In this document: positions 1 through 60,534 of the stretch, one piece after another
Position numbering within the stretch: position 1 is the stretch's first letter
Layout of the letters: each line of letters opens with the position of its first letter
Position numbers and translations under genes: made by a program
The notes under the pieces: generated by a model
The model's database searches: none
Seen by the model: only the letters and a program-made list of their open reading frames with translations
What the model was told of the DNA's origin: nothing
Origin: Fidelibacterota bacterium
Lineage (GTDB): Bacteria > Fidelibacterota > Marinisomatia > SCGC-AAA003-L08 > TS1B11
Assembly: GCA_022563485.1 (NCBI GenBank)
Contig: JADFNF010000001.1
Span: 1 to 60,534, forward strand
Direction of reading: 5' to 3'
Length of the DNA stretch: 60,534 nt

Positions 1-153
1 TCTTTTCCCTTGAGGGCTTTTTACTTTTAATTAAGATATGTTCGAACGTACCTATTGCACTTGTTAGGTACTCAATGGATGCGGATGTCATTTCCTCCTT
101 CGACAGCATTGACAACCTCTAGGATAAATTATTCATATGATATCATTTAGGGA

Positions 154-169
154 AATTACATATGTAATT
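154..169. repeat. Perfect 16-bp palindrome beside the toxin gene
   Basis: AATTACATATGTAATT is a perfect inverted repeat that abuts the toxin stop codon at 170. A second palindrome, ATGATATCAT, lies at 137-146. No U-run follows on the minus strand, so this is not a classical intrinsic terminator. It could be a protein-binding site or an mRNA 3-prime-end structure. The rest of 1-153 shows no gene that I can support. Confidence 0.5.
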
Positions 170-442
170 CTACCTATAAGCATCCTTCCTATGCGAGAAA
201 TCCAGGATAAACACCCGCCGCTCATTTTCGTCAATCGTATAGAATAATCGATAGTTTCCGATACGGTAACGATAAATGCCCTTCAGCTGCCCTTTGAGCC
301 GCTTGATGTTCGGGCCATAGTGGGGATGCTCTGCCAGGATGGGGTAGATGGCCGTTTTGATCTTCTCGTAATAGCCCCTGAACGCAGGCGATTCGATGTG
401 CTTGAGGAATGTTTGCGTCTCAGCCAATCGAAACTTACTCAA
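170..442 (-). CDS. RelE/ParE-family toxin
   Basis: A 90-residue basic protein with the RelE/ParE toxin layout: an N-terminal helix pair followed by a beta sheet carrying KRLKGQLKGIYRYRIGNYRLFY and a C-terminal DFSHRKDAYR (the tail is typical of RelE-like mRNA interferases). The conserved R-x-G-x-Y-R-L-x-Y core is intact, so the toxin looks functional. The ATG at 442 overlaps the antitoxin stop by 8 bases, which indicates translational coupling. By family knowledge it either cleaves mRNA on the ribosome (RelE branch) or poisons gyrase (ParE branch); the sequence alone does not decide, although the HRKDAY end favours RelE. Confidence 0.9.
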   Translation of the reverse strand: MSKFRLAETQTFLKHIESPAFRGYYEKIKTAIYPILAEHPHYGPNIKRLKGQLKGIYRYRIGNYRLFYTIDENERRVFILDFSHRKDAYR

Positions 443-677
443 CGGGGCGGGTGTGCCCCTGTTCCACGTCCTTTAGGGCGATCTGCAGACGGTGGATCAG
501 GTCCTTGTCTTCCGCTATTTCGCGCATCTCCTCATCGGAGACGAAACTGCTGCTCTCCAGGTAGGACACCGTCGCATAGGTCATCAGGTTCGAGATGGTT
601 CGCTTTTCTGCCTGGGCCGCAGACTTGATGGTCTGGTACACATCCTCGTCCAGGCGAATGGTGACGGTCTTGCTCAT
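435..677 (-). CDS. Ribbon-helix-helix antitoxin
   Basis: An 80-residue protein beginning MSKTVTIRLDEDVYQTIK, the classic ribbon-helix-helix strand plus helix that binds DNA as a dimer; the acidic C-terminal half would wrap the toxin. I chose the ATG at 677 over a TTG four codons upstream because GGAGAG lies five bases before the ATG. It is the first gene of the pair and overlaps the downstream toxin. Three direct repeats upstream are probable operators for autorepression. Other RHH repressors look similar, but the coupled RelE-type partner makes the antitoxin role secure. Confidence 0.9.
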   Translation of the reverse strand: MSKTVTIRLDEDVYQTIKSAAQAEKRTISNLMTYATVSYLESSSFVSDEEMREIAEDKDLIHRLQIALKDVEQGHTRPVE

Positions 678-692
678 AAGGCTCTCCAATAA

Positions 693-729
693 TGTATTCT
701 AATGTATTCGATTGTATTCTAAATGGCAA
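693..729 (-). promoter_or_regulatory. Toxin-antitoxin promoter with three operator repeats
   Basis: On the minus strand TTGCCA (729-724), a 17-base spacer and TACATT (706-701) form a good sigma70-type promoter. The heptamer TGTATTC (GAATACA on the transcribed strand) occurs three times at exactly 10-bp steps: 693-699, 703-709 and 713-719. The repeats cover the spacer and the -10 box, where bound RHH dimers would block RNA polymerase. Tandem sites one helical turn apart are a known RHH arrangement. The sites are directly visible; binding is inferred. Confidence 0.75.
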
Positions 730-730
730 C

Positions 731-762
731 AAAAAAGCCCCCGCCGCAAGGGCAGGGGCTTT
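731..762 (-). terminator. Intrinsic terminator of the perR-puuD operon
   Basis: Read on the minus strand, AAAGCCCC pairs with GGGGCTTT around a GC-rich loop and is followed by six U residues (731-736 on the plus strand are A). It lies 29 bases beyond the stop of the PuuD-like gene and just upstream of the toxin-antitoxin promoter, so it separates the two units. Confidence 0.85.
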
Positions 763-790
763 CCAGATTGTGCGGGTCGGGAATGGGCGG

Positions 791-1555
791 TTACATGCCC
801 GGCACCTTCGCCGACTTCTTGTAGAGCCAGTACACCACGAGCCACCCGACGATGACGGCCAGGAACAGCCAGTAACGGCTGCCAGCCCCCACGGTGGTGG
901 TGTGGAAGTTGATCATGGTCCAGACCAGGGGCACCGACAGGTAGGTGTTGTGCTTGGAGCGCATCCCGGCCATGGCTGCCAAGGCGGCGTCGGGGGCTTC
1001 GCCGCTCTTGATAGCGGGAATGATCTTCTGCTGGGCGGGCCAGATGCGGAACCAGACGTTGAAGGCCATGATGGTGCCGAACAAGGCGCCGGTGTGGATC
1101 ACGTACCCGCGGTAGCCCCAACCGGCCCACCGCTCAAACAGGTAGATCACCAGCGAGATCAGAACCAAGCTGATAATTGTGGCGACGATGTCGTTCTTCT
1201 TCAGCACGGTCTTGTAAAGGATGTCGTAGATATAGACCCCCAGGAATACCACCGCCAGCATGACGAAACTGGCCAGACCCCAACCTGAACCCATCTCGAA
1301 CAGGGCCCCGCCGTGGTAGAAGATGATGAAGAGCAGCAGCACCCCGGTGATCCAGGTCCAGGCCGCGCCCCAGCGGAACCAGTACAAGGTCCGTGGTAAT
1401 AGTTCGGGAAATATCTTCTTTTTAACGTCGCCTTCCAACGTCGCCACAAAGGGTATATTGACAAAGTTGAACCAGTAAAGCAGCCCGATCCAGAGGATCC
1501 CAACCACAATGTGGATCCAGCGGAATAAGGCCTGAAGCAGCTCCATTACGTCCAT
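791..1555 (-). CDS. PuuD-like multi-spanning membrane protein without cytochrome c domain
   Basis: 254 residues with about six hydrophobic segments (roughly 8-28, 62-80, 93-112, 122-140, 152-172, 226-246). The start FRWIHIVVGILWIGLLYWFNF and later WAGWGYRGYVIHTGALFG and IWPAQQKIIP match the membrane domain of the urate hydroxylase PuuD/DUF989 family. Histidines 15, 81, 154, 202 and 218 lie in or beside membrane segments and could bind heme or quinone. Bona fide PuuD carries a C-terminal cytochrome c domain; here the protein stops after the last helix and has no CxxCH. It is the last gene of the peroxide operon, 118 bases after DUF3501, so I infer a membrane electron-transfer role rather than purine catabolism, but the activity is unknown. 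Confidence 0.75.
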   Translation of the reverse strand: MDVMELLQALFRWIHIVVGILWIGLLYWFNFVNIPFVATLEGDVKKKIFPELLPRTLYWFRWGAAWTWITGVLLLFIIFYHGGALFEMGSGWGLASFVMLAVVFLGVYIYDILYKTVLKKNDIVATIISLVLISLVIYLFERWAGWGYRGYVIHTGALFGTIMAFNVWFRIWPAQQKIIPAIKSGEAPDAALAAMAGMRSKHNTYLSVPLVWTMINFHTTTVGAGSRYWLFLAVIVGWLVVYWLYKKSAKVPGM

Positions 1556-1673
1556 GTTCGCTCCTCGTTAGCTTTTGTATGTGGAAATCAAACGGCTTGG
1601 TCGAAGCTAATATCTTCACGCACAACTTACCAAGCATAATGCATTGATGAAACGGCCATTCTCCCAGTCGAGG

Positions 1674-2261
1674 TTAGGCTGACTGCAGATCGCCCAGCAG
1701 GGACTCCCAGGTGTCGACGGCGATGGGCATTTCGTGCTGATAATCTCCCTGGGCGATACAAAACCGCGCCCCGGTAGCGGGGTCCTCCAACGCGTCCTGA
1801 ACGGCCGGTGAGATGACGAACCGGATGTAGTGTACCGAACTGATTTTGTCCTCCTCGCTGCGGCCTGCTTCAAACTGGGCGTAGACTTTCTGGTTGCCTA
1901 CCTGGAGCCAGAGGCTACGACCATCGGTGAGTCCCAAGAACTTGTGGAGCTTTTCCTTGATCTGCGCTGCGTCAGTGATCTCAATGAAGAGGGTGGCGCT
2001 GAGTTGGCCTTCATCCGGCAGCAGGGTGTTATACACGTCGATTTCCGCCTGGATAACATCGTCGTTGACCATCTGCTCGGCCCGCATCATTTCCTGGATT
2101 TGAAACACGACGGTTTGGCGGTCTTCGAACGTGAGTGAGATTTCAGGGCCCAGCTCGATTCGCCGGACTTGTTTGTGGGTCATGATATCCCGCCTGAATT
2201 CATCCCGGACCTTATCGTATTCGGCGATATCGATCAAATCATTGAGGGTAATTTTTTTCAT
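1674..2261 (-). CDS. DUF3501 family protein
   Basis: 195 residues starting MKKITLNDLIDIAEYDKVRDEFR, the usual N-terminus of the DUF3501 family. An upstream in-frame ATG would run into the preceding gene and adds low-quality sequence, so the ATG at 2261 was chosen. The family is uncharacterised but recurs beside rubrerythrin and a CCG-domain Fe-S protein, as here. It contains a central QVVNDDVIQ-like helical stretch (MMRAEQMVNDDVIQAEIDVY) and no metal-binding cysteine pair. It lies 29 bases after the Fe-S gene, consistent with one mRNA. Function unknown; I infer an accessory subunit of the same redox system. Confidence 0.85.
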   Translation of the reverse strand: MKKITLNDLIDIAEYDKVRDEFRRDIMTHKQVRRIELGPEISLTFEDRQTVVFQIQEMMRAEQMVNDDVIQAEIDVYNTLLPDEGQLSATLFIEITDAAQIKEKLHKFLGLTDGRSLWLQVGNQKVYAQFEAGRSEEDKISSVHYIRFVISPAVQDALEDPATGARFCIAQGDYQHEMPIAVDTWESLLGDLQSA

Positions 2262-2290
2262 TGCGGTAGTCTCGTTATTCCTTATTAATC

Positions 2291-3742
2291 TTAGTTCTGG
2301 TGGTCCAAACCGTAAGCGTGATGGATCAGCTCGATGGGATGCTGGCTGTTGATGCCGCCGCCGCTGGCCTGGTGGATCTGCATGCCTGCCAGGGTGCAGT
2401 CGGAGCACGTATGCTCAGCCGGTTTCCGGTTTAGGGCTTCCACCAGCTTGCCGGCAACTTTCATCGACTCTGCAAAGAACTCGGCTTTCATGCCCCAGCC
2501 GCCGTCCATGCCCGAGCATTTATCGATCATGTTGACGGTGGTGCCTGGGACCAGCCGCAGCAGGTCGCGGCTTTTGTAACCGCTCTTCTGGGCCTTAAGG
2601 TGGCATGAAAGGTGGTAGTTGATCTCGCCGAGCTCATGGACAAAGTCGTTCTTGAGTTTGCCTTCCTTGTGCAGCTGCATCAGGTATTGGGAGATATCCA
2701 GGGTGCTGGCGGCGACCTTGGCGACCTTTTCGGATAGCTGCGGGTCACCGTCGTTGAGATAGACGTAGTCCTGCCGCAGGGTCAGCGAGCAGGTGGGCGG
2801 ACCGGTCACTACGATCTGGTAACCTCTATCCACCCATTGAGCCAGTTCCTCTACATTAGGCCGGGCCTGCTTTTTAAAGGCGTCAAAATCGCCTGGGGAG
2901 AGCTGGGGCGCTCCGCAGCACTGCTGGGGCGGGACCCGCACCTCCACGAGGTTATGCTCCAATATTTCCACGGCGGCCTGGCCTACACTGGGGGCGTTGG
3001 CATTGGTATAGCAGGTGGTGAAGATCACCACTTTGCCGGCGGGTTCGGCGGGTGGGGCCGAGGCTTTGCGATGCTTCCGGAACCACTTGGTGAAAGTCTG
3101 GCGGTGGAAGTCGGGCAGCTCCCGGTGACGGCTGATGCCCATGATCTTTTCCATGAGAAAACGAAACAGTCCCAGCCGATTGACCCAATTGGTCATAGGG
3201 GCCAGGAGGGTGCCGATGCGGCCTGAGAAGTCGGTGTGACTCAGGAATACGTCGCTGAGTTTTTTCCCCCGGTCCTTGGTGCGAACGGCCTGGGCCCTGA
3301 GCATGAGGCGGGGGAAATCGAGCTGAAATTCATGGCCCTTGTCGGGGGTGTAGGGGCAGACGGATTCGCACAGTTTGCACTGGTAACACAGGTCCACCAC
3401 CCGCCAGGTCTCGGCATCGGTGAGGTCCTGGGGATCCCCGACAAATTCAGCCTCGATCGAAGCTTCACCTATTTGCTGTCCTTCGGGCAAGTTGAGGAAC
3501 TCGGTCCGTACCTCCTCGCTACCCACCCGTCCTGCCTGCACTGCCGTATCTCGTTTGCGTTGACCCTGTTTATCAAGAGCGTTAAACAGGGCCGGAAAAG
3601 AGGGACACAGGTTGAAGCACAGGCGGCAGCCGGTGCAGATGTCGTAGACCCGATTCATTTCCTGATCCAGCGATGCGGGATCCCAATATTCGGGCCGCTG
3701 AATATCGTAAAAAGTGTGGGTGATGTCAGTGTGGTCCAGCAT
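2291..3742 (-). CDS. GlpC/HdrD-like (4Fe-4S) and CCG-domain protein
   Basis: 483 residues. Two ferredoxin-type clusters are visible, C36xxC39xxC42xxxC46 and C119xxC122xxC125xxxC129, followed by two cysteine-rich CCG-type domains (QQCCGAPQ and KCSGMDGGWGMK, the second reading CSG) and a final CSDCTLAGMQ. This is the layout of GlpC/HdrD-type proteins that pass electrons to quinones or heterodisulfides. There is no GlpA/GlpB partner, so a glycerol-3-phosphate role is unlikely. Its neighbours are rubrerythrin and DUF3501, the recurring partners of this subgroup. I infer an electron conduit to the rubrerythrin or peroxiredoxin, possibly via the PuuD-like membrane protein. Confidence 0.85.
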   Translation of the reverse strand: MLDHTDITHTFYDIQRPEYWDPASLDQEMNRVYDICTGCRLCFNLCPSFPALFNALDKQGQRKRDTAVQAGRVGSEEVRTEFLNLPEGQQIGEASIEAEFVGDPQDLTDAETWRVVDLCYQCKLCESVCPYTPDKGHEFQLDFPRLMLRAQAVRTKDRGKKLSDVFLSHTDFSGRIGTLLAPMTNWVNRLGLFRFLMEKIMGISRHRELPDFHRQTFTKWFRKHRKASAPPAEPAGKVVIFTTCYTNANAPSVGQAAVEILEHNLVEVRVPPQQCCGAPQLSPGDFDAFKKQARPNVEELAQWVDRGYQIVVTGPPTCSLTLRQDYVYLNDGDPQLSEKVAKVAASTLDISQYLMQLHKEGKLKNDFVHELGEINYHLSCHLKAQKSGYKSRDLLRLVPGTTVNMIDKCSGMDGGWGMKAEFFAESMKVAGKLVEALNRKPAEHTCSDCTLAGMQIHQASGGGINSQHPIELIHHAYGLDHQN

Positions 3743-3846
3743 GGGGCTACCCCCTTGGGCTTGATCGATAATACAGCTAGTCGGTGCGCGAAGAAGGTTT
3801 GCCGCGGCGTGATTTGGATCCCACCGCGGCGATCACCTCCTGACGA

Positions 3847-4260
3847 TTAAAGCGAATCCAGAGTGGACTGGAATTTACCGGCATGGGACTTCTCAGCCCG
3901 GGCCAGGGTCTCAAACCACTCGGCGACCTCGCTAAAGCCTTCCTCGCGGGCGGTCTTGGCAAAACCGGGATACATCTCGGTATACTCGTAGGTTTCACCG
4001 GCCACGGCGGCTTTCAGATTGATATCGGTTTCACCGATGGGCAGGCCGGTGGCCGGATCACCGACTTCCTTCAGGAACTCCAGATGACCAAAGGCGTGCC
4101 CCGTTTCGCCATCGGCGGTGTTCTTGAACACCCCGGCGGCATCCGGGTAGCCTTCAATGTCCGCCTGGCGAGCAAAGTAGAGGTAACGCCGGTTGGCCTG
4201 TGACTCGCCGGCAAAGGCGTCTTTCAGATTGCTTTCAGTCTTGCTGCCTTTCAAGCTCAT
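3847..4260 (-). CDS. Rubrerythrin lacking the rubredoxin domain
   Basis: 137-residue ferritin-like four-helix protein. Di-iron ligands are in place: E19 ([10 protein letters not shown]), E52xxH55 (DGETGHA), E89 (AGETYEY) and E123xxH126 (ARAEKSHAG). Full rubrerythrins add a C-terminal rubredoxin domain with two CxxC knuckles; this one ends after the helical bundle, so electrons must come from another protein. By family it would reduce hydrogen peroxide to water. It sits third in the perR operon, 33 bases after the peroxiredoxin gene. Confidence 0.92.
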
Positions 4261-4293
4261 AATATACTCCTTATTGACGTTATGATATTGATC

Positions 4294-4752
4294 CTACAGC
4301 GCGTCGATAGCGCTGAATATATCGTCCATAGTGGCAGTATTCTCCCCCGGCGAGTCCTCCACATTGATCCACCGGATAGCACCACTTTTGTCGACAATGA
4401 ACTCAGCCCGGTCGCTGGTGCCGTTGCCCAGATCAACGCCGTAGTCCTTCGCCATCTTAAAGTCGATATCGCTCAGGACCGGGAAATCAATACCTCCCAA
4501 TGATTCGCAAAATGCCTTATGGCTAAACGAACTGTCACGGTTGATAGCCACAACGGCCGTATCCCGGCTTCTAAAGCCATCCAGGTTTTTGTTATACATG
4601 GCCAGCTGGAGCGAACAGACAGATGAGAAGTCAGCGTAGTAGAAAACAACGAACACGTTTTGCTTGTCATGATAATCCGCCAACGCAACGGGCTTGTCGT
4701 TGGTGTCTTTACTTGAGAATGCGGGGGCCTGGTCACCGATATTTAAGGCCAT
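4294..4752 (-). CDS. Peroxiredoxin (AhpE/Bcp-like) with altered active-site loop
   Basis: 152-residue thioredoxin-fold peroxidase of the AhpC/TSA family. The peroxidatic cysteine is C46 in FYYADFSSVCS. The usual Pro-x-x-x-Thr-x-x-Cys signature has become Tyr-x-x-x-Ser-x-x-Cys: Thr to Ser is common, but loss of the Pro is not. A second cysteine, C82, in HKAFCESLGG could resolve the sulfenic acid. The gene begins 3 bases after perR and is clearly co-transcribed with it. It would reduce peroxides in the cytoplasm. Confidence 0.88.
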   Translation of the reverse strand: MALNIGDQAPAFSSKDTNDKPVALADYHDKQNVFVVFYYADFSSVCSLQLAMYNKNLDGFRSRDTAVVAINRDSSFSHKAFCESLGGIDFPVLSDIDFKMAKDYGVDLGNGTSDRAEFIVDKSGAIRWINVEDSPGENTATMDDIFSAIDAL

Positions 4753-4755
4753 GTT

Positions 4756-5139
4756 TTATTGCTCCGTTTCTTTTGTTTGGCATTGGTGGCATTCGCCCCG
4801 GATTTCCAAGGCGTAGCCGGTAACTTTGAATCCGTAATCCTGAGGAATATTCTTGGTTATGTCTTCGAGTCGCAGGTGAACATCAAATATCTGTTGGCAG
4901 CGGATACAGCGAAAATGGTCGTGCTGGTCCATCTTGCCGTCGTACCGAACGTGACCATTGTCGAAGATCCGTTGAATGATCCCCCCATCGGCCAGCTGGT
5001 TGAGATTCCGGTAGACTGTGCCGAGGCTGATGCTGGGAATCTCTCTTTTGACCTGGTCGAAAATCCACTCCGCTGTGGGGTGACTCTCCGTACGCTGGAG
5101 GACGTTCAAAACGATATCTCTTTGCCTGCTGAATCTCAT
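4756..5139 (-). CDS. perR: PerR-type peroxide sensor (Fur family)
   Basis: 127 residues. An N-terminal winged helix (HPTAEWIFDQV, SLGTVYRNLNQL) is followed by a metal-binding domain. All five PerR regulatory-metal ligands have counterparts: H20, D67, H73, H75 and D86; the last is Asp as in PerR rather than Glu as in Fur. The structural zinc cysteines are C78/C81 and C117/C120. By homology with Bacillus PerR, Fe-catalysed oxidation of a metal-ligand His would release DNA. It is the first gene of an operon of peroxide-detoxifying proteins and has a Fur-type palindrome three bases before its ATG, so autoregulation is likely. No Shine-Dalgarno is visible, which fits a leaderless or very short 5-prime end. 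Confidence 0.9.
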   Translation of the reverse strand: MRFSRQRDIVLNVLQRTESHPTAEWIFDQVKREIPSISLGTVYRNLNQLADGGIIQRIFDNGHVRYDGKMDQHDHFRCIRCQQIFDVHLRLEDITKNIPQDYGFKVTGYALEIRGECHQCQTKETEQ

Positions 5140-5141
5140 AT

Positions 5142-5164
5142 TAACTAGGAATAATTCCTAGTTA
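5142..5164 (-). promoter_or_regulatory. PerR/Fur-type operator palindrome
   Basis: Two perfect 11-base arms, TAACTAGGAAT and ATTCCTAGTTA, flank a single central A. Length, odd centre and AT-rich core match Per/Fur boxes (7-1-7 type). It ends three bases before the perR start codon. A weak possible -35 (TTGTTG) lies upstream, which would place the -10 region inside the palindrome. It is the only such site I noticed in the window. Confidence 0.75.
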
Positions 5165-5316
5165 GTTTACGGCAACAATTTGCCGGGAGCAACCGTTTTA
5201 CGAGTTTTTATAAGGGCAATTAGCTGCAAAAAGATCGAGGCGGTTCCTTCTATGGAGGTCATGCGTCGGAGAGCATCCGGATCGGTTGATCCTGGCGAAG
5301 GTTGGTCGATCCGGGA

Positions 5317-7122
5317 CTATTTTTGCGGGAGGAACCGCCAGGAGAGGCTGTAGTGCGCAAGGCGACTGCCCGGAAGATAGCTGATCCCGAACACCCCCGG
5401 CGGCGCGTTTTGGATCGTAACACCTGTAAAGTTATAGATCTGGAATCGAAGTTCAAAGTTGGCCACTTTTATGCCGCCTTCCACCGTGGCCCATAGAGTG
5501 GAGGCAACTGTTTCCGTACGCAAAGGGAAGAGGGGACTGGTATCGGCGAACCGTGAATCGTACCACCGGAAAAACTCATTGTAGATAAAAGACGTCGAGA
5601 CTGTTAGAAACGGGCGGGCGCGGGCCCGGCGCAGGGGCAGGGTAAAGCTCAGGCCGGCAAAGGCGTTGATGCGGGTGGGAAAGATAAGTGAATCAGGGGA
5701 GCTGACCGCCGTGACGGTACCCTCTAGCCCCAGGACGTCTTCCCATAGCACCCAGTCCAGGGCCAGGCCCCCGGTGGTGGCGGAGCGTTGGTCCCCCGTT
5801 TTGAGGTAGGCCAGCTGGGTCACCGCGTAGCCCCAGGCACCGTCCCAGCGGTAGGCCAGGGTGCTGCGCCGCAGGAAGATGGGGCCGGGCAGCCAGGCGG
5901 TGGAATCCAGGGTGACCCGTCGATTACGGTGGGGATAGTCAAGGAAACTGGTGGCTTCGGTCGTAAAGGAGAGAGTGCCGGGGGACAGCCCCAGGGCCAG
6001 GCGGCCCTCGGACTTGAGTTGTCCATCAATGGATGCGAGACCGCCGTAAGCTGCCCACCTCCCAACCGTCCAGTGAACGCCCAGGCGGCCGTGGACCAGA
6101 CTGCGAGGTTGATCACCCAGGGCCTCATCGACAATCCAGCGCTGCTTGGTTCGCCAGTGCGCCGCGAGCCGCCAACGGGGAGTCAGGTAGTAGGCTACAT
6201 TGCCCATGACCCACAGACTCAGGCTGCGGCGGCTCAAATGGTTGGTCCCGAGCCCATCGGTGGTGGTGGCCAGGTCACTCACCATGGTCGCTCCCCGGAG
6301 CTGTCCCGCCCAACGGGTGGAGGCAATGGCTAACTGGGCGCCGTGGGCCCAGGTCTGGTTGAGTCGCCTGTCCGCTGTCAGGGCCTGTAAGGAATCCAGG
6401 AAGGGCAGTCCCACCTGTTCGCGTTGATGCAGCAAGGTGTAGCTGAAGGTTGCATGGGATGCCAGGCGGCGTTGATAATCGAGGAGGTAATTTTGGAGCA
6501 CGTTGCGGGTTGGTTGGGTTAGTTCTGGGCCGGCCAACCCGTACCGGCCCGGGTGGTTGCGGCCCTGCCCGGCGAGCATCAGGTTGCGGGCCGTGTCAAG
6601 TCGCGCCACGGCCCCGATCTGCACATCCCGATACCGGTAGTCTCCCTGATCCCAAAAAAAGTAGGTCTGGTTGGCCCGGGTGAAGTCCTGGAGGGGTACG
6701 ATGCGAAACGATAGGTCATCAGGGTCCGCGCCCGCCAAAGGACTCTGGGTATCTGTTACCGATGGTCCAAGGACGTCATCGGCTACCGTGGCTGACGGGA
6801 TCACGGCGGACAGGATTGGCTGCCCTAGACTGCCATCGAGGAAGACGGCGCCCAACTGGATGTCAGTTGGCACGAAAGGGTTGGCGGCGGTGGCGGCCAG
6901 ATCCGAATGGCCCCATTCATCCCAGGGTAGGTGCAGGCGGAACGGTTTGGATTGATCCTGCAGGGATGGCGCCAGGCGGGCAAGCCAGGAAATGGCCGGG
7001 GCGCCGAGGATATCGGCGGCCTGACTGCTGTCCGCTTCCTGGGCCGCCAAGGGGGTGAACAGCACACCGATGCCCACAGGTAGCATCAACCGCAGGAACT
7101 GTTTCAAGACGGTAGTAAGCAA
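5317..7122 (-). CDS. Putative outer-membrane beta-barrel protein
   Basis: About 600 residues with no recognised catalytic motif. The segment LKQFLRLMLPVGIGVLFTPLAAQ is a good signal peptide ending in a signal-peptidase site, followed by EADSSQ. The remainder alternates hydrophobic and polar residues with many aromatic-ended strands (TYFFWDQGDYRYRDVQIGAVARL, WRLAAHWRTKQRW, FELRFQIYNF, HYSLSWRFL), as expected of a transmembrane barrel. The long frame opens further upstream (ATG 7338 and 7224), but those starts bury the signal peptide and the first would overlap the exoribonuclease gene by 74 bases; the TTG at 7122 fits best. Its ligand is unknown. It is probably co-transcribed with the upstream exoribonuclease. 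Confidence 0.65.
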   Translation of the reverse strand: MLTTVLKQFLRLMLPVGIGVLFTPLAAQEADSSQAADILGAPAISWLARLAPSLQDQSKPFRLHLPWDEWGHSDLAATAANPFVPTDIQLGAVFLDGSLGQPILSAVIPSATVADDVLGPSVTDTQSPLAGADPDDLSFRIVPLQDFTRANQTYFFWDQGDYRYRDVQIGAVARLDTARNLMLAGQGRNHPGRYGLAGPELTQPTRNVLQNYLLDYQRRLASHATFSYTLLHQREQVGLPFLDSLQALTADRRLNQTWAHGAQLAIASTRWAGQLRGATMVSDLATTTDGLGTNHLSRRSLSLWVMGNVAYYLTPRWRLAAHWRTKQRWIVDEALGDQPRSLVHGRLGVHWTVGRWAAYGGLASIDGQLKSEGRLALGLSPGTLSFTTEATSFLDYPHRNRRVTLDSTAWLPGPIFLRRSTLAYRWDGAWGYAVTQLAYLKTGDQRSATTGGLALDWVLWEDVLGLEGTVTAVSSPDSLIFPTRINAFAGLSFTLPLRRARARPFLTVSTSFIYNEFFRWYDSRFADTSPLFPLRTETVASTLWATVEGGIKVANFELRFQIYNFTGVTIQNAPPGVFGISYLPGSRLAHYSLSWRFLPQK

Positions 7123-7264
7123 GGCACCGCGAGGCAGGACTGCTTCATTGAACGCTGTGGGACGTGGCGGCGCACCTGACCGATCCTGAGCATGCTGGCG
7201 CGCGCCCGGCCGGAAGCCTAGCATGCGCGCCGGGTACTGGCCACCAATGAGATTGTAGCGCTCT

Positions 7265-8224
7265 TCACTGGCGATAGTTCTTCCAAAGGGAGGTGCGAAA
7301 ATGATTTCTGGTGTTGGTGAACGGCTGATCACTGTCATCGCTGTTGAGCTCCCGAAACATCAGGTCCAATCTCCCATCCAGAGTATCGATGAAGTGTGTC
7401 AGCAGGGCTTCGGGAAATTTTGGTGGCCGGGGGGAGCCGTCCTTTGGGGAACCGTGATGGGCGAGTAGGATATGTTCTAACCGGGTCGTGAGCTCGGTTG
7501 GAAAATCGCCGATCTCATGGATGGCCTCGAGCAGAATGTCCCGGCTTAGAACCACGTGGCCCATGAGTTGGCCCGCCTCGGTGTAGCCTCCCTGCAGCTC
7601 GGTAGAAATACCGCGGAACTTGCCAATATCATGGAGCAGTACACCCGCCACTAGAAGATCCTTGTCGATACGGGGGTAATGCTCAGCCAACCTTACCGCC
7701 AGGCCTCCGGTGGACACCAGGTGCAGAAGGAAGCCACCTCGTTCCGGATGGTGGTGGGACACCGATCCCGGAAGGACCAGCACACTTTCTTTGTGGGTTT
7801 TGAAGATGTGCCGCAACAGTCGTTTCAACGGCTTGTTCTTTACACCGCTGATGAGCACCCTGAGGGTATCCCACAGCTCGCGGGGGTCTTCTTCGATGCT
7901 GGGAATCAGCAGCTCTTCCCGAAAACCGTACCGGCTGTAGCGCTCCTTGGTGGCCTTGGCCACGTGCGTGCAGTTCAGTTGCAGGATGTCGTGATACTTT
8001 TCCACGACCCCCTTGACGGCGATGGCGTCCCCCGATTCAAACTGGTTATGGAAGTGGTCCACATTGTCCCAGACCTTGCCATGAATGCGGCCGGTGGCGT
8101 CCTGAAGGACCAGGTCCAGATAATAGTCGCCCGCCTTGGTGGTCCGCAGGTGCTTCTCCAGGCAGAGGACAAAACCTTGAACCGCGCTGTTCTCCTGATA
8201 GTCTTTAATCGGCGTTAACTTCAC
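7265..8224 (-). CDS. YhaM-type 3-prime to 5-prime exoribonuclease (OB + HD)
   Basis: 319 residues. An N-terminal OB-fold (about 10-90, VQGFVLCLEKHLRTTKAGDYYLDLVLQD) precedes an HD phosphohydrolase domain with GGFLLHL, LLHDIGKFRG and ILLAHHGSPKDG. That combination is diagnostic of the YhaM/CBF1 family, which degrades RNA and single-stranded DNA from the 3-prime end and uses Mn or Co. All HD metal ligands appear intact. The gene is divergent from the NlpC gene cluster, with 215 bases between. Confidence 0.88.
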   Translation of the reverse strand: MKLTPIKDYQENSAVQGFVLCLEKHLRTTKAGDYYLDLVLQDATGRIHGKVWDNVDHFHNQFESGDAIAVKGVVEKYHDILQLNCTHVAKATKERYSRYGFREELLIPSIEEDPRELWDTLRVLISGVKNKPLKRLLRHIFKTHKESVLVLPGSVSHHHPERGGFLLHLVSTGGLAVRLAEHYPRIDKDLLVAGVLLHDIGKFRGISTELQGGYTEAGQLMGHVVLSRDILLEAIHEIGDFPTELTTRLEHILLAHHGSPKDGSPRPPKFPEALLTHFIDTLDGRLDLMFRELNSDDSDQPFTNTRNHFRTSLWKNYRQ

Positions 8225-8439
8225 AGGAGAGAAATTTGAGACTGGAACTAGGTTGAAACAAGCTTCATCCCTAGGTTTGTCCCGATTGAGTCCGATCGGC
8301 CATCCCTTGATGGACGCTACGATAAGCTGTGTCTTCCTTGTTAATATGGTCTCGTCGTGAAATGTCTTGGACAGCCCCGTCTGACAAAATAATTTAACCG
8401 CTTATATGAACCTGCCAAGCCATAGGACAGTTTTCAAAG

Positions 8440-9255
8440 GTGAGTGAGTCACGTATCCGCTCGGCTATGGTCGTGAACACCTCAGTGGCGAATGTCTATG
8501 CGGAGCCATCCTTTGCCTCCGAAATCGTGACCCAGGCCATCCTCGGAGAAACCCCGGCAGTCCTGGACCAGAGGGGGAAGTGGTTTCAGCTGGAGCAGTG
8601 GGACGGCTACCGGGGCTGGGTCTATCATTTTTCTCTGGCCAAAAATCCCCAATTCCTGGTCAAGGGAGAATGGATATTGGTCAATGTTCCGACAGCCCCG
8701 ATCCGGGAAGAGCCCAACGACACGGCCCCACCCTTTCGGGACGCGGTCTTCGGCGTGAGATTGCCCCTGTTGGGCCGTCAGGAACCCTGGGTCCAGGTGG
8801 CGCTCCCAGATGGCCTGTCAGGTTGGTTGCAGAACGAACCGTTGGCCCTGACCGGTACCCGGCGCGACCAGGTGGTGCAGATCGCCAGGCGGTTCCTCGG
8901 GGTGCCTTATATGTGGGGTGGGAAGACCCCCAAAGGGTTTGACTGTTCAGGGTTCGTGCAGACCTGCTTCAAGGCAGTGGGGGTCCATTTACCCAGGGAC
9001 AGTTACCAGCAGAACGAGTTTGGGGACCTGCCGGCCGTGATGATCAATGACGCGCAGCCAGGGGACCTGTTGTTCTTCGGTGATCAGGGTCAGCGGATCG
9101 CCCATGTGGCCATCTCCCTCGGGAGTGGGGAGATCATCCATGCAGCGGGCTGGGTGAGGACCGACAGCCTGGAGGCAGCCAACACCCGCTATAACCAGCC
9201 TCTGCGGGGCAGTTTCACAATCGGCAGAGATGTAACCGGGCTGATCAATGCATGA
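8440..9255 (+). CDS. SH3-domain NlpC/P60 peptidase (YkfC-like)
   Basis: 271 residues with a GTG start. Two SH3-like bacterial domains (about 10-65 and 78-135) precede an NlpC/P60 cysteine peptidase with C169 (GFDCSGFV), H222 (IAHVAISLG) and H234 (IIHAAG). The layout resembles YkfC/dipeptidyl-peptidase VI, which cleaves gamma-D-Glu-diamino acid bonds in muropeptides. No signal peptide is evident, so cytoplasmic muropeptide recycling is likelier than wall hydrolysis. It opens a chain of overlapping genes running to 12815. A possible promoter, TTGGAC then AATAAT with a short 15-base spacer, lies near 8370-8396. Confidence 0.87.
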   Translation: MSESRIRSAMVVNTSVANVYAEPSFASEIVTQAILGETPAVLDQRGKWFQLEQWDGYRGWVYHFSLAKNPQFLVKGEWILVNVPTAPIREEPNDTAPPFRDAVFGVRLPLLGRQEPWVQVALPDGLSGWLQNEPLALTGTRRDQVVQIARRFLGVPYMWGGKTPKGFDCSGFVQTCFKAVGVHLPRDSYQQNEFGDLPAVMINDAQPGDLLFFGDQGQRIAHVAISLGSGEIIHAAGWVRTDSLEAANTRYNQPLRGSFTIGRDVTGLINA

Positions 9256-9847
9256 GCGGGGAATGAAACTGATCCATGACCGTGGCAACGGGCGCACCCA
9301 TAAGCGCGGCAATGGGCAAAGCAACGGCGCGGGCATCTTGAACCGTTACGTGCTGGTGCTTAACCAGAGTTATGAACCGGTCATGGTCACCAGTGCTAAA
9401 CGGGCGGTGATTCTTATGCTTCTCGACAAAGCCGAGGAGGTAGTGCATTATGAAGAGGTCATTCATTCGGTCAGTTGGCAGATGCCCTTGCCCAGTGTGG
9501 TGCGCCTGGCCCGGTACGTCAGGACTCCCAATAAGGATGTGGTCTTGACGCGTAAAAATATTTTAAAACGGGACAACCACCGCTGCCAATACTGTGGACG
9601 CAGCTCCGTGCCGCTGACCCTTGATCATGTAATTCCCAGGCATCGGGGTGGACCGGACGCATGGGACAACCTGGTGGCGGCCTGCCACCCCTGCAACGTT
9701 CGCAAAGGTAACCAGACCCCTCACGAGGCCGGTATGCCCCTGCTGCTGCACCCGCATAAACCTTCGCGGATCACCTATTTTCAAAAGTTCGTGCGCAAGC
9801 ATCAGGATGCCTGGCGTCCCTACCTGTTCATGGAGCCGAAAGCTTGA
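9248..9847 (+). CDS. HNH endonuclease
   Basis: 199 residues. The C-terminal HNH domain reads CQYCGRSS...LTLDHVIPRHRGG...WDNLVAACHPCNVRKGNQTP, with two zinc CxxC knuckles (CQYC, CHPC) and catalytic DH. The N-terminal part, VLVLNQSYEPVMVTSAKRAVILMLLDKAE, is the usual lead-in of the stand-alone HNH proteins widespread in free-living bacteria. Its physiological substrate is unknown. It overlaps the previous gene by 8 bases and the trpS start by 4. Nothing suggests an intron or a restriction system. Confidence 0.88.
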   Translation: MHERGMKLIHDRGNGRTHKRGNGQSNGAGILNRYVLVLNQSYEPVMVTSAKRAVILMLLDKAEEVVHYEEVIHSVSWQMPLPSVVRLARYVRTPNKDVVLTRKNILKRDNHRCQYCGRSSVPLTLDHVIPRHRGGPDAWDNLVAACHPCNVRKGNQTPHEAGMPLLLHPHKPSRITYFQKFVRKHQDAWRPYLFMEPKA

Positions 9848-10818
9848 AGCGCATTTTAAGCGGCATGCGTCCCACGGGAAAGCTCCATCTGGGGCACTAT
9901 GTGGGGGCCTTGGAAAACTGGGTGGCCCTCCAGAAAGACTACGAGAATTTTCATTTGATTGCCGACTACCATGTGCTCACCACCCAGCTGGATACTACGG
10001 ACATCGCGCAAAACACCCTCGAGATGGTTAAGGACTGGCTGGCGGCGGGGATTGATCCTGAGCTGAGCCCCATTTTTCGCCAGAGCCGGATCAAGGAACA
10101 TGCAGAACTTTTCCTTCTTCTGAGCATGCTCATCACCAAGGCCCGGTTGGAACGCAACCCCACTCTGAAGGAACAGGTCCGCGACCTGAATTTGGACAAT
10201 ATCGCGTATGGGTATCTGGGGTATCCGGTACTCCAGTCCGCAGACATCTTGCTTTACAAAGGGGAACTGGTGCCGGTGGGGAAGGACCAGGCGCCCCACG
10301 TGGAGATTGCCCGGGAACTTGCCCGTCGATTCAATAAGACCTACGGCAAGGTATTTCCCGAACCCCGGCCCAAGCTGACCAAGTTTTCTCGTTTACCGGG
10401 GTTGGATGGTAAATCAAAAATGAGCAAGTCGTTGGGCAACGCCATTCTGCTCTCCGATGAACCGGATGCCATCCAGGCTAAACTCCACGGGGCCTATACC
10501 GATCCTCTTAAAGTGCGTAAGCACGATCCCGGGCGACCCGAGATTTGCCTGGTGTACACCCACCACACCCGTTTCAATGCCGCCCAATCGCCGGAGATCA
10601 AGGCCGGATGCGAGAGCGGCAGTCTGGGTTGCGTGGATTGCAAGCGGATGTGCGGGGAGGCCATTGCCAAGCATCTGGAGCCGTTCCGTGAACGGCGACG
10701 CTACTATGATGAGCGCCCCGATGAGCTGCAGACTGTCCTCCATGATGGAGAAGCCCGGGCCAAGATCGTGGCCCAGGACACGATGGTGCAGGTGCGGGCG
10801 GCCATGGGGTTGGGCTGA
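9844..10818 (+). CDS. trpS: Tryptophanyl-tRNA synthetase
   Basis: 324-residue class I aminoacyl-tRNA synthetase. The HIGH-type motif is GMRPTGKLHLGHYVGAL near the N-terminus and the KMSKS loop is SKMSKSLGN; the length matches bacterial TrpS. It charges tRNA-Trp in the cytoplasm. The start is TTG, overlapping the HNH stop as TTGA, and its TGA overlaps the scpA ATG as TGATG, so all three are probably translationally coupled. Confidence 0.95.
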   Translation: MKRILSGMRPTGKLHLGHYVGALENWVALQKDYENFHLIADYHVLTTQLDTTDIAQNTLEMVKDWLAAGIDPELSPIFRQSRIKEHAELFLLLSMLITKARLERNPTLKEQVRDLNLDNIAYGYLGYPVLQSADILLYKGELVPVGKDQAPHVEIARELARRFNKTYGKVFPEPRPKLTKFSRLPGLDGKSKMSKSLGNAILLSDEPDAIQAKLHGAYTDPLKVRKHDPGRPEICLVYTHHTRFNAAQSPEIKAGCESGSLGCVDCKRMCGEAIAKHLEPFRERRRYYDERPDELQTVLHDGEARAKIVAQDTMVQVRAAMGLG

Positions 10819-11543
10819 TGGCCTATCGCGTTCACCTGGAAAACTTCGAGGGTCCCCTGGACCTGTTACTCTACTTTATTCAGCGAGACCAGATTGACAT
10901 CTACGATATTCCCATCGCTCATATTACGGCGGAGTATCTCAGTTACCTGGATCTGATGGAGTCGCTGAATCTGTCCGTGGCCGGGGAATTTATTCTACTG
11001 GCAGCCACCCTCATGCATATCAAGGCCAGAATGCTTCTGCCCCGGGCCGAACCGTTAGAGGATGAGCCCATTGCTGACCCCCGGCAGGAGCTGGTGCAGC
11101 AGCTCCTCGAGTACCAGCGTATCAAGCAGGCTTCGGAAGATCTGTCCCGGTTGGCCGAACGTCGCAGGTCTCATTTTCCCGTTGGGCGGACCATCGATGT
11201 GGAAGCGGACAGCATGGGTCCCGGTGATTACCTCAAGGATGTTTCATTGTTTCAGCTGGTGGCCGTTTTCAAGGAGGTGATGGATCGCATGCCGAGCACC
11301 GAGCCCCTTCAAATCAGTGCCGAACCGATCAAACTCGATGACCGTATCCGTATCATCCACCAGGCTTTTGGCGTTGCAAGCAGGATCACCTTCCTGAAGA
11401 TCCTCCAGGGCGCCGGACATATCCAGGAAGTGGTCGTGACCTTCCTGGCGATCCTGGAGATGATGCGCCGGGGCGTCATCGTGGTGCACCAGTCCTCAGC
11501 CTTCGCCGAGATTTACCTGCGGAAAACCGAGCCTGAGGGATGA
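10818..11543 (+). CDS. scpA: Segregation and condensation protein A
   Basis: 241 residues beginning with the kleisin signature VHLENFEGPLDLLLYFIQRDQIDIYDIPIAHIT, which binds the SMC head, and a C-terminal winged-helix region. With ScpB and SMC it forms the bacterial condensin that compacts and separates chromosomes. No smc gene lies in the window. scpB begins within its last codons (overlap of 4 bases), the classic scpAB arrangement. Confidence 0.94.
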   Translation: MAYRVHLENFEGPLDLLLYFIQRDQIDIYDIPIAHITAEYLSYLDLMESLNLSVAGEFILLAATLMHIKARMLLPRAEPLEDEPIADPRQELVQQLLEYQRIKQASEDLSRLAERRRSHFPVGRTIDVEADSMGPGDYLKDVSLFQLVAVFKEVMDRMPSTEPLQISAEPIKLDDRIRIIHQAFGVASRITFLKILQGAGHIQEVVVTFLAILEMMRRGVIVVHQSSAFAEIYLRKTEPEG

Positions 11544-12118
11544 CAAGTCCCGCCCTTGAAGAGGAGATCCTGCAGGTTACCGAGGTGCTGCTTACCGCTT
11601 CACCCGAACCCCTGACCCAGGGGCGATTCAATCAGAGCCTGAAACGGGACGACGTTAGTCTCGACGAGGTGGTGGCGGCCTTAACGCGCCGGTTTGAGGA
11701 CCAGCAGCGTCCCGTGGAAATTGTGGCCGTGGCCGGGGGCTATCAGCTGGTTACGCGCGCCGAATATGAGCCCTATCTGATACGTCTGTTCCACAGGACT
11801 GGAAGGTTGGGTCTCACCCGAGCTGCCTTGGAAACCATGGCCGTGGTGGCCTATCGCCAGCCGGTGACGCGGTCTGGAATCGAACAGGTTCGCGGGGTGA
11901 ATAGTGACGGTGTACTTCGGAGCCTCCTGGAGAAGGAGCTGGTCACCATCAAGGGCCGTGATGAAGGGGTGGGACGTCCCCTGCTCTACGGCACCACCCA
12001 GGGATTCCTTCAGGCCTTCGGTCTCCGTACCCTCGGCGACATGCCCAAGCTTAAGGAAATCAGCGAGATTATGGGTGAGGAGGAGGCCCCAACGCCGGTG
12101 AGTCATGCGGCTGAATAA
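11540..12118 (+). CDS. scpB: Segregation and condensation protein B
   Basis: 192 residues with two winged-helix units; the second contains the family hallmark LTRAALETMAVVAYRQPVTRSGIEQVRGVNSDGVLRSLLEK. It dimerises and grips ScpA in the SMC complex. It overlaps scpA by 4 bases and rluB by 14, so the three are one transcription unit; the scpAB-rluB order is common across bacteria. Confidence 0.94.
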   Translation: MTSPALEEEILQVTEVLLTASPEPLTQGRFNQSLKRDDVSLDEVVAALTRRFEDQQRPVEIVAVAGGYQLVTRAEYEPYLIRLFHRTGRLGLTRAALETMAVVAYRQPVTRSGIEQVRGVNSDGVLRSLLEKELVTIKGRDEGVGRPLLYGTTQGFLQAFGLRTLGDMPKLKEISEIMGEEEAPTPVSHAAE

Positions 12119-12815
12119 ATACTTGGCCCAGTCCGGTGTGGCTTCCCGTCGGAAGGCTGATGACCTCATCGCCGCCGGGAAGGTGCGGGTAAACGGCCAG
12201 CAGGTGACCACCCTGGGGGTAGACGTTACCGCGGATGATCGAGTGGAGATTAACGGCAAACCCGTTGGGACCGTTGAGGACATGGTCATCTATCTGATCC
12301 ACAAACCGTCGGGCGTGATCAGCGCCGCAGGCGATCCCCGGGGACGGAAGACGGTGATTGATTTGATTCGGGACTCCCGGCGCCTCTTCCCTGTGGGGCG
12401 ACTGGATCGGGACACCACCGGCGCTCTACTGATCACAAACGATGGTGAACTCACAAACCGGCTCACTCACCCGCGATTCGGTGTGCAAAAACGCTATGTG
12501 GCCGATGTGCTGGGGCGACTGTCCCCCGAAGCCCTGGCCCGCCTGGACACCGGTATGACCCTCTCGGAGGGCATGCGGGTGCGAGCCAAGCTGCGTCAAG
12601 TGGCACGGCGCGGCCGGCACACCTTGTATGAGATTATCCTGACCGAGGGACAAAACCGGGAGGTGAAGCGGATATTTAAACATTTTGGTCTGACCCTGTT
12701 GCGGCTCCACCGGTCCCATTTTGCAGGTCTCTCAGCCGATAGTATGGCGTTGGGTCACTACCGCAGACTCCGTCCAAAAGAAATTAAAGCGCTGACCGGT
12801 TTGGCTGCCAAGTAG
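12105..12815 (+). CDS. rluB: RsuA/RluB-family rRNA pseudouridine synthase
   Basis: 236 residues: an N-terminal S4 RNA-binding domain (MRLNKYLAQSGVASRRKADDLI) and a pseudouridine synthase domain with catalytic D101 in VGRLDRDTTGALL, then the GQNREVKRIFKHFGLTLLRL motif. By synteny with scpAB it is most likely RluB (23S rRNA), although RsuA or RluF-type specificity cannot be excluded from sequence. It is the last gene of the overlapping chain; 87 bases separate it from cmk. Confidence 0.88.
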   Translation: MRLNKYLAQSGVASRRKADDLIAAGKVRVNGQQVTTLGVDVTADDRVEINGKPVGTVEDMVIYLIHKPSGVISAAGDPRGRKTVIDLIRDSRRLFPVGRLDRDTTGALLITNDGELTNRLTHPRFGVQKRYVADVLGRLSPEALARLDTGMTLSEGMRVRAKLRQVARRGRHTLYEIILTEGQNREVKRIFKHFGLTLLRLHRSHFAGLSADSMALGHYRRLRPKEIKALTGLAAK

Positions 12816-12902
12816 GTGGATCGCCAAACCGATTTAAAACAGATGGATGTTCATGCATGTTGGCCTTAAATTTCCCTGCTTTTTGAGGAAGCTATCCTCG
12901 TT

Positions 12903-13616
12903 ATGATTGTTATAGCCATTGATGGCCCTGCCGCATCAGGCAAGAGCACCACTGCCCGGTTGGTAGCCCAAGAAATGGGTTTTTTGCACTTGGATACCGG
13001 AGCCATGTACCGGGCCGTCACCTTGGCCTGTATGCAGGCCGGGCTACCGCCGGAAGAATCCGCCCGGCTGGCTAAGTTGTTGGCCACCCTGGAGATCCAG
13101 TTTCAACCTGAGGCCGAAGGAGGCCAGAGTGTACGCCTGAATGGATCTCTTGTCACTGAGGATATCCGCCGTCCGGACGTGACCCGACAGGTTAGTGCCT
13201 ATAGTGCACTGCCCGGCGTGCGGGAAAGTATGGTGAAGTTGCAGCGACAGATCGGCCAGGAACATGATGTTGTGTGTGAAGGCCGGGATATCGGCACACA
13301 GGTTTTTCCTGACGCCCAATTCAAGTTTTATCTGGTAGCTGATCTCAAGGTGCGAGCTCAACGACGATTCGAGGAACAACTCCGTAAAGGTTTGAAGCCC
13401 TCGATTGAGACGATTATAGCCGAGCTCGAAAAACGGGATCGGGAGGACACCCTCCGTGAGCACTCACCGCTCAAGCAGGCCGATGATGCGATGGCGGTAG
13501 ATACAACAACATTAACCATTCCGGCCCAGGTCGAGTTTGTCCTCAGCAAGATTCAGGCAGGCCGGAAAAAAGTAGACCAGACACATAGAACCAAGGAGAC
13601 CTGGACATCACAATGA
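12903..13616 (+). CDS. cmk: Cytidylate kinase
   Basis: 237 residues. The P-loop GPAASGKSTTA is at residue 8, then MYRAVTLA for the nucleotide-binding region and CEGRDIGTQVFPDA in the CMP-binding part. It phosphorylates CMP and dCMP. The ATG lies inside ATGATTGTTATAGCC and the 3-prime end overlaps the rpsA start by 4 bases; cmk-rpsA is a widely conserved pair. Confidence 0.94.
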   Translation: MIVIAIDGPAASGKSTTARLVAQEMGFLHLDTGAMYRAVTLACMQAGLPPEESARLAKLLATLEIQFQPEAEGGQSVRLNGSLVTEDIRRPDVTRQVSAYSALPGVRESMVKLQRQIGQEHDVVCEGRDIGTQVFPDAQFKFYLVADLKVRAQRRFEEQLRKGLKPSIETIIAELEKRDREDTLREHSPLKQADDAMAVDTTTLTIPAQVEFVLSKIQAGRKKVDQTHRTKETWTSQ

Positions 13617-15802
13617 GTGATATTGAAATCCCTAACCCTAAACCCGATACCGAGCAGGAAATAGAGCCTGTGAGCACCGACGCCGAACCCGTAACCGAGT
13701 CGGATGACGCACCAGAAACCGTTGAAGATGAAGCGTCGACCGATACAGCGGACGACAGTGTGGCTGAGAGGGACTATCTCGCGCCATCAATTCTGGATTC
13801 GATCACGATCGTGACGGCCGAGCAACTCAAATCCATGGAAGATTCCGAGGTTTATAAAGAGCAGGATACGATCCTGGCGGACCTGGTGAATTCATCTGTG
13901 GGCGATATCCGGGAAGACAAGGTCATTACGGGCCGGGTCATTGGGACCAACGACCGGGAAGTCCTAGTGGATATTGGCTTTAAGTCCGAGGGTATTGTTC
14001 CCAAGGAAGAGTTTGGAAATGAAGAGATTCCCCAGATTGGGGATGAAATCATTGTCTATTTGGTGAAATTGGAAGACAACAATGGGCAGACGGTGCTCTC
14101 CAAGGAGAAAGCCGATTTTATGCGGCATTGGACCGAGATTCGCGAGAAGGCGGAGTCGGGTGAGACCATTCTGGGCCGGATTTCCAGGAGGATCAAGGGA
14201 GGTATGATCGTGGATCTGGGTGGTGTACCGGCCTTCCTCCCTGGATCGCAAATCGATATCCGCCCTGTACAGGATTTTGATGATTACATCGGCCAGGAGT
14301 TGGAATTCAAAATCGTGAAACTCAATGAGTCGCGAAAAAATATCGTTCTCTCCCGGAAAGAGCTCCTCGAAGCCGATATGATGGAGAAACGCAGGACCCT
14401 TATTGCCGATCTCGAGACGGGGCAGATCCTTGAGGGCCGGGTGAAAAATATCACCGATTTTGGTGTTTTCGTCGATTTGGGAGGCCTTGATGGCTTGCTT
14501 CATATTACCGATTTGAGCTGGGGCCGGGTCAGTCATCCATCGGAGATTGTGAACCTGGACGATCCCATTACGGTGAAGGTCATCGATTTCGATCCGGAAA
14601 AGCAAAGGGTATCGCTTGGTCTAAAGCAGCTTCAACCACATCCGTGGGACAGCGTGGATGTCAATTATCCCGTTGGTTCGGTGGTGAACGGCAAAGTGGT
14701 GAGCATGACCAACTACGGTGCCTTCGTTGAAATTGAGAAAGGTGTGGAGGGTCTGGTTCACGTGTCTGAAATGTCTTGGACGCGGCACATCCGCCATCCA
14801 TCGGAGATGTTCACGCTGGGAGAGAGTATTGAGGCGAAAATCCTGCATGTTGATACGGCCGACCGGAAGATCTCCCTGGGCGTCAAACAGTTGCAACCCG
14901 ACCCGTGGGACCAGATCGAAGCGAAATACGTAGTGGGTACCATACAGAAAGGCCTGGTAAGAAACCTGACCCAATTTGGCGCCTTCGTGGAACTGGAAGA
15001 AGGTATTGATGGTCTAATCCACATCTCCGATCTGTCGTGGACGGTCAATGTACGCCACCCCAAGGAGATATTGAGCAAGGGCGATGAAGTGGAGGTTCGA
15101 GTCCTGGATGTGTCCCGTGAGAAGCGGCGCATTGCCCTGGGACTCAGACAGGTGACCGAGGATCCCTGGGATGAGATCGAGACGTATTTCACTTCGGGAA
15201 AGCAGGTCCAGGGTGAGGTGTACCGCATCCTTGATAAGGGGGTTATCCTCAAGATGGAAATGGGCATCGAAGGGATTATCCCTCTGAGAGACTTATCTAA
15301 GCATGACCGGCACAATGCCACCGCCAACCTTCAACCCGGTCTTGTTCTGGAAGTCACGGTACAGGAACTGAGCGCTGCCGATAAGAAGGTCGTGCTCATG
15401 GCGGATGTGCTTTCACAGTTATCCTTTGCTGAAGCGGAGGCGCCCACCGGGAAAGCAAAGGTTGATGAGACCAAGTCCGATCAGAATACCAAGGTCGCGA
15501 GCAAAAAGGAGAAGACCGAAAAGACGGTAGAAGAGGCGACAAGCGAGCCGGAGGCAGCCACGGAAGGGACGACTGAAGAGACCACGGCCAAGAAGATAAC
15601 AGCCAAGGGCAAAGCGACTGCCAAGAAAACGGCCGCAAAGGCCTCCAAAGATGAAGCGCCACCCGAGGTCACCGAAGAAGGGGTCACAATAGCTGCTCAA
15701 GGGAGTGACATTGAAGCGGCAGCTGAAGAACAACAAGCAGACGATGCAGCTGAAGCGGAAGGCTCTCAAGAGCAAAGGGCTCCGAAGTCCTCTAAGGAGT
15801 AG
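13613..15802 (+). CDS. rpsA: Ribosomal protein S1 with six S1 domains and long charged tail
   Basis: 729 residues, longer than the roughly 557 of E. coli S1. An acidic N-terminal extension (1-90) is followed by six S1 RNA-binding repeats at roughly 100-172, 186-257, 272-345, 357-430, 442-517 and 529-603, with repeats 3-5 showing the best GAFVEL-G-GLIHISDLSW pattern. Residues from about 612 form a low-complexity tail rich in Lys, Ala, Glu and Thr (KKITAKGKATAKKTAAKA), likely disordered. It delivers mRNA to the 30S subunit. Confidence 0.94.
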   Translation: MSDIEIPNPKPDTEQEIEPVSTDAEPVTESDDAPETVEDEASTDTADDSVAERDYLAPSILDSITIVTAEQLKSMEDSEVYKEQDTILADLVNSSVGDIREDKVITGRVIGTNDREVLVDIGFKSEGIVPKEEFGNEEIPQIGDEIIVYLVKLEDNNGQTVLSKEKADFMRHWTEIREKAESGETILGRISRRIKGGMIVDLGGVPAFLPGSQIDIRPVQDFDDYIGQELEFKIVKLNESRKNIVLSRKELLEADMMEKRRTLIADLETGQILEGRVKNITDFGVFVDLGGLDGLLHITDLSWGRVSHPSEIVNLDDPITVKVIDFDPEKQRVSLGLKQLQPHPWDSVDVNYPVGSVVNGKVVSMTNYGAFVEIEKGVEGLVHVSEMSWTRHIRHPSEMFTLGESIEAKILHVDTADRKISLGVKQLQPDPWDQIEAKYVVGTIQKGLVRNLTQFGAFVELEEGIDGLIHISDLSWTVNVRHPKEILSKGDEVEVRVLDVSREKRRIALGLRQVTEDPWDEIETYFTSGKQVQGEVYRILDKGVILKMEMGIEGIIPLRDLSKHDRHNATANLQPGLVLEVTVQELSAADKKVVLMADVLSQLSFAEAEAPTGKAKVDETKSDQNTKVASKKEKTEKTVEEATSEPEAATEGTTEETTAKKITAKGKATAKKTAAKASKDEAPPEVTEEGVTIAAQGSDIEAAAEEQQADDAAEAEGSQEQRAPKSSKE

Positions 15803-15851
15803 GCCATTCCTGTGATGATGCAGCTCCTCCCGAATAAGGAGGTCGTGGTCG

Positions 15852-16847
15852 ATGGTGCCACCGCTCCCTGAACAGAGGCCCTTTTACGCTGATTTACTAT
15901 ATAAGCTAGGCGCTGTGGGGCTGGCGGTAATACTGTGGTTTTTCTCCATCAGCAACAGTCAGTTCGAGGCTGACGCTGAATTCCGGATAGAAATCAGGAA
16001 CATCAGGGAAGGCAAAACCCTCAGCGAAGAGACCCCCCGAACTGCCGTTCTCCGTTTCAGGGGAACCGGCCGATCCCTGGCTAAATTCTTCTTGTGGCGC
16101 CCCTTTTCCGACACAAAGCTGGTGCTGGACCTGGAACGGGTGCAACAACGGCATGTGTTCTACCTGGACGAGTACCTCCGGCGCAACCCCCAGCGCATTT
16201 CCATACCGATTGTAGGTATTCAGGAGAATCTCAGCTTTGTCGAAGTTGTCCGACCGGACAGCATCCTGATTGAGCTCGGTGATTATGAAGAGATCCTGGT
16301 CCCGGTACGGCCACAGGTCACCCTCGATCTGGCCCCCGGTTATACCCAGGTGGGCAATTGGGTGGTCACACCGTCCATGGTACTCGTGAAGGGGGTAGCT
16401 GAAGCGGTGGCTCAGGTATCGGTGATCCTTTCCATGCGCCAGACCTATCGGGACGTGGCGGCACCCCTGGAAATACACGTGGGACTTTTGCACCCGGACC
16501 CCAGACAGGTACTGGTTGTTGAGCCGGTGAATGTTAAGATCGAGGTGGATATCCAAATGATCGGCGAACGGCGCCTCGAGGAGGTGCCGGTGAGAGTCAT
16601 CAACATCCCTGAAAATATGAACGTCTTCGTCAGCCCTTCAACCGTGGCCCTGACCGTGATTGGGGGTGTGGACTTTCTGGCGGACAACGGAATGAGCGTC
16701 GTAGAGGTCCTGGTCGATTACCGTACCCAATGGTCACCCACCAACCTGTTCATCGAACCCCAGGTTCAGTTGGATCCCAGCGTCATTGAATATCGAGACC
16801 TGGTGCCCAAACAGTTGGAGCTGATCACGATCCGCCAGTCGCTGTGA
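15852..16847 (+). CDS. YbbR-domain protein (CdaR-like)
   Basis: 331 residues. One N-terminal membrane helix (LLYKLGAVGLAVILWFFSI, about 16-34) anchors a series of YbbR-type beta domains in the periplasm (for example EEILVPVRPQVTLDLAPGYTQVGNWVVTPSMVLVKG). In Firmicutes the homologue CdaR regulates the diadenylate cyclase CdaA encoded next door; here no cyclase gene is adjacent. AAGGAGG lies nine bases before the ATG. Its last codon overlaps the tsaD GTG start. Confidence 0.82.
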   Translation: MVPPLPEQRPFYADLLYKLGAVGLAVILWFFSISNSQFEADAEFRIEIRNIREGKTLSEETPRTAVLRFRGTGRSLAKFFLWRPFSDTKLVLDLERVQQRHVFYLDEYLRRNPQRISIPIVGIQENLSFVEVVRPDSILIELGDYEEILVPVRPQVTLDLAPGYTQVGNWVVTPSMVLVKGVAEAVAQVSVILSMRQTYRDVAAPLEIHVGLLHPDPRQVLVVEPVNVKIEVDIQMIGERRLEEVPVRVINIPENMNVFVSPSTVALTVIGGVDFLADNGMSVVEVLVDYRTQWSPTNLFIEPQVQLDPSVIEYRDLVPKQLELITIRQSL

Positions 16848-17878
16848 TCGTATTGGGCATCGAAAGCAGTTGCGATGACACCGCGGCCGCCGTGGTAGCC
16901 GAGGGTGTTCTGCGCTCGAACATTGTGGCCACCCAACTTGACCATGTTCTGTATGGCGGCGTGGTGCCCGAAGTGGCCTCCCGGATTCATGAACAATATA
17001 TCGTACCGGTGGTAGCGCAGGCCCTGGCATCCGCGGCCATCACGATCAGGGAGTTATCGGGTATCGCGGTCACCTATGGTCCGGGGCTGGCCGGGGCCTT
17101 GGTGGTGGGGCTCAACTTCGCCAAGGGGCTGGCCCAAGCCCTCCATATTCCATTCATTGGCGTGGACCATATGGAAGGCCATCTCTGGGCAAATTTCCTG
17201 AAGAACCCAGCCGCGAACGATGGCTCGCCTTTTATCTGTCTGCTGGTGAGCGGCGGACATACCCACCTCTGGCGCGTGGAGGGAGTGGGGCAGTACACCC
17301 TGTTGGGCCGTTCCCTGGATGATGCAGCCGGGGAAGCCTTTGACAAGGGGGCCCGGCTGTTGGGTCTGGCCTATCCCGGAGGTCCGGCCATCGAGACTGC
17401 CGCCCGCGAGGGGAACCCTCAATACGTCGATTTCCCCCGCCCCATGAGGGGTACCGAGGGATGTGATTTCTCTTTCAGCGGTCTGAAAACGGCCCTCTAC
17501 TACTACCTCAAACGGCAGAGTTCCACCGATATTGGGAACAATTTGCGTCATATTGCGGCATCGTACCAGCTGGCAGTGGTGGACTGCCTCATGGATCGGC
17601 TTCAACGGGCGGTGCAACTGACGGGACTTAGCCGAGTCTTCGTGGCGGGGGGCGTGGCGGCCAACGCTCTTCTGCGCCACCGGTTGGACCGCTGGGCCGG
17701 GTCGCAGAAGCTCACCCTATCCTATCCTCCCCTGGAATTCTGCACCGATAACGCCGCCATGATTGCCCTGGCCGGCTCGGCGCATTTAGCTGCCGGGGAT
17801 CGTTCTTCCCTTGATCTGGAGATTAGCCCCAATCTGAGCCTGGCCGATCGTGCCAGCCGGGGACATGTTCGGGATTGA
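16844..17878 (+). CDS. tsaD: tRNA N6-adenosine threonylcarbamoyltransferase TsaD
   Basis: 344 residues starting (GTG) with MIVLGIESSCDDTAAAVV, then the metal-binding HMEGHLWAN, the nucleotide-binding LLVSGGHTHLW and VAGGVAANALLR. It transfers threonylcarbamoyl to A37 of ANN-decoding tRNAs together with TsaB and TsaE, which are not in the window. Length and all motifs are canonical. It overlaps ybbR by 4 bases and the following VWA-like gene by about 14. Confidence 0.95.
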   Translation: MIVLGIESSCDDTAAAVVAEGVLRSNIVATQLDHVLYGGVVPEVASRIHEQYIVPVVAQALASAAITIRELSGIAVTYGPGLAGALVVGLNFAKGLAQALHIPFIGVDHMEGHLWANFLKNPAANDGSPFICLLVSGGHTHLWRVEGVGQYTLLGRSLDDAAGEAFDKGARLLGLAYPGGPAIETAAREGNPQYVDFPRPMRGTEGCDFSFSGLKTALYYYLKRQSSTDIGNNLRHIAASYQLAVVDCLMDRLQRAVQLTGLSRVFVAGGVAANALLRHRLDRWAGSQKLTLSYPPLEFCTDNAAMIALAGSAHLAAGDRSSLDLEISPNLSLADRASRGHVRD

Positions 17879-19967
17879 CATCCAATCGGCCTTACCCTGG
17901 GGCTGGGGGTTAGGGGCCTTCGTGGCGGCCATTGCCTCACTGGGGCTCTATGGCTTGTGGATCAGAGCCCTACCGAGGGTATACCGTGGATGGATACTCA
18001 CCTTGCGAGCCCTGTTTCTGATGGTGGTTTTGCTGTTGCTCCTGGATCCCCGGATCAAGTGGTCTCGCGATATCATCGTACCTCCCCGTATCGGTATCTT
18101 TCTGGACAACTCCCTGAGCATGGCCAACCATCCCACGGCCTCAGCCACCACGGTTTATTCCCAGGTTGCCAATCTCGTCGAGTGGGTTAATGATCATAAT
18201 TATGAGCCGGTGATTATGACCTTCGGTGAAAAGCTGATCAATCGGACGGCCCTTGATTTCGACTATCAACCTGATGAGCGCTTGACCGATTTTAATCTTC
18301 TGGAAGAACCGTGGCAAACGGGCGGTCTCCAAGCTGGTTTCATGTTTTCCGATGGGGTGGCCACATCGGGGATGGATCCCAGCGCCATCAGTGTACCCCC
18401 CGAAGTGCCCATCTATACCATCGGTATTGGAGACACGGCCAGTGGTGTAGACCTGAGCATCATTGATCTGCGCTATCCCCTTTCCCTGTTGGCGCAGGAA
18501 CAGGGCAACATCCAGGTCACTATCCGGGCCAGAAACGCCTCCGGTGAGCGGGGCCGGCTGTACATCTTTCATGAAGACGAACTCATTCATTCGCAGCCGG
18601 TGAGTTTCACTTCTCCGGAGCACGTCCAGCAATTGGAAGTCACGATCGTGGGACGGCTGGATGCCCCTCATTTTCGGGTGGAGTTCAGTGTGTTGCCCGA
18701 TGAGGCCAATATTGATAACAACCGGCGGGAATTCCAGATTGATGTCCTGCCCGGTCGCCGGCAAATCACCCTTATTACCGGCGCGCTTTCCCCCAATACG
18801 TCCCTGATTGGACGGCGATTAAAGCAGACCGAACACGCACAAGTCGATCACTTGCTCTTTCTGCGGGGTAGATGGCAAGGGGACGCATCGAATTTCTGGG
18901 CTACTTCCCAGGACTTGGTTGTATTGGATAACTATCCCACAACCGCTCTGCCGGAAGGGGAGTTGGATCGCCTGATGACCAAACTGCGTCGCGATAAAAC
19001 CCAGGTCTTGGTGATTGAGGGTCCCAATAACCTCAACCGCGAATTTGTCCGGATGATGAGAACCCTGGGGTTGGCGGTAGAAGTGACCGGGGATACGCTG
19101 GGCAGTCTTCAGCGAATCCGGCCTGTGGCGCAGGCAGCGCTGCCGGGCCTGCCCACCGGTCTGGTATCCGGTCTCATCGCTGCCGATTTCCCCCCAATAT
19201 CTGTGGTCCATACCCTCGATCCGCTGGCCAATTCCAGCGCCACGGCGGTCCTGGTTGGCGAGGGTGATCGGCTGGTGCTCGGCTATAGTGCAGTGGGCGG
19301 CCTTAAGCGGGCCGTGATGCTGTTGCCGGCCTTGGCCTCGGTCAGTTTGAAGCTCAATCGCACCGGATGGGGCGACTTTCTGGTCGAAATCATGGACGCT
19401 CTGGTAGAGTGGGAACTTGAACCGCAGGGGTTTACACCCTATGTCATTCAATCAGATCGTCGCGCATATCATTTGGGAGAAAAAGTTCGGATCCGGGGCC
19501 TGATGCGGGACCGTACCGGGACTAAAATGCTCCAACCCACCCTGACCTTGGAGGTGCGGGGGCCAGAGAATACAGCCACCGTAACTCTCACTTATAACTT
19601 TGATTCCGGCGAGTACGAGGGAGACTACTGGCCCAGTGAAGCGGGTGCGCACTATTATACGGTCTATGATCGCGAAGGAGCTTACGATCAGCCAACCCGT
19701 AATGGATTTCAAGTGCAGGCCGGCCGGGTGGAGTTGGAATCCCTGGCGCAGAATCGCTACGGTTTACAGCGGTTGGCGCAGTCTACCGGCGGAAGATATG
19801 TGGATCTGGCCGGAGTAGATCAGCTGGTATCGGATATGGCCTACGTCGCCAAGACCGTGACCCGTGACTATCACTTTTCCCTGTGGCAGATTCGTTATCT
19901 GTGGGTTGGGCTACTTCTGCTCCTCGGGTTAGAGTGGGGCATTCGTCGTATCGCAGGTCTCATCTAG
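17865..19967 (+). CDS. VWA-like membrane protein
   Basis: About 700 residues. Two N-terminal helices (about 12-32 and 40-58) precede a von Willebrand A-like domain starting IGIFLDNSLSM, where D-x-S-x-S is the metal-ion-dependent adhesion motif; TIGIGD follows. Middle regions look like beta-rich CARDB/Ig modules (VTIRARNASGERGRLYIF). One helix closes the protein (LWVGLLLLLGLEWGIRRI). The architecture matches large VWA/glutamine-amidotransferase-like proteins of Bacteroidota and relatives, often near BatA-type genes; none is nearby here. The ATG at 17865 was preferred to a GTG at 17850. Function unknown. Confidence 0.75.
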   Translation: MFGIDIQSALPWGWGLGAFVAAIASLGLYGLWIRALPRVYRGWILTLRALFLMVVLLLLLDPRIKWSRDIIVPPRIGIFLDNSLSMANHPTASATTVYSQVANLVEWVNDHNYEPVIMTFGEKLINRTALDFDYQPDERLTDFNLLEEPWQTGGLQAGFMFSDGVATSGMDPSAISVPPEVPIYTIGIGDTASGVDLSIIDLRYPLSLLAQEQGNIQVTIRARNASGERGRLYIFHEDELIHSQPVSFTSPEHVQQLEVTIVGRLDAPHFRVEFSVLPDEANIDNNRREFQIDVLPGRRQITLITGALSPNTSLIGRRLKQTEHAQVDHLLFLRGRWQGDASNFWATSQDLVVLDNYPTTALPEGELDRLMTKLRRDKTQVLVIEGPNNLNREFVRMMRTLGLAVEVTGDTLGSLQRIRPVAQAALPGLPTGLVSGLIAADFPPISVVHTLDPLANSSATAVLVGEGDRLVLGYSAVGGLKRAVMLLPALASVSLKLNRTGWGDFLVEIMDALVEWELEPQGFTPYVIQSDRRAYHLGEKVRIRGLMRDRTGTKMLQPTLTLEVRGPENTATVTLTYNFDSGEYEGDYWPSEAGAHYYTVYDREGAYDQPTRNGFQVQAGRVELESLAQNRYGLQRLAQSTGGRYVDLAGVDQLVSDMAYVAKTVTRDYHFSLWQIRYLWVGLLLLLGLEWGIRRIAGLI

Positions 19968-19978
19968 GGTCGTTATGA

Positions 19979-20007
19979 TTGACATCCGCCTTGTGTGCGC
20001 ATAACTT
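19979..20007 (+). promoter_or_regulatory. Candidate sigma70-type promoter for polysaccharide genes
   Basis: A perfect TTGACA box (19979-19984), a 17-base spacer and a poor -10, TAACTT (20002-20007). It starts 11 bases after the VWA-like gene ends. If real, transcription would begin near 20013 and run into the terminator about 110 bases later. Confidence 0.4.
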
Positions 20008-20121
20008 TGCTTCGCATTTAAAATACGATAAAGGGGACGGATATACAATTTCGCTAAGGGTAGTTGATCTTTAATTAGTTTTTCGATGGGATCAAGCTTG
20101 CCCTTATACGAGGTTGTGGGA

Positions 20122-20150
20122 ACCGAATGTAGCGGCATTCGGTTTTTTTT
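20122..20150 (+). terminator. Intrinsic terminator or attenuator upstream of the export gene
   Basis: ACCGAATG (20122-20129) and CATTCGGT (20136-20143) form a perfect 8-bp stem with a six-base loop, followed by an unbroken run of U to 20150. It either ends the tsaD/VWA unit, 155 bases past its stop, or attenuates the polysaccharide operon. Confidence 0.85.
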
Positions 20151-20306
20151 ATGCCGGGATGGCGTATTTCCAGGTGATCACTCGAAAGTGATCGACGAAG
20201 AGGACTCGTGGGTGGCCGGTTGTTGTTTGTCTCATCAAACGGGTGGTGAAATGATGTGGGGATGGGAAGGTGATCTCAAAATTATATTGATGAAGGAAGT
20301 GGATTG

Positions 20307-21512
20307 ATGTTACCCCGTTTGGCGCAGGCAGGGCTTGGTGTCCTTCTGTTGGTGAGCATGGCAGCTCCTCAGGCTCGTACGGCAGAGAGCAGGTTGAATT
20401 TGGCCAGAACGAGGCCTATTCCGACTGTACCCCCTTATCGAATCCAGGTGGGGGGTACGGCTCTTGAGGGGCCCATAGACCCGGCCACTTATATCGTCGG
20501 TCCTGGCGATGTGTTCCTGATCTCCATCGTGGGCCTCGAACCGTACCTGATCCAGGTCACCGTCACGCCCACCGGGTCATTGGTGCTCCCTCAAATCGGC
20601 TCCCTGCATATATCATCGCTCACCGCAGCGGAGGTCAGTCGCAAAACGATAGCACTCATCAAGTCCGTCCGTCCGACTTACGACGCCGACTGTACTCTCT
20701 ATGGCATCAGGGAAGTGCGGATAAGTCTTACCGGCGCAGTGACGAAACCGGCCTTTTACCGGGTCACACCCCTATCCCGGTTATCTGATTTGCTCAGCCT
20801 GGCGGGAGGCTGGAAAGCCAACGGCGCTCTCCATCGCATCGAGATTACCAGCGGTGATGGTCATTCCCGGACGGTGGACCTCACCCGCTATTTCTACGAA
20901 GGTGATTTTTCCCAGAATCCCCACCTCAAGGCCGGTGACCGGGTGGTCGTCCCCTTCAGTGACATACAGCATGAGATGGTGTCGGTGAGGGGCCTTGCTA
21001 CGGTCCCGGCTTACTATGCCATTCGGCCAGGGGAATCCCTCGCCACTTTCATAGGGCGGTGGTACGACGCCCGCAGCAAGGCCGATATATCGGGGGTGGA
21101 GTTGCATCACACCGATGCGAATGGGCAAACGGTAGTACAGGATGTGAGTGCCCAGGATTTCCCGGTTATGGAGCTCCAGCCGGGCGATATCGTCTATATC
21201 AATGCCATTGCGGGAGTGGATGTGCTGGGCGAGGTCAGGAAACCGGGCAGGTACGAATACCAACCGGGGTTAACGGCTGAGGACTATGTGACCTATGCCG
21301 TGGGTCGCACCAGTGAGGGCTCACGATCGAAGGTGAGAATTACCCGTGCTGATGGCCAGGTCGTGCGTGGTCGTGACACCGAAATCCAGCCGGGCGACGT
21401 CATCCACGTGCCCCGTTCGACCCGCAGTGTCATGGTTGGCCAGGCAGGGTTCGTCCAGGTGGGGTTGGCCGTGCTGAACATGGTCCTTATTCTGGTGGCA
21501 ACAGGGCGATGA
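20307..21512 (+). CDS. Wza-type polysaccharide export protein
   Basis: 401 residues. A signal peptide (LGVLLLVSMAAPQARTAES) is followed by a Poly_export domain (YIVGPGDVFLISIVG, PTGSLVLPQIG) and SLBB repeats (VRISLTGAVTKPAFYRV, VDVLGEVRKPGRYEY). The C-terminal amphipathic/hydrophobic helix (VQVGLAVLNMVLILVATG) may form the outer-membrane pore as in Wza. The ATG at 20307 was preferred to a TTG one codon earlier. No lipobox cysteine is evident. It overlaps the next gene by 4 bases. Confidence 0.9.
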   Translation: MLPRLAQAGLGVLLLVSMAAPQARTAESRLNLARTRPIPTVPPYRIQVGGTALEGPIDPATYIVGPGDVFLISIVGLEPYLIQVTVTPTGSLVLPQIGSLHISSLTAAEVSRKTIALIKSVRPTYDADCTLYGIREVRISLTGAVTKPAFYRVTPLSRLSDLLSLAGGWKANGALHRIEITSGDGHSRTVDLTRYFYEGDFSQNPHLKAGDRVVVPFSDIQHEMVSVRGLATVPAYYAIRPGESLATFIGRWYDARSKADISGVELHHTDANGQTVVQDVSAQDFPVMELQPGDIVYINAIAGVDVLGEVRKPGRYEYQPGLTAEDYVTYAVGRTSEGSRSKVRITRADGQVVRGRDTEIQPGDVIHVPRSTRSVMVGQAGFVQVGLAVLNMVLILVATGR

Positions 21513-22669
21513 GCACGACACCTTTTAACCCGCCACGCACTGAAACACAAGTCGCACAACGAGCTGCCTTTCGGGTCCTATGGCAGGCGAGGAAATTTAT
21601 TGTCAGAAATTTTCTCGCGGCCTCCATGGGTGCAGTTATAGTGTCACTCCTTCTCCCAGTGTGGTATCGGTCATCTACCACAATTCTCTCCTCTTCAGTA
21701 AGCGGTGGTGACTTTTTTTCGGGAGGTCTGGTAGGAAGCGGCGCCTTGAGCGTCCTCGGTCTTGGTGGAAACAGCGAGGAACTCAATACTCACATTACCA
21801 TTTTGCGAAGCCGCCAGGTCCTGGAAACGATAATCCGCGAGTTCGGTCTTCTGGAGATATATAGATCAAATACTATAGAAGATGCGCTCGAGACTCTCAG
21901 CGGGAACATTGATATTGAGGTAACCGACGAAGGGGCACTCGTTTTTGGAGTTATCGACCGTGATTCGGTTCGTGCCAGGGACATGGCTGATGCTATGTTA
22001 CGGGAGCTTGGAAGCCTCACCAGTCTCGTGAGCACCCAAGCCGGCCAACGAAACCGCCGCTTCATCCATGCACGTATCATGGCGGTTGAGGCAAACTTGG
22101 CGGAGGTCGAGCAGGCCTTCCAGGATTTTAGCGCCAAGTATGGAGTTTTCGAATTACCCAGCCAATTGGCGATCATTATTGAGCAACTGGTCCAAATGGA
22201 GGTCAGGTTAGCCGAGGCGGAGGTGGAATATAATGTTGCCCTGGCAAATGCGATGGATCGGCAGCCTGAACTGGATTACCTACGCCTGCAGCGCGATGAG
22301 CTGAGCGCCAAACTGGATGAATTGGCGGCGGGTAAAGGGAAAACCAGTTTTCTGCTTAACCTGGAGGATCTACCGAATATATCGGTACAATATGCCCGCT
22401 TAACACGAGAAATGACCGTACTCAGTGCAGTCCTGGAATTCCTCTATCCCCAGTATGAACAAGCCGGTTTGCAGGAAGCCAAGGATGAACCGACTTACTA
22501 CGTTCTCGATTACCCCCGTGTTCCCCAGCAAAAATATAAACCTTTCCGCAGCCTGATCGTCATTACGGTAGGATTATTTAGTTTGATGGCGTCCAGTTTC
22601 TGGGTCATTGGCAAACCCCAGATTCAGGACATGCTGGAGCTTACCCATGACGAGGTGGACGAAGTCTAG
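21509..22669 (+). CDS. Wzz-type chain-length/export co-polymerase
   Basis: 386 residues in the Wzz/PCP layout: one helix near residues 32-52 (NFLAASMGAVIVSLLLPVWY), a long coiled periplasmic region (VEANLAEVEQAFQDFSAKYG, LRLQRDELSAKLDELAAG) and a second helix at about 350-370 after a proline-rich PRVPQQKYKPFRS. No cytoplasmic BY-kinase domain is fused. It sets polymer length together with the Wza-like and Wzy-like neighbours. It ends directly where the polymerase ATG begins. Confidence 0.88.
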   Translation: MSTTPFNPPRTETQVAQRAAFRVLWQARKFIVRNFLAASMGAVIVSLLLPVWYRSSTTILSSSVSGGDFFSGGLVGSGALSVLGLGGNSEELNTHITILRSRQVLETIIREFGLLEIYRSNTIEDALETLSGNIDIEVTDEGALVFGVIDRDSVRARDMADAMLRELGSLTSLVSTQAGQRNRRFIHARIMAVEANLAEVEQAFQDFSAKYGVFELPSQLAIIIEQLVQMEVRLAEAEVEYNVALANAMDRQPELDYLRLQRDELSAKLDELAAGKGKTSFLLNLEDLPNISVQYARLTREMTVLSAVLEFLYPQYEQAGLQEAKDEPTYYVLDYPRVPQQKYKPFRSLIVITVGLFSLMASSFWVIGKPQIQDMLELTHDEVDEV

Positions 22670-24043
22670 ATGGCTCGGGAAATCCGATTCAGCATAGGAC
22701 CGTTCCTGTTGTACGGCACCCAGGCCGTAGCCTTGGCTTCAACTGTGATTCATCCTCTCATGCCCCTTGTCCTGATGGTGGCTGGAATTTCTGCCGTTTT
22801 TCTGTTCTATTTCCCCCAAATCCTGTTGGTTTTGCTGGCCACAGTCGCTCTGATAAAGGGTGCGCTGATTACACAATTCCCATTACTTGAATCGGTCGAT
22901 TTTTCCGTCGTGCTCAGCTCCTTAGTTCTCCTTGTGCTCTTGTGGCGGCTCACCGATCCAAAGATGCGATTCCATATCGGTCACTATCGGAATATTATGG
23001 CAGCATTTGTGGGCTGGGTGCTCTGGATGATAATGACCTCCATCTATGCGCCGCACTTGGAAGCAGCCATGGTTAAAGGTCTACGGTTCGCTTTTTTTAC
23101 CTCCGTTTTATTTTTTGGGCCATTAGTGTTCATCAAGACTCGGGAAGAAAGTAGGATAGTACTCAAACTTTTTTTTGCAGGCGGGCTTCTGGGAGCTCTC
23201 TATTTATTAGGTTACTTGGCCGTGTCGGTTATCACCCGTCAATCTCTGTTGGGTCTAACACGGCTGACCATCCTGACATCGAATCCCATTGCTGCAGGCC
23301 GGGTGTTGTCAATCAGCGCAGCTATGGCCGCTGCCATGCTTATTACAAATCGGGATAAGATGCTTCAGTGGGGCCTGCTCATGGTTGTCTTGCTCATTGC
23401 AGTTCTGTTCACTGGCTCCCGGGGTCCGATGCTCAGCTTTGTGGTTGCCACCTTTTTGGTGGGTATTCTCTCTGGGCGTAAGGCCTTTCGCCGATCAGTC
23501 AATTTAGGCTTTGGGCTACTTTTGGTGTTCATGGTGGTGCTCATTCTTCTTCCCAGGGAACTCATATTGAGGTTTGGTGTCGATTTGCCTGATGAGATAG
23601 CCCGGACAAACCGGGGAATTGGCGCGTTCAACACCGTCACCCATAGGTTCCATTTGTGGGACATGGCTATCGCCCTCTGGACGAAAGATCTACAGCATTT
23701 CCTGTTTGGAGCGGGATCAGCAAGCTATGGGATGTTGTTCCCCTGGAGAGATTTCAGATATCCCCATAATCTGCCCTTGGAGATTTTGGCTGAATATGGT
23801 CTGATTGGCCTGGGTATGTTTAGCATACATTTCCTATCCATAGTGAAGCGTGTGGCTCTAAAATTACGATCAGGGCTCCAGAATGAGGAACTACTGTGGT
23901 TAACGGCCGCTCTTACCATGGCTTTAGCCACCATGACCAGCGGCGATCTTAATGACAATCGCATGTTGTGGTTCTTCCTGGGTGGTCTGCTTGCCACCAT
24001 GAACGTGGATCAGCGTCTCCAGGGGAATAGTAACCTCGTGTAG
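22670..24043 (+). CDS. O-antigen ligase/polymerase-like membrane protein (Wzy-type)
   Basis: 457 residues with about ten or more membrane helices and a large loop near 300-365. The GSRGPMLSF motif followed by NRGIGAFNTVTHRFHLWDMAIALW and FGAGSASYGMLFPWRDFRYPHNLPLEILAEYGLIG is the Wzy_C (O-antigen ligase superfamily) pattern, with conserved Arg and His residues. In this context it most likely polymerises lipid-linked repeat units in the periplasm. Confidence 0.85.
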   Translation: MAREIRFSIGPFLLYGTQAVALASTVIHPLMPLVLMVAGISAVFLFYFPQILLVLLATVALIKGALITQFPLLESVDFSVVLSSLVLLVLLWRLTDPKMRFHIGHYRNIMAAFVGWVLWMIMTSIYAPHLEAAMVKGLRFAFFTSVLFFGPLVFIKTREESRIVLKLFFAGGLLGALYLLGYLAVSVITRQSLLGLTRLTILTSNPIAAGRVLSISAAMAAAMLITNRDKMLQWGLLMVVLLIAVLFTGSRGPMLSFVVATFLVGILSGRKAFRRSVNLGFGLLLVFMVVLILLPRELILRFGVDLPDEIARTNRGIGAFNTVTHRFHLWDMAIALWTKDLQHFLFGAGSASYGMLFPWRDFRYPHNLPLEILAEYGLIGLGMFSIHFLSIVKRVALKLRSGLQNEELLWLTAALTMALATMTSGDLNDNRMLWFFLGGLLATMNVDQRLQGNSNLV

Positions 24044-24083
24044 CCCTTCGAAGGCAAGTGACTGATAAATCATGATATATTCG

Positions 24084-24104
24084 CCGTGACTCACCCGGTC
24101 ACGG
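24084..24104. repeat. Perfect 7-bp inverted repeat
   Basis: CCGTGAC and GTCACGG flank the seven-base loop TCACCCG in the gap between the polymerase and flippase genes. No U-run follows. It overlaps the start of a possible 47-residue reading frame. Confidence 0.5.
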
Positions 24105-24229
24105 TCCTCTTGCAGTTCGGCGTGGTGACCATACTCCTGCTGTTGGTCATGTTGGAGGTAGGGCGGTGGCTGCTACAAGCTGGTCCTTTGCCAGGCGTTA
24201 ACAACTTTACTGCAGGTCCGACGATATGA
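24086..24229 (+). CDS. Possible small hydrophobic protein
   Basis: A GTG-initiated frame of 47 residues (MTHPVTVLLQFGVVTILL...) with one strongly hydrophobic stretch at about 6-23 followed by EVGRW. It lies in the otherwise empty gap between the polymerase and flippase genes. No clear ribosome-binding site is visible and it could be a chance frame or a remnant of a larger membrane gene. Reported because its composition looks membrane-like. Confidence 0.25.
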   Translation: MTHPVTVLLQFGVVTILLLLVMLEVGRWLLQAGPLPGVNNFTAGPTI

Positions 24230-24283
24230 CGATACAAAGACGAGCTGGTTATCCTGTAGCGTTGCGGCGTGGCCCCGGCGAAA

Positions 24284-25738
24284 ATGTGGTCTGTTATGGT
24301 TTTTAAGATTCTCGTTCATAGGTCCACACTCCGCGGCGATCTGTTGATTACGATGGTCAACGGAATCAGCGTGCTCCTGGGCATTTTCCTGTTGTACGGC
24401 CTTATTGCCCGGGTCATGGGTGTGGAGGCTCTGGGAGAATTGCTGTTGGTCCGCCGGACAGCCCTCACCCTTATGGGGCTGCTCCTTATAGGTATGAACA
24501 TCGGACTGCCCTACTATATCGGTAAGGAGGGAGACCAGGCCTATGCCGCTAACGCCCTGGTGCTCTACCTGTTTGTCACGATTCCCCTGGTGGGTGTTTT
24601 GTCTGGATTCCTGTACCTGGGAGGCTTGCCGGGCTTTCCCAAAGCATTGGTACCCGCCTTCTTCATTATGGCGGCGGGGTATGCGATGCAGTATCTAGCC
24701 TATGGCCAGTTGCGGGGACACCTGAATATGCTGGCCGCCAACTTGGTTCAACTGGTGGGCATCGGACTGATCCCCCTGGGCGCCTTCATCATATTCAAAT
24801 CTGCGGGCGTAGGTCCCATACTCATTGCTACCGGCTTGGGAACCTTTTTTTTCGCAGGGGTGGTCTACCTTACGAAAATGGGTCGGGGTTACGCATCCCT
24901 GGATCTGAAAAAAGCGGGACGACTCCTGGCTTACGGGTTCCGGCGGGTACCAAGTTCTTTGGCTCAGTTTGTCCTTTTAGGGGGCGTTCCCCTGCTTATC
25001 CTTAGCGATACAGGCCACGCTGATATTGCTTATGTCAATGCGGGTATTAGCCTTATACGCCTCTTCATGGTGGTGGTGGGGCCTTTAGGTATCGTGTTGC
25101 TCCCCCGGATTTCCAGAGCGCTGGCCGAAGGGAGACAGGCTCAAGTTGGGCACGGGCTGGAGTTGCTCTCCAGGGGTGTGCTATTCGTGGGAGTGCCCCT
25201 GGCCCTCTATTTGAGCATGAACCATTTGACTATCACGACGATCTGGTTGGGAGCTGAGGGTGCGGAAGGAGCCTGGATCGTACAAATCATGACCCTTGCG
25301 CTGCCCTTCTATCTGCTGATGGAAGTCCTGCGTTCCCCTATCGATGCCGCTTCAACCCGGGGATATAATTCCGTGATCTACTCGGCCTCCGCTCTGGTCC
25401 TGTTAATCTGTTTCTATGGGCTGAAAACCGTGGGCCTGGCAAGTGTGACGGCCGGTACCATCAGTTTTGTTGCCGGGCAGATAACGGCTTCGATGGCCGG
25501 TATATACTATGCCAATAGAATCTATCACATCAGGATTCTCTCCCGCCCCTTCGGGACCACTATATTGGGCGTAGCAGCCCTTGCTTTTCTGATTCTTCAT
25601 ATCCTCAGTGTCTCGGTTTCAGGACCGGCGGCGTTGCTGATTGGAGGTGGCATTCTGGGAGGTGCTCTCAGCCTGTATTTCTTTAAATCCCGGGCCGATT
25701 GGGTCGTTGGAGTTCGGGCCGTGGTATTGGCCCGATGA
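24284..25738 (+). CDS. Wzx-type polysaccharide flippase
   Basis: 484 residues with about twelve to fourteen membrane helices starting LLITMVNGISVLLGIFLLYGLIA, the N-terminal pattern of MOP/PST exporters. It would flip undecaprenyl-linked repeat units across the inner membrane. The ATG at 24284 was chosen over a GTG five codons upstream; neither has a good ribosome-binding site. Its end overlaps the start of the next glycosyltransferase (ATGA). Confidence 0.87.
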   Translation: MWSVMVFKILVHRSTLRGDLLITMVNGISVLLGIFLLYGLIARVMGVEALGELLLVRRTALTLMGLLLIGMNIGLPYYIGKEGDQAYAANALVLYLFVTIPLVGVLSGFLYLGGLPGFPKALVPAFFIMAAGYAMQYLAYGQLRGHLNMLAANLVQLVGIGLIPLGAFIIFKSAGVGPILIATGLGTFFFAGVVYLTKMGRGYASLDLKKAGRLLAYGFRRVPSSLAQFVLLGGVPLLILSDTGHADIAYVNAGISLIRLFMVVVGPLGIVLLPRISRALAEGRQAQVGHGLELLSRGVLFVGVPLALYLSMNHLTITTIWLGAEGAEGAWIVQIMTLALPFYLLMEVLRSPIDAASTRGYNSVIYSASALVLLICFYGLKTVGLASVTAGTISFVAGQITASMAGIYYANRIYHIRILSRPFGTTILGVAALAFLILHILSVSVSGPAALLIGGGILGGALSLYFFKSRADWVVGVRAVVLAR

Positions 25739-26874
25739 CGCCGCACCGTGTGCGCGTCTTGATGGCTTCCACCGTCCATCGCTGGAACGATGTGAGAATT
25801 TACTATAAAGAAGCGTTGTCCCTGGCGACGGTCGCCGACATTCATTTAGTCGCTGTTCAGGATCCAGATCAGGGCGAGGTCCCCAACGGAGTGATTACCG
25901 TAGAGTTACTGTCCAGTAGGGGCCGGCGCCAGGGCAAAGGATCGTCAGTCCTCCTCAGGTTCAGGCGTCTGGGGCAAGTGTTGAATATTGTCCTGCGGCG
26001 AAAGTATGACGTCTTTCATTTTCATGACCCTGAACTTATACCGGTAGGTTGGTTTGCGAAGTTACGTGGTAAAAAAGTCGTGTATGATATGCACGAGGAC
26101 GCATTCACCATGCTTTTAGCTAGAACGTGGCTTTCCAGGCCCCTGGCGTGGCTGATGGGGTTTGCCCTCCGAGCTATTGAACGGGTCAGCTTACTCATTT
26201 TTGACATTTTTATATTAGCGGCAAAAAGTCTTGCTCCTTCGTTTAAATCGAGCAAGTGCCGTTTGGTCTTGAACTATCCCATATTTAACCATGTGCCCCC
26301 GCCTAATAGGCGGAAAGATAGTGAAGCGCTCAAACTCGTATATGCAGGTGCTCTGACAATGGCGCGGGGTGCCGCTGATATGTTGGAGGCCGTTTCCGCC
26401 TTAAGAAGAGCGGGGAAAAATGTAACTCTTGATCTTTTCGGCATGACCAGTGAATCCGGTTTGGACGAACGTATAAAATTGGCGTGTGAAGATAGCTGGG
26501 TTACCTATCACGGATGGCTTCCCATGACACAATTATTGCGGGAACTGCCGGATTATCATGTCGGCTTAAGTCCGGTCCACGATTATCCCAACTATAGGCA
26601 CGCGTTACTTACAAAAGTGCTGGATTATTTGGCTGCGGGTTTGCCGATAGTTGCCTCCAGATTACCGGGAACAACCGAGATTCTTGCTGGGGCTGAGTGT
26701 GCCGTTTTTTACCAGACCGGAAATGTATCCGAATTGCAAGCAGCTATCAGCGTACTTCTGGACGAGGAGAAGCGGTTTTCACTGGCCAACAATGGGAGGA
26801 AAGTCATCTATCAGTACCGCTGGGAATCACAAGCGGAAGAGCTTATCAATATTTACCGGGAAGTTTTGAATTGA
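25735..26874 (+). CDS. Glycosyltransferase, GT4-like (GT-B fold)
   Basis: 379 residues. The N-terminal domain has DVFHFHDPELIPVGW and VVYDMHEDAF; the C-terminal donor domain has LVYAGALTMARGAADMLEAV, VTYHGWLP and the terminal TKVLDYLAAGLPIVAS with the E-x7-E-like sugar-nucleotide patch. The long open frame starts earlier, but ATG 25735 overlaps the flippase stop and begins MTPHRVRVLMASTVHRWNDVR, as expected for the family. Donor and acceptor cannot be read from sequence. Confidence 0.87.
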   Translation: MTPHRVRVLMASTVHRWNDVRIYYKEALSLATVADIHLVAVQDPDQGEVPNGVITVELLSSRGRRQGKGSSVLLRFRRLGQVLNIVLRRKYDVFHFHDPELIPVGWFAKLRGKKVVYDMHEDAFTMLLARTWLSRPLAWLMGFALRAIERVSLLIFDIFILAAKSLAPSFKSSKCRLVLNYPIFNHVPPPNRRKDSEALKLVYAGALTMARGAADMLEAVSALRRAGKNVTLDLFGMTSESGLDERIKLACEDSWVTYHGWLPMTQLLRELPDYHVGLSPVHDYPNYRHALLTKVLDYLAAGLPIVASRLPGTTEILAGAECAVFYQTGNVSELQAAISVLLDEEKRFSLANNGRKVIYQYRWESQAEELINIYREVLN

Positions 26875-27215
26875 AGATTCTCTCGATCATGGAGCACCTC
26901 CCTGCGGAGATTGGCGTTGCTGCCCAGCAGCTGGATCGTCTGGTCAGACGCTTATTGGAGCGGGGGCGGGTGACCGTCCTGGCGCTATTTATAGTGCCTA
27001 TTTGGCTCACTTGGCGGCAACGGCAACAAGTGGCGCACCTCACCTTGATAAGTTTACCTGAGCAGCACCCAGGTGACCGATCATGTAAAAAACGATTAAC
27101 GTCCATCTTCCGTCGTCCCGTAGACCTTTTTCCGGGAGCCGGAGGGGCTGGCGTTCCTGTTTGCCTTGGCTTAAAGAACCACCGGTTTTCCCTTCACAGA
27201 TCCAGTGGGGTTTAG
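26872..27215 (+). pseudogene. Decayed glycosyltransferase (N-terminal remnant)
   Basis: Immediately after the preceding gene (overlap TTGA) a frame opens with (M)KILSIMEHLPAEIGVAAQQLD followed by RLVRRLLERGRVTVL, an unmistakable start of a GT4 glycosyltransferase (MKIL..., then helix, then R-G-x-V-T-V-L). After about 40 residues the similarity stops and the frame degrades into low-quality sequence until 27215; other frames contain stops. I see no rest of the enzyme before the Gfo/Idh gene. I interpret it as a truncated, non-functional gene. Confidence 0.6.
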
Positions 27216-27222
27216 GCAGCGA

Positions 27223-28269
27223 ATGTCCACATTGCGCGTTGTTCAGATCGGGTGCGGCTACTGGGGCCCCAATGTACTTCGGAACCTGGCAGCTCATCCC
27301 CAGGTGGAACTGGCCGGTGTGGTGGATATCGATCCAGATATTCGGGCGTGGCTGGCGGTTCATTACCCCGGCGTCCCCTTTGCCCCCGCTTTCGATGTCG
27401 GTTTGCTGGACCGGTGGAACGCCCAGGCAGTCGTGATAGCCACTCCGGCTACGACTCACTTTTCCCTGGCGGGTCAGGTGGTGAAGAGTGGCCGGCATTG
27501 CCTGGTGGAAAAACCTCTGGCCATGACGGCAGGGGAGTGTGAGGAGCTGATCAATCTGGCTCAGGCAAGTGGCGTGGCGCTCATGCCGGGGCACACGTTC
27601 CTTTATAATGCCGCGGTGACCAAGATGAAAAAGATTATCCAGAGTGGAGAATTGGGCGAGATCTACTATGCCCACGCCCAGCGCCTCAACCTGGGTCGTA
27701 TCCGCCAGGATGTGGATGTGGTGTGGAATCTGGCGCCCCATGACATCTCCATTCTGCTTTACTGGTTTGGCAAATCCCCTACGCGCGTGGCTGCCCGGGG
27801 GGCCACCTTCATCCAGCCGGGGATTCCCGACATTGCTTTCCTGGACCTGGAGTTTCCCGATGGGCAGTATGCCTCCATTCATGTGAGTTGGCTTGATCCA
27901 CATAAGACTCGCCGGATTACCCTGGTGGGTAGTAAAAAAATGGCTGTGTATGACGATGTAGCGGAAAACAAACTGACGATCTATGACAAAGGGGTTGACC
28001 GCGCTCACCCAGAGAAGGCTACCTTAGGACGATTCGAAGACTTTGGCACCTTCCAACTCCGGCTGCGGGGGGGAGGGGTGACCATACCACCCATAGACTT
28101 TATCGAACCCCTTAGAGTGGAAGTGGCGGAATTTGTTAGTGCCATTCATGAGGGGCGGGAGCCTCTCACCAACGGCGCAAGCGGATTGCAAACGGTGCTG
28201 GTCCTGGAAGCCGCCAGTCGCTCCATGGAACAAAACGGCCAGTTCGTGAAGGTGGAGGACTCATTTTAA
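27223..28269 (+). CDS. Gfo/Idh/MocA oxidoreductase (WbpB/WlbA-like)
   Basis: 348 residues. Rossmann start VVQIGCGYWGPNVLRNLAA, then the signature VEKPLAMTAGECEEL and a catalytic-region APHDISILLYW. It oxidises or reduces nucleotide sugars with NAD(P). Followed directly by a hexapeptide acetyltransferase and a DegT aminotransferase, it matches WbpB of the UDP-2,3-diacetamido-2,3-dideoxyuronic acid pathway, where it makes the 3-keto intermediate. ATG 27223 was chosen over a GTG 18 bases upstream, near the end of the decayed gene. Confidence 0.88.
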   Translation: MSTLRVVQIGCGYWGPNVLRNLAAHPQVELAGVVDIDPDIRAWLAVHYPGVPFAPAFDVGLLDRWNAQAVVIATPATTHFSLAGQVVKSGRHCLVEKPLAMTAGECEELINLAQASGVALMPGHTFLYNAAVTKMKKIIQSGELGEIYYAHAQRLNLGRIRQDVDVVWNLAPHDISILLYWFGKSPTRVAARGATFIQPGIPDIAFLDLEFPDGQYASIHVSWLDPHKTRRITLVGSKKMAVYDDVAENKLTIYDKGVDRAHPEKATLGRFEDFGTFQLRLRGGGVTIPPIDFIEPLRVEVAEFVSAIHEGREPLTNGASGLQTVLVLEAASRSMEQNGQFVKVEDSF

Positions 28270-28289
28270 GGATCGAAAAACCGCAGGTA

Positions 28290-28757
28290 TTGACCACCGA
28301 ATCAAACAGCCTGATCTGCCGTGACGTGGCAGTGGGGTGTGGAACGGTGATCTGGAATTTTGTCAATCTCTACGGCTGTCAGATCGGGGATGATTGTATG
28401 ATCGGTGCCTTTATAGAAATTCAAAAGGAGGTGTCCATTGGTCATCGTACCCGCATCCAGTCCCATACCTTTATCTGCGAAAAAGTGCGTATAGGAAATG
28501 ATTGCTTTATTGCCCATGGGGTCATGTTCATTAACGACACATTTAGCGGAGGGGGACCGGCAGGTGACCCGGCCCTATGGGCAGAGACTGAAGTCGGTGA
28601 TGGAGTATCCATTGGATCTAATGCGACAATCCTCCCGGTAAAAATCGGTGCTGGCAGCGTGATTGGCGCCGGTGCCGTAGTCACCAGGGATGTGCCCCCT
28701 AATGTCATTGTGGTGGGCAATCCCGCACACATCACCCGCCGTCTTACCGAGGACTAA
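28290..28757 (+). CDS. Hexapeptide-repeat acetyltransferase (WbpD/WlbB-like)
   Basis: 155 residues of left-handed beta-helix repeats (CQIGDDCMIGAFIEIQKEV, VRIGNDCFIAHGVMFIND, VSIGSNATILPVKIGAGSVIGAGAVVTRDVP) ending VIVVGNPAHITRRL. The family N-acetylates the 3-amino group of UDP-2-acetamido-3-amino-glucuronate; the conserved His in IAHGVMF is the probable base. The start is TTG at 28290, with no alternative in frame between it and the previous stop. It sits between the oxidoreductase and aminotransferase of the same proposed pathway. Confidence 0.83.
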   Translation: MTTESNSLICRDVAVGCGTVIWNFVNLYGCQIGDDCMIGAFIEIQKEVSIGHRTRIQSHTFICEKVRIGNDCFIAHGVMFINDTFSGGGPAGDPALWAETEVGDGVSIGSNATILPVKIGAGSVIGAGAVVTRDVPPNVIVVGNPAHITRRLTED

Positions 28758-28785
28758 ATGGGATGCTGATAATGTGTTCCGCGTT

Positions 28786-29913
28786 ATGAATCAAGCTACG
28801 GCAGCAAGCCTTCGAGTACCTTTCGTGGACTTGCATGCACAACACCTATCCATCCAGGATGAGATTCGGGAGGCTATAGACGCCGTGTTGGCTGACAGCG
28901 CATTTATTGGAGGGCACTATGTGTCTCGGTTTGAGGAGCAATTCGCCGCATTCACGGGCGCCCGCCATGTGATGGGTGTCAGCAGTGGCACTGACGCGTT
29001 GATTCTGTCCCTGATGAGTCTGGAGTTTAAGCGTGGTTTTGAAGCTATTGTGCCGGCCAACTCCTTCATCGCGACTTCCGAAGCGGTAACCCACGCTGGC
29101 GGTACGCCCCTATTTTGCGATGTCGATCCCGACAATTACCTGTTGGACCTGGACTATGCAGCCCAGCTGGTGACCTCGCGCACTCGGGTTATCTTGCCGG
29201 TCCACCTGTATGGACAGATGGCCGACATGCATCAGGTGCGTCTGTTTGCCGACAAGTATGATTTGGTGGTTATTGAAGATGCTGCCCAGGCTCACGGAGC
29301 CAGATACCAGGGGATAGGGGTTGGTGAATTGAGTGCAGCTGCCACCTACAGTTTTTTTCCCGCCAAGAACCTGGGAGCCTATGGCGACGGCGGTGCCATT
29401 TCAACAAACGATGATGCCTTGGCTGAGAAAATACGCAGGCTGCGCAATCATGGAGCAATCCAGAAATACAATCACGAGGTTGAAGGCTTTAATAGTCGAA
29501 TGGATGGCATCCAGGCCGCGATTTTGTCCGTCAAACTTGGTTACCTGGCGACCTGGACCCGCCAACGTCAGGCAGCAGCGGCAACCTATCATCAGTCCCT
29601 GGAGAAGATGGATTTACCACTGCCGCACACCACGGAACTTGAGCGGCATGTTTACCATTTATACGTAATCCGAATCAACAACCGGGATACTGTCCGCCGG
29701 AAGCTCAGTGAGGCCGGTATTTCTACCGGTATTCACTATCCAGTGGCGTTACCATTTTTGGAAGCCTACCGGCGCCAGGGAAACCAACCGGAAGCCTTTC
29801 CGGTGGTCTACCGTCAGATGACGGAGCTGCTGTCCCTGCCCCTTTACCCGGAAATTCAGCGAGACCAAATAGAATATGTTGCCGCTTCGTTAGCCAAAGC
29901 CCTTAATCCATGA
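28786..29913 (+). CDS. DegT/DnrJ/EryC1 sugar aminotransferase (WbpE/WlbC-like)
   Basis: 375-residue PLP enzyme. VPFVDLHAQ is at the start, SSGTDAL binds the phosphate, VVIEDAAQAHGARY contains the Asp that contacts the PLP ring nitrogen, and the Schiff-base lysine is in SFFPAKNLGAYGDGGA. GIHYPVALPF and LPLYPEI close the protein. It would put an amino group on C3 of the keto sugar made by the Gfo/Idh enzyme. ATG 28786 was chosen; the longer frame overlaps the acetyltransferase and has unrelated sequence. Confidence 0.9.
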   Translation: MNQATAASLRVPFVDLHAQHLSIQDEIREAIDAVLADSAFIGGHYVSRFEEQFAAFTGARHVMGVSSGTDALILSLMSLEFKRGFEAIVPANSFIATSEAVTHAGGTPLFCDVDPDNYLLDLDYAAQLVTSRTRVILPVHLYGQMADMHQVRLFADKYDLVVIEDAAQAHGARYQGIGVGELSAAATYSFFPAKNLGAYGDGGAISTNDDALAEKIRRLRNHGAIQKYNHEVEGFNSRMDGIQAAILSVKLGYLATWTRQRQAAAATYHQSLEKMDLPLPHTTELERHVYHLYVIRINNRDTVRRKLSEAGISTGIHYPVALPFLEAYRRQGNQPEAFPVVYRQMTELLSLPLYPEIQRDQIEYVAASLAKALNP

Positions 29914-29963
29914 GAAACAGATCATACTCGGTGAAAGGGAACGGCCAAGGCGAATCCGGGAGG

Positions 29964-30044
29964 ATGAATGTGGGATTTAACGCCAAAATAGATCGGGGAA
30001 GAGATTTTCATCACCACGGCACATCGCATGAAATCATGAGATGA
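29964..30044 (+). CDS. Possible 26-residue leader peptide
   Basis: A short frame, MNVGFNAKIDRGRDFHHHG..., preceded by GGGAGG and ending in TGA that overlaps the next gene's ATG as ATGA. The ribosome-binding site abuts the ATG, so a GTG two codons later may be the true start. It may couple translation into the following glycosyltransferase. No family resemblance. Confidence 0.3.
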   Translation: MNVGFNAKIDRGRDFHHHGTSHEIMR

Positions 30045-31333
30045 GTAGACTTGGCCTGAATCCGCTGGTGGATCGTGGGCGCAAGCATATTCTGTTTTTG
30101 ACCCACTATTTTCCACCCGAGGTCAACGTCCCGGCCTCCCGGACCTATGAGCATGCTAGGCGGTGGGTGAAAAAGGGGGTGAAGGTGACCGTTATCACCA
30201 ATCATCCGAACCACCCGCGCGGGAAGTTGTTCTCTGGGTACAAAAATAGATTCATATCCCATGAAATTATGCAGGGGGTCAATGTCATTAGGGTCAAAAC
30301 TTTCCTGACCCCCAATGCGGGGTTTTGGAGGCGCATTGTCAATCATCTGTTTTTTACCATGATGGCTCTAGCAGCGTCATTGCGTGTTAAAGACGTTGAT
30401 ACAGTCATTGCAACCAGCCCGCAGTTCTTCTGTGGATTGGCTGGAAGTTTGATTTCCGAGGTGAAAGGGAAGCGCTTTATTCTTGAGGTCAGGGATCTCT
30501 GGCCTGATGCATTGATTGCCCTGAAGATCATTGGCAACCCATTGTTAATCCGCCAGCTGCGACGACTTGAAAAATGGATGTATTTCTCTGCAGATACAAT
30601 TGTGACGACAGGTAGTTCCCTGAGAGATTACATCGTTAACATCGGTTATCCTGCAAATAAGGTCATGACGATTATGAACGGGGCTGATCTGGAAGTGTTC
30701 GATGTCATCAAATACAGTGGTAAATCGGGTAATAGCGAAGAGCCCCTTGCAGGCAAGTTCATCGTTTGTTACGTGGGGACGTTTGGTTTGGCGCACGGTC
30801 TGGAAACTTTACTGGAAGCATCCCATGCCATCAGGGACTATCCGGACATCCACTTTTTGCTTATCGGAGATGGTGCTGAGAGACAAAACTTGATCTTAAG
30901 AGCGAAAAAATTAAAGTTAACCAATGTGACCATTAGCCCACTACAGCCCAAGGAAAAAATTGCCGAGCATATTGCATCTTCAGATCTTGGGATCGTAGTC
31001 GTGAGAAATATTCCATTATTTCGAACGATAATTTCTGCAAAGATATTTGAGTATTTAGCCATGAAAAAACCGGTCATACTTGCTACCGGAGAATCTGAGG
31101 GGTCTGAACTAATTAAAAGGCACAACTGTGGCCTTGTTATTGAACCCGAAAACAGCCTACAGCTGAAGGATGCAATCTTAAAACTTTACAAGGATAAGAA
31201 CTTGAGAAAGGAACTTGGAGAAAACGGTTATCGGGCGGTGCAGCAGCAGTATAATCGGGAAGTGATGGCCGAACGCATGCTGCGGATCATCATGCCCCAC
31301 CGGCGCGAAAACGCCCTCGATGCCGCCAGCTAA
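30041..31333 (+). CDS. Glycosyltransferase, GT4 (WbuB-like)
   Basis: 430 residues. The opening ILFLTHYFPPEVNVPASRTYEHARRWVKKG is the GT4 acceptor-domain start with a P-E-x-x-x-P-A pattern typical of WbuB-like N-acetylfucosamine transferases; RDLWPDAL, IMNGADLEVF and VCYVGTFGLAHGLETLLEA follow, then the donor-site EYLAMKKPVI. Precise sugar unknown. From about 30300 the base composition is AT-richer than in flanking genes. Confidence 0.88.
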   Translation: MSRLGLNPLVDRGRKHILFLTHYFPPEVNVPASRTYEHARRWVKKGVKVTVITNHPNHPRGKLFSGYKNRFISHEIMQGVNVIRVKTFLTPNAGFWRRIVNHLFFTMMALAASLRVKDVDTVIATSPQFFCGLAGSLISEVKGKRFILEVRDLWPDALIALKIIGNPLLIRQLRRLEKWMYFSADTIVTTGSSLRDYIVNIGYPANKVMTIMNGADLEVFDVIKYSGKSGNSEEPLAGKFIVCYVGTFGLAHGLETLLEASHAIRDYPDIHFLLIGDGAERQNLILRAKKLKLTNVTISPLQPKEKIAEHIASSDLGIVVVRNIPLFRTIISAKIFEYLAMKKPVILATGESEGSELIKRHNCGLVIEPENSLQLKDAILKLYKDKNLRKELGENGYRAVQQQYNREVMAERMLRIIMPHRRENALDAAS

Positions 31334-31383
31334 CAAAAGGTTGTATCTAATGGGCAATAGGAACTGGATGATGCAAAACTAAC

Positions 31384-32166
31384 GTGTCGCGCATCGGGAT
31401 GAAACATGCATCAAAAACCGATGAATCGGTGGTCTGGTCTCACGAAGAGTCGTATAAAGGCCTCGGTATTGTGGCCATGACCCATAGGAATCGGCTCCGG
31501 CATATCATTCACCTCTTGCATGGTATTGAGAACCAGGAGAGAGGCAGCCTCGCCGATTACGGATGTTCCGATGGCTACATCATCTCTATTCTTCAAAAGG
31601 GCATTTTCTTAGACAGGGACTGGAAGTTCTACGGTTTTGATCATGTTGAGGAGCTGCTGTCAAAGGCTAGCGCCAGGAATCTACCCCACACAGAATTTCA
31701 TCTTTTTAACCTCAACGCAATTAATCGAGATCAATCTAATAATTTTGATATAGTCACATGCTTTGAAACTCTTGAACATACAGGCAACTACAAGAATGCC
31801 TTTGAAAATCTTTATTCCTCGTGCGCGATATTGGGTAGCATCGTTGTGACTATTCCCAATGAGAGGGGTGTGCCTGGTCTCCTGAAATACTTCGGAAGAA
31901 AAGTATTGAGAAGAAATGCTTACGGTGACTTTTTTAACAGCAAAAGCGAACTAGAGTATGTCAAGGCTCTTTTCCTGAACCGCCCTATTGATGTATTCAG
32001 GCATCCAGATACTGAGGGATGGGGTCCCCATCTGGGTTTCGACTACAAACAATTTGAGACATTCATTCAGGATCATTTTGTCAAGGAGCAAAAGCTGAAA
32101 ATCGTACATCAAGGAAGCGCTACCATCCATTTTAACAGGTCATATGTCTTTCAGAAACTCGGGTAA
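31384..32166 (+). CDS. Class I SAM-dependent methyltransferase
   Basis: 260 residues of Methyltransf_11/23 type: the SAM-binding motif reads SLADYGCSDGYIISIL, then FYGFDHVEELLSKA and DIVTCFETLEHTGNYKNAFENL. The usual G-x-G-x-G is G-C-S-D-G. It probably methylates a sugar of the repeat unit or the chain end. GTG 31384 is used; an ATG five codons later is equally possible. The gene is strikingly AT-rich (21 GC of 60 at 31741-31800), suggesting recent acquisition. Confidence 0.82.
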   Translation: MSRIGMKHASKTDESVVWSHEESYKGLGIVAMTHRNRLRHIIHLLHGIENQERGSLADYGCSDGYIISILQKGIFLDRDWKFYGFDHVEELLSKASARNLPHTEFHLFNLNAINRDQSNNFDIVTCFETLEHTGNYKNAFENLYSSCAILGSIVVTIPNERGVPGLLKYFGRKVLRRNAYGDFFNSKSELEYVKALFLNRPIDVFRHPDTEGWGPHLGFDYKQFETFIQDHFVKEQKLKIVHQGSATIHFNRSYVFQKLG

Positions 32167-32319
32167 ATAAATGCAGCACCATTTTATTACCAACCGAACG
32201 ACAGATCAAGGTTACGCTACCGGACGGCTTCTTGAAATACAGGATTGTGACTAGGAACATGGTACCCAGGGATATTTCGATATAAATTCGATAATGAGCG
32301 GGACAACTGTCAAATAAAC

Positions 32320-33282
32320 ATGCAGATATTAATTACAGGCAGTCAAGGTTTTATAGGGTGTTACTTGATGCAGGCGTTGCGTGATAAGGGGTATAGTGTC
32401 TGCGGCCTTGATACCCGTTCCAGGTCTACACCAACGGGGGACTACCGGCTTATTGAAGGCAACATACTGGATAAAGATGCTTCGCGCAGGGCCATGGATG
32501 GAGTGGATTGTATTATCCATCTGGCTGCCGTACACAGAGATGACGGGATTCCCACCCAGATGTATTTTGAGGTTAACGAACGTGGAACCCAGACATTGCT
32601 GGAGTGTGCCTCCGAGATGGGCATCGACAAATTTCTGTTTTACAGCTCCGCCGCAATCTATGGCCTGCCAGGGAAGGCTACCGAAGGAAACATACCTCAT
32701 CCTGCTACACCCTATGGCGCGTCCAAGTTGGAAGCTGAGGCGGCGGTAAAAGCCTGGACCGTTGATGCCCCCCGGAGATCGGCCATTATTATCAGGCCCG
32801 CGGCGATCTTTGGACCGGAAAATTACGCGAACATATACAGACTGATCAGCAAAGTGGCCGATGGAAAATTCCGGTGGGTAGGCAAGGGGGATAACATCAA
32901 GTCCGTAGCCTATGTAGAAAACCTGGTAGCCGCCACCCTGTTTCTCATTGACCGTATGGAGCCTGGTGTGGAAACATACAATTATTCGGATGACCCTCAG
33001 CTGACGCTCAAGCAACTGGTGGATTTAATTTCCGAAAAAGCCCAAGTGCCGGCCGCACGGTTCCATATTCCTTTTCCGGTCGCTCTTCTGGCGGGTGGTA
33101 TGCTGGATATCCTCGGCAGATTACTACGGCACAATTTTGATATTAAAACCTCCCGGCTAAGAAAATTTCGCATGCATAGTGAGTATCCCGCCGACAGAAT
33201 CAGGTCCCTCGGATTTCACCAGCGGTTCACCCTCGAGAAGGGCATCGAAAAAACCGTTCGCTGGTACCTCAATACCAGGTAG
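32320..33282 (+). CDS. NAD-dependent epimerase/dehydratase (extended SDR)
   Basis: 320 residues. NAD-binding ITGSQGFIGCYL is at the N-terminus, the catalytic Ser is in LFYSSAAIYG and Tyr/Lys in YGASK. It is a GalE/WbpV-like nucleotide-sugar epimerase, dehydratase or reductase; substrate not determinable. Next to an initiating sugar transferase, it may make the first sugar of the repeat unit (for example a QuiNAc or FucNAc type). A 153-base AT-rich gap precedes it. Confidence 0.87.
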   Translation: MQILITGSQGFIGCYLMQALRDKGYSVCGLDTRSRSTPTGDYRLIEGNILDKDASRRAMDGVDCIIHLAAVHRDDGIPTQMYFEVNERGTQTLLECASEMGIDKFLFYSSAAIYGLPGKATEGNIPHPATPYGASKLEAEAAVKAWTVDAPRRSAIIIRPAAIFGPENYANIYRLISKVADGKFRWVGKGDNIKSVAYVENLVAATLFLIDRMEPGVETYNYSDDPQLTLKQLVDLISEKAQVPAARFHIPFPVALLAGGMLDILGRLLRHNFDIKTSRLRKFRMHSEYPADRIRSLGFHQRFTLEKGIEKTVRWYLNTR

Positions 33283-33421
33283 TGCGTGGGACGAATGAAC
33301 AGGTCTGGGTGGTGGTCTTCGCAGAAACTGGCCATCATCCAGCTTCAACCAAGGAGGCGTTGCCACTGAAGGATTGATCACGGTTTATCTGTCAACTGTT
33401 GTAATACGGGGTCTAATACCA

Positions 33422-34789
33422 ATGTCCAGAAAATACTGGAATCTGATGATCGTTGGCCTGTTGATCCTCGGTGACCTGATGAGTTACCTCCTCGCGATCA
33501 AGTTCATATCCACCGGGGTGACGCCGGCGCTCCAGAGTCACTGGTCGCTGGGATTCGCCGGGACCATCGGCCTTTCCGTGGCTCTTTATGGGGGCTATGC
33601 TCCTGATGGCGCTGTTTCCAGGGTTGATGAGGCCATCCATATAACCCGCACGCTGTTTGTCCTGACGATCGCATTCATCCTGTTTGGCGCGGTCTTCGAG
33701 GCTCCCCTGCCCCTGGAACCACGAGGGATTCTCAAACTGGCACTCTATTTTGGCGGCCTGAGCATCCTTTATCGTTGGATGCTCCGCTCCCTGCAAAAGA
33801 TTCTGTTTCATTATAATTTCGGCACCCGCAGGACCCTCATTGTCGGTGTAACCCAGCGGGCGGCGGATATATCGCGCCAGATCAGGACCCAGCCCAAGCT
33901 GGGCTACGATCTGATAGGATTTGTCGATGATGGGCCATCCCCTGGTGGTCTGTCTCTGGAGCCGATGGTGGGCCACACGCAGGTCTTGCCCCAACTCATC
34001 CGGAAGTTGGGAGCGGACGAGGTCATCATCACCCTTGAGGAGCCCAAGCATGAGTCACTGTTGCGACTGATGTCAGACATCAACGGCGCTGCTATCGAGG
34101 TGAAGATATTGCCGGATATGTATGAAGTGGTCACCGGCCTGGCCAGGACGGAACAAGTCATTGGTTTGCCTCTCATTCGGATCAATCCGGATATTCTCAC
34201 GCCCTACCAGAAAGTTGCCAAACGTACGGTTGATGTGGTGATCGCTGCCGTTGGCCTGCTGGTGACGGCGCCTCTGCTGCTGGTGGTGGGTCTCCTTGTG
34301 CGATTGACCAGTTCCGGGCCGGCCTTCTTCGCTCAAGAGCGTGTCGGCTATCGTGGCCGGCACTTTACCATTCACAAACTCCGCACGATGATGGAAGATG
34401 CGGAGGAGGCCACCGGGCCGGTATGGGCCAAAGCCAATGATCCACGCATTACCCCTATTGGGCGCCTGCTCCGGCGTGCGCGCTTTGATGAACTGCCCCA
34501 GCTCTGGAATGTGCTCATCGGAGATATGAGCCTGGTGGGTCCCCGCCCAGAGAGGCCTCATTTTGTCGAGTGGCTCAGCAAGGAATTCCCTTACTACTAT
34601 CGCCGATTGGCCATAAGGCCCGGGATTACCGGCTGGGCACAAGTAAAGGGGAATTATGATTCCTCCCTCGAGGACATCCGGCGTAAATTAAAGGATGACT
34701 TCTTTTATATTGAAAATCTCTCCATCAGACTCGACCTGAAAATCCTGCTCATGACCGTGCGGGTTGTGCTCAGCGCTAAGGGGCATTGA
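33422..34789 (+). CDS. Polyprenyl-phosphate sugar phosphotransferase (WcaJ/WbaP-like)
   Basis: 455 residues. Four N-terminal helices and a Rossmann-like cytosolic domain (RRTLIVGVTQRAADISRQIR) precede the catalytic Bac_transf domain: KRTVDVVIAAVGLLVTAPLLL, FFAQERVGYRGRHFTIHKLRTM, RFDELPQLWNVLIGDMSLVGPRPE, RPGITGWAQV. This domain transfers a sugar-1-phosphate from a UDP-sugar to undecaprenyl phosphate and starts polysaccharide synthesis. The ATG at 33422 was chosen; a TTG 16 codons upstream is possible. It is the last gene of the polysaccharide locus. Confidence 0.92.
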   Translation: MSRKYWNLMIVGLLILGDLMSYLLAIKFISTGVTPALQSHWSLGFAGTIGLSVALYGGYAPDGAVSRVDEAIHITRTLFVLTIAFILFGAVFEAPLPLEPRGILKLALYFGGLSILYRWMLRSLQKILFHYNFGTRRTLIVGVTQRAADISRQIRTQPKLGYDLIGFVDDGPSPGGLSLEPMVGHTQVLPQLIRKLGADEVIITLEEPKHESLLRLMSDINGAAIEVKILPDMYEVVTGLARTEQVIGLPLIRINPDILTPYQKVAKRTVDVVIAAVGLLVTAPLLLVVGLLVRLTSSGPAFFAQERVGYRGRHFTIHKLRTMMEDAEEATGPVWAKANDPRITPIGRLLRRARFDELPQLWNVLIGDMSLVGPRPERPHFVEWLSKEFPYYYRRLAIRPGITGWAQVKGNYDSSLEDIRRKLKDDFFYIENLSIRLDLKILLMTVRVVLSAKGH

Positions 34790-34927
34790 CCAAACGTTGT
34801 TGCGCCGATTCCGTGCACCGCTGCTCAATCTCCAGGTGGTCAGACACGGCGAGGGGCCTGCAGGTGTCAATGCAACCCAATGGCAGCCACATTCGATTGT
34901 GACCTTATCTAAGGAGCTGAGTTCCCG

Positions 34928-36205
34928 ATGATTCCCTTGCGATTTATACGCCAGCACCAAGAAGCGGTACGCCAAGGCCTGCTGGACAAGGGGATGGCCG
35001 GCGACGGGCTGGATGAGATCCTGGCCCTGGATGAACAGCTGCGGGAGCAGGTCACCCAGGTTGAATCTCTCAAGGCCCGGCGCAACCAGGTGAGCCAGGA
35101 GGTTGGCCGACTGAAGCAGGCGGGCCGGTCGGCCGAGGCGCAGGTCAAGGCTATGGGGGCAGTCTCCCTGGAGATCAAGGCGCTGGATCAGGCGGTGCAT
35201 GCCCTTCAGGAAAAGGTGGACCAGCGATTGCTGTGGCTGCCCAACCTGCCCCACCCATCGGTGCCGGTCGGTCCGGGTGCCAGCGCTAACCGGGTCGTGG
35301 CCACAGTGGGGGATCCAGTCCGGCACAGCTTTCAGGCTCAGGATCACCTGAGCCTGCTCGAGAATCTCAATCTGGTGGATTTTGAGGCTGGAGCCCGCAT
35401 CGCTGGCCGTGGTTTTCCGGTCTATATCGGTCGGGGCGCCCGATTGGAACGGGCCCTGATCAATTTCATGCTGGACTTGCATACTCGCGAGCATGGCTAC
35501 ACCGAGATTTACCCGCCCTTCTTGGCAACGCGAAAGGCCACCCAGACCACGGGGCAGCTGCCCAAGTTGGAAGAGGATATGTACGTCACGACCACCGATG
35601 ACCTTTTTCTTATCCCCACCGCCGAGGTGCCCATTACGAACATGTTTCAGGGGCAGATCATTCCCGAGGATGACCTCCCCCTTAGTTTTGTCGCCTTCAG
35701 CGCCTGCTTTCGGCGGGAGGCCGGGAGCTACGGCAAAGAGACCAAGGGCCTTTTGCGGCTCCACCAGTTCAACAAGGTGGAGCTGGTCAAGTTTGTGCAC
35801 CCCGACACTTCTTACGTTGAGCTTGAAACCGTGCGTGCCCATGCAGAAGAGGTGCTGCGGCGGCTGGGGCTGACCTACCGGGTGGTGGAACTGTGCTCGG
35901 GTGACCTGTCCTTTGCAGCTGCTAAGTGCTATGACCTGGAGCTGTATGCCCCGGCGATGGATAGTTGGCTGGAGGTGAGCAGCTGCAGTAACTTCGAGGC
36001 CTTCCAGGCGCGTCGCGGTCAGATTCGCTTTCGAAGGAATGATACGGGGAAGTTGAATTATATCCATACCATCAACGGTTCAGGCGTGGCCACCCCCAGG
36101 TTGATGGTGGCGCTTTTGGAGTCCGGTCAACAACGTGATGGCAGCGTGGTCCTGCCCCAGGCCTTGGTTCCTTATTACGGCGAGGAGACGGTGGTCCCCC
36201 TATGA
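34928..36205 (+). CDS. serS: Seryl-tRNA synthetase
   Basis: 425-residue class II synthetase: an N-terminal antiparallel coiled-coil arm (about 25-105, LDEILALDEQLREQVTQVES), then motif 2 FSACFRREAGSYGKETKGLLRLHQFNKVE and motif 3 with GSGVATPRLMVALLE. The length is standard. AAGGAG is found 11 bases before the ATG. Charges tRNA-Ser and tRNA-Sec. It overlaps plsC by 4 bases. Confidence 0.95.
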   Translation: MIPLRFIRQHQEAVRQGLLDKGMAGDGLDEILALDEQLREQVTQVESLKARRNQVSQEVGRLKQAGRSAEAQVKAMGAVSLEIKALDQAVHALQEKVDQRLLWLPNLPHPSVPVGPGASANRVVATVGDPVRHSFQAQDHLSLLENLNLVDFEAGARIAGRGFPVYIGRGARLERALINFMLDLHTREHGYTEIYPPFLATRKATQTTGQLPKLEEDMYVTTTDDLFLIPTAEVPITNMFQGQIIPEDDLPLSFVAFSACFRREAGSYGKETKGLLRLHQFNKVELVKFVHPDTSYVELETVRAHAEEVLRRLGLTYRVVELCSGDLSFAAAKCYDLELYAPAMDSWLEVSSCSNFEAFQARRGQIRFRRNDTGKLNYIHTINGSGVATPRLMVALLESGQQRDGSVVLPQALVPYYGEETVVPL

Positions 36206-36912
36206 AATGGGTGCGCACCGGCTGGGTATTGATCAATATCGTGGCTGCCACATTCACCATGGGAACCCTGACCTTGGTGATATCCATCTGGGACCGGCGA
36301 AAGCGAATCCAGGGCTGGTGGAACATGGCTTGGTCACGGTGGATCCTCTGGTCCACAGGACTGCCAATTACGGTTCGGGGGCGCGAAAATCTGGTCCGCG
36401 GACAGCAATATATTTACATCGGGAATCATAGCAGCGCTCTGGATATTCCACTCGTCCTGGCGGCCCTGCCGGGGTCGGTAACCTTCTTGGCCAAGATTGA
36501 GCTCTTCAGCATCCCTTATTTTGGGTGGATCATGCGAGCCATGGGTTGTATACCGGTAAACCGATCGAATCTGACCGAAGCCCGCAAGTCGGTGGATCGG
36601 GCCCTGGAAGCCCTGCGTGCCAAGGCCATCTCCATCATCCTTTATCCCGAGGGGACCCGCACCCTGGATGGTCACCTGTTACCCTTTAAAAAGGGGGGCT
36701 TTCGCTTGGCGCTACGCAGCGGCCTACCGGTGGTGCCCGTAGCCGTTCAAGGGGCTTTCCAAGCCACGCCGCCTGGGGCTCTGAGCTTGACTCCAACGCC
36801 TATCCGGGTTACTATTGGCTTACCGATCAAAACAGATCATTTCACCGAAAAAGAGTGTGACGTCCTTCTCAAACAAACCCGTGAACAGATCCAGACCCTC
36901 CTCGACGCCTGA
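36202..36912 (+). CDS. plsC: 1-acyl-glycerol-3-phosphate acyltransferase
   Basis: 236 residues. The acyltransferase motif I is NHSSALDIP (H-x4-D), motif II is GCIPVNRSN and motif III is ILYPEGTRTLDG; VPVAVQGAF corresponds to motif IV. One N-terminal membrane helix (WVLINIVAATFTMGTLTLVISIW). It makes phosphatidic acid at the inner membrane. Confidence 0.92.
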   Translation: MKWVRTGWVLINIVAATFTMGTLTLVISIWDRRKRIQGWWNMAWSRWILWSTGLPITVRGRENLVRGQQYIYIGNHSSALDIPLVLAALPGSVTFLAKIELFSIPYFGWIMRAMGCIPVNRSNLTEARKSVDRALEALRAKAISIILYPEGTRTLDGHLLPFKKGGFRLALRSGLPVVPVAVQGAFQATPPGALSLTPTPIRVTIGLPIKTDHFTEKECDVLLKQTREQIQTLLDA

Positions 36913-37993
36913 CAGTGGCTATGCCAACCTCCGGGATCATGGTGGCCCTCACCAGGCTCCTGACGGGGAGGAACGGCTTTATGACCAATGGGAGCGAAGC
37001 GCTGGACGCACGCTATATGGTACCGGAGGGAGCTATCGGATCCTCCAGCCAGGCAAGCGTAATGGCGGGCCCGGACCTGACTATGTCGGCGCCCTGGTAT
37101 CCTTCCCCGATGGTCGTCTGTGCCGGGGGGACGTGGAAATTCACCTTCAGCGAGCTGGTTGGTACCGACACAGCCATCAGTGGGACCCCCGTTACGCGGA
37201 GCTCATCCTGCACGTGACCGCTGCCGGCCCTTTCAGGCCAGTGGAACTGGACCAACAGCGTTGGGTGCCTACCGTATCGCTGCCGGCTCATGAGGTTCCA
37301 ACCCCAGCCCCTTGTGAGCAGATTCCATCCTCTCTGGCTCGGTTCCCGGGGCAAAAGGATTTTCTCTGCACCCTTGCTGCCCAGCGGTGGTGTCGCCGGC
37401 TGGAACCCTGGAAGGACGGCGATACTGACGGCCAATTGCAGGCTCTGGCCCAGCGCCTGGGGACCGAGTCTTACCGCTGGAGATTATTGGACCTATGGCA
37501 AGCCTGTTTAGCTACGCACGAGAATATCGGCCAGTTTGTGGGGACCGTGATCCGCGACTTGGACGACAGGCATAGTGCCAAGCTGGGGAGCAACTTGCCC
37601 GGGCGGGTGGTAGGTTTAAGCGCTCTGGCCTACACCTACTTCCACCGGCCCCTCATCGTGACTGAATGGTCCCTGGAGGATGTCCGCGACCTGATGCGCT
37701 CACTGGAGGATGGGGGCTTAGCCGTACCCTCCAATGTCTTTCTCATCGAAGTGGTAGGCAATTGGCTGTTGCCGCTGGCTGCTGCCCGGCTGGGTGCCGA
37801 CAGATTCAGTGAATGGTTCCACCTTCCCTTGGGCTGGTACTACGGCCGGGCCAGGCGGTTCGTGATCCGTCTTGGTCTCCACAAACCGGTCAATTTTGGT
37901 GAACAACAGGGGCTTCTGGAATGGATGGAGACCCTTTGCCGGACCAGTGAATGCAACAGTTGTCCGGTTACGGGAGCTGTGAGTGGACTCTAA
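36881..37993 (+). CDS. DUF2851 family protein
   Basis: About 370 residues. Conserved family segments: GTGGSYRILQPGKRNGGPGPDYVGALVSFPDGRLCRGDVEIHL, WYRHSHQWDPRYAELILHV, and a C-terminal cysteine pair in SECNSCPV. Function unknown; the family occurs mainly in Bacteroidota and relatives. The start is unclear: in this frame only GTG 36881, GTG 36857 or TTG 36815 are available, all inside plsC, whereas an ATG at 36921 lies in another frame. A frameshift near the start is possible. Confidence 0.75.
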   Translation: MNRSRPSSTPDSGYANLRDHGGPHQAPDGEERLYDQWERSAGRTLYGTGGSYRILQPGKRNGGPGPDYVGALVSFPDGRLCRGDVEIHLQRAGWYRHSHQWDPRYAELILHVTAAGPFRPVELDQQRWVPTVSLPAHEVPTPAPCEQIPSSLARFPGQKDFLCTLAAQRWCRRLEPWKDGDTDGQLQALAQRLGTESYRWRLLDLWQACLATHENIGQFVGTVIRDLDDRHSAKLGSNLPGRVVGLSALAYTYFHRPLIVTEWSLEDVRDLMRSLEDGGLAVPSNVFLIEVVGNWLLPLAAARLGADRFSEWFHLPLGWYYGRARRFVIRLGLHKPVNFGEQQGLLEWMETLCRTSECNSCPVTGAVSGL

Positions 37994-38483
37994 GGCACTG
38001 GATTGGGATGCCTGTAGCCGGTGGATCAGGGCGCAACAACGGGGTGGGCAGCGAGTCGTGTTTACCAACGGCTGTTTCGATCTTCTCCATGCCGGTCATA
38101 TTCATTTACTTTACGAAGCGCGTCGTCTCGGTGATCGCCTAGTGGTTGGGGTGAACAGCGACGATTCGGTCAGGCGCCTTAAGGGTCCGCAGCGTCCGAT
38201 CACGGCGTTGGATGACCGGGTGTTTATCTTAAGCGCCCTGGTTCACGTGGACGTAGTCGTGGTTTTCCCGGCCCATACCTCATCGCCGGGAGCCGTCGAT
38301 CCTAAGCGGGAGGACACCCCGTGGGAACTCCTGCGGCAGCTCCGGCCGGATATTCTGGTCAAGGGGGGTGATTACACCCCGGCGGAGGTGGTGGGGCGTG
38401 AATTCGCCGGCAGGGTGGAAATTGTTCCCCTACTGGAGGGGCGCAGCACATCCACCTTCCTCCAAGGCCGGGAAATTGCATAA
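37983..38483 (+). CDS. rfaE2: Heptose 1-phosphate adenylyltransferase (RfaE2)
   Basis: 166 residues. TNGCFDLLHAGHIHLL carries the nucleotidyltransferase HxGH signature, GRSTSTFLQ the C-terminal substrate loop and LVKGGDY the conserved core. It makes ADP-D-glycero-D-manno-heptose for LPS core. Unlike E. coli HldE it is not fused to the kinase. About 14 extra residues (PAHTSSPGAVDPKR) interrupt the usual VV-F-EDTP segment. The GTG start overlaps DUF2851 by 11 bases. Confidence 0.9.
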   Translation: MDSKALDWDACSRWIRAQQRGGQRVVFTNGCFDLLHAGHIHLLYEARRLGDRLVVGVNSDDSVRRLKGPQRPITALDDRVFILSALVHVDVVVVFPAHTSSPGAVDPKREDTPWELLRQLRPDILVKGGDYTPAEVVGREFAGRVEIVPLLEGRSTSTFLQGREIA

Positions 38484-38548
38484 AAATATTGAATTTCGCC
38501 ATTGGATTAGTGCTTCTTTGATGTTTGCCCCCTAAATTCGCAGCCGTC

Positions 38549-40414
38549 ATGGTACGAGGAGCGCATCAATCAAGTTTGTGGTTCGGATTGCTGGGGTTGG
38601 CAGGACTTATGGTCCCCGCCCAGGCCCAGGAAGAGGGTGTCTCTATCGATCTGGGAGACGACCTCGTCGCGGTGGACACCCGTCCCCGAGGGACGGACGA
38701 GACCCGGTTTGACGAACTCATGGAAGAGGCCCATCTCATCTTCGTCGATGCGGTGGTGGCCGACAAGTCCCTGGATACCCTCGAATCGGCATTTTACTTC
38801 GATCTTCTGTTTGAGGCCATGTCGGATATTGAGCAGCTGCCCCTGCTTGATGAGCTCCAGCGACTCGAATTTAACCGCTTTATCAACGCCACTATTTCCT
38901 ATTACGAAAGCGATAGCCAGACCCTGGAGCGGGTGGAGACTTCTCTGACCGTTTCGGCCCTGCGGGACGAGTTGAGCCGGTATACGCGGTCCTTTCCCAT
39001 GGACCTGGGGAATATGGCGCGGGTAGACGACAGGGGGGAGGGCCACCTGCCCATTACCTACAACAACCAGGTGGGACGCCTCATCGAGTTTTTCCAGACC
39101 CGGGGGAATCGGGTCATGCAGGTGTGGCTCAACCGCCTGCCTCGTTATCGCCTGATCATCGAACCTATCCTGGTACGGGAAGGGCTCCCGCCGGAATTGA
39201 TCTTCGTGGCTATGGTGGAGAGTGGCTTTAATCCCCGGGCCTACTCCTGGGCCCACGCTTCGGGTCCCTGGCAGTTTATCTCATCGACTGGCCGGTTGTA
39301 CGGTCTCACCAGGGACTGGTGGCGCGATGAACGGCAGGACTTCGAGAAGGCCACTGTGGCCGCTGCCCGCCACATGAAGATGCTCTATGCCGAGTTCGGC
39401 GATTGGTATCTGGTTATGGCAGCCTATAATACCGGCGCAGGCCGGGTCCGCCGGGCCATGCGGATTCACCAGACGGACGACTTCTGGAAACTCTCCATTC
39501 TACCGCGAGAGACACGGAATCACATCCCGAAAATCATGGCGGCGTTCCTTATAGCGCAAGACCCTGAAAAGTATGGTTTTACGGTGGATAATTCCCTGGA
39601 ACCCCTGGTTTGGGACGAGGTGCCGGTTGACCGGAGCCTTACGTTTGAAACACTGGGCCAGATCGCTGAATGCAACCCTGATACTTTCCGGCTGTTTAAT
39701 CCCGAGTTGCGGCAACAGGCCACCCCACCGCCGGAAGGGGACCAGCCCTACATGTTCAAAATTCCCAGGGGGCACAAAGCGGCCTTTGAGCGAAACTATC
39801 AGGCAATTGCCTCACAAGTGGGTCCCGTATTGGCCGGTCCTCAACTTATTCGCCATCGGGTGCGTAGGGGTGAAAGTCTATACTCCATTTCACGACGCTA
39901 TGGCGTTCCCATGGGCCGGATCGCCAGTGTCAACCGGTTGAAGAACTGGCACAAGTTGCAGCTGGGTCAACGTTTGGAAATACCCCTGACTCCCTCAGCC
40001 GTGGCGGCCCGGCAACCGGTGACGCCAGCCAATCCCAATGCGAAAAAAATCATTTATACGGTACGCCTGGGCGATACACTAGGCGATATTGCTGAATCCT
40101 ATAATGTTGGCTTGTCCAGGGTTCGGAGCTGGAACGGCATCCGGCCCGGTTCCGATAACCTCCGGGTAGGGCAAAAACTGGTCCTCTGGACCTCCACGGC
40201 TAAACCCGTTCCCAGGCGGCCGGCCCGGGCCAGCGTCGTTGTACCGCCCGGCATGGAAAAACGTCTGTATACGGTTCGCGCCGGCGACACTCTGAGTCAG
40301 ATCGCCGAAGCCCACGAGGTAGGGCTCTCCAGACTCCTGAGCTGGAACGGTTTGCGCAGCACCAGCAATCTCCGGGTCGGGCAGAAGTTGGTTATCCTGA
40401 CGACAAAAGGATGA
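38549..40414 (+). CDS. MltD-like lytic transglycosylase with three LysM domains
   Basis: 621 residues. A signal peptide (LWFGLLGLAGLMVPAQAQ) precedes a helical N-terminal region and an SLT domain: FVAMVESGFNPRAYSWAHASGPWQFI, where the Glu of VESG is the catalytic acid, and MAAYNTGAGRVRRAM. Three LysM repeats follow (HRVRRGESLYSISRRYG, YTVRLGDTLGDIAESYN, YTVRAGDTLSQIAEAHE), which bind glycan strands. It cleaves peptidoglycan in the periplasm. ATG 38549 gives the signal peptide; a TTG eight codons upstream is less likely. It overlaps sppA by 4 bases. Confidence 0.9.
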   Translation: MVRGAHQSSLWFGLLGLAGLMVPAQAQEEGVSIDLGDDLVAVDTRPRGTDETRFDELMEEAHLIFVDAVVADKSLDTLESAFYFDLLFEAMSDIEQLPLLDELQRLEFNRFINATISYYESDSQTLERVETSLTVSALRDELSRYTRSFPMDLGNMARVDDRGEGHLPITYNNQVGRLIEFFQTRGNRVMQVWLNRLPRYRLIIEPILVREGLPPELIFVAMVESGFNPRAYSWAHASGPWQFISSTGRLYGLTRDWWRDERQDFEKATVAAARHMKMLYAEFGDWYLVMAAYNTGAGRVRRAMRIHQTDDFWKLSILPRETRNHIPKIMAAFLIAQDPEKYGFTVDNSLEPLVWDEVPVDRSLTFETLGQIAECNPDTFRLFNPELRQQATPPPEGDQPYMFKIPRGHKAAFERNYQAIASQVGPVLAGPQLIRHRVRRGESLYSISRRYGVPMGRIASVNRLKNWHKLQLGQRLEIPLTPSAVAARQPVTPANPNAKKIIYTVRLGDTLGDIAESYNVGLSRVRSWNGIRPGSDNLRVGQKLVLWTSTAKPVPRRPARASVVVPPGMEKRLYTVRAGDTLSQIAEAHEVGLSRLLSWNGLRSTSNLRVGQKLVILTTKG

Positions 40415-41292
40415 TATCCAGCCGCTACGATAAAAGTATCAAGTGGATGCTCTGGATCACCGGCATCCTCATCTTTCTACTCATCTTGTCGGTCATACGC
40501 CGGCCGCCAGCCCAACCGTGGCTGCGAAGCGATGGTCCTCGGATCGGTGTGGTGGAGATCAAAGGCCTCATTATCGACAGCCAGCGGATTGTCCGGCAGC
40601 TCGATCAGTTCTCCCGGCGCGAGGACATTGCAGCGATCCTGGTCCGGATCAACTCACCGGGTGGTACGGTCGCCGCCAGCCAGGAGATTTACGAAAAACT
40701 GCGCAAGATCCGTGAGAAGGGCACCAAACCGATCATCGCCTCCCTGGGAACCCTTGCCGCTTCCGGCGGGCTGTATGTAGCCCTGGGAGCTGACACGATC
40801 ATGGCCAATCCAGGGACAGCCACAGGTTCGATTGGGGTCATTCTGGATTACCCGGTCGCTACCGACCTGCTGGAGAAGATCGGCATTCGGATGGAAGTGA
40901 TCAAAAGCGGGCCGTTGAAGGACGCCGGGTCACCTTACCGCACGCCGGACGAGGCGGACCGCCGCAGCTTTCAGCGGGTTATCGATGACCTGTTTGAGCA
41001 GTTTACTCAAGTAGTGGCCAGGGAACGGCAGCTGCCCCTGGACCGCGTCAAAGAGCTGGCTACCGGGGAAATCTTTACCGGACGGGAGGCCCTGGCGCTG
41101 GGCCTGGTTGATCTGTTGGGAGGCTTTGAAGACGCCCTTAACTTAGCGGGGGCACTTACGGGCAATTTGGATCGCCCCGTTATTATCCGGCCGGTAGAGC
41201 CTCAGCGCTGGTCTCTACGGCGCTATCTGCTGGGAAATGAATTCGGGCAGAGTTGGTACCCCCAGCTCATGCCGCAGTATCGCATGAGGTAG
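40411..41292 (+). CDS. sppA: Signal peptide peptidase SppA (family S49)
   Basis: 293 residues. One N-terminal helix (KWMLWITGILIFLLILSVI) anchors the protease domain. The catalytic Ser is S118 in GTLAASGGLYVA and the Lys is K170 in KSGPLKDAG, forming the S49 Ser-Lys dyad. This is the short single-domain form. It degrades leftover signal peptides in the membrane. It is followed 13 bases later by an HU gene. Confidence 0.9.
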   Translation: MISSRYDKSIKWMLWITGILIFLLILSVIRRPPAQPWLRSDGPRIGVVEIKGLIIDSQRIVRQLDQFSRREDIAAILVRINSPGGTVAASQEIYEKLRKIREKGTKPIIASLGTLAASGGLYVALGADTIMANPGTATGSIGVILDYPVATDLLEKIGIRMEVIKSGPLKDAGSPYRTPDEADRRSFQRVIDDLFEQFTQVVARERQLPLDRVKELATGEIFTGREALALGLVDLLGGFEDALNLAGALTGNLDRPVIIRPVEPQRWSLRRYLLGNEFGQSWYPQLMPQYRMR

Positions 41293-41305
41293 ACAGGAGG
41301 GTGAC

Positions 41306-41650
41306 ATGATCCGGAGCGAGCTGGTTGACCTCTTGAATGACCGTCCAGGGCTGACCAAAAGCGAACTGATCCATTATCTGGCTCGCCGAACAGGCCTGAC
41401 CAAAGTGGAGACCGGAACCGTTGTGGAGGGCCTGTTGGATACCGTCCAGGAAGCGCTCATGCTTGGGAAGAAGGTGGAGTTGCGTGGTTTTGGAACTTTT
41501 TTGGTGCGAACTCGCCAGCCGCGTGACGCCCGCAATCCAGCCACCCAGGAAACGGTTCGATTGGGCCGGCGGAATGTGCCGGTTTTCAAACCATCAAAAG
41601 CCCTGAAGGCCAACGTCGAAGCGGCCTTGGAGCACCAGTCCATTGCCTGA
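41306..41650 (+). CDS. HU/IHF-family DNA-binding protein
   Basis: 114 residues. MIRSELVDLLNDRPGLTKSELIHYLARRTGLT is an N-terminal helical part extended relative to HU, and LRGFGTFLVRTRQPRDARNPATQETV is the beta-arm region with the conserved RNPATG-like motif (here RNPATQE). It bends DNA as a dimer. GGAGGG lies shortly before the ATG. Confidence 0.9.
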   Translation: MIRSELVDLLNDRPGLTKSELIHYLARRTGLTKVETGTVVEGLLDTVQEALMLGKKVELRGFGTFLVRTRQPRDARNPATQETVRLGRRNVPVFKPSKALKANVEAALEHQSIA

Positions 41651-41695
41651 TGAAATAGATGGATCACTTTAATATTGAATTGAAAAGGAGCAAGT

Positions 41696-41791
41696 ATGCC
41701 CTGTGGTCGTAAACGGAAGCGCCGTAAGATCAATACGCATAAGCGTAAGAAGCGGTTGCGTGCCAATCGTCACAAAAAGAAAAAGATTTAG
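41696..41791 (+). CDS. bS22/mS38-like (AURKAIP1/COX24) small ribosomal protein
   Basis: A 31-residue, extremely basic peptide, MPCGRKRKRRKINTHKRKKR then LRANRHKKKKI, with AAGGAG five bases before its ATG. It matches the tiny AURKAIP1/COX24-domain proteins of Bacteroidota, the bacterial relatives of mitochondrial mS38 and of mycobacterial bS22, which sit on the 30S subunit. An overlapping GTG-initiated frame in another phase is a shadow. The gene is 45 bases after HU and is easily missed by gene finders. Confidence 0.85.
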   Translation: MPCGRKRKRRKINTHKRKKRLRANRHKKKKI

Positions 41792-41872
41792 CACGGCCAA
41801 CTCTCCTATGAGACCGGATGCAAAGAGGTTCCCATGGTGTGTAGAACATCAATCCCGGAATCGGTTCCCGGG

Positions 41873-41906
41873 CTCGGTCCGTCCCGCCCCCTCTCATTGG
41901 ACCGAG
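41873..41906. repeat. Perfect 8-bp inverted repeat before xseA
   Basis: CTCGGTCC (41873-41880) and GGACCGAG (41899-41906) flank an 18-base pyrimidine-rich loop, and the stem extends further outward after one mismatch. No U-run follows, so it is not a typical terminator. It lies 30 bases before the xseA start and could be a leader hairpin. Confidence 0.55.
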
Positions 41907-41936
41907 GCCGGCTGGCCCAGCGGATGGTGAGGGGCT

Positions 41937-43160
41937 ATGCCGTTGGCATCACCAGCCGGGCCCCTTGAGGTTTTCACAGTCTCTGAACTGAACCGCCAGG
42001 CCCGGCGGCTGCTGGAATCCCGGTTTACTCCGGTCTGGCTCGAAGGCGAGATATCCAATTTTAAGCACCACACATCGGGGCATATGTATTTTGCCCTGAA
42101 AGATGACCGGGCCCAAGTGGCCGCCGTCATGTTTGCTTCCACGAACCGGGCTTTGGGCTTCAGCCCGTCGGACGGACAGAAGGTTCTGGCCCGCGGCAAC
42201 ATTACCCTCTACGAAGCCCGGGGACAGTTCCAACTGGTGGTTCAGAACCTCTATCCCTCCGGGGCGGGTGAGTTGTGGCTCGCTTACGAGGCCCTTAAAG
42301 GTAAACTCCAGGCTGAAGGTCTCTTCGATGGGGACCGAAAAACCCCCCTGCCGGCGTTTCCCCGGCGCATTGGGGTGATCACCTCGCCCACCGGGGCCGC
42401 CGTGCAAGACATCATCAACATCATCGCTCGCCGGGCGCCCCACATGACCCTGGTGGTCCGGCCGACCTTGATGCAGGGTAAGGGGGCCAAAGAAGACATT
42501 GTGGCGGCGGTAAGGGCCTTCGACGCATACGGCAAGGTGGACCTGGTTATCCTGGCCCGGGGGGGCGGTTCCCTGGAAGACCTGTGGCCATTTAATGAGG
42601 AGGAAGTCGCCCGGGCCGTGGCGGCCTGCCGGATTCCCACTCTGTCGGCGGTGGGACACGAGACGGACCTCACCATCTGTGACCTGGTGGCGGACGTTCG
42701 AGCGCCGACGCCATCGGCAGCGGCGGAGCTGGCAGCTGGCGAGCGGGAGGGCTACCTGCAGATATTGGATGAGCGCACCGAAACTATGGAGCGGATCATC
42801 CTGAGGCGCCTGGATCAATGGCGCCGGCAATTGGCCGGCTTGCAGAGTCGCTATGCCTTTCGCCAGCCAGCGGTCCATATCGGACAGCAGAAGGAACAAC
42901 TTGATCGGCAAACGATTCGCCTGCAGCGTGCCATGCGCCAACTGGTGGGGCAGAAGACTCAGATCCTGAGGGTAGTGGCAGCCCGGCTGAGCGCCCTGAG
43001 CCCCGAAAGCGTGCTGCAGCGGGGATATGCCCTGGTTACCGATGGTAAGACGGGACAGTTGGTCACCCGGCGCGGACAGCTGCAGGTCGGGCAGCCCCTT
43101 AACCTTCGATTTAAAGATGGCTCGGCAGGCGCCGAGGTGACCCAGCTGGAGGGCAACTAA
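41937..43160 (+). CDS. xseA: Exodeoxyribonuclease VII large subunit
   Basis: 407 residues. An N-terminal OB-fold (FTVSELNRQARRLLESRFTPVWLEGEISNFKHHTSGHMYFALKD) is followed by the catalytic domain (RIGVITSPTGAAVQDIINI, ILARGGGSLEDLWPFNEEEVARA, VGHETDLTICD, RAPTPSAAAEL). With XseB it degrades single-stranded DNA to oligonucleotides. xseB follows after 3 bases. Confidence 0.95.
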   Translation: MPLASPAGPLEVFTVSELNRQARRLLESRFTPVWLEGEISNFKHHTSGHMYFALKDDRAQVAAVMFASTNRALGFSPSDGQKVLARGNITLYEARGQFQLVVQNLYPSGAGELWLAYEALKGKLQAEGLFDGDRKTPLPAFPRRIGVITSPTGAAVQDIINIIARRAPHMTLVVRPTLMQGKGAKEDIVAAVRAFDAYGKVDLVILARGGGSLEDLWPFNEEEVARAVAACRIPTLSAVGHETDLTICDLVADVRAPTPSAAAELAAGEREGYLQILDERTETMERIILRRLDQWRRQLAGLQSRYAFRQPAVHIGQQKEQLDRQTIRLQRAMRQLVGQKTQILRVVAARLSALSPESVLQRGYALVTDGKTGQLVTRRGQLQVGQPLNLRFKDGSAGAEVTQLEGN

Positions 43161-43163
43161 CCG

Positions 43164-43430
43164 ATGACCCAAAAGACGGCCAAGAGGAAAGCGGAGTTCA
43201 CCTTTGAGGAAGCTCTGGAACGGCTCGGCGAAATTGTGATCGAGCTGGAGTCGGAATCGGTGAACCTGGACCGCTCGCTGGAGCTGTTTACCGAGGGGCA
43301 GCGTTTGACCCGGCTGTGTCATGACCAGCTGGTGGAGGCGGAGGAGAAAGTCACCACCTTGATCCAGACGGCCGAGGGCTTTCAGGAGCGACCGGGGTTG
43401 GCCGGGCCTGAGGGCGGCGAGACGACATGA
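43164..43430 (+). CDS. xseB: Exodeoxyribonuclease VII small subunit
   Basis: 88 residues with the family core TFEEALERLGEIVIELESESVNLDRSLELFTEGQRL and a trailing helix. Several copies wrap the XseA coiled coils. It lies between xseA and nadK, overlapping the nadK ATG by 4 bases. Confidence 0.94.
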   Translation: MTQKTAKRKAEFTFEEALERLGEIVIELESESVNLDRSLELFTEGQRLTRLCHDQLVEAEEKVTTLIQTAEGFQERPGLAGPEGGETT

Positions 43431-44308
43431 TCCGTTTCGGCCTCATCGCCAACTATCGGAAACCCGAGCTGTGGGACCTCGTGCCCCGTCTGGTGGATTG
43501 GCTCCTTGAGCGGGATGTCCCGGTGGCCATCACCGACCGCCTGGTGGGGCCGGCCTATCAACCGCCGGAGGCGGTCAAGGTCTATCCCGCCTCCACCATC
43601 GTCAAGCATGTCGACATCGTGCTATCTATCGGAGGCGATGGTACGATCCTGTCCACGGCCCGGATCATCGGTAAGGCCAAGGTACCCATCCTGGGCATCC
43701 ACATGGGTGGTCTGGGATTTCTGGCAGAGGTACCGGCTGCCGATTGTTTCAAGGCTATGGAGCAGGTCATCGAAGATCACTACCGTCTGGAAGAGCGGAT
43801 GGTGCTGGCGGTCGATGTGCAGCACGGGGGCAAGATCCAGACCTATTACGCCATCAACGATATGGTGGTGGACCGGGGCAGCTCCCCCCGCCTGCTCCAT
43901 ACCCAGTTGGAGGTGTCCGGGCGCAAACTCAACGACTATGTGGCCGATGGCCTCATCGTCGCCACCCCCACCGGGTCCACGGCCTACTCACTGTCGGCGG
44001 GAGGTCCCATTGTCGTCCCCACCCTGGAGGCCCTCACCATCACCCCCATCAGTCCCCACTCCCTGGCGGCCCGCAGCATCGTGATTCCCAGCACGGACAA
44101 AATTGTGGTCCGGTTCGACCAGGATCAGGAGGGCATGGCCCTGATGCTCGATGGGCAGGTCAAGATCGAGATCGACAGTTCGGCGGTGATCACGGCCCGG
44201 CGGGCCAGCTGGAATATCCAGATGGTGAAGTTGCCCGGCAGCGACTATTATAAGGTGCTCAGGACCAAGCTGGGCTGGTCGGGGGAGGCCAAGGGCATGC
44301 AGGGGTAG
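43427..44308 (+). CDS. nadK: NAD kinase
   Basis: 293 residues. The GGDG motif is in VLSIGGDGTILSTAR, followed by GIHMGGLGFLAEV, NDMVVDRG and the C-terminal glycine-rich ATPTGSTAYSLSAGGPIV. It phosphorylates NAD to NADP in the cytoplasm. The canonical length and motifs leave little doubt. Confidence 0.95.
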   Translation: MIRFGLIANYRKPELWDLVPRLVDWLLERDVPVAITDRLVGPAYQPPEAVKVYPASTIVKHVDIVLSIGGDGTILSTARIIGKAKVPILGIHMGGLGFLAEVPAADCFKAMEQVIEDHYRLEERMVLAVDVQHGGKIQTYYAINDMVVDRGSSPRLLHTQLEVSGRKLNDYVADGLIVATPTGSTAYSLSAGGPIVVPTLEALTITPISPHSLAARSIVIPSTDKIVVRFDQDQEGMALMLDGQVKIEIDSSAVITARRASWNIQMVKLPGSDYYKVLRTKLGWSGEAKGMQG

Positions 44309-44565
44309 GGGGGGCATGCTATAGACGTGTTGTTGTCGCAGATTTTCTGGTACTCAGCATGATCCGAATACTGCCCTGCCCCCCGCGTTACATCCGGCCC
44401 CCAACTCCCTAGTCACTTTCACTCTTCCCCAATCGCGTCCCTAGCCGGTCCTCCGTCCCTCAATCACTCACCCCCCCCCTCGCCCCCTTCTCTCGCGAGC
44501 GCGGAGTAAACTGGCCGCCTTTGAGGGGGCTTGGCGGTTGCTAGGCCTCCTATCTAACTTGCCCC

Positions 44566-45339
44566 ATGTTCATCGATACCCACGCCCACCTGTTTTACAA
44601 GGACTACCACGATCAGCTGGACGAGGTCCTTGAACGGGCCGCCGTCGCCGGTGTAGGGTCGATCATCTGTGTGGGGCTGGACCTGGCCACCTCCGGGCAG
44701 GCCATCGCCCTGGCTGAGGCTCATCCCAACCTGTGGGCCACCGTAGGGATTCATCCCCACGAGGTCAAGGACGCCCCCGCTGACTACCTGGACCGCCTAA
44801 AAGCCCTGGCTGGCCACGAGAAGGTGGTGGCCCTGGGTGAAATGGGGCTGGATTACTACCGCAACCTGAGCCCGCCGGAGCTGCAGCGGAAGGTCTTCCA
44901 GGGGCAGTTGGAATTGGCCCAGTCCCTGGACCTGCCCGTTGTGGTGCACAACCGGGAAGCCGACGAGGACCTCATGGCGATCATGCTGGCCGTGGGGCAT
45001 ACTAAGGGGGTCGTGCACTGTTTCTCATCCACCCCCGGCTTCGCCCGGCAGGTCATCGACTTTGGCTTCCACATATCCTTTACCGGTACCGTGACCTTTG
45101 GCAAGAACCATAACGCGGCGGTCCTGGAGGCGGTGGGACTGGAGCGGGTGCTGGTGGAGACCGACTGCCCTTACTTGACGCCGGTTCCCCATCGCGGTAA
45201 GACCAACGAGCCGGGCTTTGTGCGCCACACTGCCGAGAAAATTGCCGGGCTATGTGGCCTGACCCTGGAGGAGGTGGCCGAGACCACCACGGCCAACGCC
45301 GAGCAGTTGTTCCCCAAACTCACTGCTCCTCATAGCTGA
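44566..45339 (+). CDS. TatD-family metal-dependent hydrolase
   Basis: 257 residues, TIM-barrel nuclease. The HxH metal site is H6/H8 in FIDTHAHL; GEMGLDYY, VVHNREADED, VHCFSS and VETDCPYLTP provide the remaining metal ligands. TatD proteins have 3-prime to 5-prime DNase/RNase activity. A 257-base gap precedes it, with a C-rich tract and no other gene. Confidence 0.92.
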   Translation: MFIDTHAHLFYKDYHDQLDEVLERAAVAGVGSIICVGLDLATSGQAIALAEAHPNLWATVGIHPHEVKDAPADYLDRLKALAGHEKVVALGEMGLDYYRNLSPPELQRKVFQGQLELAQSLDLPVVVHNREADEDLMAIMLAVGHTKGVVHCFSSTPGFARQVIDFGFHISFTGTVTFGKNHNAAVLEAVGLERVLVETDCPYLTPVPHRGKTNEPGFVRHTAEKIAGLCGLTLEEVAETTTANAEQLFPKLTAPHS

Positions 45340-45353
45340 GGGAACCAGCTGTT

Positions 45354-46208
45354 ATGCCTTTACGAAAGTCGGTCCGCCCCCCGGCCCGCAAGCGCTGGGG
45401 TCAGAACTTTCTCATTGACCCCAACATGATCCGCAAGATCGTGGACACGATCGATCCCCGGCCGGATGATCGCTTCCTGGAGATCGGTCCCGGCCACGGC
45501 GAACTGACCCTGCCCCTGGCAGAGCGGGCCCGGGCGGTGACGGCGGTGGATATCGACCCCTGGCTGGTGGATGACCTAAAAAAGCTGGTCCCAGCCAACG
45601 TGTCCATTATCCAGGGGGATATTCTGGACGCCGACCTGGCCCGCCTGTTACCCGCCGGTAGCCGGGTCTATGGCAGCCTGCCCTACTACATCAGCTCCCC
45701 CATCATCTTTCGACTGCTGGACCACCGCCGCTCATGGCGGGACGCCCACTTCATCCTGCAAAAGGAGGTGGGCCAACGCCTGACCGCCGGTCCGGGGAGC
45801 AAGGTCTATGGCCGGCTGTCGGTGATGGTGCAAGCCTTCGCCAGGGTGGAGCCCTGTTTTGACCTGCCCCCGACTGTTTTCCGCCCCGAGCCCAAAGTGG
45901 ACTCAACGCTATTGAGCCTGCGTCCACTGAGCGAAACCGGCACTATCGCCGATCACCGGCTATTCGCCCAGGTCGTTCGATTGGCCTTCGGCCAGCGGCG
46001 CAAGAAACTTTCCAACGCACTGAAGGCGCTTGACGCCGGGGAGCTGCTGGCCGAGATGGGTCTGGCCGACTTAAGGGCGGAAAGGGTCTCGGTCCCTGAT
46101 TACATTCGTCTTGCTAACCGGTTAGCCGCTCATTCAGAGCCGGGGACCCTGAGCGATTCATCCGTCAATTGCCGGACTGATCCGGATAACAGCGGACTCA
46201 TTGAGTGA
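45354..46208 (+). CDS. rsmA: 16S rRNA dimethyladenosine transferase (KsgA) with SLPY motif
   Basis: 284 residues. RWGQNFLIDPNMIRKIVD is the N-terminal signature and FLEIGPGHGELTLPLAERA the SAM-binding loop; VDIDPWLVDDL follows. The catalytic motif IV, normally N-[LI]-P-[YF], reads S-L-P-Y in VYGSLPYYISSP; AAC to AGC is a single base change. The C-terminal helical domain is present. It dimethylates A1518/A1519 of 16S rRNA if active. It starts 14 bases after the tatD gene. Confidence 0.9.
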   Translation: MPLRKSVRPPARKRWGQNFLIDPNMIRKIVDTIDPRPDDRFLEIGPGHGELTLPLAERARAVTAVDIDPWLVDDLKKLVPANVSIIQGDILDADLARLLPAGSRVYGSLPYYISSPIIFRLLDHRRSWRDAHFILQKEVGQRLTAGPGSKVYGRLSVMVQAFARVEPCFDLPPTVFRPEPKVDSTLLSLRPLSETGTIADHRLFAQVVRLAFGQRRKKLSNALKALDAGELLAEMGLADLRAERVSVPDYIRLANRLAAHSEPGTLSDSSVNCRTDPDNSGLIE

Positions 46209-46468
46209 CCGGGCAAAGACTTGGTTGACTGGTCTTGGAGTTAAGCAAGCCTGCATGGATTGGATGGGGAAGTTGGCGCAGGATGAGCAGGCTCGGTAAG
46301 CTTGACTATCATTCATCAGTCGGTAGTAGCGATTTTACCTGATCTGGCTTAAATTTTATACCTGTGGTGCGGTTTCCAGATAAATTAGCATCTGCCTGAC
46401 GCACTCAAGAAGATATGAGGGTTCAGTTTTTAACGACTGTGTGGTAAAGAAGTTAGAGAGGAACGGTT

Positions 46469-47401
46469 GTGAAAGCCATCATACGCGGTGATTTGGACGG
46501 GATCGTTTGTGCCACGCTGCTCAAGGCGGCGCAGATGGTGGATACTGTTGAAATGGTGAGAATCAGGGACATTCTGGAGGGCAAGGTCACGATCACCCAA
46601 AATGATATTGTCTGCAATCTCCCCTTTCAGCCTGAAGCCTATATGTGGTTCGATCATCATTCGAGTGAGGTGCGCCGCGTGCCGGAGATTCCGCCTGATT
46701 TTCGGGGAGCGTTCAACCTGGCTCCCAGTACGGCCGGGGTGGTCTATCAATATTTACTTCCGTCCCATCCCGAATTGGAGCAATTTGAAGGTTTGGTCAG
46801 GGATACCGACATCTTGGACAGCGCCGATTTGACCCTGGAGGAGGTCCAACATCCTCAGGGCAATATCCGCCTGGGCCTGCTTCTGGATCCCCGTACCCGT
46901 CTGGCTGCTGATGAGGTGCATAGAGCATCGTACCAGGACTGGAAGGGCACCATGCCCGATCTGCTCTTGACGCACACCGCCGGCGAAATTCTGGATATGC
47001 CCAACGCCCAGCAATGGTGCCGGCTGTATAAGGAGAATCAGGACGCAGCCATTGAGAGTATATTAGAGAATTCCCACCTGGATGGAAACGTCATTTTCAG
47101 CGAATTCCGTGGTAAACGGCGGTTTCCGGTAAACCGATTTATCATTTATTCCTTGCCGGAATTTCGCGAGGGTAATATCTCTGTCGAAATATCCGATGGC
47201 GAGCCTGGCGTATACACTGATATTGCCGTCGGCCATTCCATTTTCAATCGGACAAGCATGGTGGATGTGGGAGATCTGTGCGCCTGGTACGGCGGCGGCG
47301 GCCATCGCACGGTGGGGGTATGCCGACCCAGCGTGGAAGAGGCGGAACAGGTTCTGCGGGAAATTATTTCGGCCTGCAAAGAAAAACGGCCCGTAGCTTA
47401 A
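46469..47401 (+). CDS. DHH/DHHA1 phosphoesterase-like protein
   Basis: 310 residues. An N-terminal DHH-type fold with MKAIIRGDLDGIVCATLLKA and the DHH triplet in YMWFDHHSSEVRR; RDTDILDSAD gives further metal ligands. The C-terminal DHHA1 domain has GDLCAWYGGGGHRTVGVC. The family includes nanoRNases, c-di-AMP phosphodiesterases and exopolyphosphatase-like enzymes; which this is cannot be said. The start is GTG at 46469, with AGAGG nearby. The 260-base gap before it shows no gene. Confidence 0.82.
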   Translation: MKAIIRGDLDGIVCATLLKAAQMVDTVEMVRIRDILEGKVTITQNDIVCNLPFQPEAYMWFDHHSSEVRRVPEIPPDFRGAFNLAPSTAGVVYQYLLPSHPELEQFEGLVRDTDILDSADLTLEEVQHPQGNIRLGLLLDPRTRLAADEVHRASYQDWKGTMPDLLLTHTAGEILDMPNAQQWCRLYKENQDAAIESILENSHLDGNVIFSEFRGKRRFPVNRFIIYSLPEFREGNISVEISDGEPGVYTDIAVGHSIFNRTSMVDVGDLCAWYGGGGHRTVGVCRPSVEEAEQVLREIISACKEKRPVA

Positions 47402-47418
47402 TTAATTGCCTCCCTGGT

Positions 47419-50400
47419 CTATTTGATCAGGGTCAATTTTATGGTATGGGTATACGCGGACGTGACTAATCGCGCAAAGTAGAGGCCCGTTGGTACCGGA
47501 CGTCCCGCGGCGTTACTGCTGTTCCAGACCACCTTCTTATACCCCGCGCTTTCATATCCATCGACCAATCTGACGACCTCTTTCCCCCTTAAATCGTAGA
47601 TCACCAGGATTACCCGGGTTTGGGCCGGCAGCTCGTACCTGATAGTGGTGACCGGATTGAAGGGGTTGGGGTAGTTCTGATGGAGTGCAAAGAGTTGAGG
47701 CAGCTGGCTATTGCCGGTCACGCCCAGGGTGCTCATATCGATGGTCAGCCGGTAGATTCCATTGGCAGCGTCCACCGAGTCCTGCTTTGAAATAGCCACA
47801 ATACTCCACTCAAACGTCGCGATGGACAGATTTTGGTCATTCATCGCTGCGATGATGTCGGCATAGGGTACCCGCACCTCGGTCGCCGATGTGTCGTCAT
47901 ACTCGAAGCTATTCTGGCCATCGCTCAGCGTGAACAGGTAAGTCACCGGGTCTCCATCCGGATCAGTGGACGGTTCCCAGGCGAACAGGAGGGAGTCATC
48001 CAGAAGGTCCTGGGTGATCAGGATAATAGTATTGTCGTCCGGTTCGAGCAGACCGAAGGTTGACGGGATGTCAGGCTCGGCCTCCACGGTGACGGCGAAG
48101 GTATCCCGTTGCGTCGCCTGGCCATCGGAGACGGACAGAGCGATGTTCGCGGTCCCGTTCCAGTTCGGCGCGGGAATCAGCAGCAGCATGGTTTCCCCCA
48201 CCAAGGCCTCCAGCGCCGAGGTATCGCTACTGGCCGTAAAGCTGAGGGAGTCGCCCTCGATGTCGGATGCCAGGGATGACAGGGGCACCTGGACAAACTC
48301 ATCCTCGCTCAGGATGATGACGGGGATATTGGCGAAGACCGGGGCGTCGTTCACCGGAGTGACGGTGAGGATGAAGGTGACGCTTACCGAGGCGCCCAGG
48401 GGGTCGGTGGCCGTGATCTCGATCCGGACATCGCCGAAGAAGTTATCACTGGGGATGGCGATGAGTGCCAGGGACTGGGTGATGAACAGAGTATCCAGCC
48501 CCTCGTCCAGTTCATTGACCGAAAAACTGATCACGTCTCCATCATCAGGATCGGTAAAGTACTCGGGCAAGCTGTCGATGAGGGTTACGAAAGCGGCGTC
48601 TTCATCCACGGAAACCCCAGGTATGGCCAGGATATTGAAGGGCGCCCGGTTGGGTGTCCATCCGGCGGCAAAGCCGGAGAAGTGGTCCGTCAGGCCGCTG
48701 ATGACATGGGCATCCGTATTCACGCTGGGAGTTATGAGGTCCCAGGTCCCATCGTCCTCGTTGTAGCGCAGCAGCACCATTCGGGATTCGTCCAATCCAG
48801 CGGCATCGGGATCGTACGGAATGGTGACCGTCGCCGGCGGATCGAAGGTCGTCCCCGCTGGGCCGAAGAAGTATACCGGGCTGGCCAACTGGACCGATGC
48901 AGGGAGGCCCGATGGTGTCTGGGTGAACAGACCGATTTGAATAACCACCGATTCCTCCAGCGAGCCGCCGGGAATCTCAATGGTGACTCCAATGTCGGTG
49001 GTGACGATTCCGCCCTCATCGCTATTCACCGGTTCATTGGCCGCCAGATTACCTTCCAAGTTTACAAAGATGGTCACCGTGGCTGGATCGGAGGTGATGG
49101 CCCCGTCATTCACGGTGAAGGTGAAACTGTCGGTACCGCTGTAGTTTTCGTTAGGCGTATAGGTCAGGTTGGGGGCCGAGCCTGAGAGGGTACCGTTGGC
49201 CGGGTCGGTGGCGCTAAAGGTCAACGGGTCGCCGTCGGGGTCAGAGCCGGACAGGGTGATGGCTACCGCCACATCCTCATCGGTGGTCACCAACTGGTCA
49301 TCGGCCACCGGGGGATCGTTGACGGCTTCCACGGAGACGGTCACTTCCAGTGAGGCCGACAGGCTGGGGTCACCGTTGTCGGTGACGGTAACCGTAAAGG
49401 TGGCTGACCCATCGCCTTCCCCGGGGGTACCGGAGACGGTGGCCGCATCAGCGGAGAGCCAGGCCGGAAGGCCCAAGAAACCAAAGGTCAGGTCATCGCC
49501 GTCCACATCCTCAGCCGTGGCGGTATAGGTAAACGATACGTCCTCGACGGCGTTGACCGTGGCGAGAGAAGTGACGACGGGCGGATCGTTCACAGCTGTG
49601 AGGGATATGGAAACAGTCGCCGTAGCGGACCCGCCGTGGCCGTCGTGAAGTTCGTAGGTAAAACTGTCCGGGCCGTTGTAGTCGGCGTCCGGCGTGTAAG
49701 TAAAGGAGCTGTCGCCGTCGATCTGGGCTGTGCCGTGGCCGGGCTGGGAGAAGCCATCCGGATCCAGCGTCAATGGATCGCCATCCGGATCGGAATCGTT
49801 GCGCAGTACGTTTATGGTAACCGGGGTGTCCTCCAGGGTGGAGGCTTCATCGTTTACGGCCACCGGCGCATCGTTCACGCCGGCCACCAGTACGGTCACC
49901 GTGCCTTCAGCGGTACCGCCTTGGCCATCTGAAATGTCATAGAAGAACTCATCGACCCCGGAGAAATTAGGCGTGGGACTGTATTCGAGACGTTGGCCGT
50001 CATCGGTAATCTGCAGTATCCCATTTGCCTGCCGAAAGTTGGTAATCAGGAGGGGATCACCATCGACGTCGGTGTCATTGGCCAGAACATCCAGAACCAG
50101 CGGTGTATCCTCCGGGGTGTTGAACTGGTCGTCCACGGCAACCGGATCATCGTTCACCGGGGTTACGTCGATGGTCACCGTGGCCGTTGCTGAACCACCG
50201 TGGCCGTCATTTACGGCAAAAGTGAAACTATCGCTGCCGTTAAAGTCTGCTGCCGGGATATAGGTCAGATTGGGGGCTGTGCCGTTGAGAGCGCCATGTG
50301 TCGGTCCATCTGTTACCGCGAAGCTGAGTGCATCCTCGTCGGGATCAGAGCCGGTCAGCGTGATGGCCACCGATGAATCTTCAGCCGTGGTTATCGATTG

Positions 50401-51657
50401 GGCATCGGCCACCGGATCGTCGTTCACGGCCCCAACGGTGATGATCACGTCCTGCTCGTCGATGAGGTCACCGTCTGAGGCCGTTACATGGAAACTGCCG
50501 GAGGTGATGCCTTCGGTAGGAGACCCCGTCACCATATTATCCCCGTCAACGGCGAGCCAGGTGGACAGGTCGCTGAACGTAAAGGTCACAATGGCATTAT
50601 CCACATCGGTGGCGGTGGCCGTATAGGTAAACAGTTCATCCTCGACGGCGTTGGCCGTAGCCGGTGAGGTAATGACCGGGGGGTCGTTGACAGCTGTGAG
50701 GGATATGGAGACAGTCGCCGTAGCGGACCCGCCGCGGCCGTCAATAACAGTATAAGTAAAATTATCCGGGCCGAAGTAGTCGGCATCCGGCGTGTAGGTA
50801 AAGGAGCTGTCGCCGCTGATCTGGGCCGCGCCATGGCTGGGAGCGGTGACGACATCCGGATCCAGCGTCAATGGATCGCCGTCCGGATCGGAATCGTTGC
50901 GCAGCACGTTTATGGTAACCGGGGTGTCCTCCAGAGTGGCGATCTCATCGTCATCGGCCACCGGATCGTTATTGCTGATCTCGTCCAGGGTCACATGCAC
51001 GGTGACCGTGCCGGATGCACTGCCACCGCTGCCGTCGATGACCGTGTAGGTGAATACGTCGTCGCCGGAAAATCTCGGGGTCGAGTTGTACAACAGGGTG
51101 CCATCGGCATTGATGTGAACGACACCGCTGGCCCGGCGGACGTTCTTGATCGACAGATCGGATGGCGGATTATCAACATCTGAGTCGTTCGCCAGCACGT
51201 CGATGGTGATGTTGGCAGACTGCACGGCCCAGACTTCATCGTTACCGGCCACCGGATCGTCGTTGACCGGGTTGACAGTGAGCGCTATGGCGCCGGTAGC
51301 AGTTTCCTGGCCATCACTGACGGTATAGGAAAATGCGTCGGGGCCGAAATAATTAAAGTCGGGCGTATACGTCACGGTGCCGTCATTGATATTGGGGGTG
51401 GCCGTGCCGTGGTCGGGCGGAGTGATGCTCACTAAGGAAAGGTCGGATGGGGTCTGATTGGCTTTCTTGCCTTTGCCCTTTCCCTTGGATGTACTTTCGG
51501 AAAGGACGGTAAAGGTGACCGGGTTGTCCTCATCAGTGATGACGACTATGTCATCAGCCGCAGCCGACTGCGCCCAGGCGAGCTGTGTACCCAGGAGGAG
51601 AGTAAAAATGGCGGCTATTGTGGTGTTTCGGGTGCTGTTCATTTGATCTGCTACCAT
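47419..51657 (-). CDS. Giant surface protein: tandem cadherin/Ig-like repeats, ZU5 and FlgD-type sorting tail
   Basis: 1412 residues. A signal peptide (TTIAAIFTLLLGTQLAWAQ) is followed by about eleven tandem cadherin-like/VCBS-like domains, most opening with VNDDPVA or VNDPPV and containing DSDPDGDPLT and FTYTPDADY (Ca-binding acidic loops). After the eighth or ninth comes a ZU5-like module (EGGIVTTDIGVTIEIPGGSL), then two more repeats, and finally HQNYPNPFNPVTTIRYELP with a FlgD-like Ig tail, the T9SS-type sorting domain of FCB bacteria. It is likely an exported surface adhesin or matrix protein. Near-identical internal duplications are present at DNA level. ATG 51657 was used; ATG 51642 also gives the signal peptide. 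Confidence 0.88.
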   Translation of the reverse strand: MVADQMNSTRNTTIAAIFTLLLGTQLAWAQSAAADDIVVITDEDNPVTFTVLSESTSKGKGKGKKANQTPSDLSLVSITPPDHGTATPNINDGTVTYTPDFNYFGPDAFSYTVSDGQETATGAIALTVNPVNDDPVAGNDEVWAVQSANITIDVLANDSDVDNPPSDLSIKNVRRASGVVHINADGTLLYNSTPRFSGDDVFTYTVIDGSGGSASGTVTVHVTLDEISNNDPVADDDEIATLEDTPVTINVLRNDSDPDGDPLTLDPDVVTAPSHGAAQISGDSSFTYTPDADYFGPDNFTYTVIDGRGGSATATVSISLTAVNDPPVITSPATANAVEDELFTYTATATDVDNAIVTFTFSDLSTWLAVDGDNMVTGSPTEGITSGSFHVTASDGDLIDEQDVIITVGAVNDDPVADAQSITTAEDSSVAITLTGSDPDEDALSFAVTDGPTHGALNGTAPNLTYIPAADFNGSDSFTFAVNDGHGGSATATVTIDVTPVNDDPVAVDDQFNTPEDTPLVLDVLANDTDVDGDPLLITNFRQANGILQITDDGQRLEYSPTPNFSGVDEFFYDISDGQGGTAEGTVTVLVAGVNDAPVAVNDEASTLEDTPVTINVLRNDSDPDGDPLTLDPDGFSQPGHGTAQIDGDSSFTYTPDADYNGPDSFTYELHDGHGGSATATVSISLTAVNDPPVVTSLATVNAVEDVSFTYTATAEDVDGDDLTFGFLGLPAWLSADAATVSGTPGEGDGSATFTVTVTDNGDPSLSASLEVTVSVEAVNDPPVADDQLVTTDEDVAVAITLSGSDPDGDPLTFSATDPANGTLSGSAPNLTYTPNENYSGTDSFTFTVNDGAITSDPATVTIFVNLEGNLAANEPVNSDEGGIVTTDIGVTIEIPGGSLEESVVIQIGLFTQTPSGLPASVQLASPVYFFGPAGTTFDPPATVTIPYDPDAAGLDESRMVLLRYNEDDGTWDLITPSVNTDAHVISGLTDHFSGFAAGWTPNRAPFNILAIPGVSVDEDAAFVTLIDSLPEYFTDPDDGDVISFSVNELDEGLDTLFITQSLALIAIPSDNFFGDVRIEITATDPLGASVSVTFILTVTPVNDAPVFANIPVIILSEDEFVQVPLSSLASDIEGDSLSFTASSDTSALEALVGETMLLLIPAPNWNGTANIALSVSDGQATQRDTFAVTVEAEPDIPSTFGLLEPDDNTIILITQDLLDDSLLFAWEPSTDPDGDPVTYLFTLSDGQNSFEYDDTSATEVRVPYADIIAAMNDQNLSIATFEWSIVAISKQDSVDAANGIYRLTIDMSTLGVTGNSQLPQLFALHQNYPNPFNPVTTIRYELPAQTRVILVIYDLRGKEVVRLVDGYESAGYKKVVWNSSNAAGRPVPTGLYFARLVTSAYTHTIKLTLIK
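49593..49840. repeat. Internal duplication copy A (surface protein)
   Basis: A 248-base segment encoding part of one cadherin-like domain is closely matched, without net indels, by 50691-50938, offset exactly 1098 bases (366 codons). The two contain long identical runs, for example the region around GTTTATGGTAACCGGGGTG. Confidence 0.85.
50691..50938. repeat. Internal duplication copy B (surface protein)
   Basis: Partner of 49593-49840. Similarity continues, less strongly, into the neighbouring domains on both sides, so the original duplicated unit probably spanned several domains. The in-frame offset would allow recombination to delete or add domains cleanly. Confidence 0.85.
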
Positions 51658-51776
51658 GACTCCGGTGTCAGTTTCCCAAGTTGGGCTATTCTAGCATGAA
51701 ACCACATATATCTCATCAAGTTCGTGAAACGACTCCAAACTAGTGTTGCATGATAATCCTTAAGCAATAGACGTGC

Positions 51777-51792
51777 CGTGATCAATGTCACA
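51777..51792. promoter_or_regulatory. CRP/FNR-type site, one mismatch
   Basis: CGTGA, six bases, TCACA: one mismatch from the CRP consensus TGTGA-N6-TCACA. It lies 120 bases upstream of the surface-protein start codon. Confidence 0.45.
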
Positions 51793-51908
51793 GAATGAAG
51801 GCATGGAGACAAATATCACAGCAAGCTAGATGACGCTTTCACATCGTTCCCTCACCCACCTCCCTTATCGGTCTATTGCCCTATAAATCGAGCATCTTGA
51901 CACCCTCG

Positions 51909-51924
51909 TGTGATATTACTCACA
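51909..51924. promoter_or_regulatory. Perfect CRP-type site
   Basis: TGTGA-TATTAC-TCACA equals the full CRP consensus. Its right half lies where the -35 box of the TATAAT promoter at 51940 would be, so a bound Crp/Fnr protein would act directly on that promoter. The spacing to the -10 box is about six bases shorter than in classical class II sites. Confidence 0.6.
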
Positions 51925-51939
51925 AGTCGGCTAAATGGC

Positions 51940-51945
51940 TATAAT
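51940..51945 (+). promoter_or_regulatory. Consensus -10 box upstream of amt
   Basis: TATAAT with no good -35 box (TACTCA at 17-base spacing, inside the CRP-type site), as expected for an activator-dependent promoter. Transcription from about 51952 would give amt a leader of roughly 330 bases. Confidence 0.45.
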
Positions 51946-52006
51946 TCTTATCAAGTATTTGCTGAAGGGCACGCAAAGCCGTTGCCGATCATAGTTCACT
52001 GGGTAG

Positions 52007-52033
52007 CGTCACGGGCAGGGTGGTTGTGACGCG
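52007..52033 (+). other. Hairpin in the amt leader
   Basis: GCGTCAC and GTGACGC form a perfect 7-bp stem with a 13-base loop. Just upstream lies GGGCACGCAAAGCC with GGGTAG. The segment looks like structured RNA but matches no riboswitch I recognise. Confidence 0.4.
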
Positions 52034-52162
52034 ACCCTTATCTAGTTAAAAGGCTCCCTTTGGTGCCATGATGGACCGGCCCGCCACGGACACGCGAGTC
52101 TGCCTTGCATGCGTTCATTCCCGGATTTGGGGCATACTGGGGGAAAGTCATTCGGATATAAA

Positions 52163-52177
52163 CCTTAAATATTAAGG
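52163..52177. repeat. Inverted repeat upstream of amt
   Basis: CCTTAA-ATA-TTAAGG, 6-bp arms, about 100 bases before the amt start. Possible operator. Confidence 0.35.
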
Positions 52178-52279
52178 CCATATTGGTGGTCAGTAAATAA
52201 TATTAGGAATACCGTTATTATTCATACTAAACTGTGGTTGATAACTATTCCACTTCACTCAATGAATGAGGAAATTTTA

Positions 52280-53638
52280 ATGTTTAAGAAGCTTGTCTTA
52301 CTGTTAGGGATCGGCTCCTCCCTTGCCTGGGGACAGGAGCCTTCCGCCGACGCGCTGGCAGAGGGGCTAGAGTCCTTGCAGTTGAATATCAATATCGTCT
52401 GGACCATCATAGCGGCCTTTCTGGTATTCTTCATGCAGGCCGGATTTGCCATGTTGGAAACGGGTTTGACCCGGGCCAAGAATGCCGTGAACATCCTCAT
52501 GAAGAACCTCATGGACTTCTCCATTGGTTCAGTGGCCTTCTTTCTCGTGGGCTTTGGCCTGATGTTCGGGGTGTCCAACGGTTGGTTCGGGACTACCCTC
52601 TTTGGTTTGAAGGGTGCGTCCGGCGGCGATTGGAACTATACTTTCCTGATCTTCCAGACGGTATTTGCCGCCACTGCCGCTACGATTGTGTCGGGCGCCG
52701 TGGCCGAACGTACCAAGTTCACCGCCTATCTCATCTATAGTGTAGCCATTTCCGCCGTGATCTATCCCGTCTTCGGGTCGTGGGCTTGGGGCAGTCTCTT
52801 AGATGGTAACGGCTGGCTGGAAAACCTGAGCACCGGCGCCTTCACCGATTTTGCCGGTTCAACGGTGGTCCATTCCATCGGTGGGTGGGTCGCTCTGGCG
52901 GGGGCGATGGTCATCGGTCCCCGGCTGGGCAAGTACGGAAAGGATAAGGTCTCTAACGCCATTCCCGGCCATAATATCCCTCTGGCGTCCCTGGGTGTGT
53001 TTATCCTGTGGTTCGGCTGGTTCGGCTTCAATCCTGGGAGCACTACCGTAGGAGATGGTGAAATTGGACGGGTTGCGGTGACCACCAACCTATCGGCCGC
53101 CATGGGGGTGCTGGGCGCCACCGGCACGGCCTGGTTCATCTTTGGCAAACCCGATCTAACCATGGCACTGAACGGCGCTCTGGCAGGACTGGTAGCCATT
53201 ACGGCGCCCTGTTATACCGTCACCCCCATGGCCGCAATGTTGATCGGCCTTATCGGGGGTATCCTCGTCGTGCTGAGTGTCCTGTTCATTGACCGCACCC
53301 TCAAAATCGACGACCCGGTGGGCGCCATCAGCGTACACGGTGTGGCCGGATTGTGGGGGACCTTGGCCTGCGGCCTGTTCAATGCCGAGGCCGTTCTCAA
53401 GATCGGCGACGCCAATACGGGGCTGCTCTACGGCGGCGGATTCAACCAACTCATCAGCCAGTTCATTGGCGCCGGGGCCGCGTTCATCTGGGCATTTGGC
53501 CTGGGATGGTTGCTCTTTAAGGCCATGAAAGCCGCCGGAGGGTTGCGGGTGAGCGAGGAAGAAGAAATCCTTGGTCTGGACATTGGCGAACATGGCATGG
53601 AATCCTATGCCGGGTTCCAAATCTTTATTGCCGAATAG
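52280..53638 (+). CDS. amt: Ammonium transporter Amt
   Basis: 452 residues. A cleavable signal peptide (MFKKLVLLLGIGSSLAWGQ) is followed by eleven helices typical of Amt: FFMQAGFAMLETGLTRAKNAVN, DFAGSTVVHSIGGWVALAGA with the first pore His, and GAISVHGVAGLWGTLACGLF with the second. ATG 52280 was chosen because GAGGAAA lies seven bases upstream; two earlier ATGs have none. It imports ammonium and is gated by PII, encoded 15 bases downstream. The C-terminal tail ends ESYAGFQIFIAE. Confidence 0.94.
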   Translation: MFKKLVLLLGIGSSLAWGQEPSADALAEGLESLQLNINIVWTIIAAFLVFFMQAGFAMLETGLTRAKNAVNILMKNLMDFSIGSVAFFLVGFGLMFGVSNGWFGTTLFGLKGASGGDWNYTFLIFQTVFAATAATIVSGAVAERTKFTAYLIYSVAISAVIYPVFGSWAWGSLLDGNGWLENLSTGAFTDFAGSTVVHSIGGWVALAGAMVIGPRLGKYGKDKVSNAIPGHNIPLASLGVFILWFGWFGFNPGSTTVGDGEIGRVAVTTNLSAAMGVLGATGTAWFIFGKPDLTMALNGALAGLVAITAPCYTVTPMAAMLIGLIGGILVVLSVLFIDRTLKIDDPVGAISVHGVAGLWGTLACGLFNAEAVLKIGDANTGLLYGGGFNQLISQFIGAGAAFIWAFGLGWLLFKAMKAAGGLRVSEEEEILGLDIGEHGMESYAGFQIFIAE

Positions 53639-53653
53639 GAGGCGCACGCTAAC

Positions 53654-53998
53654 ATGAAATTCATCATTGCCATCATTCAACCCCAGGAGCTTCCCGCCAT
53701 CAAGGAGGCCCTGGTCCGCAGTGAAATCTACAAGTTCACCGTCACCAACGCTCTGGGACAGGGCATGGAGTACCCTATCCATGAGGTGTATCGGGGCATC
53801 GCCCACGATATGAAACTCCTGAAAAAAGTCCGTCTGGAGATTGCGGTGAATGACGAGTTTGTGTCAAAAGTTGTAGATGTTATTTCCGGTGTGGCCAAGG
53901 CCGCCGAAGATGGGGGGCGGGGCAAGATATTCATCCTCCCCATCGAGGAATGTATTCGCATCCGCACCGGTGAGCGCGGGCCCGATGCCATCGGGTAG
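53654..53998 (+). CDS. glnK: PII signal protein with divergent T-loop (GlnK-like)
   Basis: 114 residues. The PII core is clear (MKFIIAIIQPQELPAIKEAL, GRGKIFILPIEECIRIRTGE). Aligned by eye with E. coli GlnB, the T-loop GFGRQKGHTELYRGAEY becomes GQGMEYPIHEVYRGIAH: Tyr46 and Arg47 are kept, but Tyr51, the uridylylation site, is His; Gln39, which contacts 2-oxoglutarate-Mg-ATP, is Glu; and residue 49 (phosphorylated Ser in cyanobacteria) is Ile. It should still bind Amt, but not be uridylylated at position 51. Co-transcribed with amt. Confidence 0.9.
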   Translation: MKFIIAIIQPQELPAIKEALVRSEIYKFTVTNALGQGMEYPIHEVYRGIAHDMKLLKKVRLEIAVNDEFVSKVVDVISGVAKAAEDGGRGKIFILPIEECIRIRTGERGPDAIG

Positions 53999-54180
53999 TT
54001 GGGTGACTAGGCCGGTCCGGTCAGGCTCGTAGGGCCCGGCCGCGCCGGTCTTCGATGCGGCAAGGTATTCCCTTGCGATAAAAATGAGGGGGCGGTCGAT
54101 TCACCCTGACTTTTCGGGGAGATTACCACTCCGGTTCCGGGTAAAAAAACTTAAACAGTGAATCATTAAGGAGACAAATA

Positions 54181-55077
54181 ATGCAGCAAGCAAGTTCAAT
54201 TAAACTGGTGATGACGCTCATGGTGTTGGGGGTTGGCCTGCATGGGCAGGACCTCACCATCACGGGGTTTGTGGATGGCAGCACGGCCCTGCCGGTATCT
54301 GATGGGACTAATCTGGAATTCAGTTTTGATCAGCTGGAAATTGATCTGGAAAAGACCCTGGGCGACGGGATCTCTCTGCGGGCCGACATTGATCTGGTTG
54401 AGGGCGGGGCCGACGTGGAGCAGGCCTATGTGACGGTGGCCGGCATGACCTTCGGGAAGTTCAACGCCCCCATCGGCTGGGAACTGCTGGACGCCCCGGA
54501 CATGTACCAGTTCTCCCACACCCTGGTGTTTGATTACGCACTGCCCACCAACCTGGTCGGTTTCAGCTATGCCCGGAAGCTGGGCGCTGGCCTGGATGGT
54601 GTGGTTTACGTGGCCAACGGCTGGGACCTGAACTACGCCGATGATGGCCAGCCCATCTTTGGGGGGCGTCTGGGCTATGGCGGTGTGGAGGGACTCAACG
54701 TAGGGCTGTCAGCCATCCAGAACAACGATCTCGACCTGGTGATCGATGTGGATGCCACCCTCACGATGGTGGAGAACCTCCTGATCGGTCTGGAGGTGAA
54801 TCAGGGGGGCTATGCCAAGGACGAGTTGGGTTGGATGGTCATGGCCAACTACAGCATTCCCGGTACGCCCTTCGCGGTGACGTTGCGGCAGGATGGACTG
54901 GGCGGAGCAGGTACCACGACCATTTCACCTTCCTACAGTTTCGCCAATGGGGCCGGGGTACTGTTTGAATTCCGCACCGGCAAATTTCTAGATGACAACG
55001 GTGTCCTTCTAGTAGATGACAACGGAGACCCTCTGACGATCAACGAGGCCGCCATCGAGTTCACCTTTTCATTCTAG
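54181..55077 (+). CDS. Putative outer-membrane porin
   Basis: 298 residues. A short signal peptide (IKLVMTLMVLGVGLHGQ) and about twelve to sixteen amphipathic strands (LEFSFDQLEIDLEKTLGDGISLRADIDLVEG, VGFSYARKLGAGLDGVVYVA) ending in AAIEFTFSF, a C-terminal Phe recognised by the BAM machinery. AAGGAG lies seven bases before the ATG. The barrel is rich in Asp and lies after amt-glnK, separated by 182 bases, so I infer a channel for nitrogenous or small cationic solutes, without proof. Confidence 0.72.
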   Translation: MQQASSIKLVMTLMVLGVGLHGQDLTITGFVDGSTALPVSDGTNLEFSFDQLEIDLEKTLGDGISLRADIDLVEGGADVEQAYVTVAGMTFGKFNAPIGWELLDAPDMYQFSHTLVFDYALPTNLVGFSYARKLGAGLDGVVYVANGWDLNYADDGQPIFGGRLGYGGVEGLNVGLSAIQNNDLDLVIDVDATLTMVENLLIGLEVNQGGYAKDELGWMVMANYSIPGTPFAVTLRQDGLGGAGTTTISPSYSFANGAGVLFEFRTGKFLDDNGVLLVDDNGDPLTINEAAIEFTFSF

Positions 55078-55144
55078 CCTCGACCGTCCGCGGAATGGGT
55101 GCGTGGCAGGCACCGTGAGGATCAGGGGGGTTCCCGATGTTATG

Positions 55145-55160
55145 GGGGCTTCCCCTTTTT
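55145..55160 (+). terminator. Weak intrinsic terminator after the porin
   Basis: GGGG, CTT loop, CCCC followed by five U. The stem is short but very GC-rich, and it lies between two convergent genes. Confidence 0.45.
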
Positions 55161-55198
55161 CGATTTTAATGTCGGGAATTTGGGATCTGTAGCATCGC

Positions 55199-55651
55199 CT
55201 AGAACCGTTCGCCCTTTTTTTCCCTCACTTGGCTGCCGACGGGCCTGATGCGACCCCATATCTGGTAGATCAGCCCACCGATGGCGCCGACCTGGAAGAT
55301 GGAAGCCAAAAATCCTCCCAGGTAGAGCAGCTCTAAAATATAGATGCCGGCCAGTATTTCCAGGATGAAGCGCAGCGCAGTTGCCAGGGTGAACAGCCCA
55401 TAAAACAGCAGTACCAGGGTCGGGTTGTACCGGGAGTTGTCCTTTGGGGGCCGTGGGAAGAACCATACCGCGACCCCCAGGATCATCATCAGAACACCGC
55501 CTACCAGCAAAACGTGGGTGTGGGCCGAAACCAGGGTGGTGGGAACAAACCACCCGAAGATTTTGGCGCCGTAGAGGTATAACCCTGCTGTCAGGCCCAC
55601 CGCGAAAAATACGAAAGAGGTCTTGATAAAGTAGCGGGCAGTGGTAAACAT
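55199..55651 (-). CDS. Four-helix membrane protein, heme-copper oxidase-like
   Basis: 150 residues with four membrane helices. The second carries SAHTHVLLVGGVLMMILGVAVWFFPR: paired histidines H44 and H46 followed by G-x-x-x-M and a W-FFPR end resemble helices of NorB/cbb3-type oxidase subunit I, but only a fragment's worth of that fold is present. It begins 3 bases after the histidine kinase stop, so the two are co-translated. I infer a redox- or heme-linked membrane partner for the soluble kinase; an unrelated membrane protein is possible. Confidence 0.6.
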   Translation of the reverse strand: MFTTARYFIKTSFVFFAVGLTAGLYLYGAKIFGWFVPTTLVSAHTHVLLVGGVLMMILGVAVWFFPRPPKDNSRYNPTLVLLFYGLFTLATALRFILEILAGIYILELLYLGGFLASIFQVGAIGGLIYQIWGRIRPVGSQVREKKGERF

Positions 55652-55654
55652 GGA

Positions 55655-57901
55655 CTAGGACTGGGTCGTGTTGTCCAGGATGGCGCGAACCTTTTGGAGC
55701 AGTGCGTCAGCGGTGAACGGTTTTTGTATGAATGATGCACCGGCGCCGGATACATCCAGCTGGAGAAGGGGGTCGTCAGTATAGCCCGACATGAACAGCA
55801 CCTTGATACCGGGGCGCTGAGAACAGACCGTTTTAGCCAGTTCCTTTCCATTCATTCCAGGCATAATCATATCGGTCAGTATCAGGTCGATAGCGGAGTC
55901 AAATTGGGCGCTGAGTTTGAGGGCCTGTTCAGCATGGTCAGCCTCCAGGACCTGGTAGCCCTTTTCTGAGAGGACCTGGCTGGTAAGCTTCCGGACGATC
56001 TCCTCATCCTCGACCAGCAAGATGATCTCTGTTCCGGTCCGCGATGATCCCGTGGAAGGCTCGATGACAGTCGGTTGATTTTCGGCCTCCACCTGAGGCA
56101 GGTAGATTTTAAAGGTCGTTCCGACCCCCTCCTCACTGTGGACCCGAATACTACCGCCACTCTGCTTGACAATTCCATACACGGTAGCGAGCCCTAGCCC
56201 GGTGCCTGCTCCCTTGACTTTGGTGGTGTAAAAGGGTTCGAAAATATGGGATTGGATGTCTGCATTCATGCCTATGCCGTTATCGGTAACAGTGAGCACC
56301 ACATAAGCGCCCGATTTGATGCCGGGGTGCTGTTGGGGATTGGCCTTATCCAACACAACATTGGCGGTTTCAATGCATAATTTGCCACCGGAAGGCATGG
56401 CATCTCGGGCATTCACCACCAGATTCAAGATGACCTGCTCGATCTGCCCCGGGTCCGCTTTCACCGAGGCGATCTCTGCCGCCATATTGCTCTTTAAATT
56501 GATATTTTCGCCAATCAATCGGTGAAACATTTTCTTCATATCGGCTACCACGACATTGAGATCCAACACTTTGGGTTTCAGGGCCTGATGGCGACTGAAA
56601 GCCAACAGTTGGCGGGTGAGCGATTCCGCCCGATGAGACGCTTTACTGATTTCTTGCAGGCCATCGCGGATCCGCCCATCCAGGGATTGGTCTTGTAGCA
56701 GCAAGTCGCTGTACCCCATGATAGCCGTCAGGAGATTGTTGAAGTCGTGGGCGACACCGCTGGCCAACTGGCCGATGGCATCCATCTTCTGGGACTGACG
56801 CAGCTGCTCCTCACTCCGGGTGAGGGCCTCCTCGGTCTTCCTGCGGTCGGTCACGTCCAGCGCCAGGCTCAGGGTAGCATTTACGCCGGTAAATTTAATC
56901 TGATGTGTGATGACCTCAACATCGATGATCGTCCCATCCTTTTTCACATGCCGCAGTAACCCGGGACTGTTAAGACCTTCTTTCAGGTCCGACAACTTCT
57001 TTGCCGTCGTGTCCACACCGACAGCTGGCCATAGATCCTTGACGATCATTTTTAAAAATTCATTTTCTGAATACCCATATTGATGCACCGCCGCATCATT
57101 AACTGCCAGAAACTTGAGTGTGTTGAGGTCAAAGATCAACATAGGATAGGGATTGGCGTCAAACAGCAGCCGGTACCGTTTTTCCGACTCCCGTAATGCC
57201 TCCTCGGAGATCAATCGCTCGGTCACGTCCCGTGCTATGAGGAAGAGGTACTGCTGGCCTTTAAACTGTGTATAGGAAAAGGAACATTCGGCTTTGACCG
57301 TACCACCGTTTTTCGTCTTAAAGGTGACCAATTTGTTCCGGGCGGGTTCTGATGACCCGGCGGTTGTTGTCAAACGCTCAAAGTTTGCCGCTCCGGCAGC
57401 ATCGATATGACTATACGGCAGATCGAGGAGCTCTTCCTTATCGTACTGCAGCATATCAATAGCGGCTTGATTGGCATCGCGAATAAGATGGATCTTTGGA
57501 TCAATAATGAGTATGGCATCGCTGGTCACTTCGAATAGTTTCTCGATGAGACCCTCACTTTGCTGGAGGCGCCCTTCCGTCGCCTTACGCTCCGTGATAT
57601 CCTCCCCATAGCAATAGACTATCCCCGTGTCCCGCTGGGGAATAAATGACCAGGAGAATGTGCGATCCCCTATGACTGTTTCATGCCCCAACAGGCTCAG
57701 GCCCGCGCTGAAGGACTTGATGACAATATTTTCGTAGTCGGGTGGGAGCAGGGCCAGGGGATCATCAACACCGAGGGCTTTGGCGATATCCTCTACGCTT
57801 TGATTGGCACTGGAGAGTTTACCGGCAGCATCGAAGCTGAGCACGGGATTCGGATTGTGCTCAGGAAAATCAGCCTGCATCCGATCCTTAGAGGTTGCCA
57901 T
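55655..57901 (-). CDS. Soluble PAS hybrid histidine kinase
   Basis: 748 residues, no membrane segments. Three PAS-type domains (about 12-105, 118-232, 240-355), then a HisKA dimerisation helix with H385 (GVAHDFNNLLTAIMGYSDLL), an ATPase domain (NLVVNARDAMPSGG, TDNGIGM, GTGLGLATVYGIV) and a C-terminal receiver with phospho-acceptor D677 (LILTDMIMPGMNG) and Lys in FIQKPF. Ligand unknown; no heme- or flavin-binding signature is obvious. No separate output regulator lies nearby. Confidence 0.9.
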   Translation of the reverse strand: MATSKDRMQADFPEHNPNPVLSFDAAGKLSSANQSVEDIAKALGVDDPLALLPPDYENIVIKSFSAGLSLLGHETVIGDRTFSWSFIPQRDTGIVYCYGEDITERKATEGRLQQSEGLIEKLFEVTSDAILIIDPKIHLIRDANQAAIDMLQYDKEELLDLPYSHIDAAGAANFERLTTTAGSSEPARNKLVTFKTKNGGTVKAECSFSYTQFKGQQYLFLIARDVTERLISEEALRESEKRYRLLFDANPYPMLIFDLNTLKFLAVNDAAVHQYGYSENEFLKMIVKDLWPAVGVDTTAKKLSDLKEGLNSPGLLRHVKKDGTIIDVEVITHQIKFTGVNATLSLALDVTDRRKTEEALTRSEEQLRQSQKMDAIGQLASGVAHDFNNLLTAIMGYSDLLLQDQSLDGRIRDGLQEISKASHRAESLTRQLLAFSRHQALKPKVLDLNVVVADMKKMFHRLIGENINLKSNMAAEIASVKADPGQIEQVILNLVVNARDAMPSGGKLCIETANVVLDKANPQQHPGIKSGAYVVLTVTDNGIGMNADIQSHIFEPFYTTKVKGAGTGLGLATVYGIVKQSGGSIRVHSEEGVGTTFKIYLPQVEAENQPTVIEPSTGSSRTGTEIILLVEDEEIVRKLTSQVLSEKGYQVLEADHAEQALKLSAQFDSAIDLILTDMIMPGMNGKELAKTVCSQRPGIKVLFMSGYTDDPLLQLDVSGAGASFIQKPFTADALLQKVRAILDNTTQS

Positions 57902-58241
57902 AGGTCATGCTCATCGAATGTTTCACCTCATTCAGAGGAATATCGTCTAGTTTAGCGTAGGTGCTTTGGCCAATTTAACGCTTAGTTCACAGGAGGGGGA
58001 GTCGAAAGATGTCAAGTCCCCTCTCCCATTAAATCTCGGCAATGCTTCCTTAAGAATGGATTCAGCCCGGCAATTGTTCCGATTCATGACCGGTTTCGTC
58101 GGTCAGGCGATAATTCCCATTGAATTGGAAAGATGGGGATATTAACTTAATGTTAAGGTAATGAAGGCAAAACCAGGGCGGAGTTAAGCCACGGGCACAC
58201 ACTACCGTGGGAGCCAGGCCGAAACCCGAGCTCTCAGCACA
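57902..58241. other. Divergent intergenic region with MarR-type operator
   Basis: 340 bases between the kinase and marR. It holds the palindromic core TTAATGTTAA at 58147-58156, AGGAGGGGGAG near 57990 with no following gene, and otherwise nothing I can assign. Confidence 0.7.
58142..58156. promoter_or_regulatory. Putative MarR operator 1
   Basis: TTAAC-TTAAT-GTTAA, containing the core TTAATGTTAA that recurs before doxX at 58679-58688. It lies about 90 bases before the marR start. Confidence 0.55.
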
Positions 58242-58643
58242 TTGATCAAACTTGCACGAGCTGCGGAGTCCATCGGATCGCGGACCCAACATATCATGGC
58301 TTCTGCTGGACTGAGCACCAGCCAATTTGCGGTGCTGGACGCCCTGCTGCACCTGGGGCCCCTGTGCCAGAAGGAGCTGGGGGAAAAGATCCTGAAAACC
58401 AGCGGCAACATGACCATGGTAATTGACAACCTGGAGAAGGGGGGGCTCGTTTTCCGGGAGCGCCAGATCGATGACCGGCGATTTGTCCTGGTGCACCTGT
58501 CCGATGGGGGTCGCGCGCTCATGGTCGACCTTTTTCCCCGGCATGCTGCGGCCATTTCCCGGGAGATGGCCATCCTATCCCCTGCTGAGCAAGACGAACT
58601 GGGACGCCTGTGCAAGAAGTTGGGGCTGCAAACTGGCGGTTAA
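58242..58643 (+). CDS. MarR-family transcriptional regulator
   Basis: 133 residues. The winged helix is SQFAVLDALLHLGPLCQKELGEKILKTSGNMTMVIDNLEKGGLVFRERQIDDRRFVLVHLSDGG, with the D-x-R-x3-V-x-L-T/S-x2-G wing. No ATG or GTG precedes the TTG at 58242 after the upstream in-frame stop. This branch (like MhqR/HosA-type) often controls quinone or aldehyde detoxification genes; doxX and a pirin gene follow. Confidence 0.87.
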   Translation: MIKLARAAESIGSRTQHIMASAGLSTSQFAVLDALLHLGPLCQKELGEKILKTSGNMTMVIDNLEKGGLVFRERQIDDRRFVLVHLSDGGRALMVDLFPRHAAAISREMAILSPAEQDELGRLCKKLGLQTGG

Positions 58644-58677
58644 CCCACGGGAAGGATCTATTTTTTTTGACCTAAAG

Positions 58678-58689
58678 TTTAATGTTAAA
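58678..58689. promoter_or_regulatory. Putative MarR operator 2, before doxX
   Basis: TTTAA-TG-TTAAA is a perfect palindrome sharing the 10-base core TTAATGTTAA with the site before marR. It lies about 50 bases before the doxX start and just after a TTGACC box (58667-58672). Confidence 0.55.
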
Positions 58690-58737
58690 TGACTGAATCT
58701 AAACACAAAGCCACCTATCCCAACGTGAAGGAGAATC

Positions 58738-59133
58738 ATGATGAACGATATCGCTGAATTCTATCCCTTAATCGGGCGGGTCCTTTTGGGCGCCCTGTTC
58801 CTGCAGTCCGGTATTTCCAAGCTGACCAATTGGTCTGGCACGAAAGGCTATATGGCATCCACCGGTCTGGTCGCGACCCCGCTCCTGCTTTCCCTGACTA
58901 TCCTGATTGAGTCCCTCGGCGGCCTGGCTCTGATCCTGGGTTATTACGCGGCCTTTTCAGGGATGGTCCTGGCCCTGTTTCTCGTTCCCGTGACCATTAT
59001 TTTCCATAAGTTCTGGCAGGCCGAAGGTATGGAACGGCAAAATCAAAGGGTGGCGTTCCTGAAGAATTTGGCCATCATCGGGGGATTGCTGTTTGTGGCA
59101 GCGTATGGGGCCGGCCCCTTAAGCTTGGGGTAA
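58738..59133 (+). CDS. DoxX-family membrane protein
   Basis: 131 residues, four membrane helices. FYPLIGRVLLGALFLQSGISKLTNW is the standard start, then SLTILIESLGGLALILGYY. DoxX proteins are poorly defined and are linked to thiosulfate:quinone oxidoreductase and to redox or quinone stress. AAGGAG lies upstream of two consecutive ATG codons; either may be used. Immediately downstream of marR with a shared operator sequence, it is a likely MarR target. Confidence 0.9.
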   Translation: MMNDIAEFYPLIGRVLLGALFLQSGISKLTNWSGTKGYMASTGLVATPLLLSLTILIESLGGLALILGYYAAFSGMVLALFLVPVTIIFHKFWQAEGMERQNQRVAFLKNLAIIGGLLFVAAYGAGPLSLG

Positions 59134-59385
59134 TGGGTCTTGGATGTCCATCCAGCGGGTGGGGCGTAGCCACGGCACCCACGAGCGGCTGGATACCGAT
59201 CATACTGGTTCATGCGGGTCCCTTACTGTGGCTAAATCCACGTGGGTTTCGGATCGCTGAGGGTCAGGCCTCAATAACTTTGGAGGCCCTGGGTCAAAGG
59301 TAGGGCACGGATCGCCACGTCCCGGCCGTATGAGCAGGGGTAAAGGAGAACGCAGTAGACCATGCACATCACGAAGGAGGAAGCC

Positions 59386-60237
59386 ATGTCGCAGCCCTCA
59401 ATACGAAGGATCATTCAAACGGTAACCGGCACGCCGACGACTGATGGAGCAGGCGTGCGTCTGACCCGTCTGTTGGGGTCCGGCCAACTTCTGCAGCTCG
59501 ATCCCTTTCTGCTGCTGGATGAGTTTCGCAGCGATTCCCCGGACGACTACATCGGCGGTTTCCCGTCCCACCCCCACCGGGGATTTGAAACCATCACATA
59601 TATGAAGGCCGGCACCTTCCAGCATAAGGATTCCACGGGCAATGAGGCGCTCATTGATGCCGGCGGCGTCCAATGGATGACGGCTGGCCGGGGAATCATC
59701 CACAGTGAGATGCCCATGATGACTGACGGGCTCGTGTGGGGGTACCAGCTCTGGCTGAATCTCCCGGCGGATCGGAAAATGATGGACCCCGGATATCAGA
59801 ATATCCAGGGCGGGGACATTCCGGTCGTGGAGCACGAAGGCGCAATAGTGCGAATTCTGGCTGGAGAGTATGGCGGGCAGGAGGCCGTAACTGATTCAGT
59901 GATCCCCCTGTTTTACCTCGATGTGACCCTGGAACCGGGTGCCCGTTTCTCCCACCCCGTTCCACCGGAAATGAACGCTTTCCTGTACATCTACGATGGC
60001 GAAGTGACTCTGGGTCCGGAGGACGACCGGCAGACGGGACCCACGGGGCAGCTCCTCGTAATGGGCCCTGGGGATAGAGCCAGTGTCCGGGCAGGTGAGC
60101 ACGGCACAGGGTTCCTCATCGCAGGCGCCCAAAAGCTGGGTGAGCCTATCGTCCGGGGCGGACCGTTTGTGATGAATACCCAGGAACAGCTCCAGCAGGC
60201 CTACCTGGATTACCAACGGGGCGTGTTGACCCAGTAG
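59386..60237 (+). CDS. Pirin family protein
   Basis: 283 residues, bicupin. The N-terminal cupin carries the metal ligands in SHPHRGFETITY and in GIIHSEMP; VPPEMNAFLYIYDGE is in the second cupin. Some bacterial pirins are quercetin dioxygenases, others act in redox signalling. ATG 59386 was chosen because AAGGAGG lies five bases upstream; an ATG eight codons earlier has none. The 252-base gap to doxX shows no gene and no copy of the MarR core. Confidence 0.9.
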   Translation: MSQPSIRRIIQTVTGTPTTDGAGVRLTRLLGSGQLLQLDPFLLLDEFRSDSPDDYIGGFPSHPHRGFETITYMKAGTFQHKDSTGNEALIDAGGVQWMTAGRGIIHSEMPMMTDGLVWGYQLWLNLPADRKMMDPGYQNIQGGDIPVVEHEGAIVRILAGEYGGQEAVTDSVIPLFYLDVTLEPGARFSHPVPPEMNAFLYIYDGEVTLGPEDDRQTGPTGQLLVMGPGDRASVRAGEHGTGFLIAGAQKLGEPIVRGGPFVMNTQEQLQQAYLDYQRGVLTQ

Positions 60238-60252
60238 CCCTGGTCAGTCAAG

Positions 60253-60534
60253 TTATTCGTCTGGTGGCGGCGTCTGCCGCAGCTCCTTGATCTGGCTGCG
60301 TTGGCGCTTGGCTGTCAGACGCCGCCTTACCGAGGCCTTGGTGGGGGTAGTTTTTACACGCGGCTTGGGCGGCTCTGCGGCCCGGCGGATGAGCGCCACC
60401 AGTCGATCCAGGGCGTCCTGGCGGTTGCGGGCTTGGGTGCGGAATCGCCGGGCCTCGATGGTCAGCACACCATCGCTCGATAGGCGCCGCCCGGCCAGGC
60501 GGGCCAGACGTTGGCGCACCGCATCGGGCAGGGA
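60253..60534 (-). CDS. arfB: Alternative ribosome-rescue factor ArfB (partial)
   Basis: The C-terminal 93 residues, cut by the window end; the catalytic GGQ domain lies beyond it. SLPDAVRQRLARLAGRRLSSDG continues to a tail VKTTPTKASVRRRLTAKRQRS typical of ArfB/YaeJ, where the basic tail plugs the mRNA channel of stalled ribosomes. It converges with the pirin gene with 15 bases between stops. Confidence 0.88.
   Translation of the reverse strand, partial: SLPDAVRQRLARLAGRRLSSDGVLTIEARRFRTQARNRQDALDRLVALIRRAAEPPKPRVKTTPTKASVRRRLTAKRQRSQIKELRQTPPPDE

Follow-up and report, generated by a model that had tools for sequence, protein, structure and literature searches.

Six genes on the minus strand of the window analysed here, the whole stretch of 60,534 nucleotides of contig JADFNF010000001.1, probably form a PerR-autoregulated peroxide-defence operon, in which rubrerythrin (Rbr), the Fe-S protein RFO and a DUF3501 protein would act as an interchangeable cassette and a short PuuD-like membrane protein as a separate component of the locus. 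That rubrerythrin, RFO and DUF3501 are linked has been described before: this trio, with a rubredoxin-less Rbr, is the "aerobic-type rubrerythrin" system of Cardenas, Quatrini & Holmes 2016 (PMC5114695), and the operon is a further case with extra genes. It shares with the published system the three adjacent families, their conserved order, the rubredoxin-less Rbr and a GlpC-like RFO. It differs by PerR with its own operator, a peroxiredoxin (Prx), the PuuD-like membrane gene and the swaps with KatG or Prx described below; in a text search of PMC5114695 the terms PerR, membrane and urate had zero occurrences. New here are the exchange of cassettes, the apparent autoregulation through a single operator and the placing of short DUF989 proteins at the PerR locus.

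The trio is also present in protist mitochondria (PMC7050145) and in hot-spring metagenomes, with OxyR as a neighbour in Sideroxydans (PMC7852563), and a peroxiredoxin is located near the trio in Acidihalobacter (PMC7760498). What DUF3501 does and where aerobic-type rubrerythrins draw their electrons from are questions that concern bacteria, archaea and the mitochondria of some protists.

Organization of the operon and its operator

The genes at 791–5139 encode, from perR onward, PerR, Prx, Rbr, RFO, DUF3501 and the Urate_ox_N protein, with intergenic gaps of 3, 33, 104, 29 and 118 bp. All six proteins scored over the curated cut-offs of their Pfam families. An intrinsic terminator at 731..753 of the minus strand consists of a GC-rich hairpin (753-737) and a T-run. 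Gene calls, Pfam matches, palindrome and hairpin confirmed the original prediction of a six-gene minus-strand set that extends from a Fur-type palindrome to a terminator. The survey of related genomes that it had proposed found the gene order again: PerR-(Prx)-Rbr-RFO-DUF3501 was constant in about 25 relatives. The source genome is a 2.09-Mb assembly of 245 contigs with a completeness of about 90%, and its named relatives are Candidatus Neomarinimicrobiota. Immediately 3' of the terminator a pair of a ParE-like toxin (PF05016) and an RHH/CopG-type antitoxin was seen on the minus strand (170-689). A stem GCCGCGG...CCGCGGC at 3801-3830, between the rubrerythrin and RFO genes and without a T-run, is possibly an mRNA processing or stability element.

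The regulator is a Fur-family protein of 127 aa (4756..5139, minus strand; PF01475, 98 bits). On reading the sequence, its His/Asp/Cys metal positions are of the PerR-type, including the Asp in FDVH, and a Cys4 Zn site is present. The Asp in this motif, judging from Bacillus subtilis PerR, is what we take to separate PerR from Fur. The top NCBIfam match was a PerR model, with a score under its strict cut-off. Directly upstream of perR lies a PerR-type operator, TAACTAGGAATTATTCCTAGTTA, a perfect 11-1-11 palindrome at 5142..5164. Its inner 21 bp, AACTAGGAATTATTCCTAGTT at 5143-5163, adjoin the perR start and are likewise a perfect palindrome, of which 0 were expected in shuffles of the window. 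A motif of about TAAvTAGkAATNATTmCTAbTTA was located directly 5' of perR in many relatives, at trio, katG and peroxiredoxin loci alike, and the operators of the window, L110, L113 and L125 are perfect 23-bp palindromes. Because shuffle values of AT-rich upstream regions taken singly are often weak, the argument for the operator relies on the recurrence of one sequence. A sigma-70 promoter scan yielded no site at perR.

With at most one mismatch the operator occurs once in the 2.09-Mb genome, ahead of this operon; therefore PerR looks like a local autoregulator of the operon. The PerR-type control that had been proposed is thus supported by the Fur-family protein together with the conserved operator. 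PerR would sit on the single operator at 5142-5164, and peroxide would inactivate PerR and so turn the operon on.

Exchange of peroxidase cassettes at the PerR locus

In Neomarinimicrobiota the place after PerR and its operator is taken by any one of three modules, i.e. the trio, KatG (cluster c15, PF00141) or peroxiredoxin. The PerR-KatG and PerR-Prx loci were reached via the short PuuD-like gene in relatives without DUF3501. The exchange is seen in two loci of the same genus, L050 with the order c3-c2-c8-PuuD-PerR-Rbr-RFO-DUF3501-c21-c22 and L093 with c3-c2-c8-PuuD-(reversed Prx)-PerR-KatG-c21-c22. The identities of the shared proteins were 97% for c3, 86% for c2, 90-95% for c8, 90% for PuuD, 82% for PerR, 86% for c21 and 89% for c22. 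At larger divergence the same slot was occupied by KatG in L103 and by peroxiredoxin in L115 and L119.

Because three unrelated peroxidase modules share one PerR-controlled slot, the trio would be a functional peroxide-scavenging unit, and this comparison of loci is the strongest evidence available here. The exchange of trio and KatG between sister species lends independent genetic support to the trio as a self-sufficient peroxide scavenger. At the level of genomes, an avoidance between trio and KatG was not significant (2 shared genomes with about 3.7 expected), so the swap at the locus alone is used as evidence. Rbr, RFO and DUF3501 would work as one swappable, H2O2-reducing cassette.

Rubrerythrin, RFO and DUF3501

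The rubrerythrin of 137 aa (3847..4260, minus strand; PF02915, 102 bits) is of the aerobic type and consists of the ferritin-like domain only, without a rubredoxin domain. Its di-iron ligands E19, E52, H55, E89, E92, E123 and H126 are conserved in at least 97% of 94 homologues, and its best PDB matches were rubredoxin-less rubrerythrins; the di-iron protein would be the one that reduces peroxide. A search for the rubredoxin family in the source genome and five trio-bearing relatives gave no match, while the control was positive in 7 of 14 reference genomes; absence from the source genome taken alone is weak evidence as the assembly is about 90% complete. The claim that this rubrerythrin has no rubredoxin of its own was borne out for genome and relatives alike.

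RFO (2291..3742, minus strand) is a GlpC-like Fe-S protein with CCG (PF02754) and 4Fe-4S domains. As in GlpC and HdrD, there are two CCG domains and two Fe-S sites of four Cys each. Eight ferredoxin-type cysteines and C244, C275, C276, C318, C380, C409 and C449 are present in at least 97% of 99 homologues, whereas C446 is kept in only half of them. Therefore, neither CCG domain has a complete five-Cys set of the HdrB-type. RFO further differs from GlpC and HdrD by scores under both GlpC equivalog cut-offs (276.4 versus 278 bits and 189 versus 279.9 bits) and by the lack of GlpAB neighbours; as the original prediction had stated, there is no GlpAB in the operon. A scan of viral contigs with RFO detected no relatives.

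The DUF3501 protein has 195 aa (1674..2261, minus strand; PF12007, 208 bits). Its predicted model (pLDDT 93) had a sole structure match, PDB 3fjv, with which it shares the fold and which is a crystal structure without an assigned function. DUF3501, which has no obvious cofactor site, may serve as a small helper or adaptor. A match to the family was also obtained in Sulfolobus acidocaldarius. The family was present in 30 of 245 genomes of the phylum and adjoined RFO, normally together with Rbr and PerR, in all examined but G081 and G082. These two genomes carry divergent DUF3501-like genes (28-29% identical; L058 2196-3862 and L059 7411-8693, respectively) directly 3' of PerR or PerR-Prx; rubrerythrin is not among the neighbours, and neither genome has a close RFO. 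They are exceptions to the published rule of co-occurrence and a hint of DUF3501 acting without RFO, so that DUF3501 is not strictly a subunit of RFO or Rbr.

Variant arrangements were observed in other loci. L198 (SAR324) has a rubrerythrin-DUF3501 pair at 8453-9585 with no RFO within the fetched stretch, and the ORF ahead of the pair (7779-8189) resembles desulfoferrodoxin/superoxide reductase by eye. L214 (Acidimicrobiaceae, 5695-9552) is arranged as PerR-KatG-Rbr-DUF3501, and no RFO was detected in the fetched stretch. L157 (Acidobacteria, 4202-9579) reads PerR-Rbr-KatG-[gap]-RFO-DUF3501. An apparent KatG-RFO fusion in L157 was rejected, as a run of N in an assembly gap had been read through; true fusions were absent from the fetched loci.

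The short PuuD-like membrane protein

The last gene (791..1555, minus strand) encodes a membrane protein of 254 aa with the Urate_ox_N/DUF989 domain (PF06181, 143 bits). It has about 7 long predicted helices, no Cys, no CxxCH and no cytochrome c; its predicted model (pLDDT 79, pTM 0.80) had no PDB match at E ≤ 0.001. The urate oxidase PuuD (Doniselli 2015, PMC4562309) has the DUF989/Urate_ox_N membrane core in common with the window protein, but has 8 helices, a C-terminal cytochrome c and a place in purine clusters, all of which differ in the window protein. Short DUF989 proteins with 4 helices, no cytochrome c and a different gene context were reported by Doniselli et al. with no function assigned (PMC4562309). 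The PF06181 proteins of the phylum fall into two classes, long and short, with about 280 versus about 130 bits. Two histidines, His15 and His218, do not vary across short, long and distant members, and two others, His154 and His202, have been lost from the distant members; Asn203 is also invariant and common to the short and long paralogs.

Of 59 loci with the short class, 45 had a peroxide gene next to it (17 trio, 14 KatG and 14 Prx), as did 30 of the 35 with at least 4 kb of flank on both sides. The gene also stands beside PerR in KatG or Prx loci without RFO. Conversely, L032 and L033 have the trio without a PuuD-like gene within the family of the window, and PF06181 had no match in G009 and G010, relatives from the f1 family, or in trio genomes of other classes. 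Outside the phylum PF06181 was over the cut-off in 14 of 50 trio genomes and in none of the other 36. Judged from gene neighbourhoods, the link of the short PuuD-like protein to peroxide defence is real, but it is a link to the PerR locus, not to RFO. The same comparison of loci thereby ties the short DUF989 family to peroxide defence.

In all six tested genomes with the long paralog, OHCU decarboxylase was encoded at most about 4 kb away from it. Around the paralog in two loci examined by eye, the genes looked like purine degradation; therefore the long class is likely a urate enzyme. The long paralogs (L060-L076, L130-L136) have no CxxCH in their own frame despite these apparent purine-degradation clusters, and may pass their electrons to a separate cytochrome.

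Electron supply to the peroxidases

RFO has been suggested as a rubredoxin substitute, i.e. as the electron donor of rubrerythrin (PMC5114695). Because rubredoxin was not detected in the genome or in five relatives, RFO, or ferredoxin/FNR, is a plausible donor, and RFO would fill the place of the missing rubredoxin. The ferriperoxin of Hydrogenobacter thermophilus, like the window protein a rubredoxin-less rubrerythrin, is a peroxidase required for aerobic growth (PMC3317640). In vitro it received electrons from NADPH and ferredoxin:NADP reductase without RFO (PMC3317640), so the donor may be something other than RFO and the ferredoxin/FNR route stays open; RFO is unlinked in H. thermophilus (PMC5114695). 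If rubrerythrin were reduced by a soluble NAD(P)H-ferredoxin reductase or a ferredoxin, RFO and DUF3501 might instead repair, load or protect the di-iron site. The FNR-dependence of ferriperoxin and the occurrence of Rbr and DUF3501 without RFO nearby in L198 and L214, as well as in Thermoproteales (PMC5114695), speak for such a role. Yet the two ferredoxin-type Cys sets and the CCG cysteines of RFO, conserved as described above, are expected of an electron carrier and Rbr has RFO alongside in almost all trio loci, which makes this reading rather improbable.

The original prediction went further in that electrons were thought to flow from a membrane quinol or cytochrome pool through the PuuD-like protein, acting as HdrE does for HdrD, via RFO to rubrerythrin and peroxiredoxin. 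Its step from RFO to rubrerythrin is plausible and already published (PMC5114695). The part upstream of RFO found no support in its proposed form, since the PuuD-like protein is independent of RFO: the gene stays beside PerR with Prx or with KatG, which requires no such chain, G009, G010 and other classes have the trio but not this gene, and the 36 trio genomes mentioned above gave no PF06181 match over the cut-off. In addition, thioredoxins are on hand for Prx. On the other hand, most members of the window's family, as well as two further families (L049, L054), have the PuuD-like gene directly 3' of DUF3501. In L172 (Nitrospirales) 3 bp separate it from the rubrerythrin frame that follows, and 7 of the 14 trio genomes with PF06181 outside the phylum, from Blastocatellia, Nitrospirales and Acidimicrobiia, have it at most 9 kb from DUF3501. 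Taken with the resemblance of RFO to GlpC/HdrD and the invariant His15 and His218, these arrangements leave a dedicated membrane donor of RFO conceivable, and we regard it as unlikely. Even less credible is that the gene encodes a urate oxidase placed beside a peroxide operon by chance. The Pfam name Urate_ox_N and its score suggest that function, yet the short protein has no cytochrome c domain or CxxCH and adjoins peroxide genes in most loci, and OHCU decarboxylase, the close neighbour of the long paralog, is absent from G000 (the source genome), G004 and G008.

Thus we favor the view that the short PuuD-like protein belongs to the PerR locus as a separate, constant part, that it probably has a haem-binding redox or membrane-protection role, and that it is not an obligatory donor of RFO. 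More specifically, and only tentatively, it might be a hitherto unrecognised haem-b membrane part of the PerR-controlled peroxide defence that serves whichever peroxidase fills the locus, be it trio, KatG or Prx. Such a part could drain electrons from the respiratory chain and limit the formation of peroxide, or it could supply the peroxidases with reductant.

The peroxiredoxin (AhpC/TSA, 152 aa; 4294..4752, minus strand; PF00578, 103 bits) would be a second scavenger adjacent to the trio and fed by thioredoxin. Because the source genome encodes two strong thioredoxins, Prx requires no donor from the operon, contrary to the earlier claim that it depends on operon-supplied electrons. The catalytic Cys46 and the distal Arg are conserved, as is Cys83 within the family. 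In the PxxxT/SxxC motif Ser, Cys46 and the distal Arg are kept, while Pro is replaced by Tyr (FYYADFSSVC). At the Pro position four of six family relatives have Phe, Val or Ala, and Pro is retained in L032 and L033.

Follow-up and report, generated by a model that had tools for sequence, protein, structure and literature searches.

A conserved array of Crp-type sites at the predicted promoter of a putative T9SS adhesin gene in a Fidelibacterota bacterium

Results

Genes of the locus

A large surface protein gene and the ammonium transporter gene amt lie divergently in the window (the whole 60,534-nucleotide stretch of DNA analyzed), with positions 51658-52279 between them (Table 1). The surface protein, for which an alternative start codon is possible at 51642, scores 29.6 bits against TIGR04183 (cut-off 23) and 530.8 bits against NF012211, and it also gives Big_9 and cadherin matches as well as a match to PF18962 that falls under that family's cut-off. 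A sorting domain combined with tandem repeats gives the product the features of a T9SS-secreted protein with Ig/cadherin repeats, and it is therefore a predicted adhesin. On the opposite strand, amt is followed by genes for a P-II nitrogen regulator and a porin; the porin gene also adjoins amt and the P-II gene in the related genome G006. The divergent neighbour of the adhesin gene in both G001 and G006 is a pirin gene, which here is found beyond the amt block, an arrangement in which that block seems to separate two former neighbours, adhesin and pirin. Several other genes, in addition to the amt-PII-porin block, separate the two in this genome (51658-60237, compared with loci L287 and L301). 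A search for RNA elements between the genes with Rfam, covering 51400-54300, gave no match up to an E-value of 1.

Table 1. Genes, Crp-type sites and promoter elements of the adhesin-amt locus, in order of position in the window.
Feature	Position	Strand	Remarks
Adhesin-like T9SS surface protein, 1412 aa	47419-51657	-	Tandem-95/Ig/cadherin-like repeats; Por_Secre_tail
TATCAT, predicted -10 hexamer of the adhesin promoter	51750-51755	-	Starts 29.5 bp from the centre of C
Site C, proximal Crp-type site	51777-51792	-	CGTGATCAATGTCACA on the plus strand; 1 mismatch; centre at 51784.5
Site B, second Crp-type site	51805-51820	-	GGAGACAAATATCACA; TGTGATATTTGTCTCC on the minus strand; 2 mismatches
Site A, distal Crp-type site	51909-51924	-	TGTGATATTACTCACA; perfect, 0 mismatches
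TATAAT facing amt	51940-51945	+	15 bp from site A; 335 bp from the amt start codon
amt, ammonium transporter	52280-53638	+	Neighbour of the adhesin gene
P-II nitrogen regulator	53654-53998	+	Downstream of amt
BBP2/OmpL-like porin	54181-55077	+	Third gene of the amt block
Pirin	59362-60237		Past the amt block

Three Crp-type sites between the adhesin gene and amt

The initial annotation had described two Crp-type sites between the surface protein gene and amt, with a TATAAT box close to the perfect one, and all of these are present at the positions given: the centres of sites A and C are 132 bp apart, and 23.5 bp separate the first base of the TATAAT from the site A centre. A weaker site that the annotation did not include, site B, sits between them. 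Reading from the adhesin gene, B is 28 bp upstream of C, and A is a further 104 bp upstream of B. Across the whole window, 22 matches with at most two mismatches were found against a shuffled mean of 21.8, which is the level expected by chance; a lone two-mismatch site consequently carries no meaning, and the case rests on the clustering of the sites, the genome-wide excess of the motif and its conservation. When the 400 bp before the adhesin gene were shuffled 2000 times with dinucleotides preserved, no shuffle equalled the number and quality of the sites in any of the six genomes that carry the array, and for the genome studied here a pair of sites 27-30 bp apart, each with at most two mismatches, arose in one of the 2000.

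Conservation of the array

The array precedes adhesin homologues with Ig/cadherin-like repeats in six genomes, namely the genome studied here (G000) and its relatives G001, G002, G003, G006 and G009. Sites B and C are separated by 28 bp in G000, G003 and G009 and by 29 bp in G001, G002 and G006, and the distance from A to B is 104 bp in G000, 102 bp in G003, 101 bp in G009, 112 bp in G001 and 103 bp in G006. A further site is hence found 101-112 bp upstream of the proximal pair in four of the five relatives; the fifth, G002, differs, with 139 or 180 bp, and the open frame of its adhesin-like gene spans just 367 aa. These six are the genomes of the 11 in the family in which the array is visible: the gene is truncated by contig ends in G004, G007 and G008, the partly masked stretch of G010 showed no array, and G005 yielded a weak C-terminal match only and no orthologue. 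When the pattern of the B-C pair was searched for across 245 genomes of the phylum, it was found in six, once in each, and its reversed control in none of the 245. Five of the six matches are at adhesin promoters, while the sixth, in G014, adjoins a short frame; the genome studied here is not among the six owing to its degenerate site B, which has two mismatches.

As a control for paralogues, four repeat-protein genes (L297, L298, L299 and L300) were inspected and none had the array, a single one-mismatch site being present less than 200 bp upstream of L298; this count leaves aside L293, L294, L295 and L296, where the upstream region is outside the stretch, cut or masked, and L302, which was uninformative. 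The 655-kb copy in G002, which matches mainly the C-terminal half of the adhesin, has no array either. The sites could in principle be chance palindromes in an intergenic stretch, as the window-wide count equal to the shuffled mean might imply, but the shuffles of all six upstream regions and the recurrence of the pair before the same kind of gene contradict this, and we regard its probability as negligible. Judged by the genomes compared, the array goes with the adhesin gene and not with amt, so that Crp/Fnr control of the adhesin, which the initial annotation had raised only with a "perhaps", is borne out by the conservation of the array before adhesin homologues.

Geometry of the adhesin promoter

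The distance between the TATCAT hexamer and the centre of site C (Table 1) places site C at -41.5, with the adhesin transcript predicted to start near 51743. Hexamers resembling a -10 element occur at the same offset, 21 nt past site C, in G001 (TATTCT), G006 (TATCCT), G009 (TATCGT) and G002 (TACCAT), and 1 nt further in G003 (TATCGT). A TAxxxT hexamer with at least four of six matches stands at offset 21 in five of the six promoters, and this offset was the best of the 60 scored, with a summed score of 21 against 16 for the next. Five of six at any one offset was reached by none of 20,000 base shuffles; with one genome per genus (G000, G003, G006 and G009, leaving out G001 and G002) the count was three of four, which was reached by three of 20,000. 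The 21-nt spacers have themselves diverged, having only 3-13 of their 21 bases in common. The distance from site C to the predicted hexamer matches the geometry of a class II CRP-dependent promoter in five of the six homologous promoters, with 1 nt added in the sixth.

When 89 perfect sites were pooled, -10 hexamers were not enriched at the class II offset, and the class II claim is accordingly limited to the six adhesin promoters. The 89 are the part that was fetched of 121 perfect sites, the remaining 32 belonging to G011, G012, G015, G017 and G018. In the same pool, drawn from the genome itself and from genomes of its family and order, -10-like hexamers pile up at +9, +16 and +50 relative to the class II position (at +9 there are seven strong hexamers, where the mean is 1.6), and these peaks perhaps represent class I-like spacings; the offset -15 also stood higher.

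The amt side

With the TATAAT that faces amt as a -10 element, site A would be centred at -35.5, on top of the -35 region. The distance of the TATAAT from that centre is 6 bp too short for the 29.5 bp of a class II promoter, the hexamer is remote from the amt start codon (Table 1), and a promoter scan did not call it as a sigma-70 promoter; activation of amt from this element by site A therefore does not fit the predicted geometry. No site with at most two mismatches was found in the 1002-1500 bp upstream of amt in G004, G006, G017, G023 and G031, the five genomes besides this one in which an amt match turned up when 40 were searched. In G006 the two genes are on different contigs, amt on C12 and the adhesin gene, with the array, on C7. 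On these three grounds (the five other amt loci, the position of the array in G006 and the spacing of the TATAAT), the control of ammonium uptake by a Crp/Fnr-family regulator, which the initial annotation had taken the sites to imply, is not upheld. A sigma-54 site was likewise sought upstream of amt, where none was convincing in this genome (best match 4 of 11 positions); the matches upstream of other amt genes reached 8 of 11 at 380 bp in G006, 7 of 11 at 478 bp in G017 and 4 of 11 in G004. The upstream regions of amt align too poorly to reveal a common promoter.

The array may nevertheless serve both divergent genes, with site A also regulating amt in this genome, either as an activator site for a promoter nearer to the gene or as a site of repression of the TATAAT promoter, whose -35 region it covers. 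Such a dual role would draw on the proximity of a perfect site to a TATAAT directed at amt, and on the placement of the amt block between the adhesin gene and the pirin gene that is its divergent neighbour in G001 and G006. It is doubtful, however, given the spacing and the distance to the amt start codon, the lack of sites at all five other amt loci, and the presence of counterparts of site A in G001 and G006, where pirin is the neighbour. We therefore regard amt as probably just a neighbour of the array, whose control in this genome would be possible only as a local extra.

A CRP-like regulator with a matching recognition helix

The assembly (2.09 Mb in 245 contigs, 89.6% complete) encodes two clear Crp/Fnr proteins, L001 and L002. 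The check suggested by the initial annotation, a search of the genome for a Crp/Fnr protein with a matching recognition helix, led to L001. With an N-terminal cyclic-nucleotide-binding domain (PF00027, E 1.3e-25) and a C-terminal HTH_Crp domain (PF13545, E 2.4e-14), this 229-aa protein has the predicted features of the Crp/Fnr superfamily. Its recognition helix, SRETVSR, aligns with SRETVGR of E. coli CRP, and it equals E. coli CRP at all three of the helix positions R180, E181 and R185, which we take to be the residues that contact the bases of TGTGA in CRP. The helix (GTSRETVSRMLK) is identical in the L001 orthologues of all 11 family genomes, which are 74-100% identical overall. Of the positions that presumably form the cyclic-nucleotide cassette (R82, S83, T127 and S128 in E. 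coli CRP numbering), the alignment shows that R82 and S83 are kept, whereas T127 is replaced by S and S128 by D. The best NCBIfam match of L001 is the CRP equivalog NF008732, at 114.1 bits and thus under the curated cut-off of 266, and for this reason we call the protein CRP-like and do not file it as a CRP equivalog. The genome also has five matches to class III cyclase domains and three to GGDEF domains.

The second protein, L002, has the helix SRQTVNA, which differs at E181 and R185, and it does not have the cassette residues R82 and S83; TGTGA is therefore not its expected site, and on the residues of its recognition helix it was rejected as the binder of the array. A third match of the Crp/Fnr search, L003, was rejected, being ArsR-like by eye and under the HTH_Crp cut-off. 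A further Crp/Fnr protein could be missing from the incomplete assembly. The existence of a second family member and this incompleteness would leave room for the array to be used by another Crp/Fnr protein (L002 or a missing one), or else to repress the adhesin gene, but the L002 helix and cassette argue against the former, and activation fits both the conserved -10 hexamer and the predicted position of site C, -41.5, which together make this reading unlikely.

Crp-type sites elsewhere in the genome and its relatives

Perfect sites are in clear excess over reversed-pattern controls, with 121 against 14 in 20 genomes of the order and six against one in the 2.09-Mb genome itself, where sites with at most one mismatch number 37 against 16. 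The excess extends to genomes that have no close match to L001 (G011, four against none; G015, five against none), in which other CRP-like proteins may use the motif or L001 may have been lost to incomplete assembly. Perfect sites recur in relatives before sets of predicted exported proteins that look alike by eye (L110/L124/L128, L111/L153 and L112/L120/L125, the L112 protein matching peptidase M6), and this recurrence suggests a wider Crp regulon of surface proteins. A further one-mismatch site comes directly after a class III nucleotide cyclase gene and precedes the gene that follows (L014 1501-1516; contig C30:7579-7594).

In four genomes, G000, G002, G007 and G010, certain DUF3391/HD-GYP phosphodiesterase-like genes also have a Crp-type site 142-163 bp upstream. 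Two of these sites are on contig C32 of the genome itself (L005 1501-1516 and L015 731-746) and the others in relatives (L113, L141 and L152), and all are perfect except that of L015, which has one mismatch. Among 21 DUF3391 match rows from 11 genomes, eight of them of the family, the 300 bp upstream contained a perfect site in four and a site with at most two mismatches in eight, compared with none and one, respectively, for the reversed control; the count is rough, as L327 and L330 are assigned to a neighbouring DUF3391 gene, one gene is counted twice among the eight, and the L015 site was missed. These observations hint at a link of Crp to c-di-GMP through a minority of the HD-GYP genes. 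On contig C55, two one-mismatch sites 19 bp apart occupy another divergent intergenic region (L018 838-872), beside a gene for a 113-aa protein that by eye resembles an HD-GYP N-terminus and has no Pfam match.

Discussion

A model for the adhesin promoter

We consider it probable that Crp binds the three sites as an array and thereby switches on the divergent adhesin gene, using a class II promoter that has additional sites in tandem further up. In the proposed mechanism, L001 loaded with a cyclic nucleotide would bind site C at -41.5 and contact RNA polymerase from there, the promoter being of class II with TATCAT (51755-51750) as its -10 element. Site B at -69.5, and site A another 104 bp upstream, would then add further Crp dimers, as at promoters of the class III type. 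The sites, their spacing, the position of the -10 hexamer, the cognate helix and the association with the adhesin gene are features of the DNA itself and of the predicted protein; we infer the binding, the transcription start, that the effect is activation and not repression, the ligand, and what B and A contribute. By its predicted features the system would combine two components of known kinds, a CRP-type regulator and a class II promoter.

This gives an uncultured lineage a concrete and testable regulatory circuit, in which the protein, the sites, the promoter and the gene can each be named, and it sets right the link to ammonium uptake, which is attractive but probably mistaken. The array at the adhesin gene points to control of surface attachment by a cyclic nucleotide in this lineage. 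A broader proposal would be a Crp-centred attachment programme, in which the CRP-like regulator switches the T9SS adhesin via a fixed multi-site promoter, drives DUF3391/HD-GYP genes and exported proteins, and joins cAMP-type and c-di-GMP signals as in Shewanella with unrelated parts, the amt-PII-porin block having now come under the distal site; taken as a whole, we rate this as rather unlikely.

Comparison with known systems

We found no open-licence paper that deals with Crp promoters in this lineage, which is weak evidence of absence. In E. coli, Crp is reported at -41.5, -61.5 and -93.5 of its promoters (PMC5957442). The adhesin promoter resembles E. coli class II promoters in that its proximal site, predicted here to be at -41.5, would overlap the -35 region, and it may resemble class III promoters, at which two or more CRP sites act together, in having further Crp-type sites upstream, with B and C in tandem at a conserved spacing in the six array genomes and a distal third site in addition. 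Unlike in those promoters, the second site here is at -69.5 to -70.5 and the third mostly 101-112 bp further up. The lineage is also far from E. coli, and both the transcription start and CRP dependence are predictions made here from sequence alone. The conservation of the promoter nevertheless suggests that the -41.5 geometry of CRP in E. coli is recognizable in a distant lineage.

The closest parallel for the target gene comes from Shewanella putrefaciens, in which the large adhesin gene bpfA is reported to be transcribed more strongly when cAMP-CRP binds its promoter, the biofilm effect did not run through bpfA transcription, and c-di-GMP enters the same network (PMC8938473). The system described here is like that of bpfA in outline, with a CRP-type protein predicted at the promoter of a large surface adhesin. 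It differs in the T9SS sorting tail of the adhesin and in the post-translational branch through BpfD, which is described for S. putrefaciens. In S. putrefaciens, cAMP-CRP has also been described to promote the phosphodiesterase gene lrbR (PMC12415220). The sites upstream of the HD-GYP genes would be similar, in that CRP would again be tied to a c-di-GMP phosphodiesterase, here as a prediction that concerns a minority of such genes.
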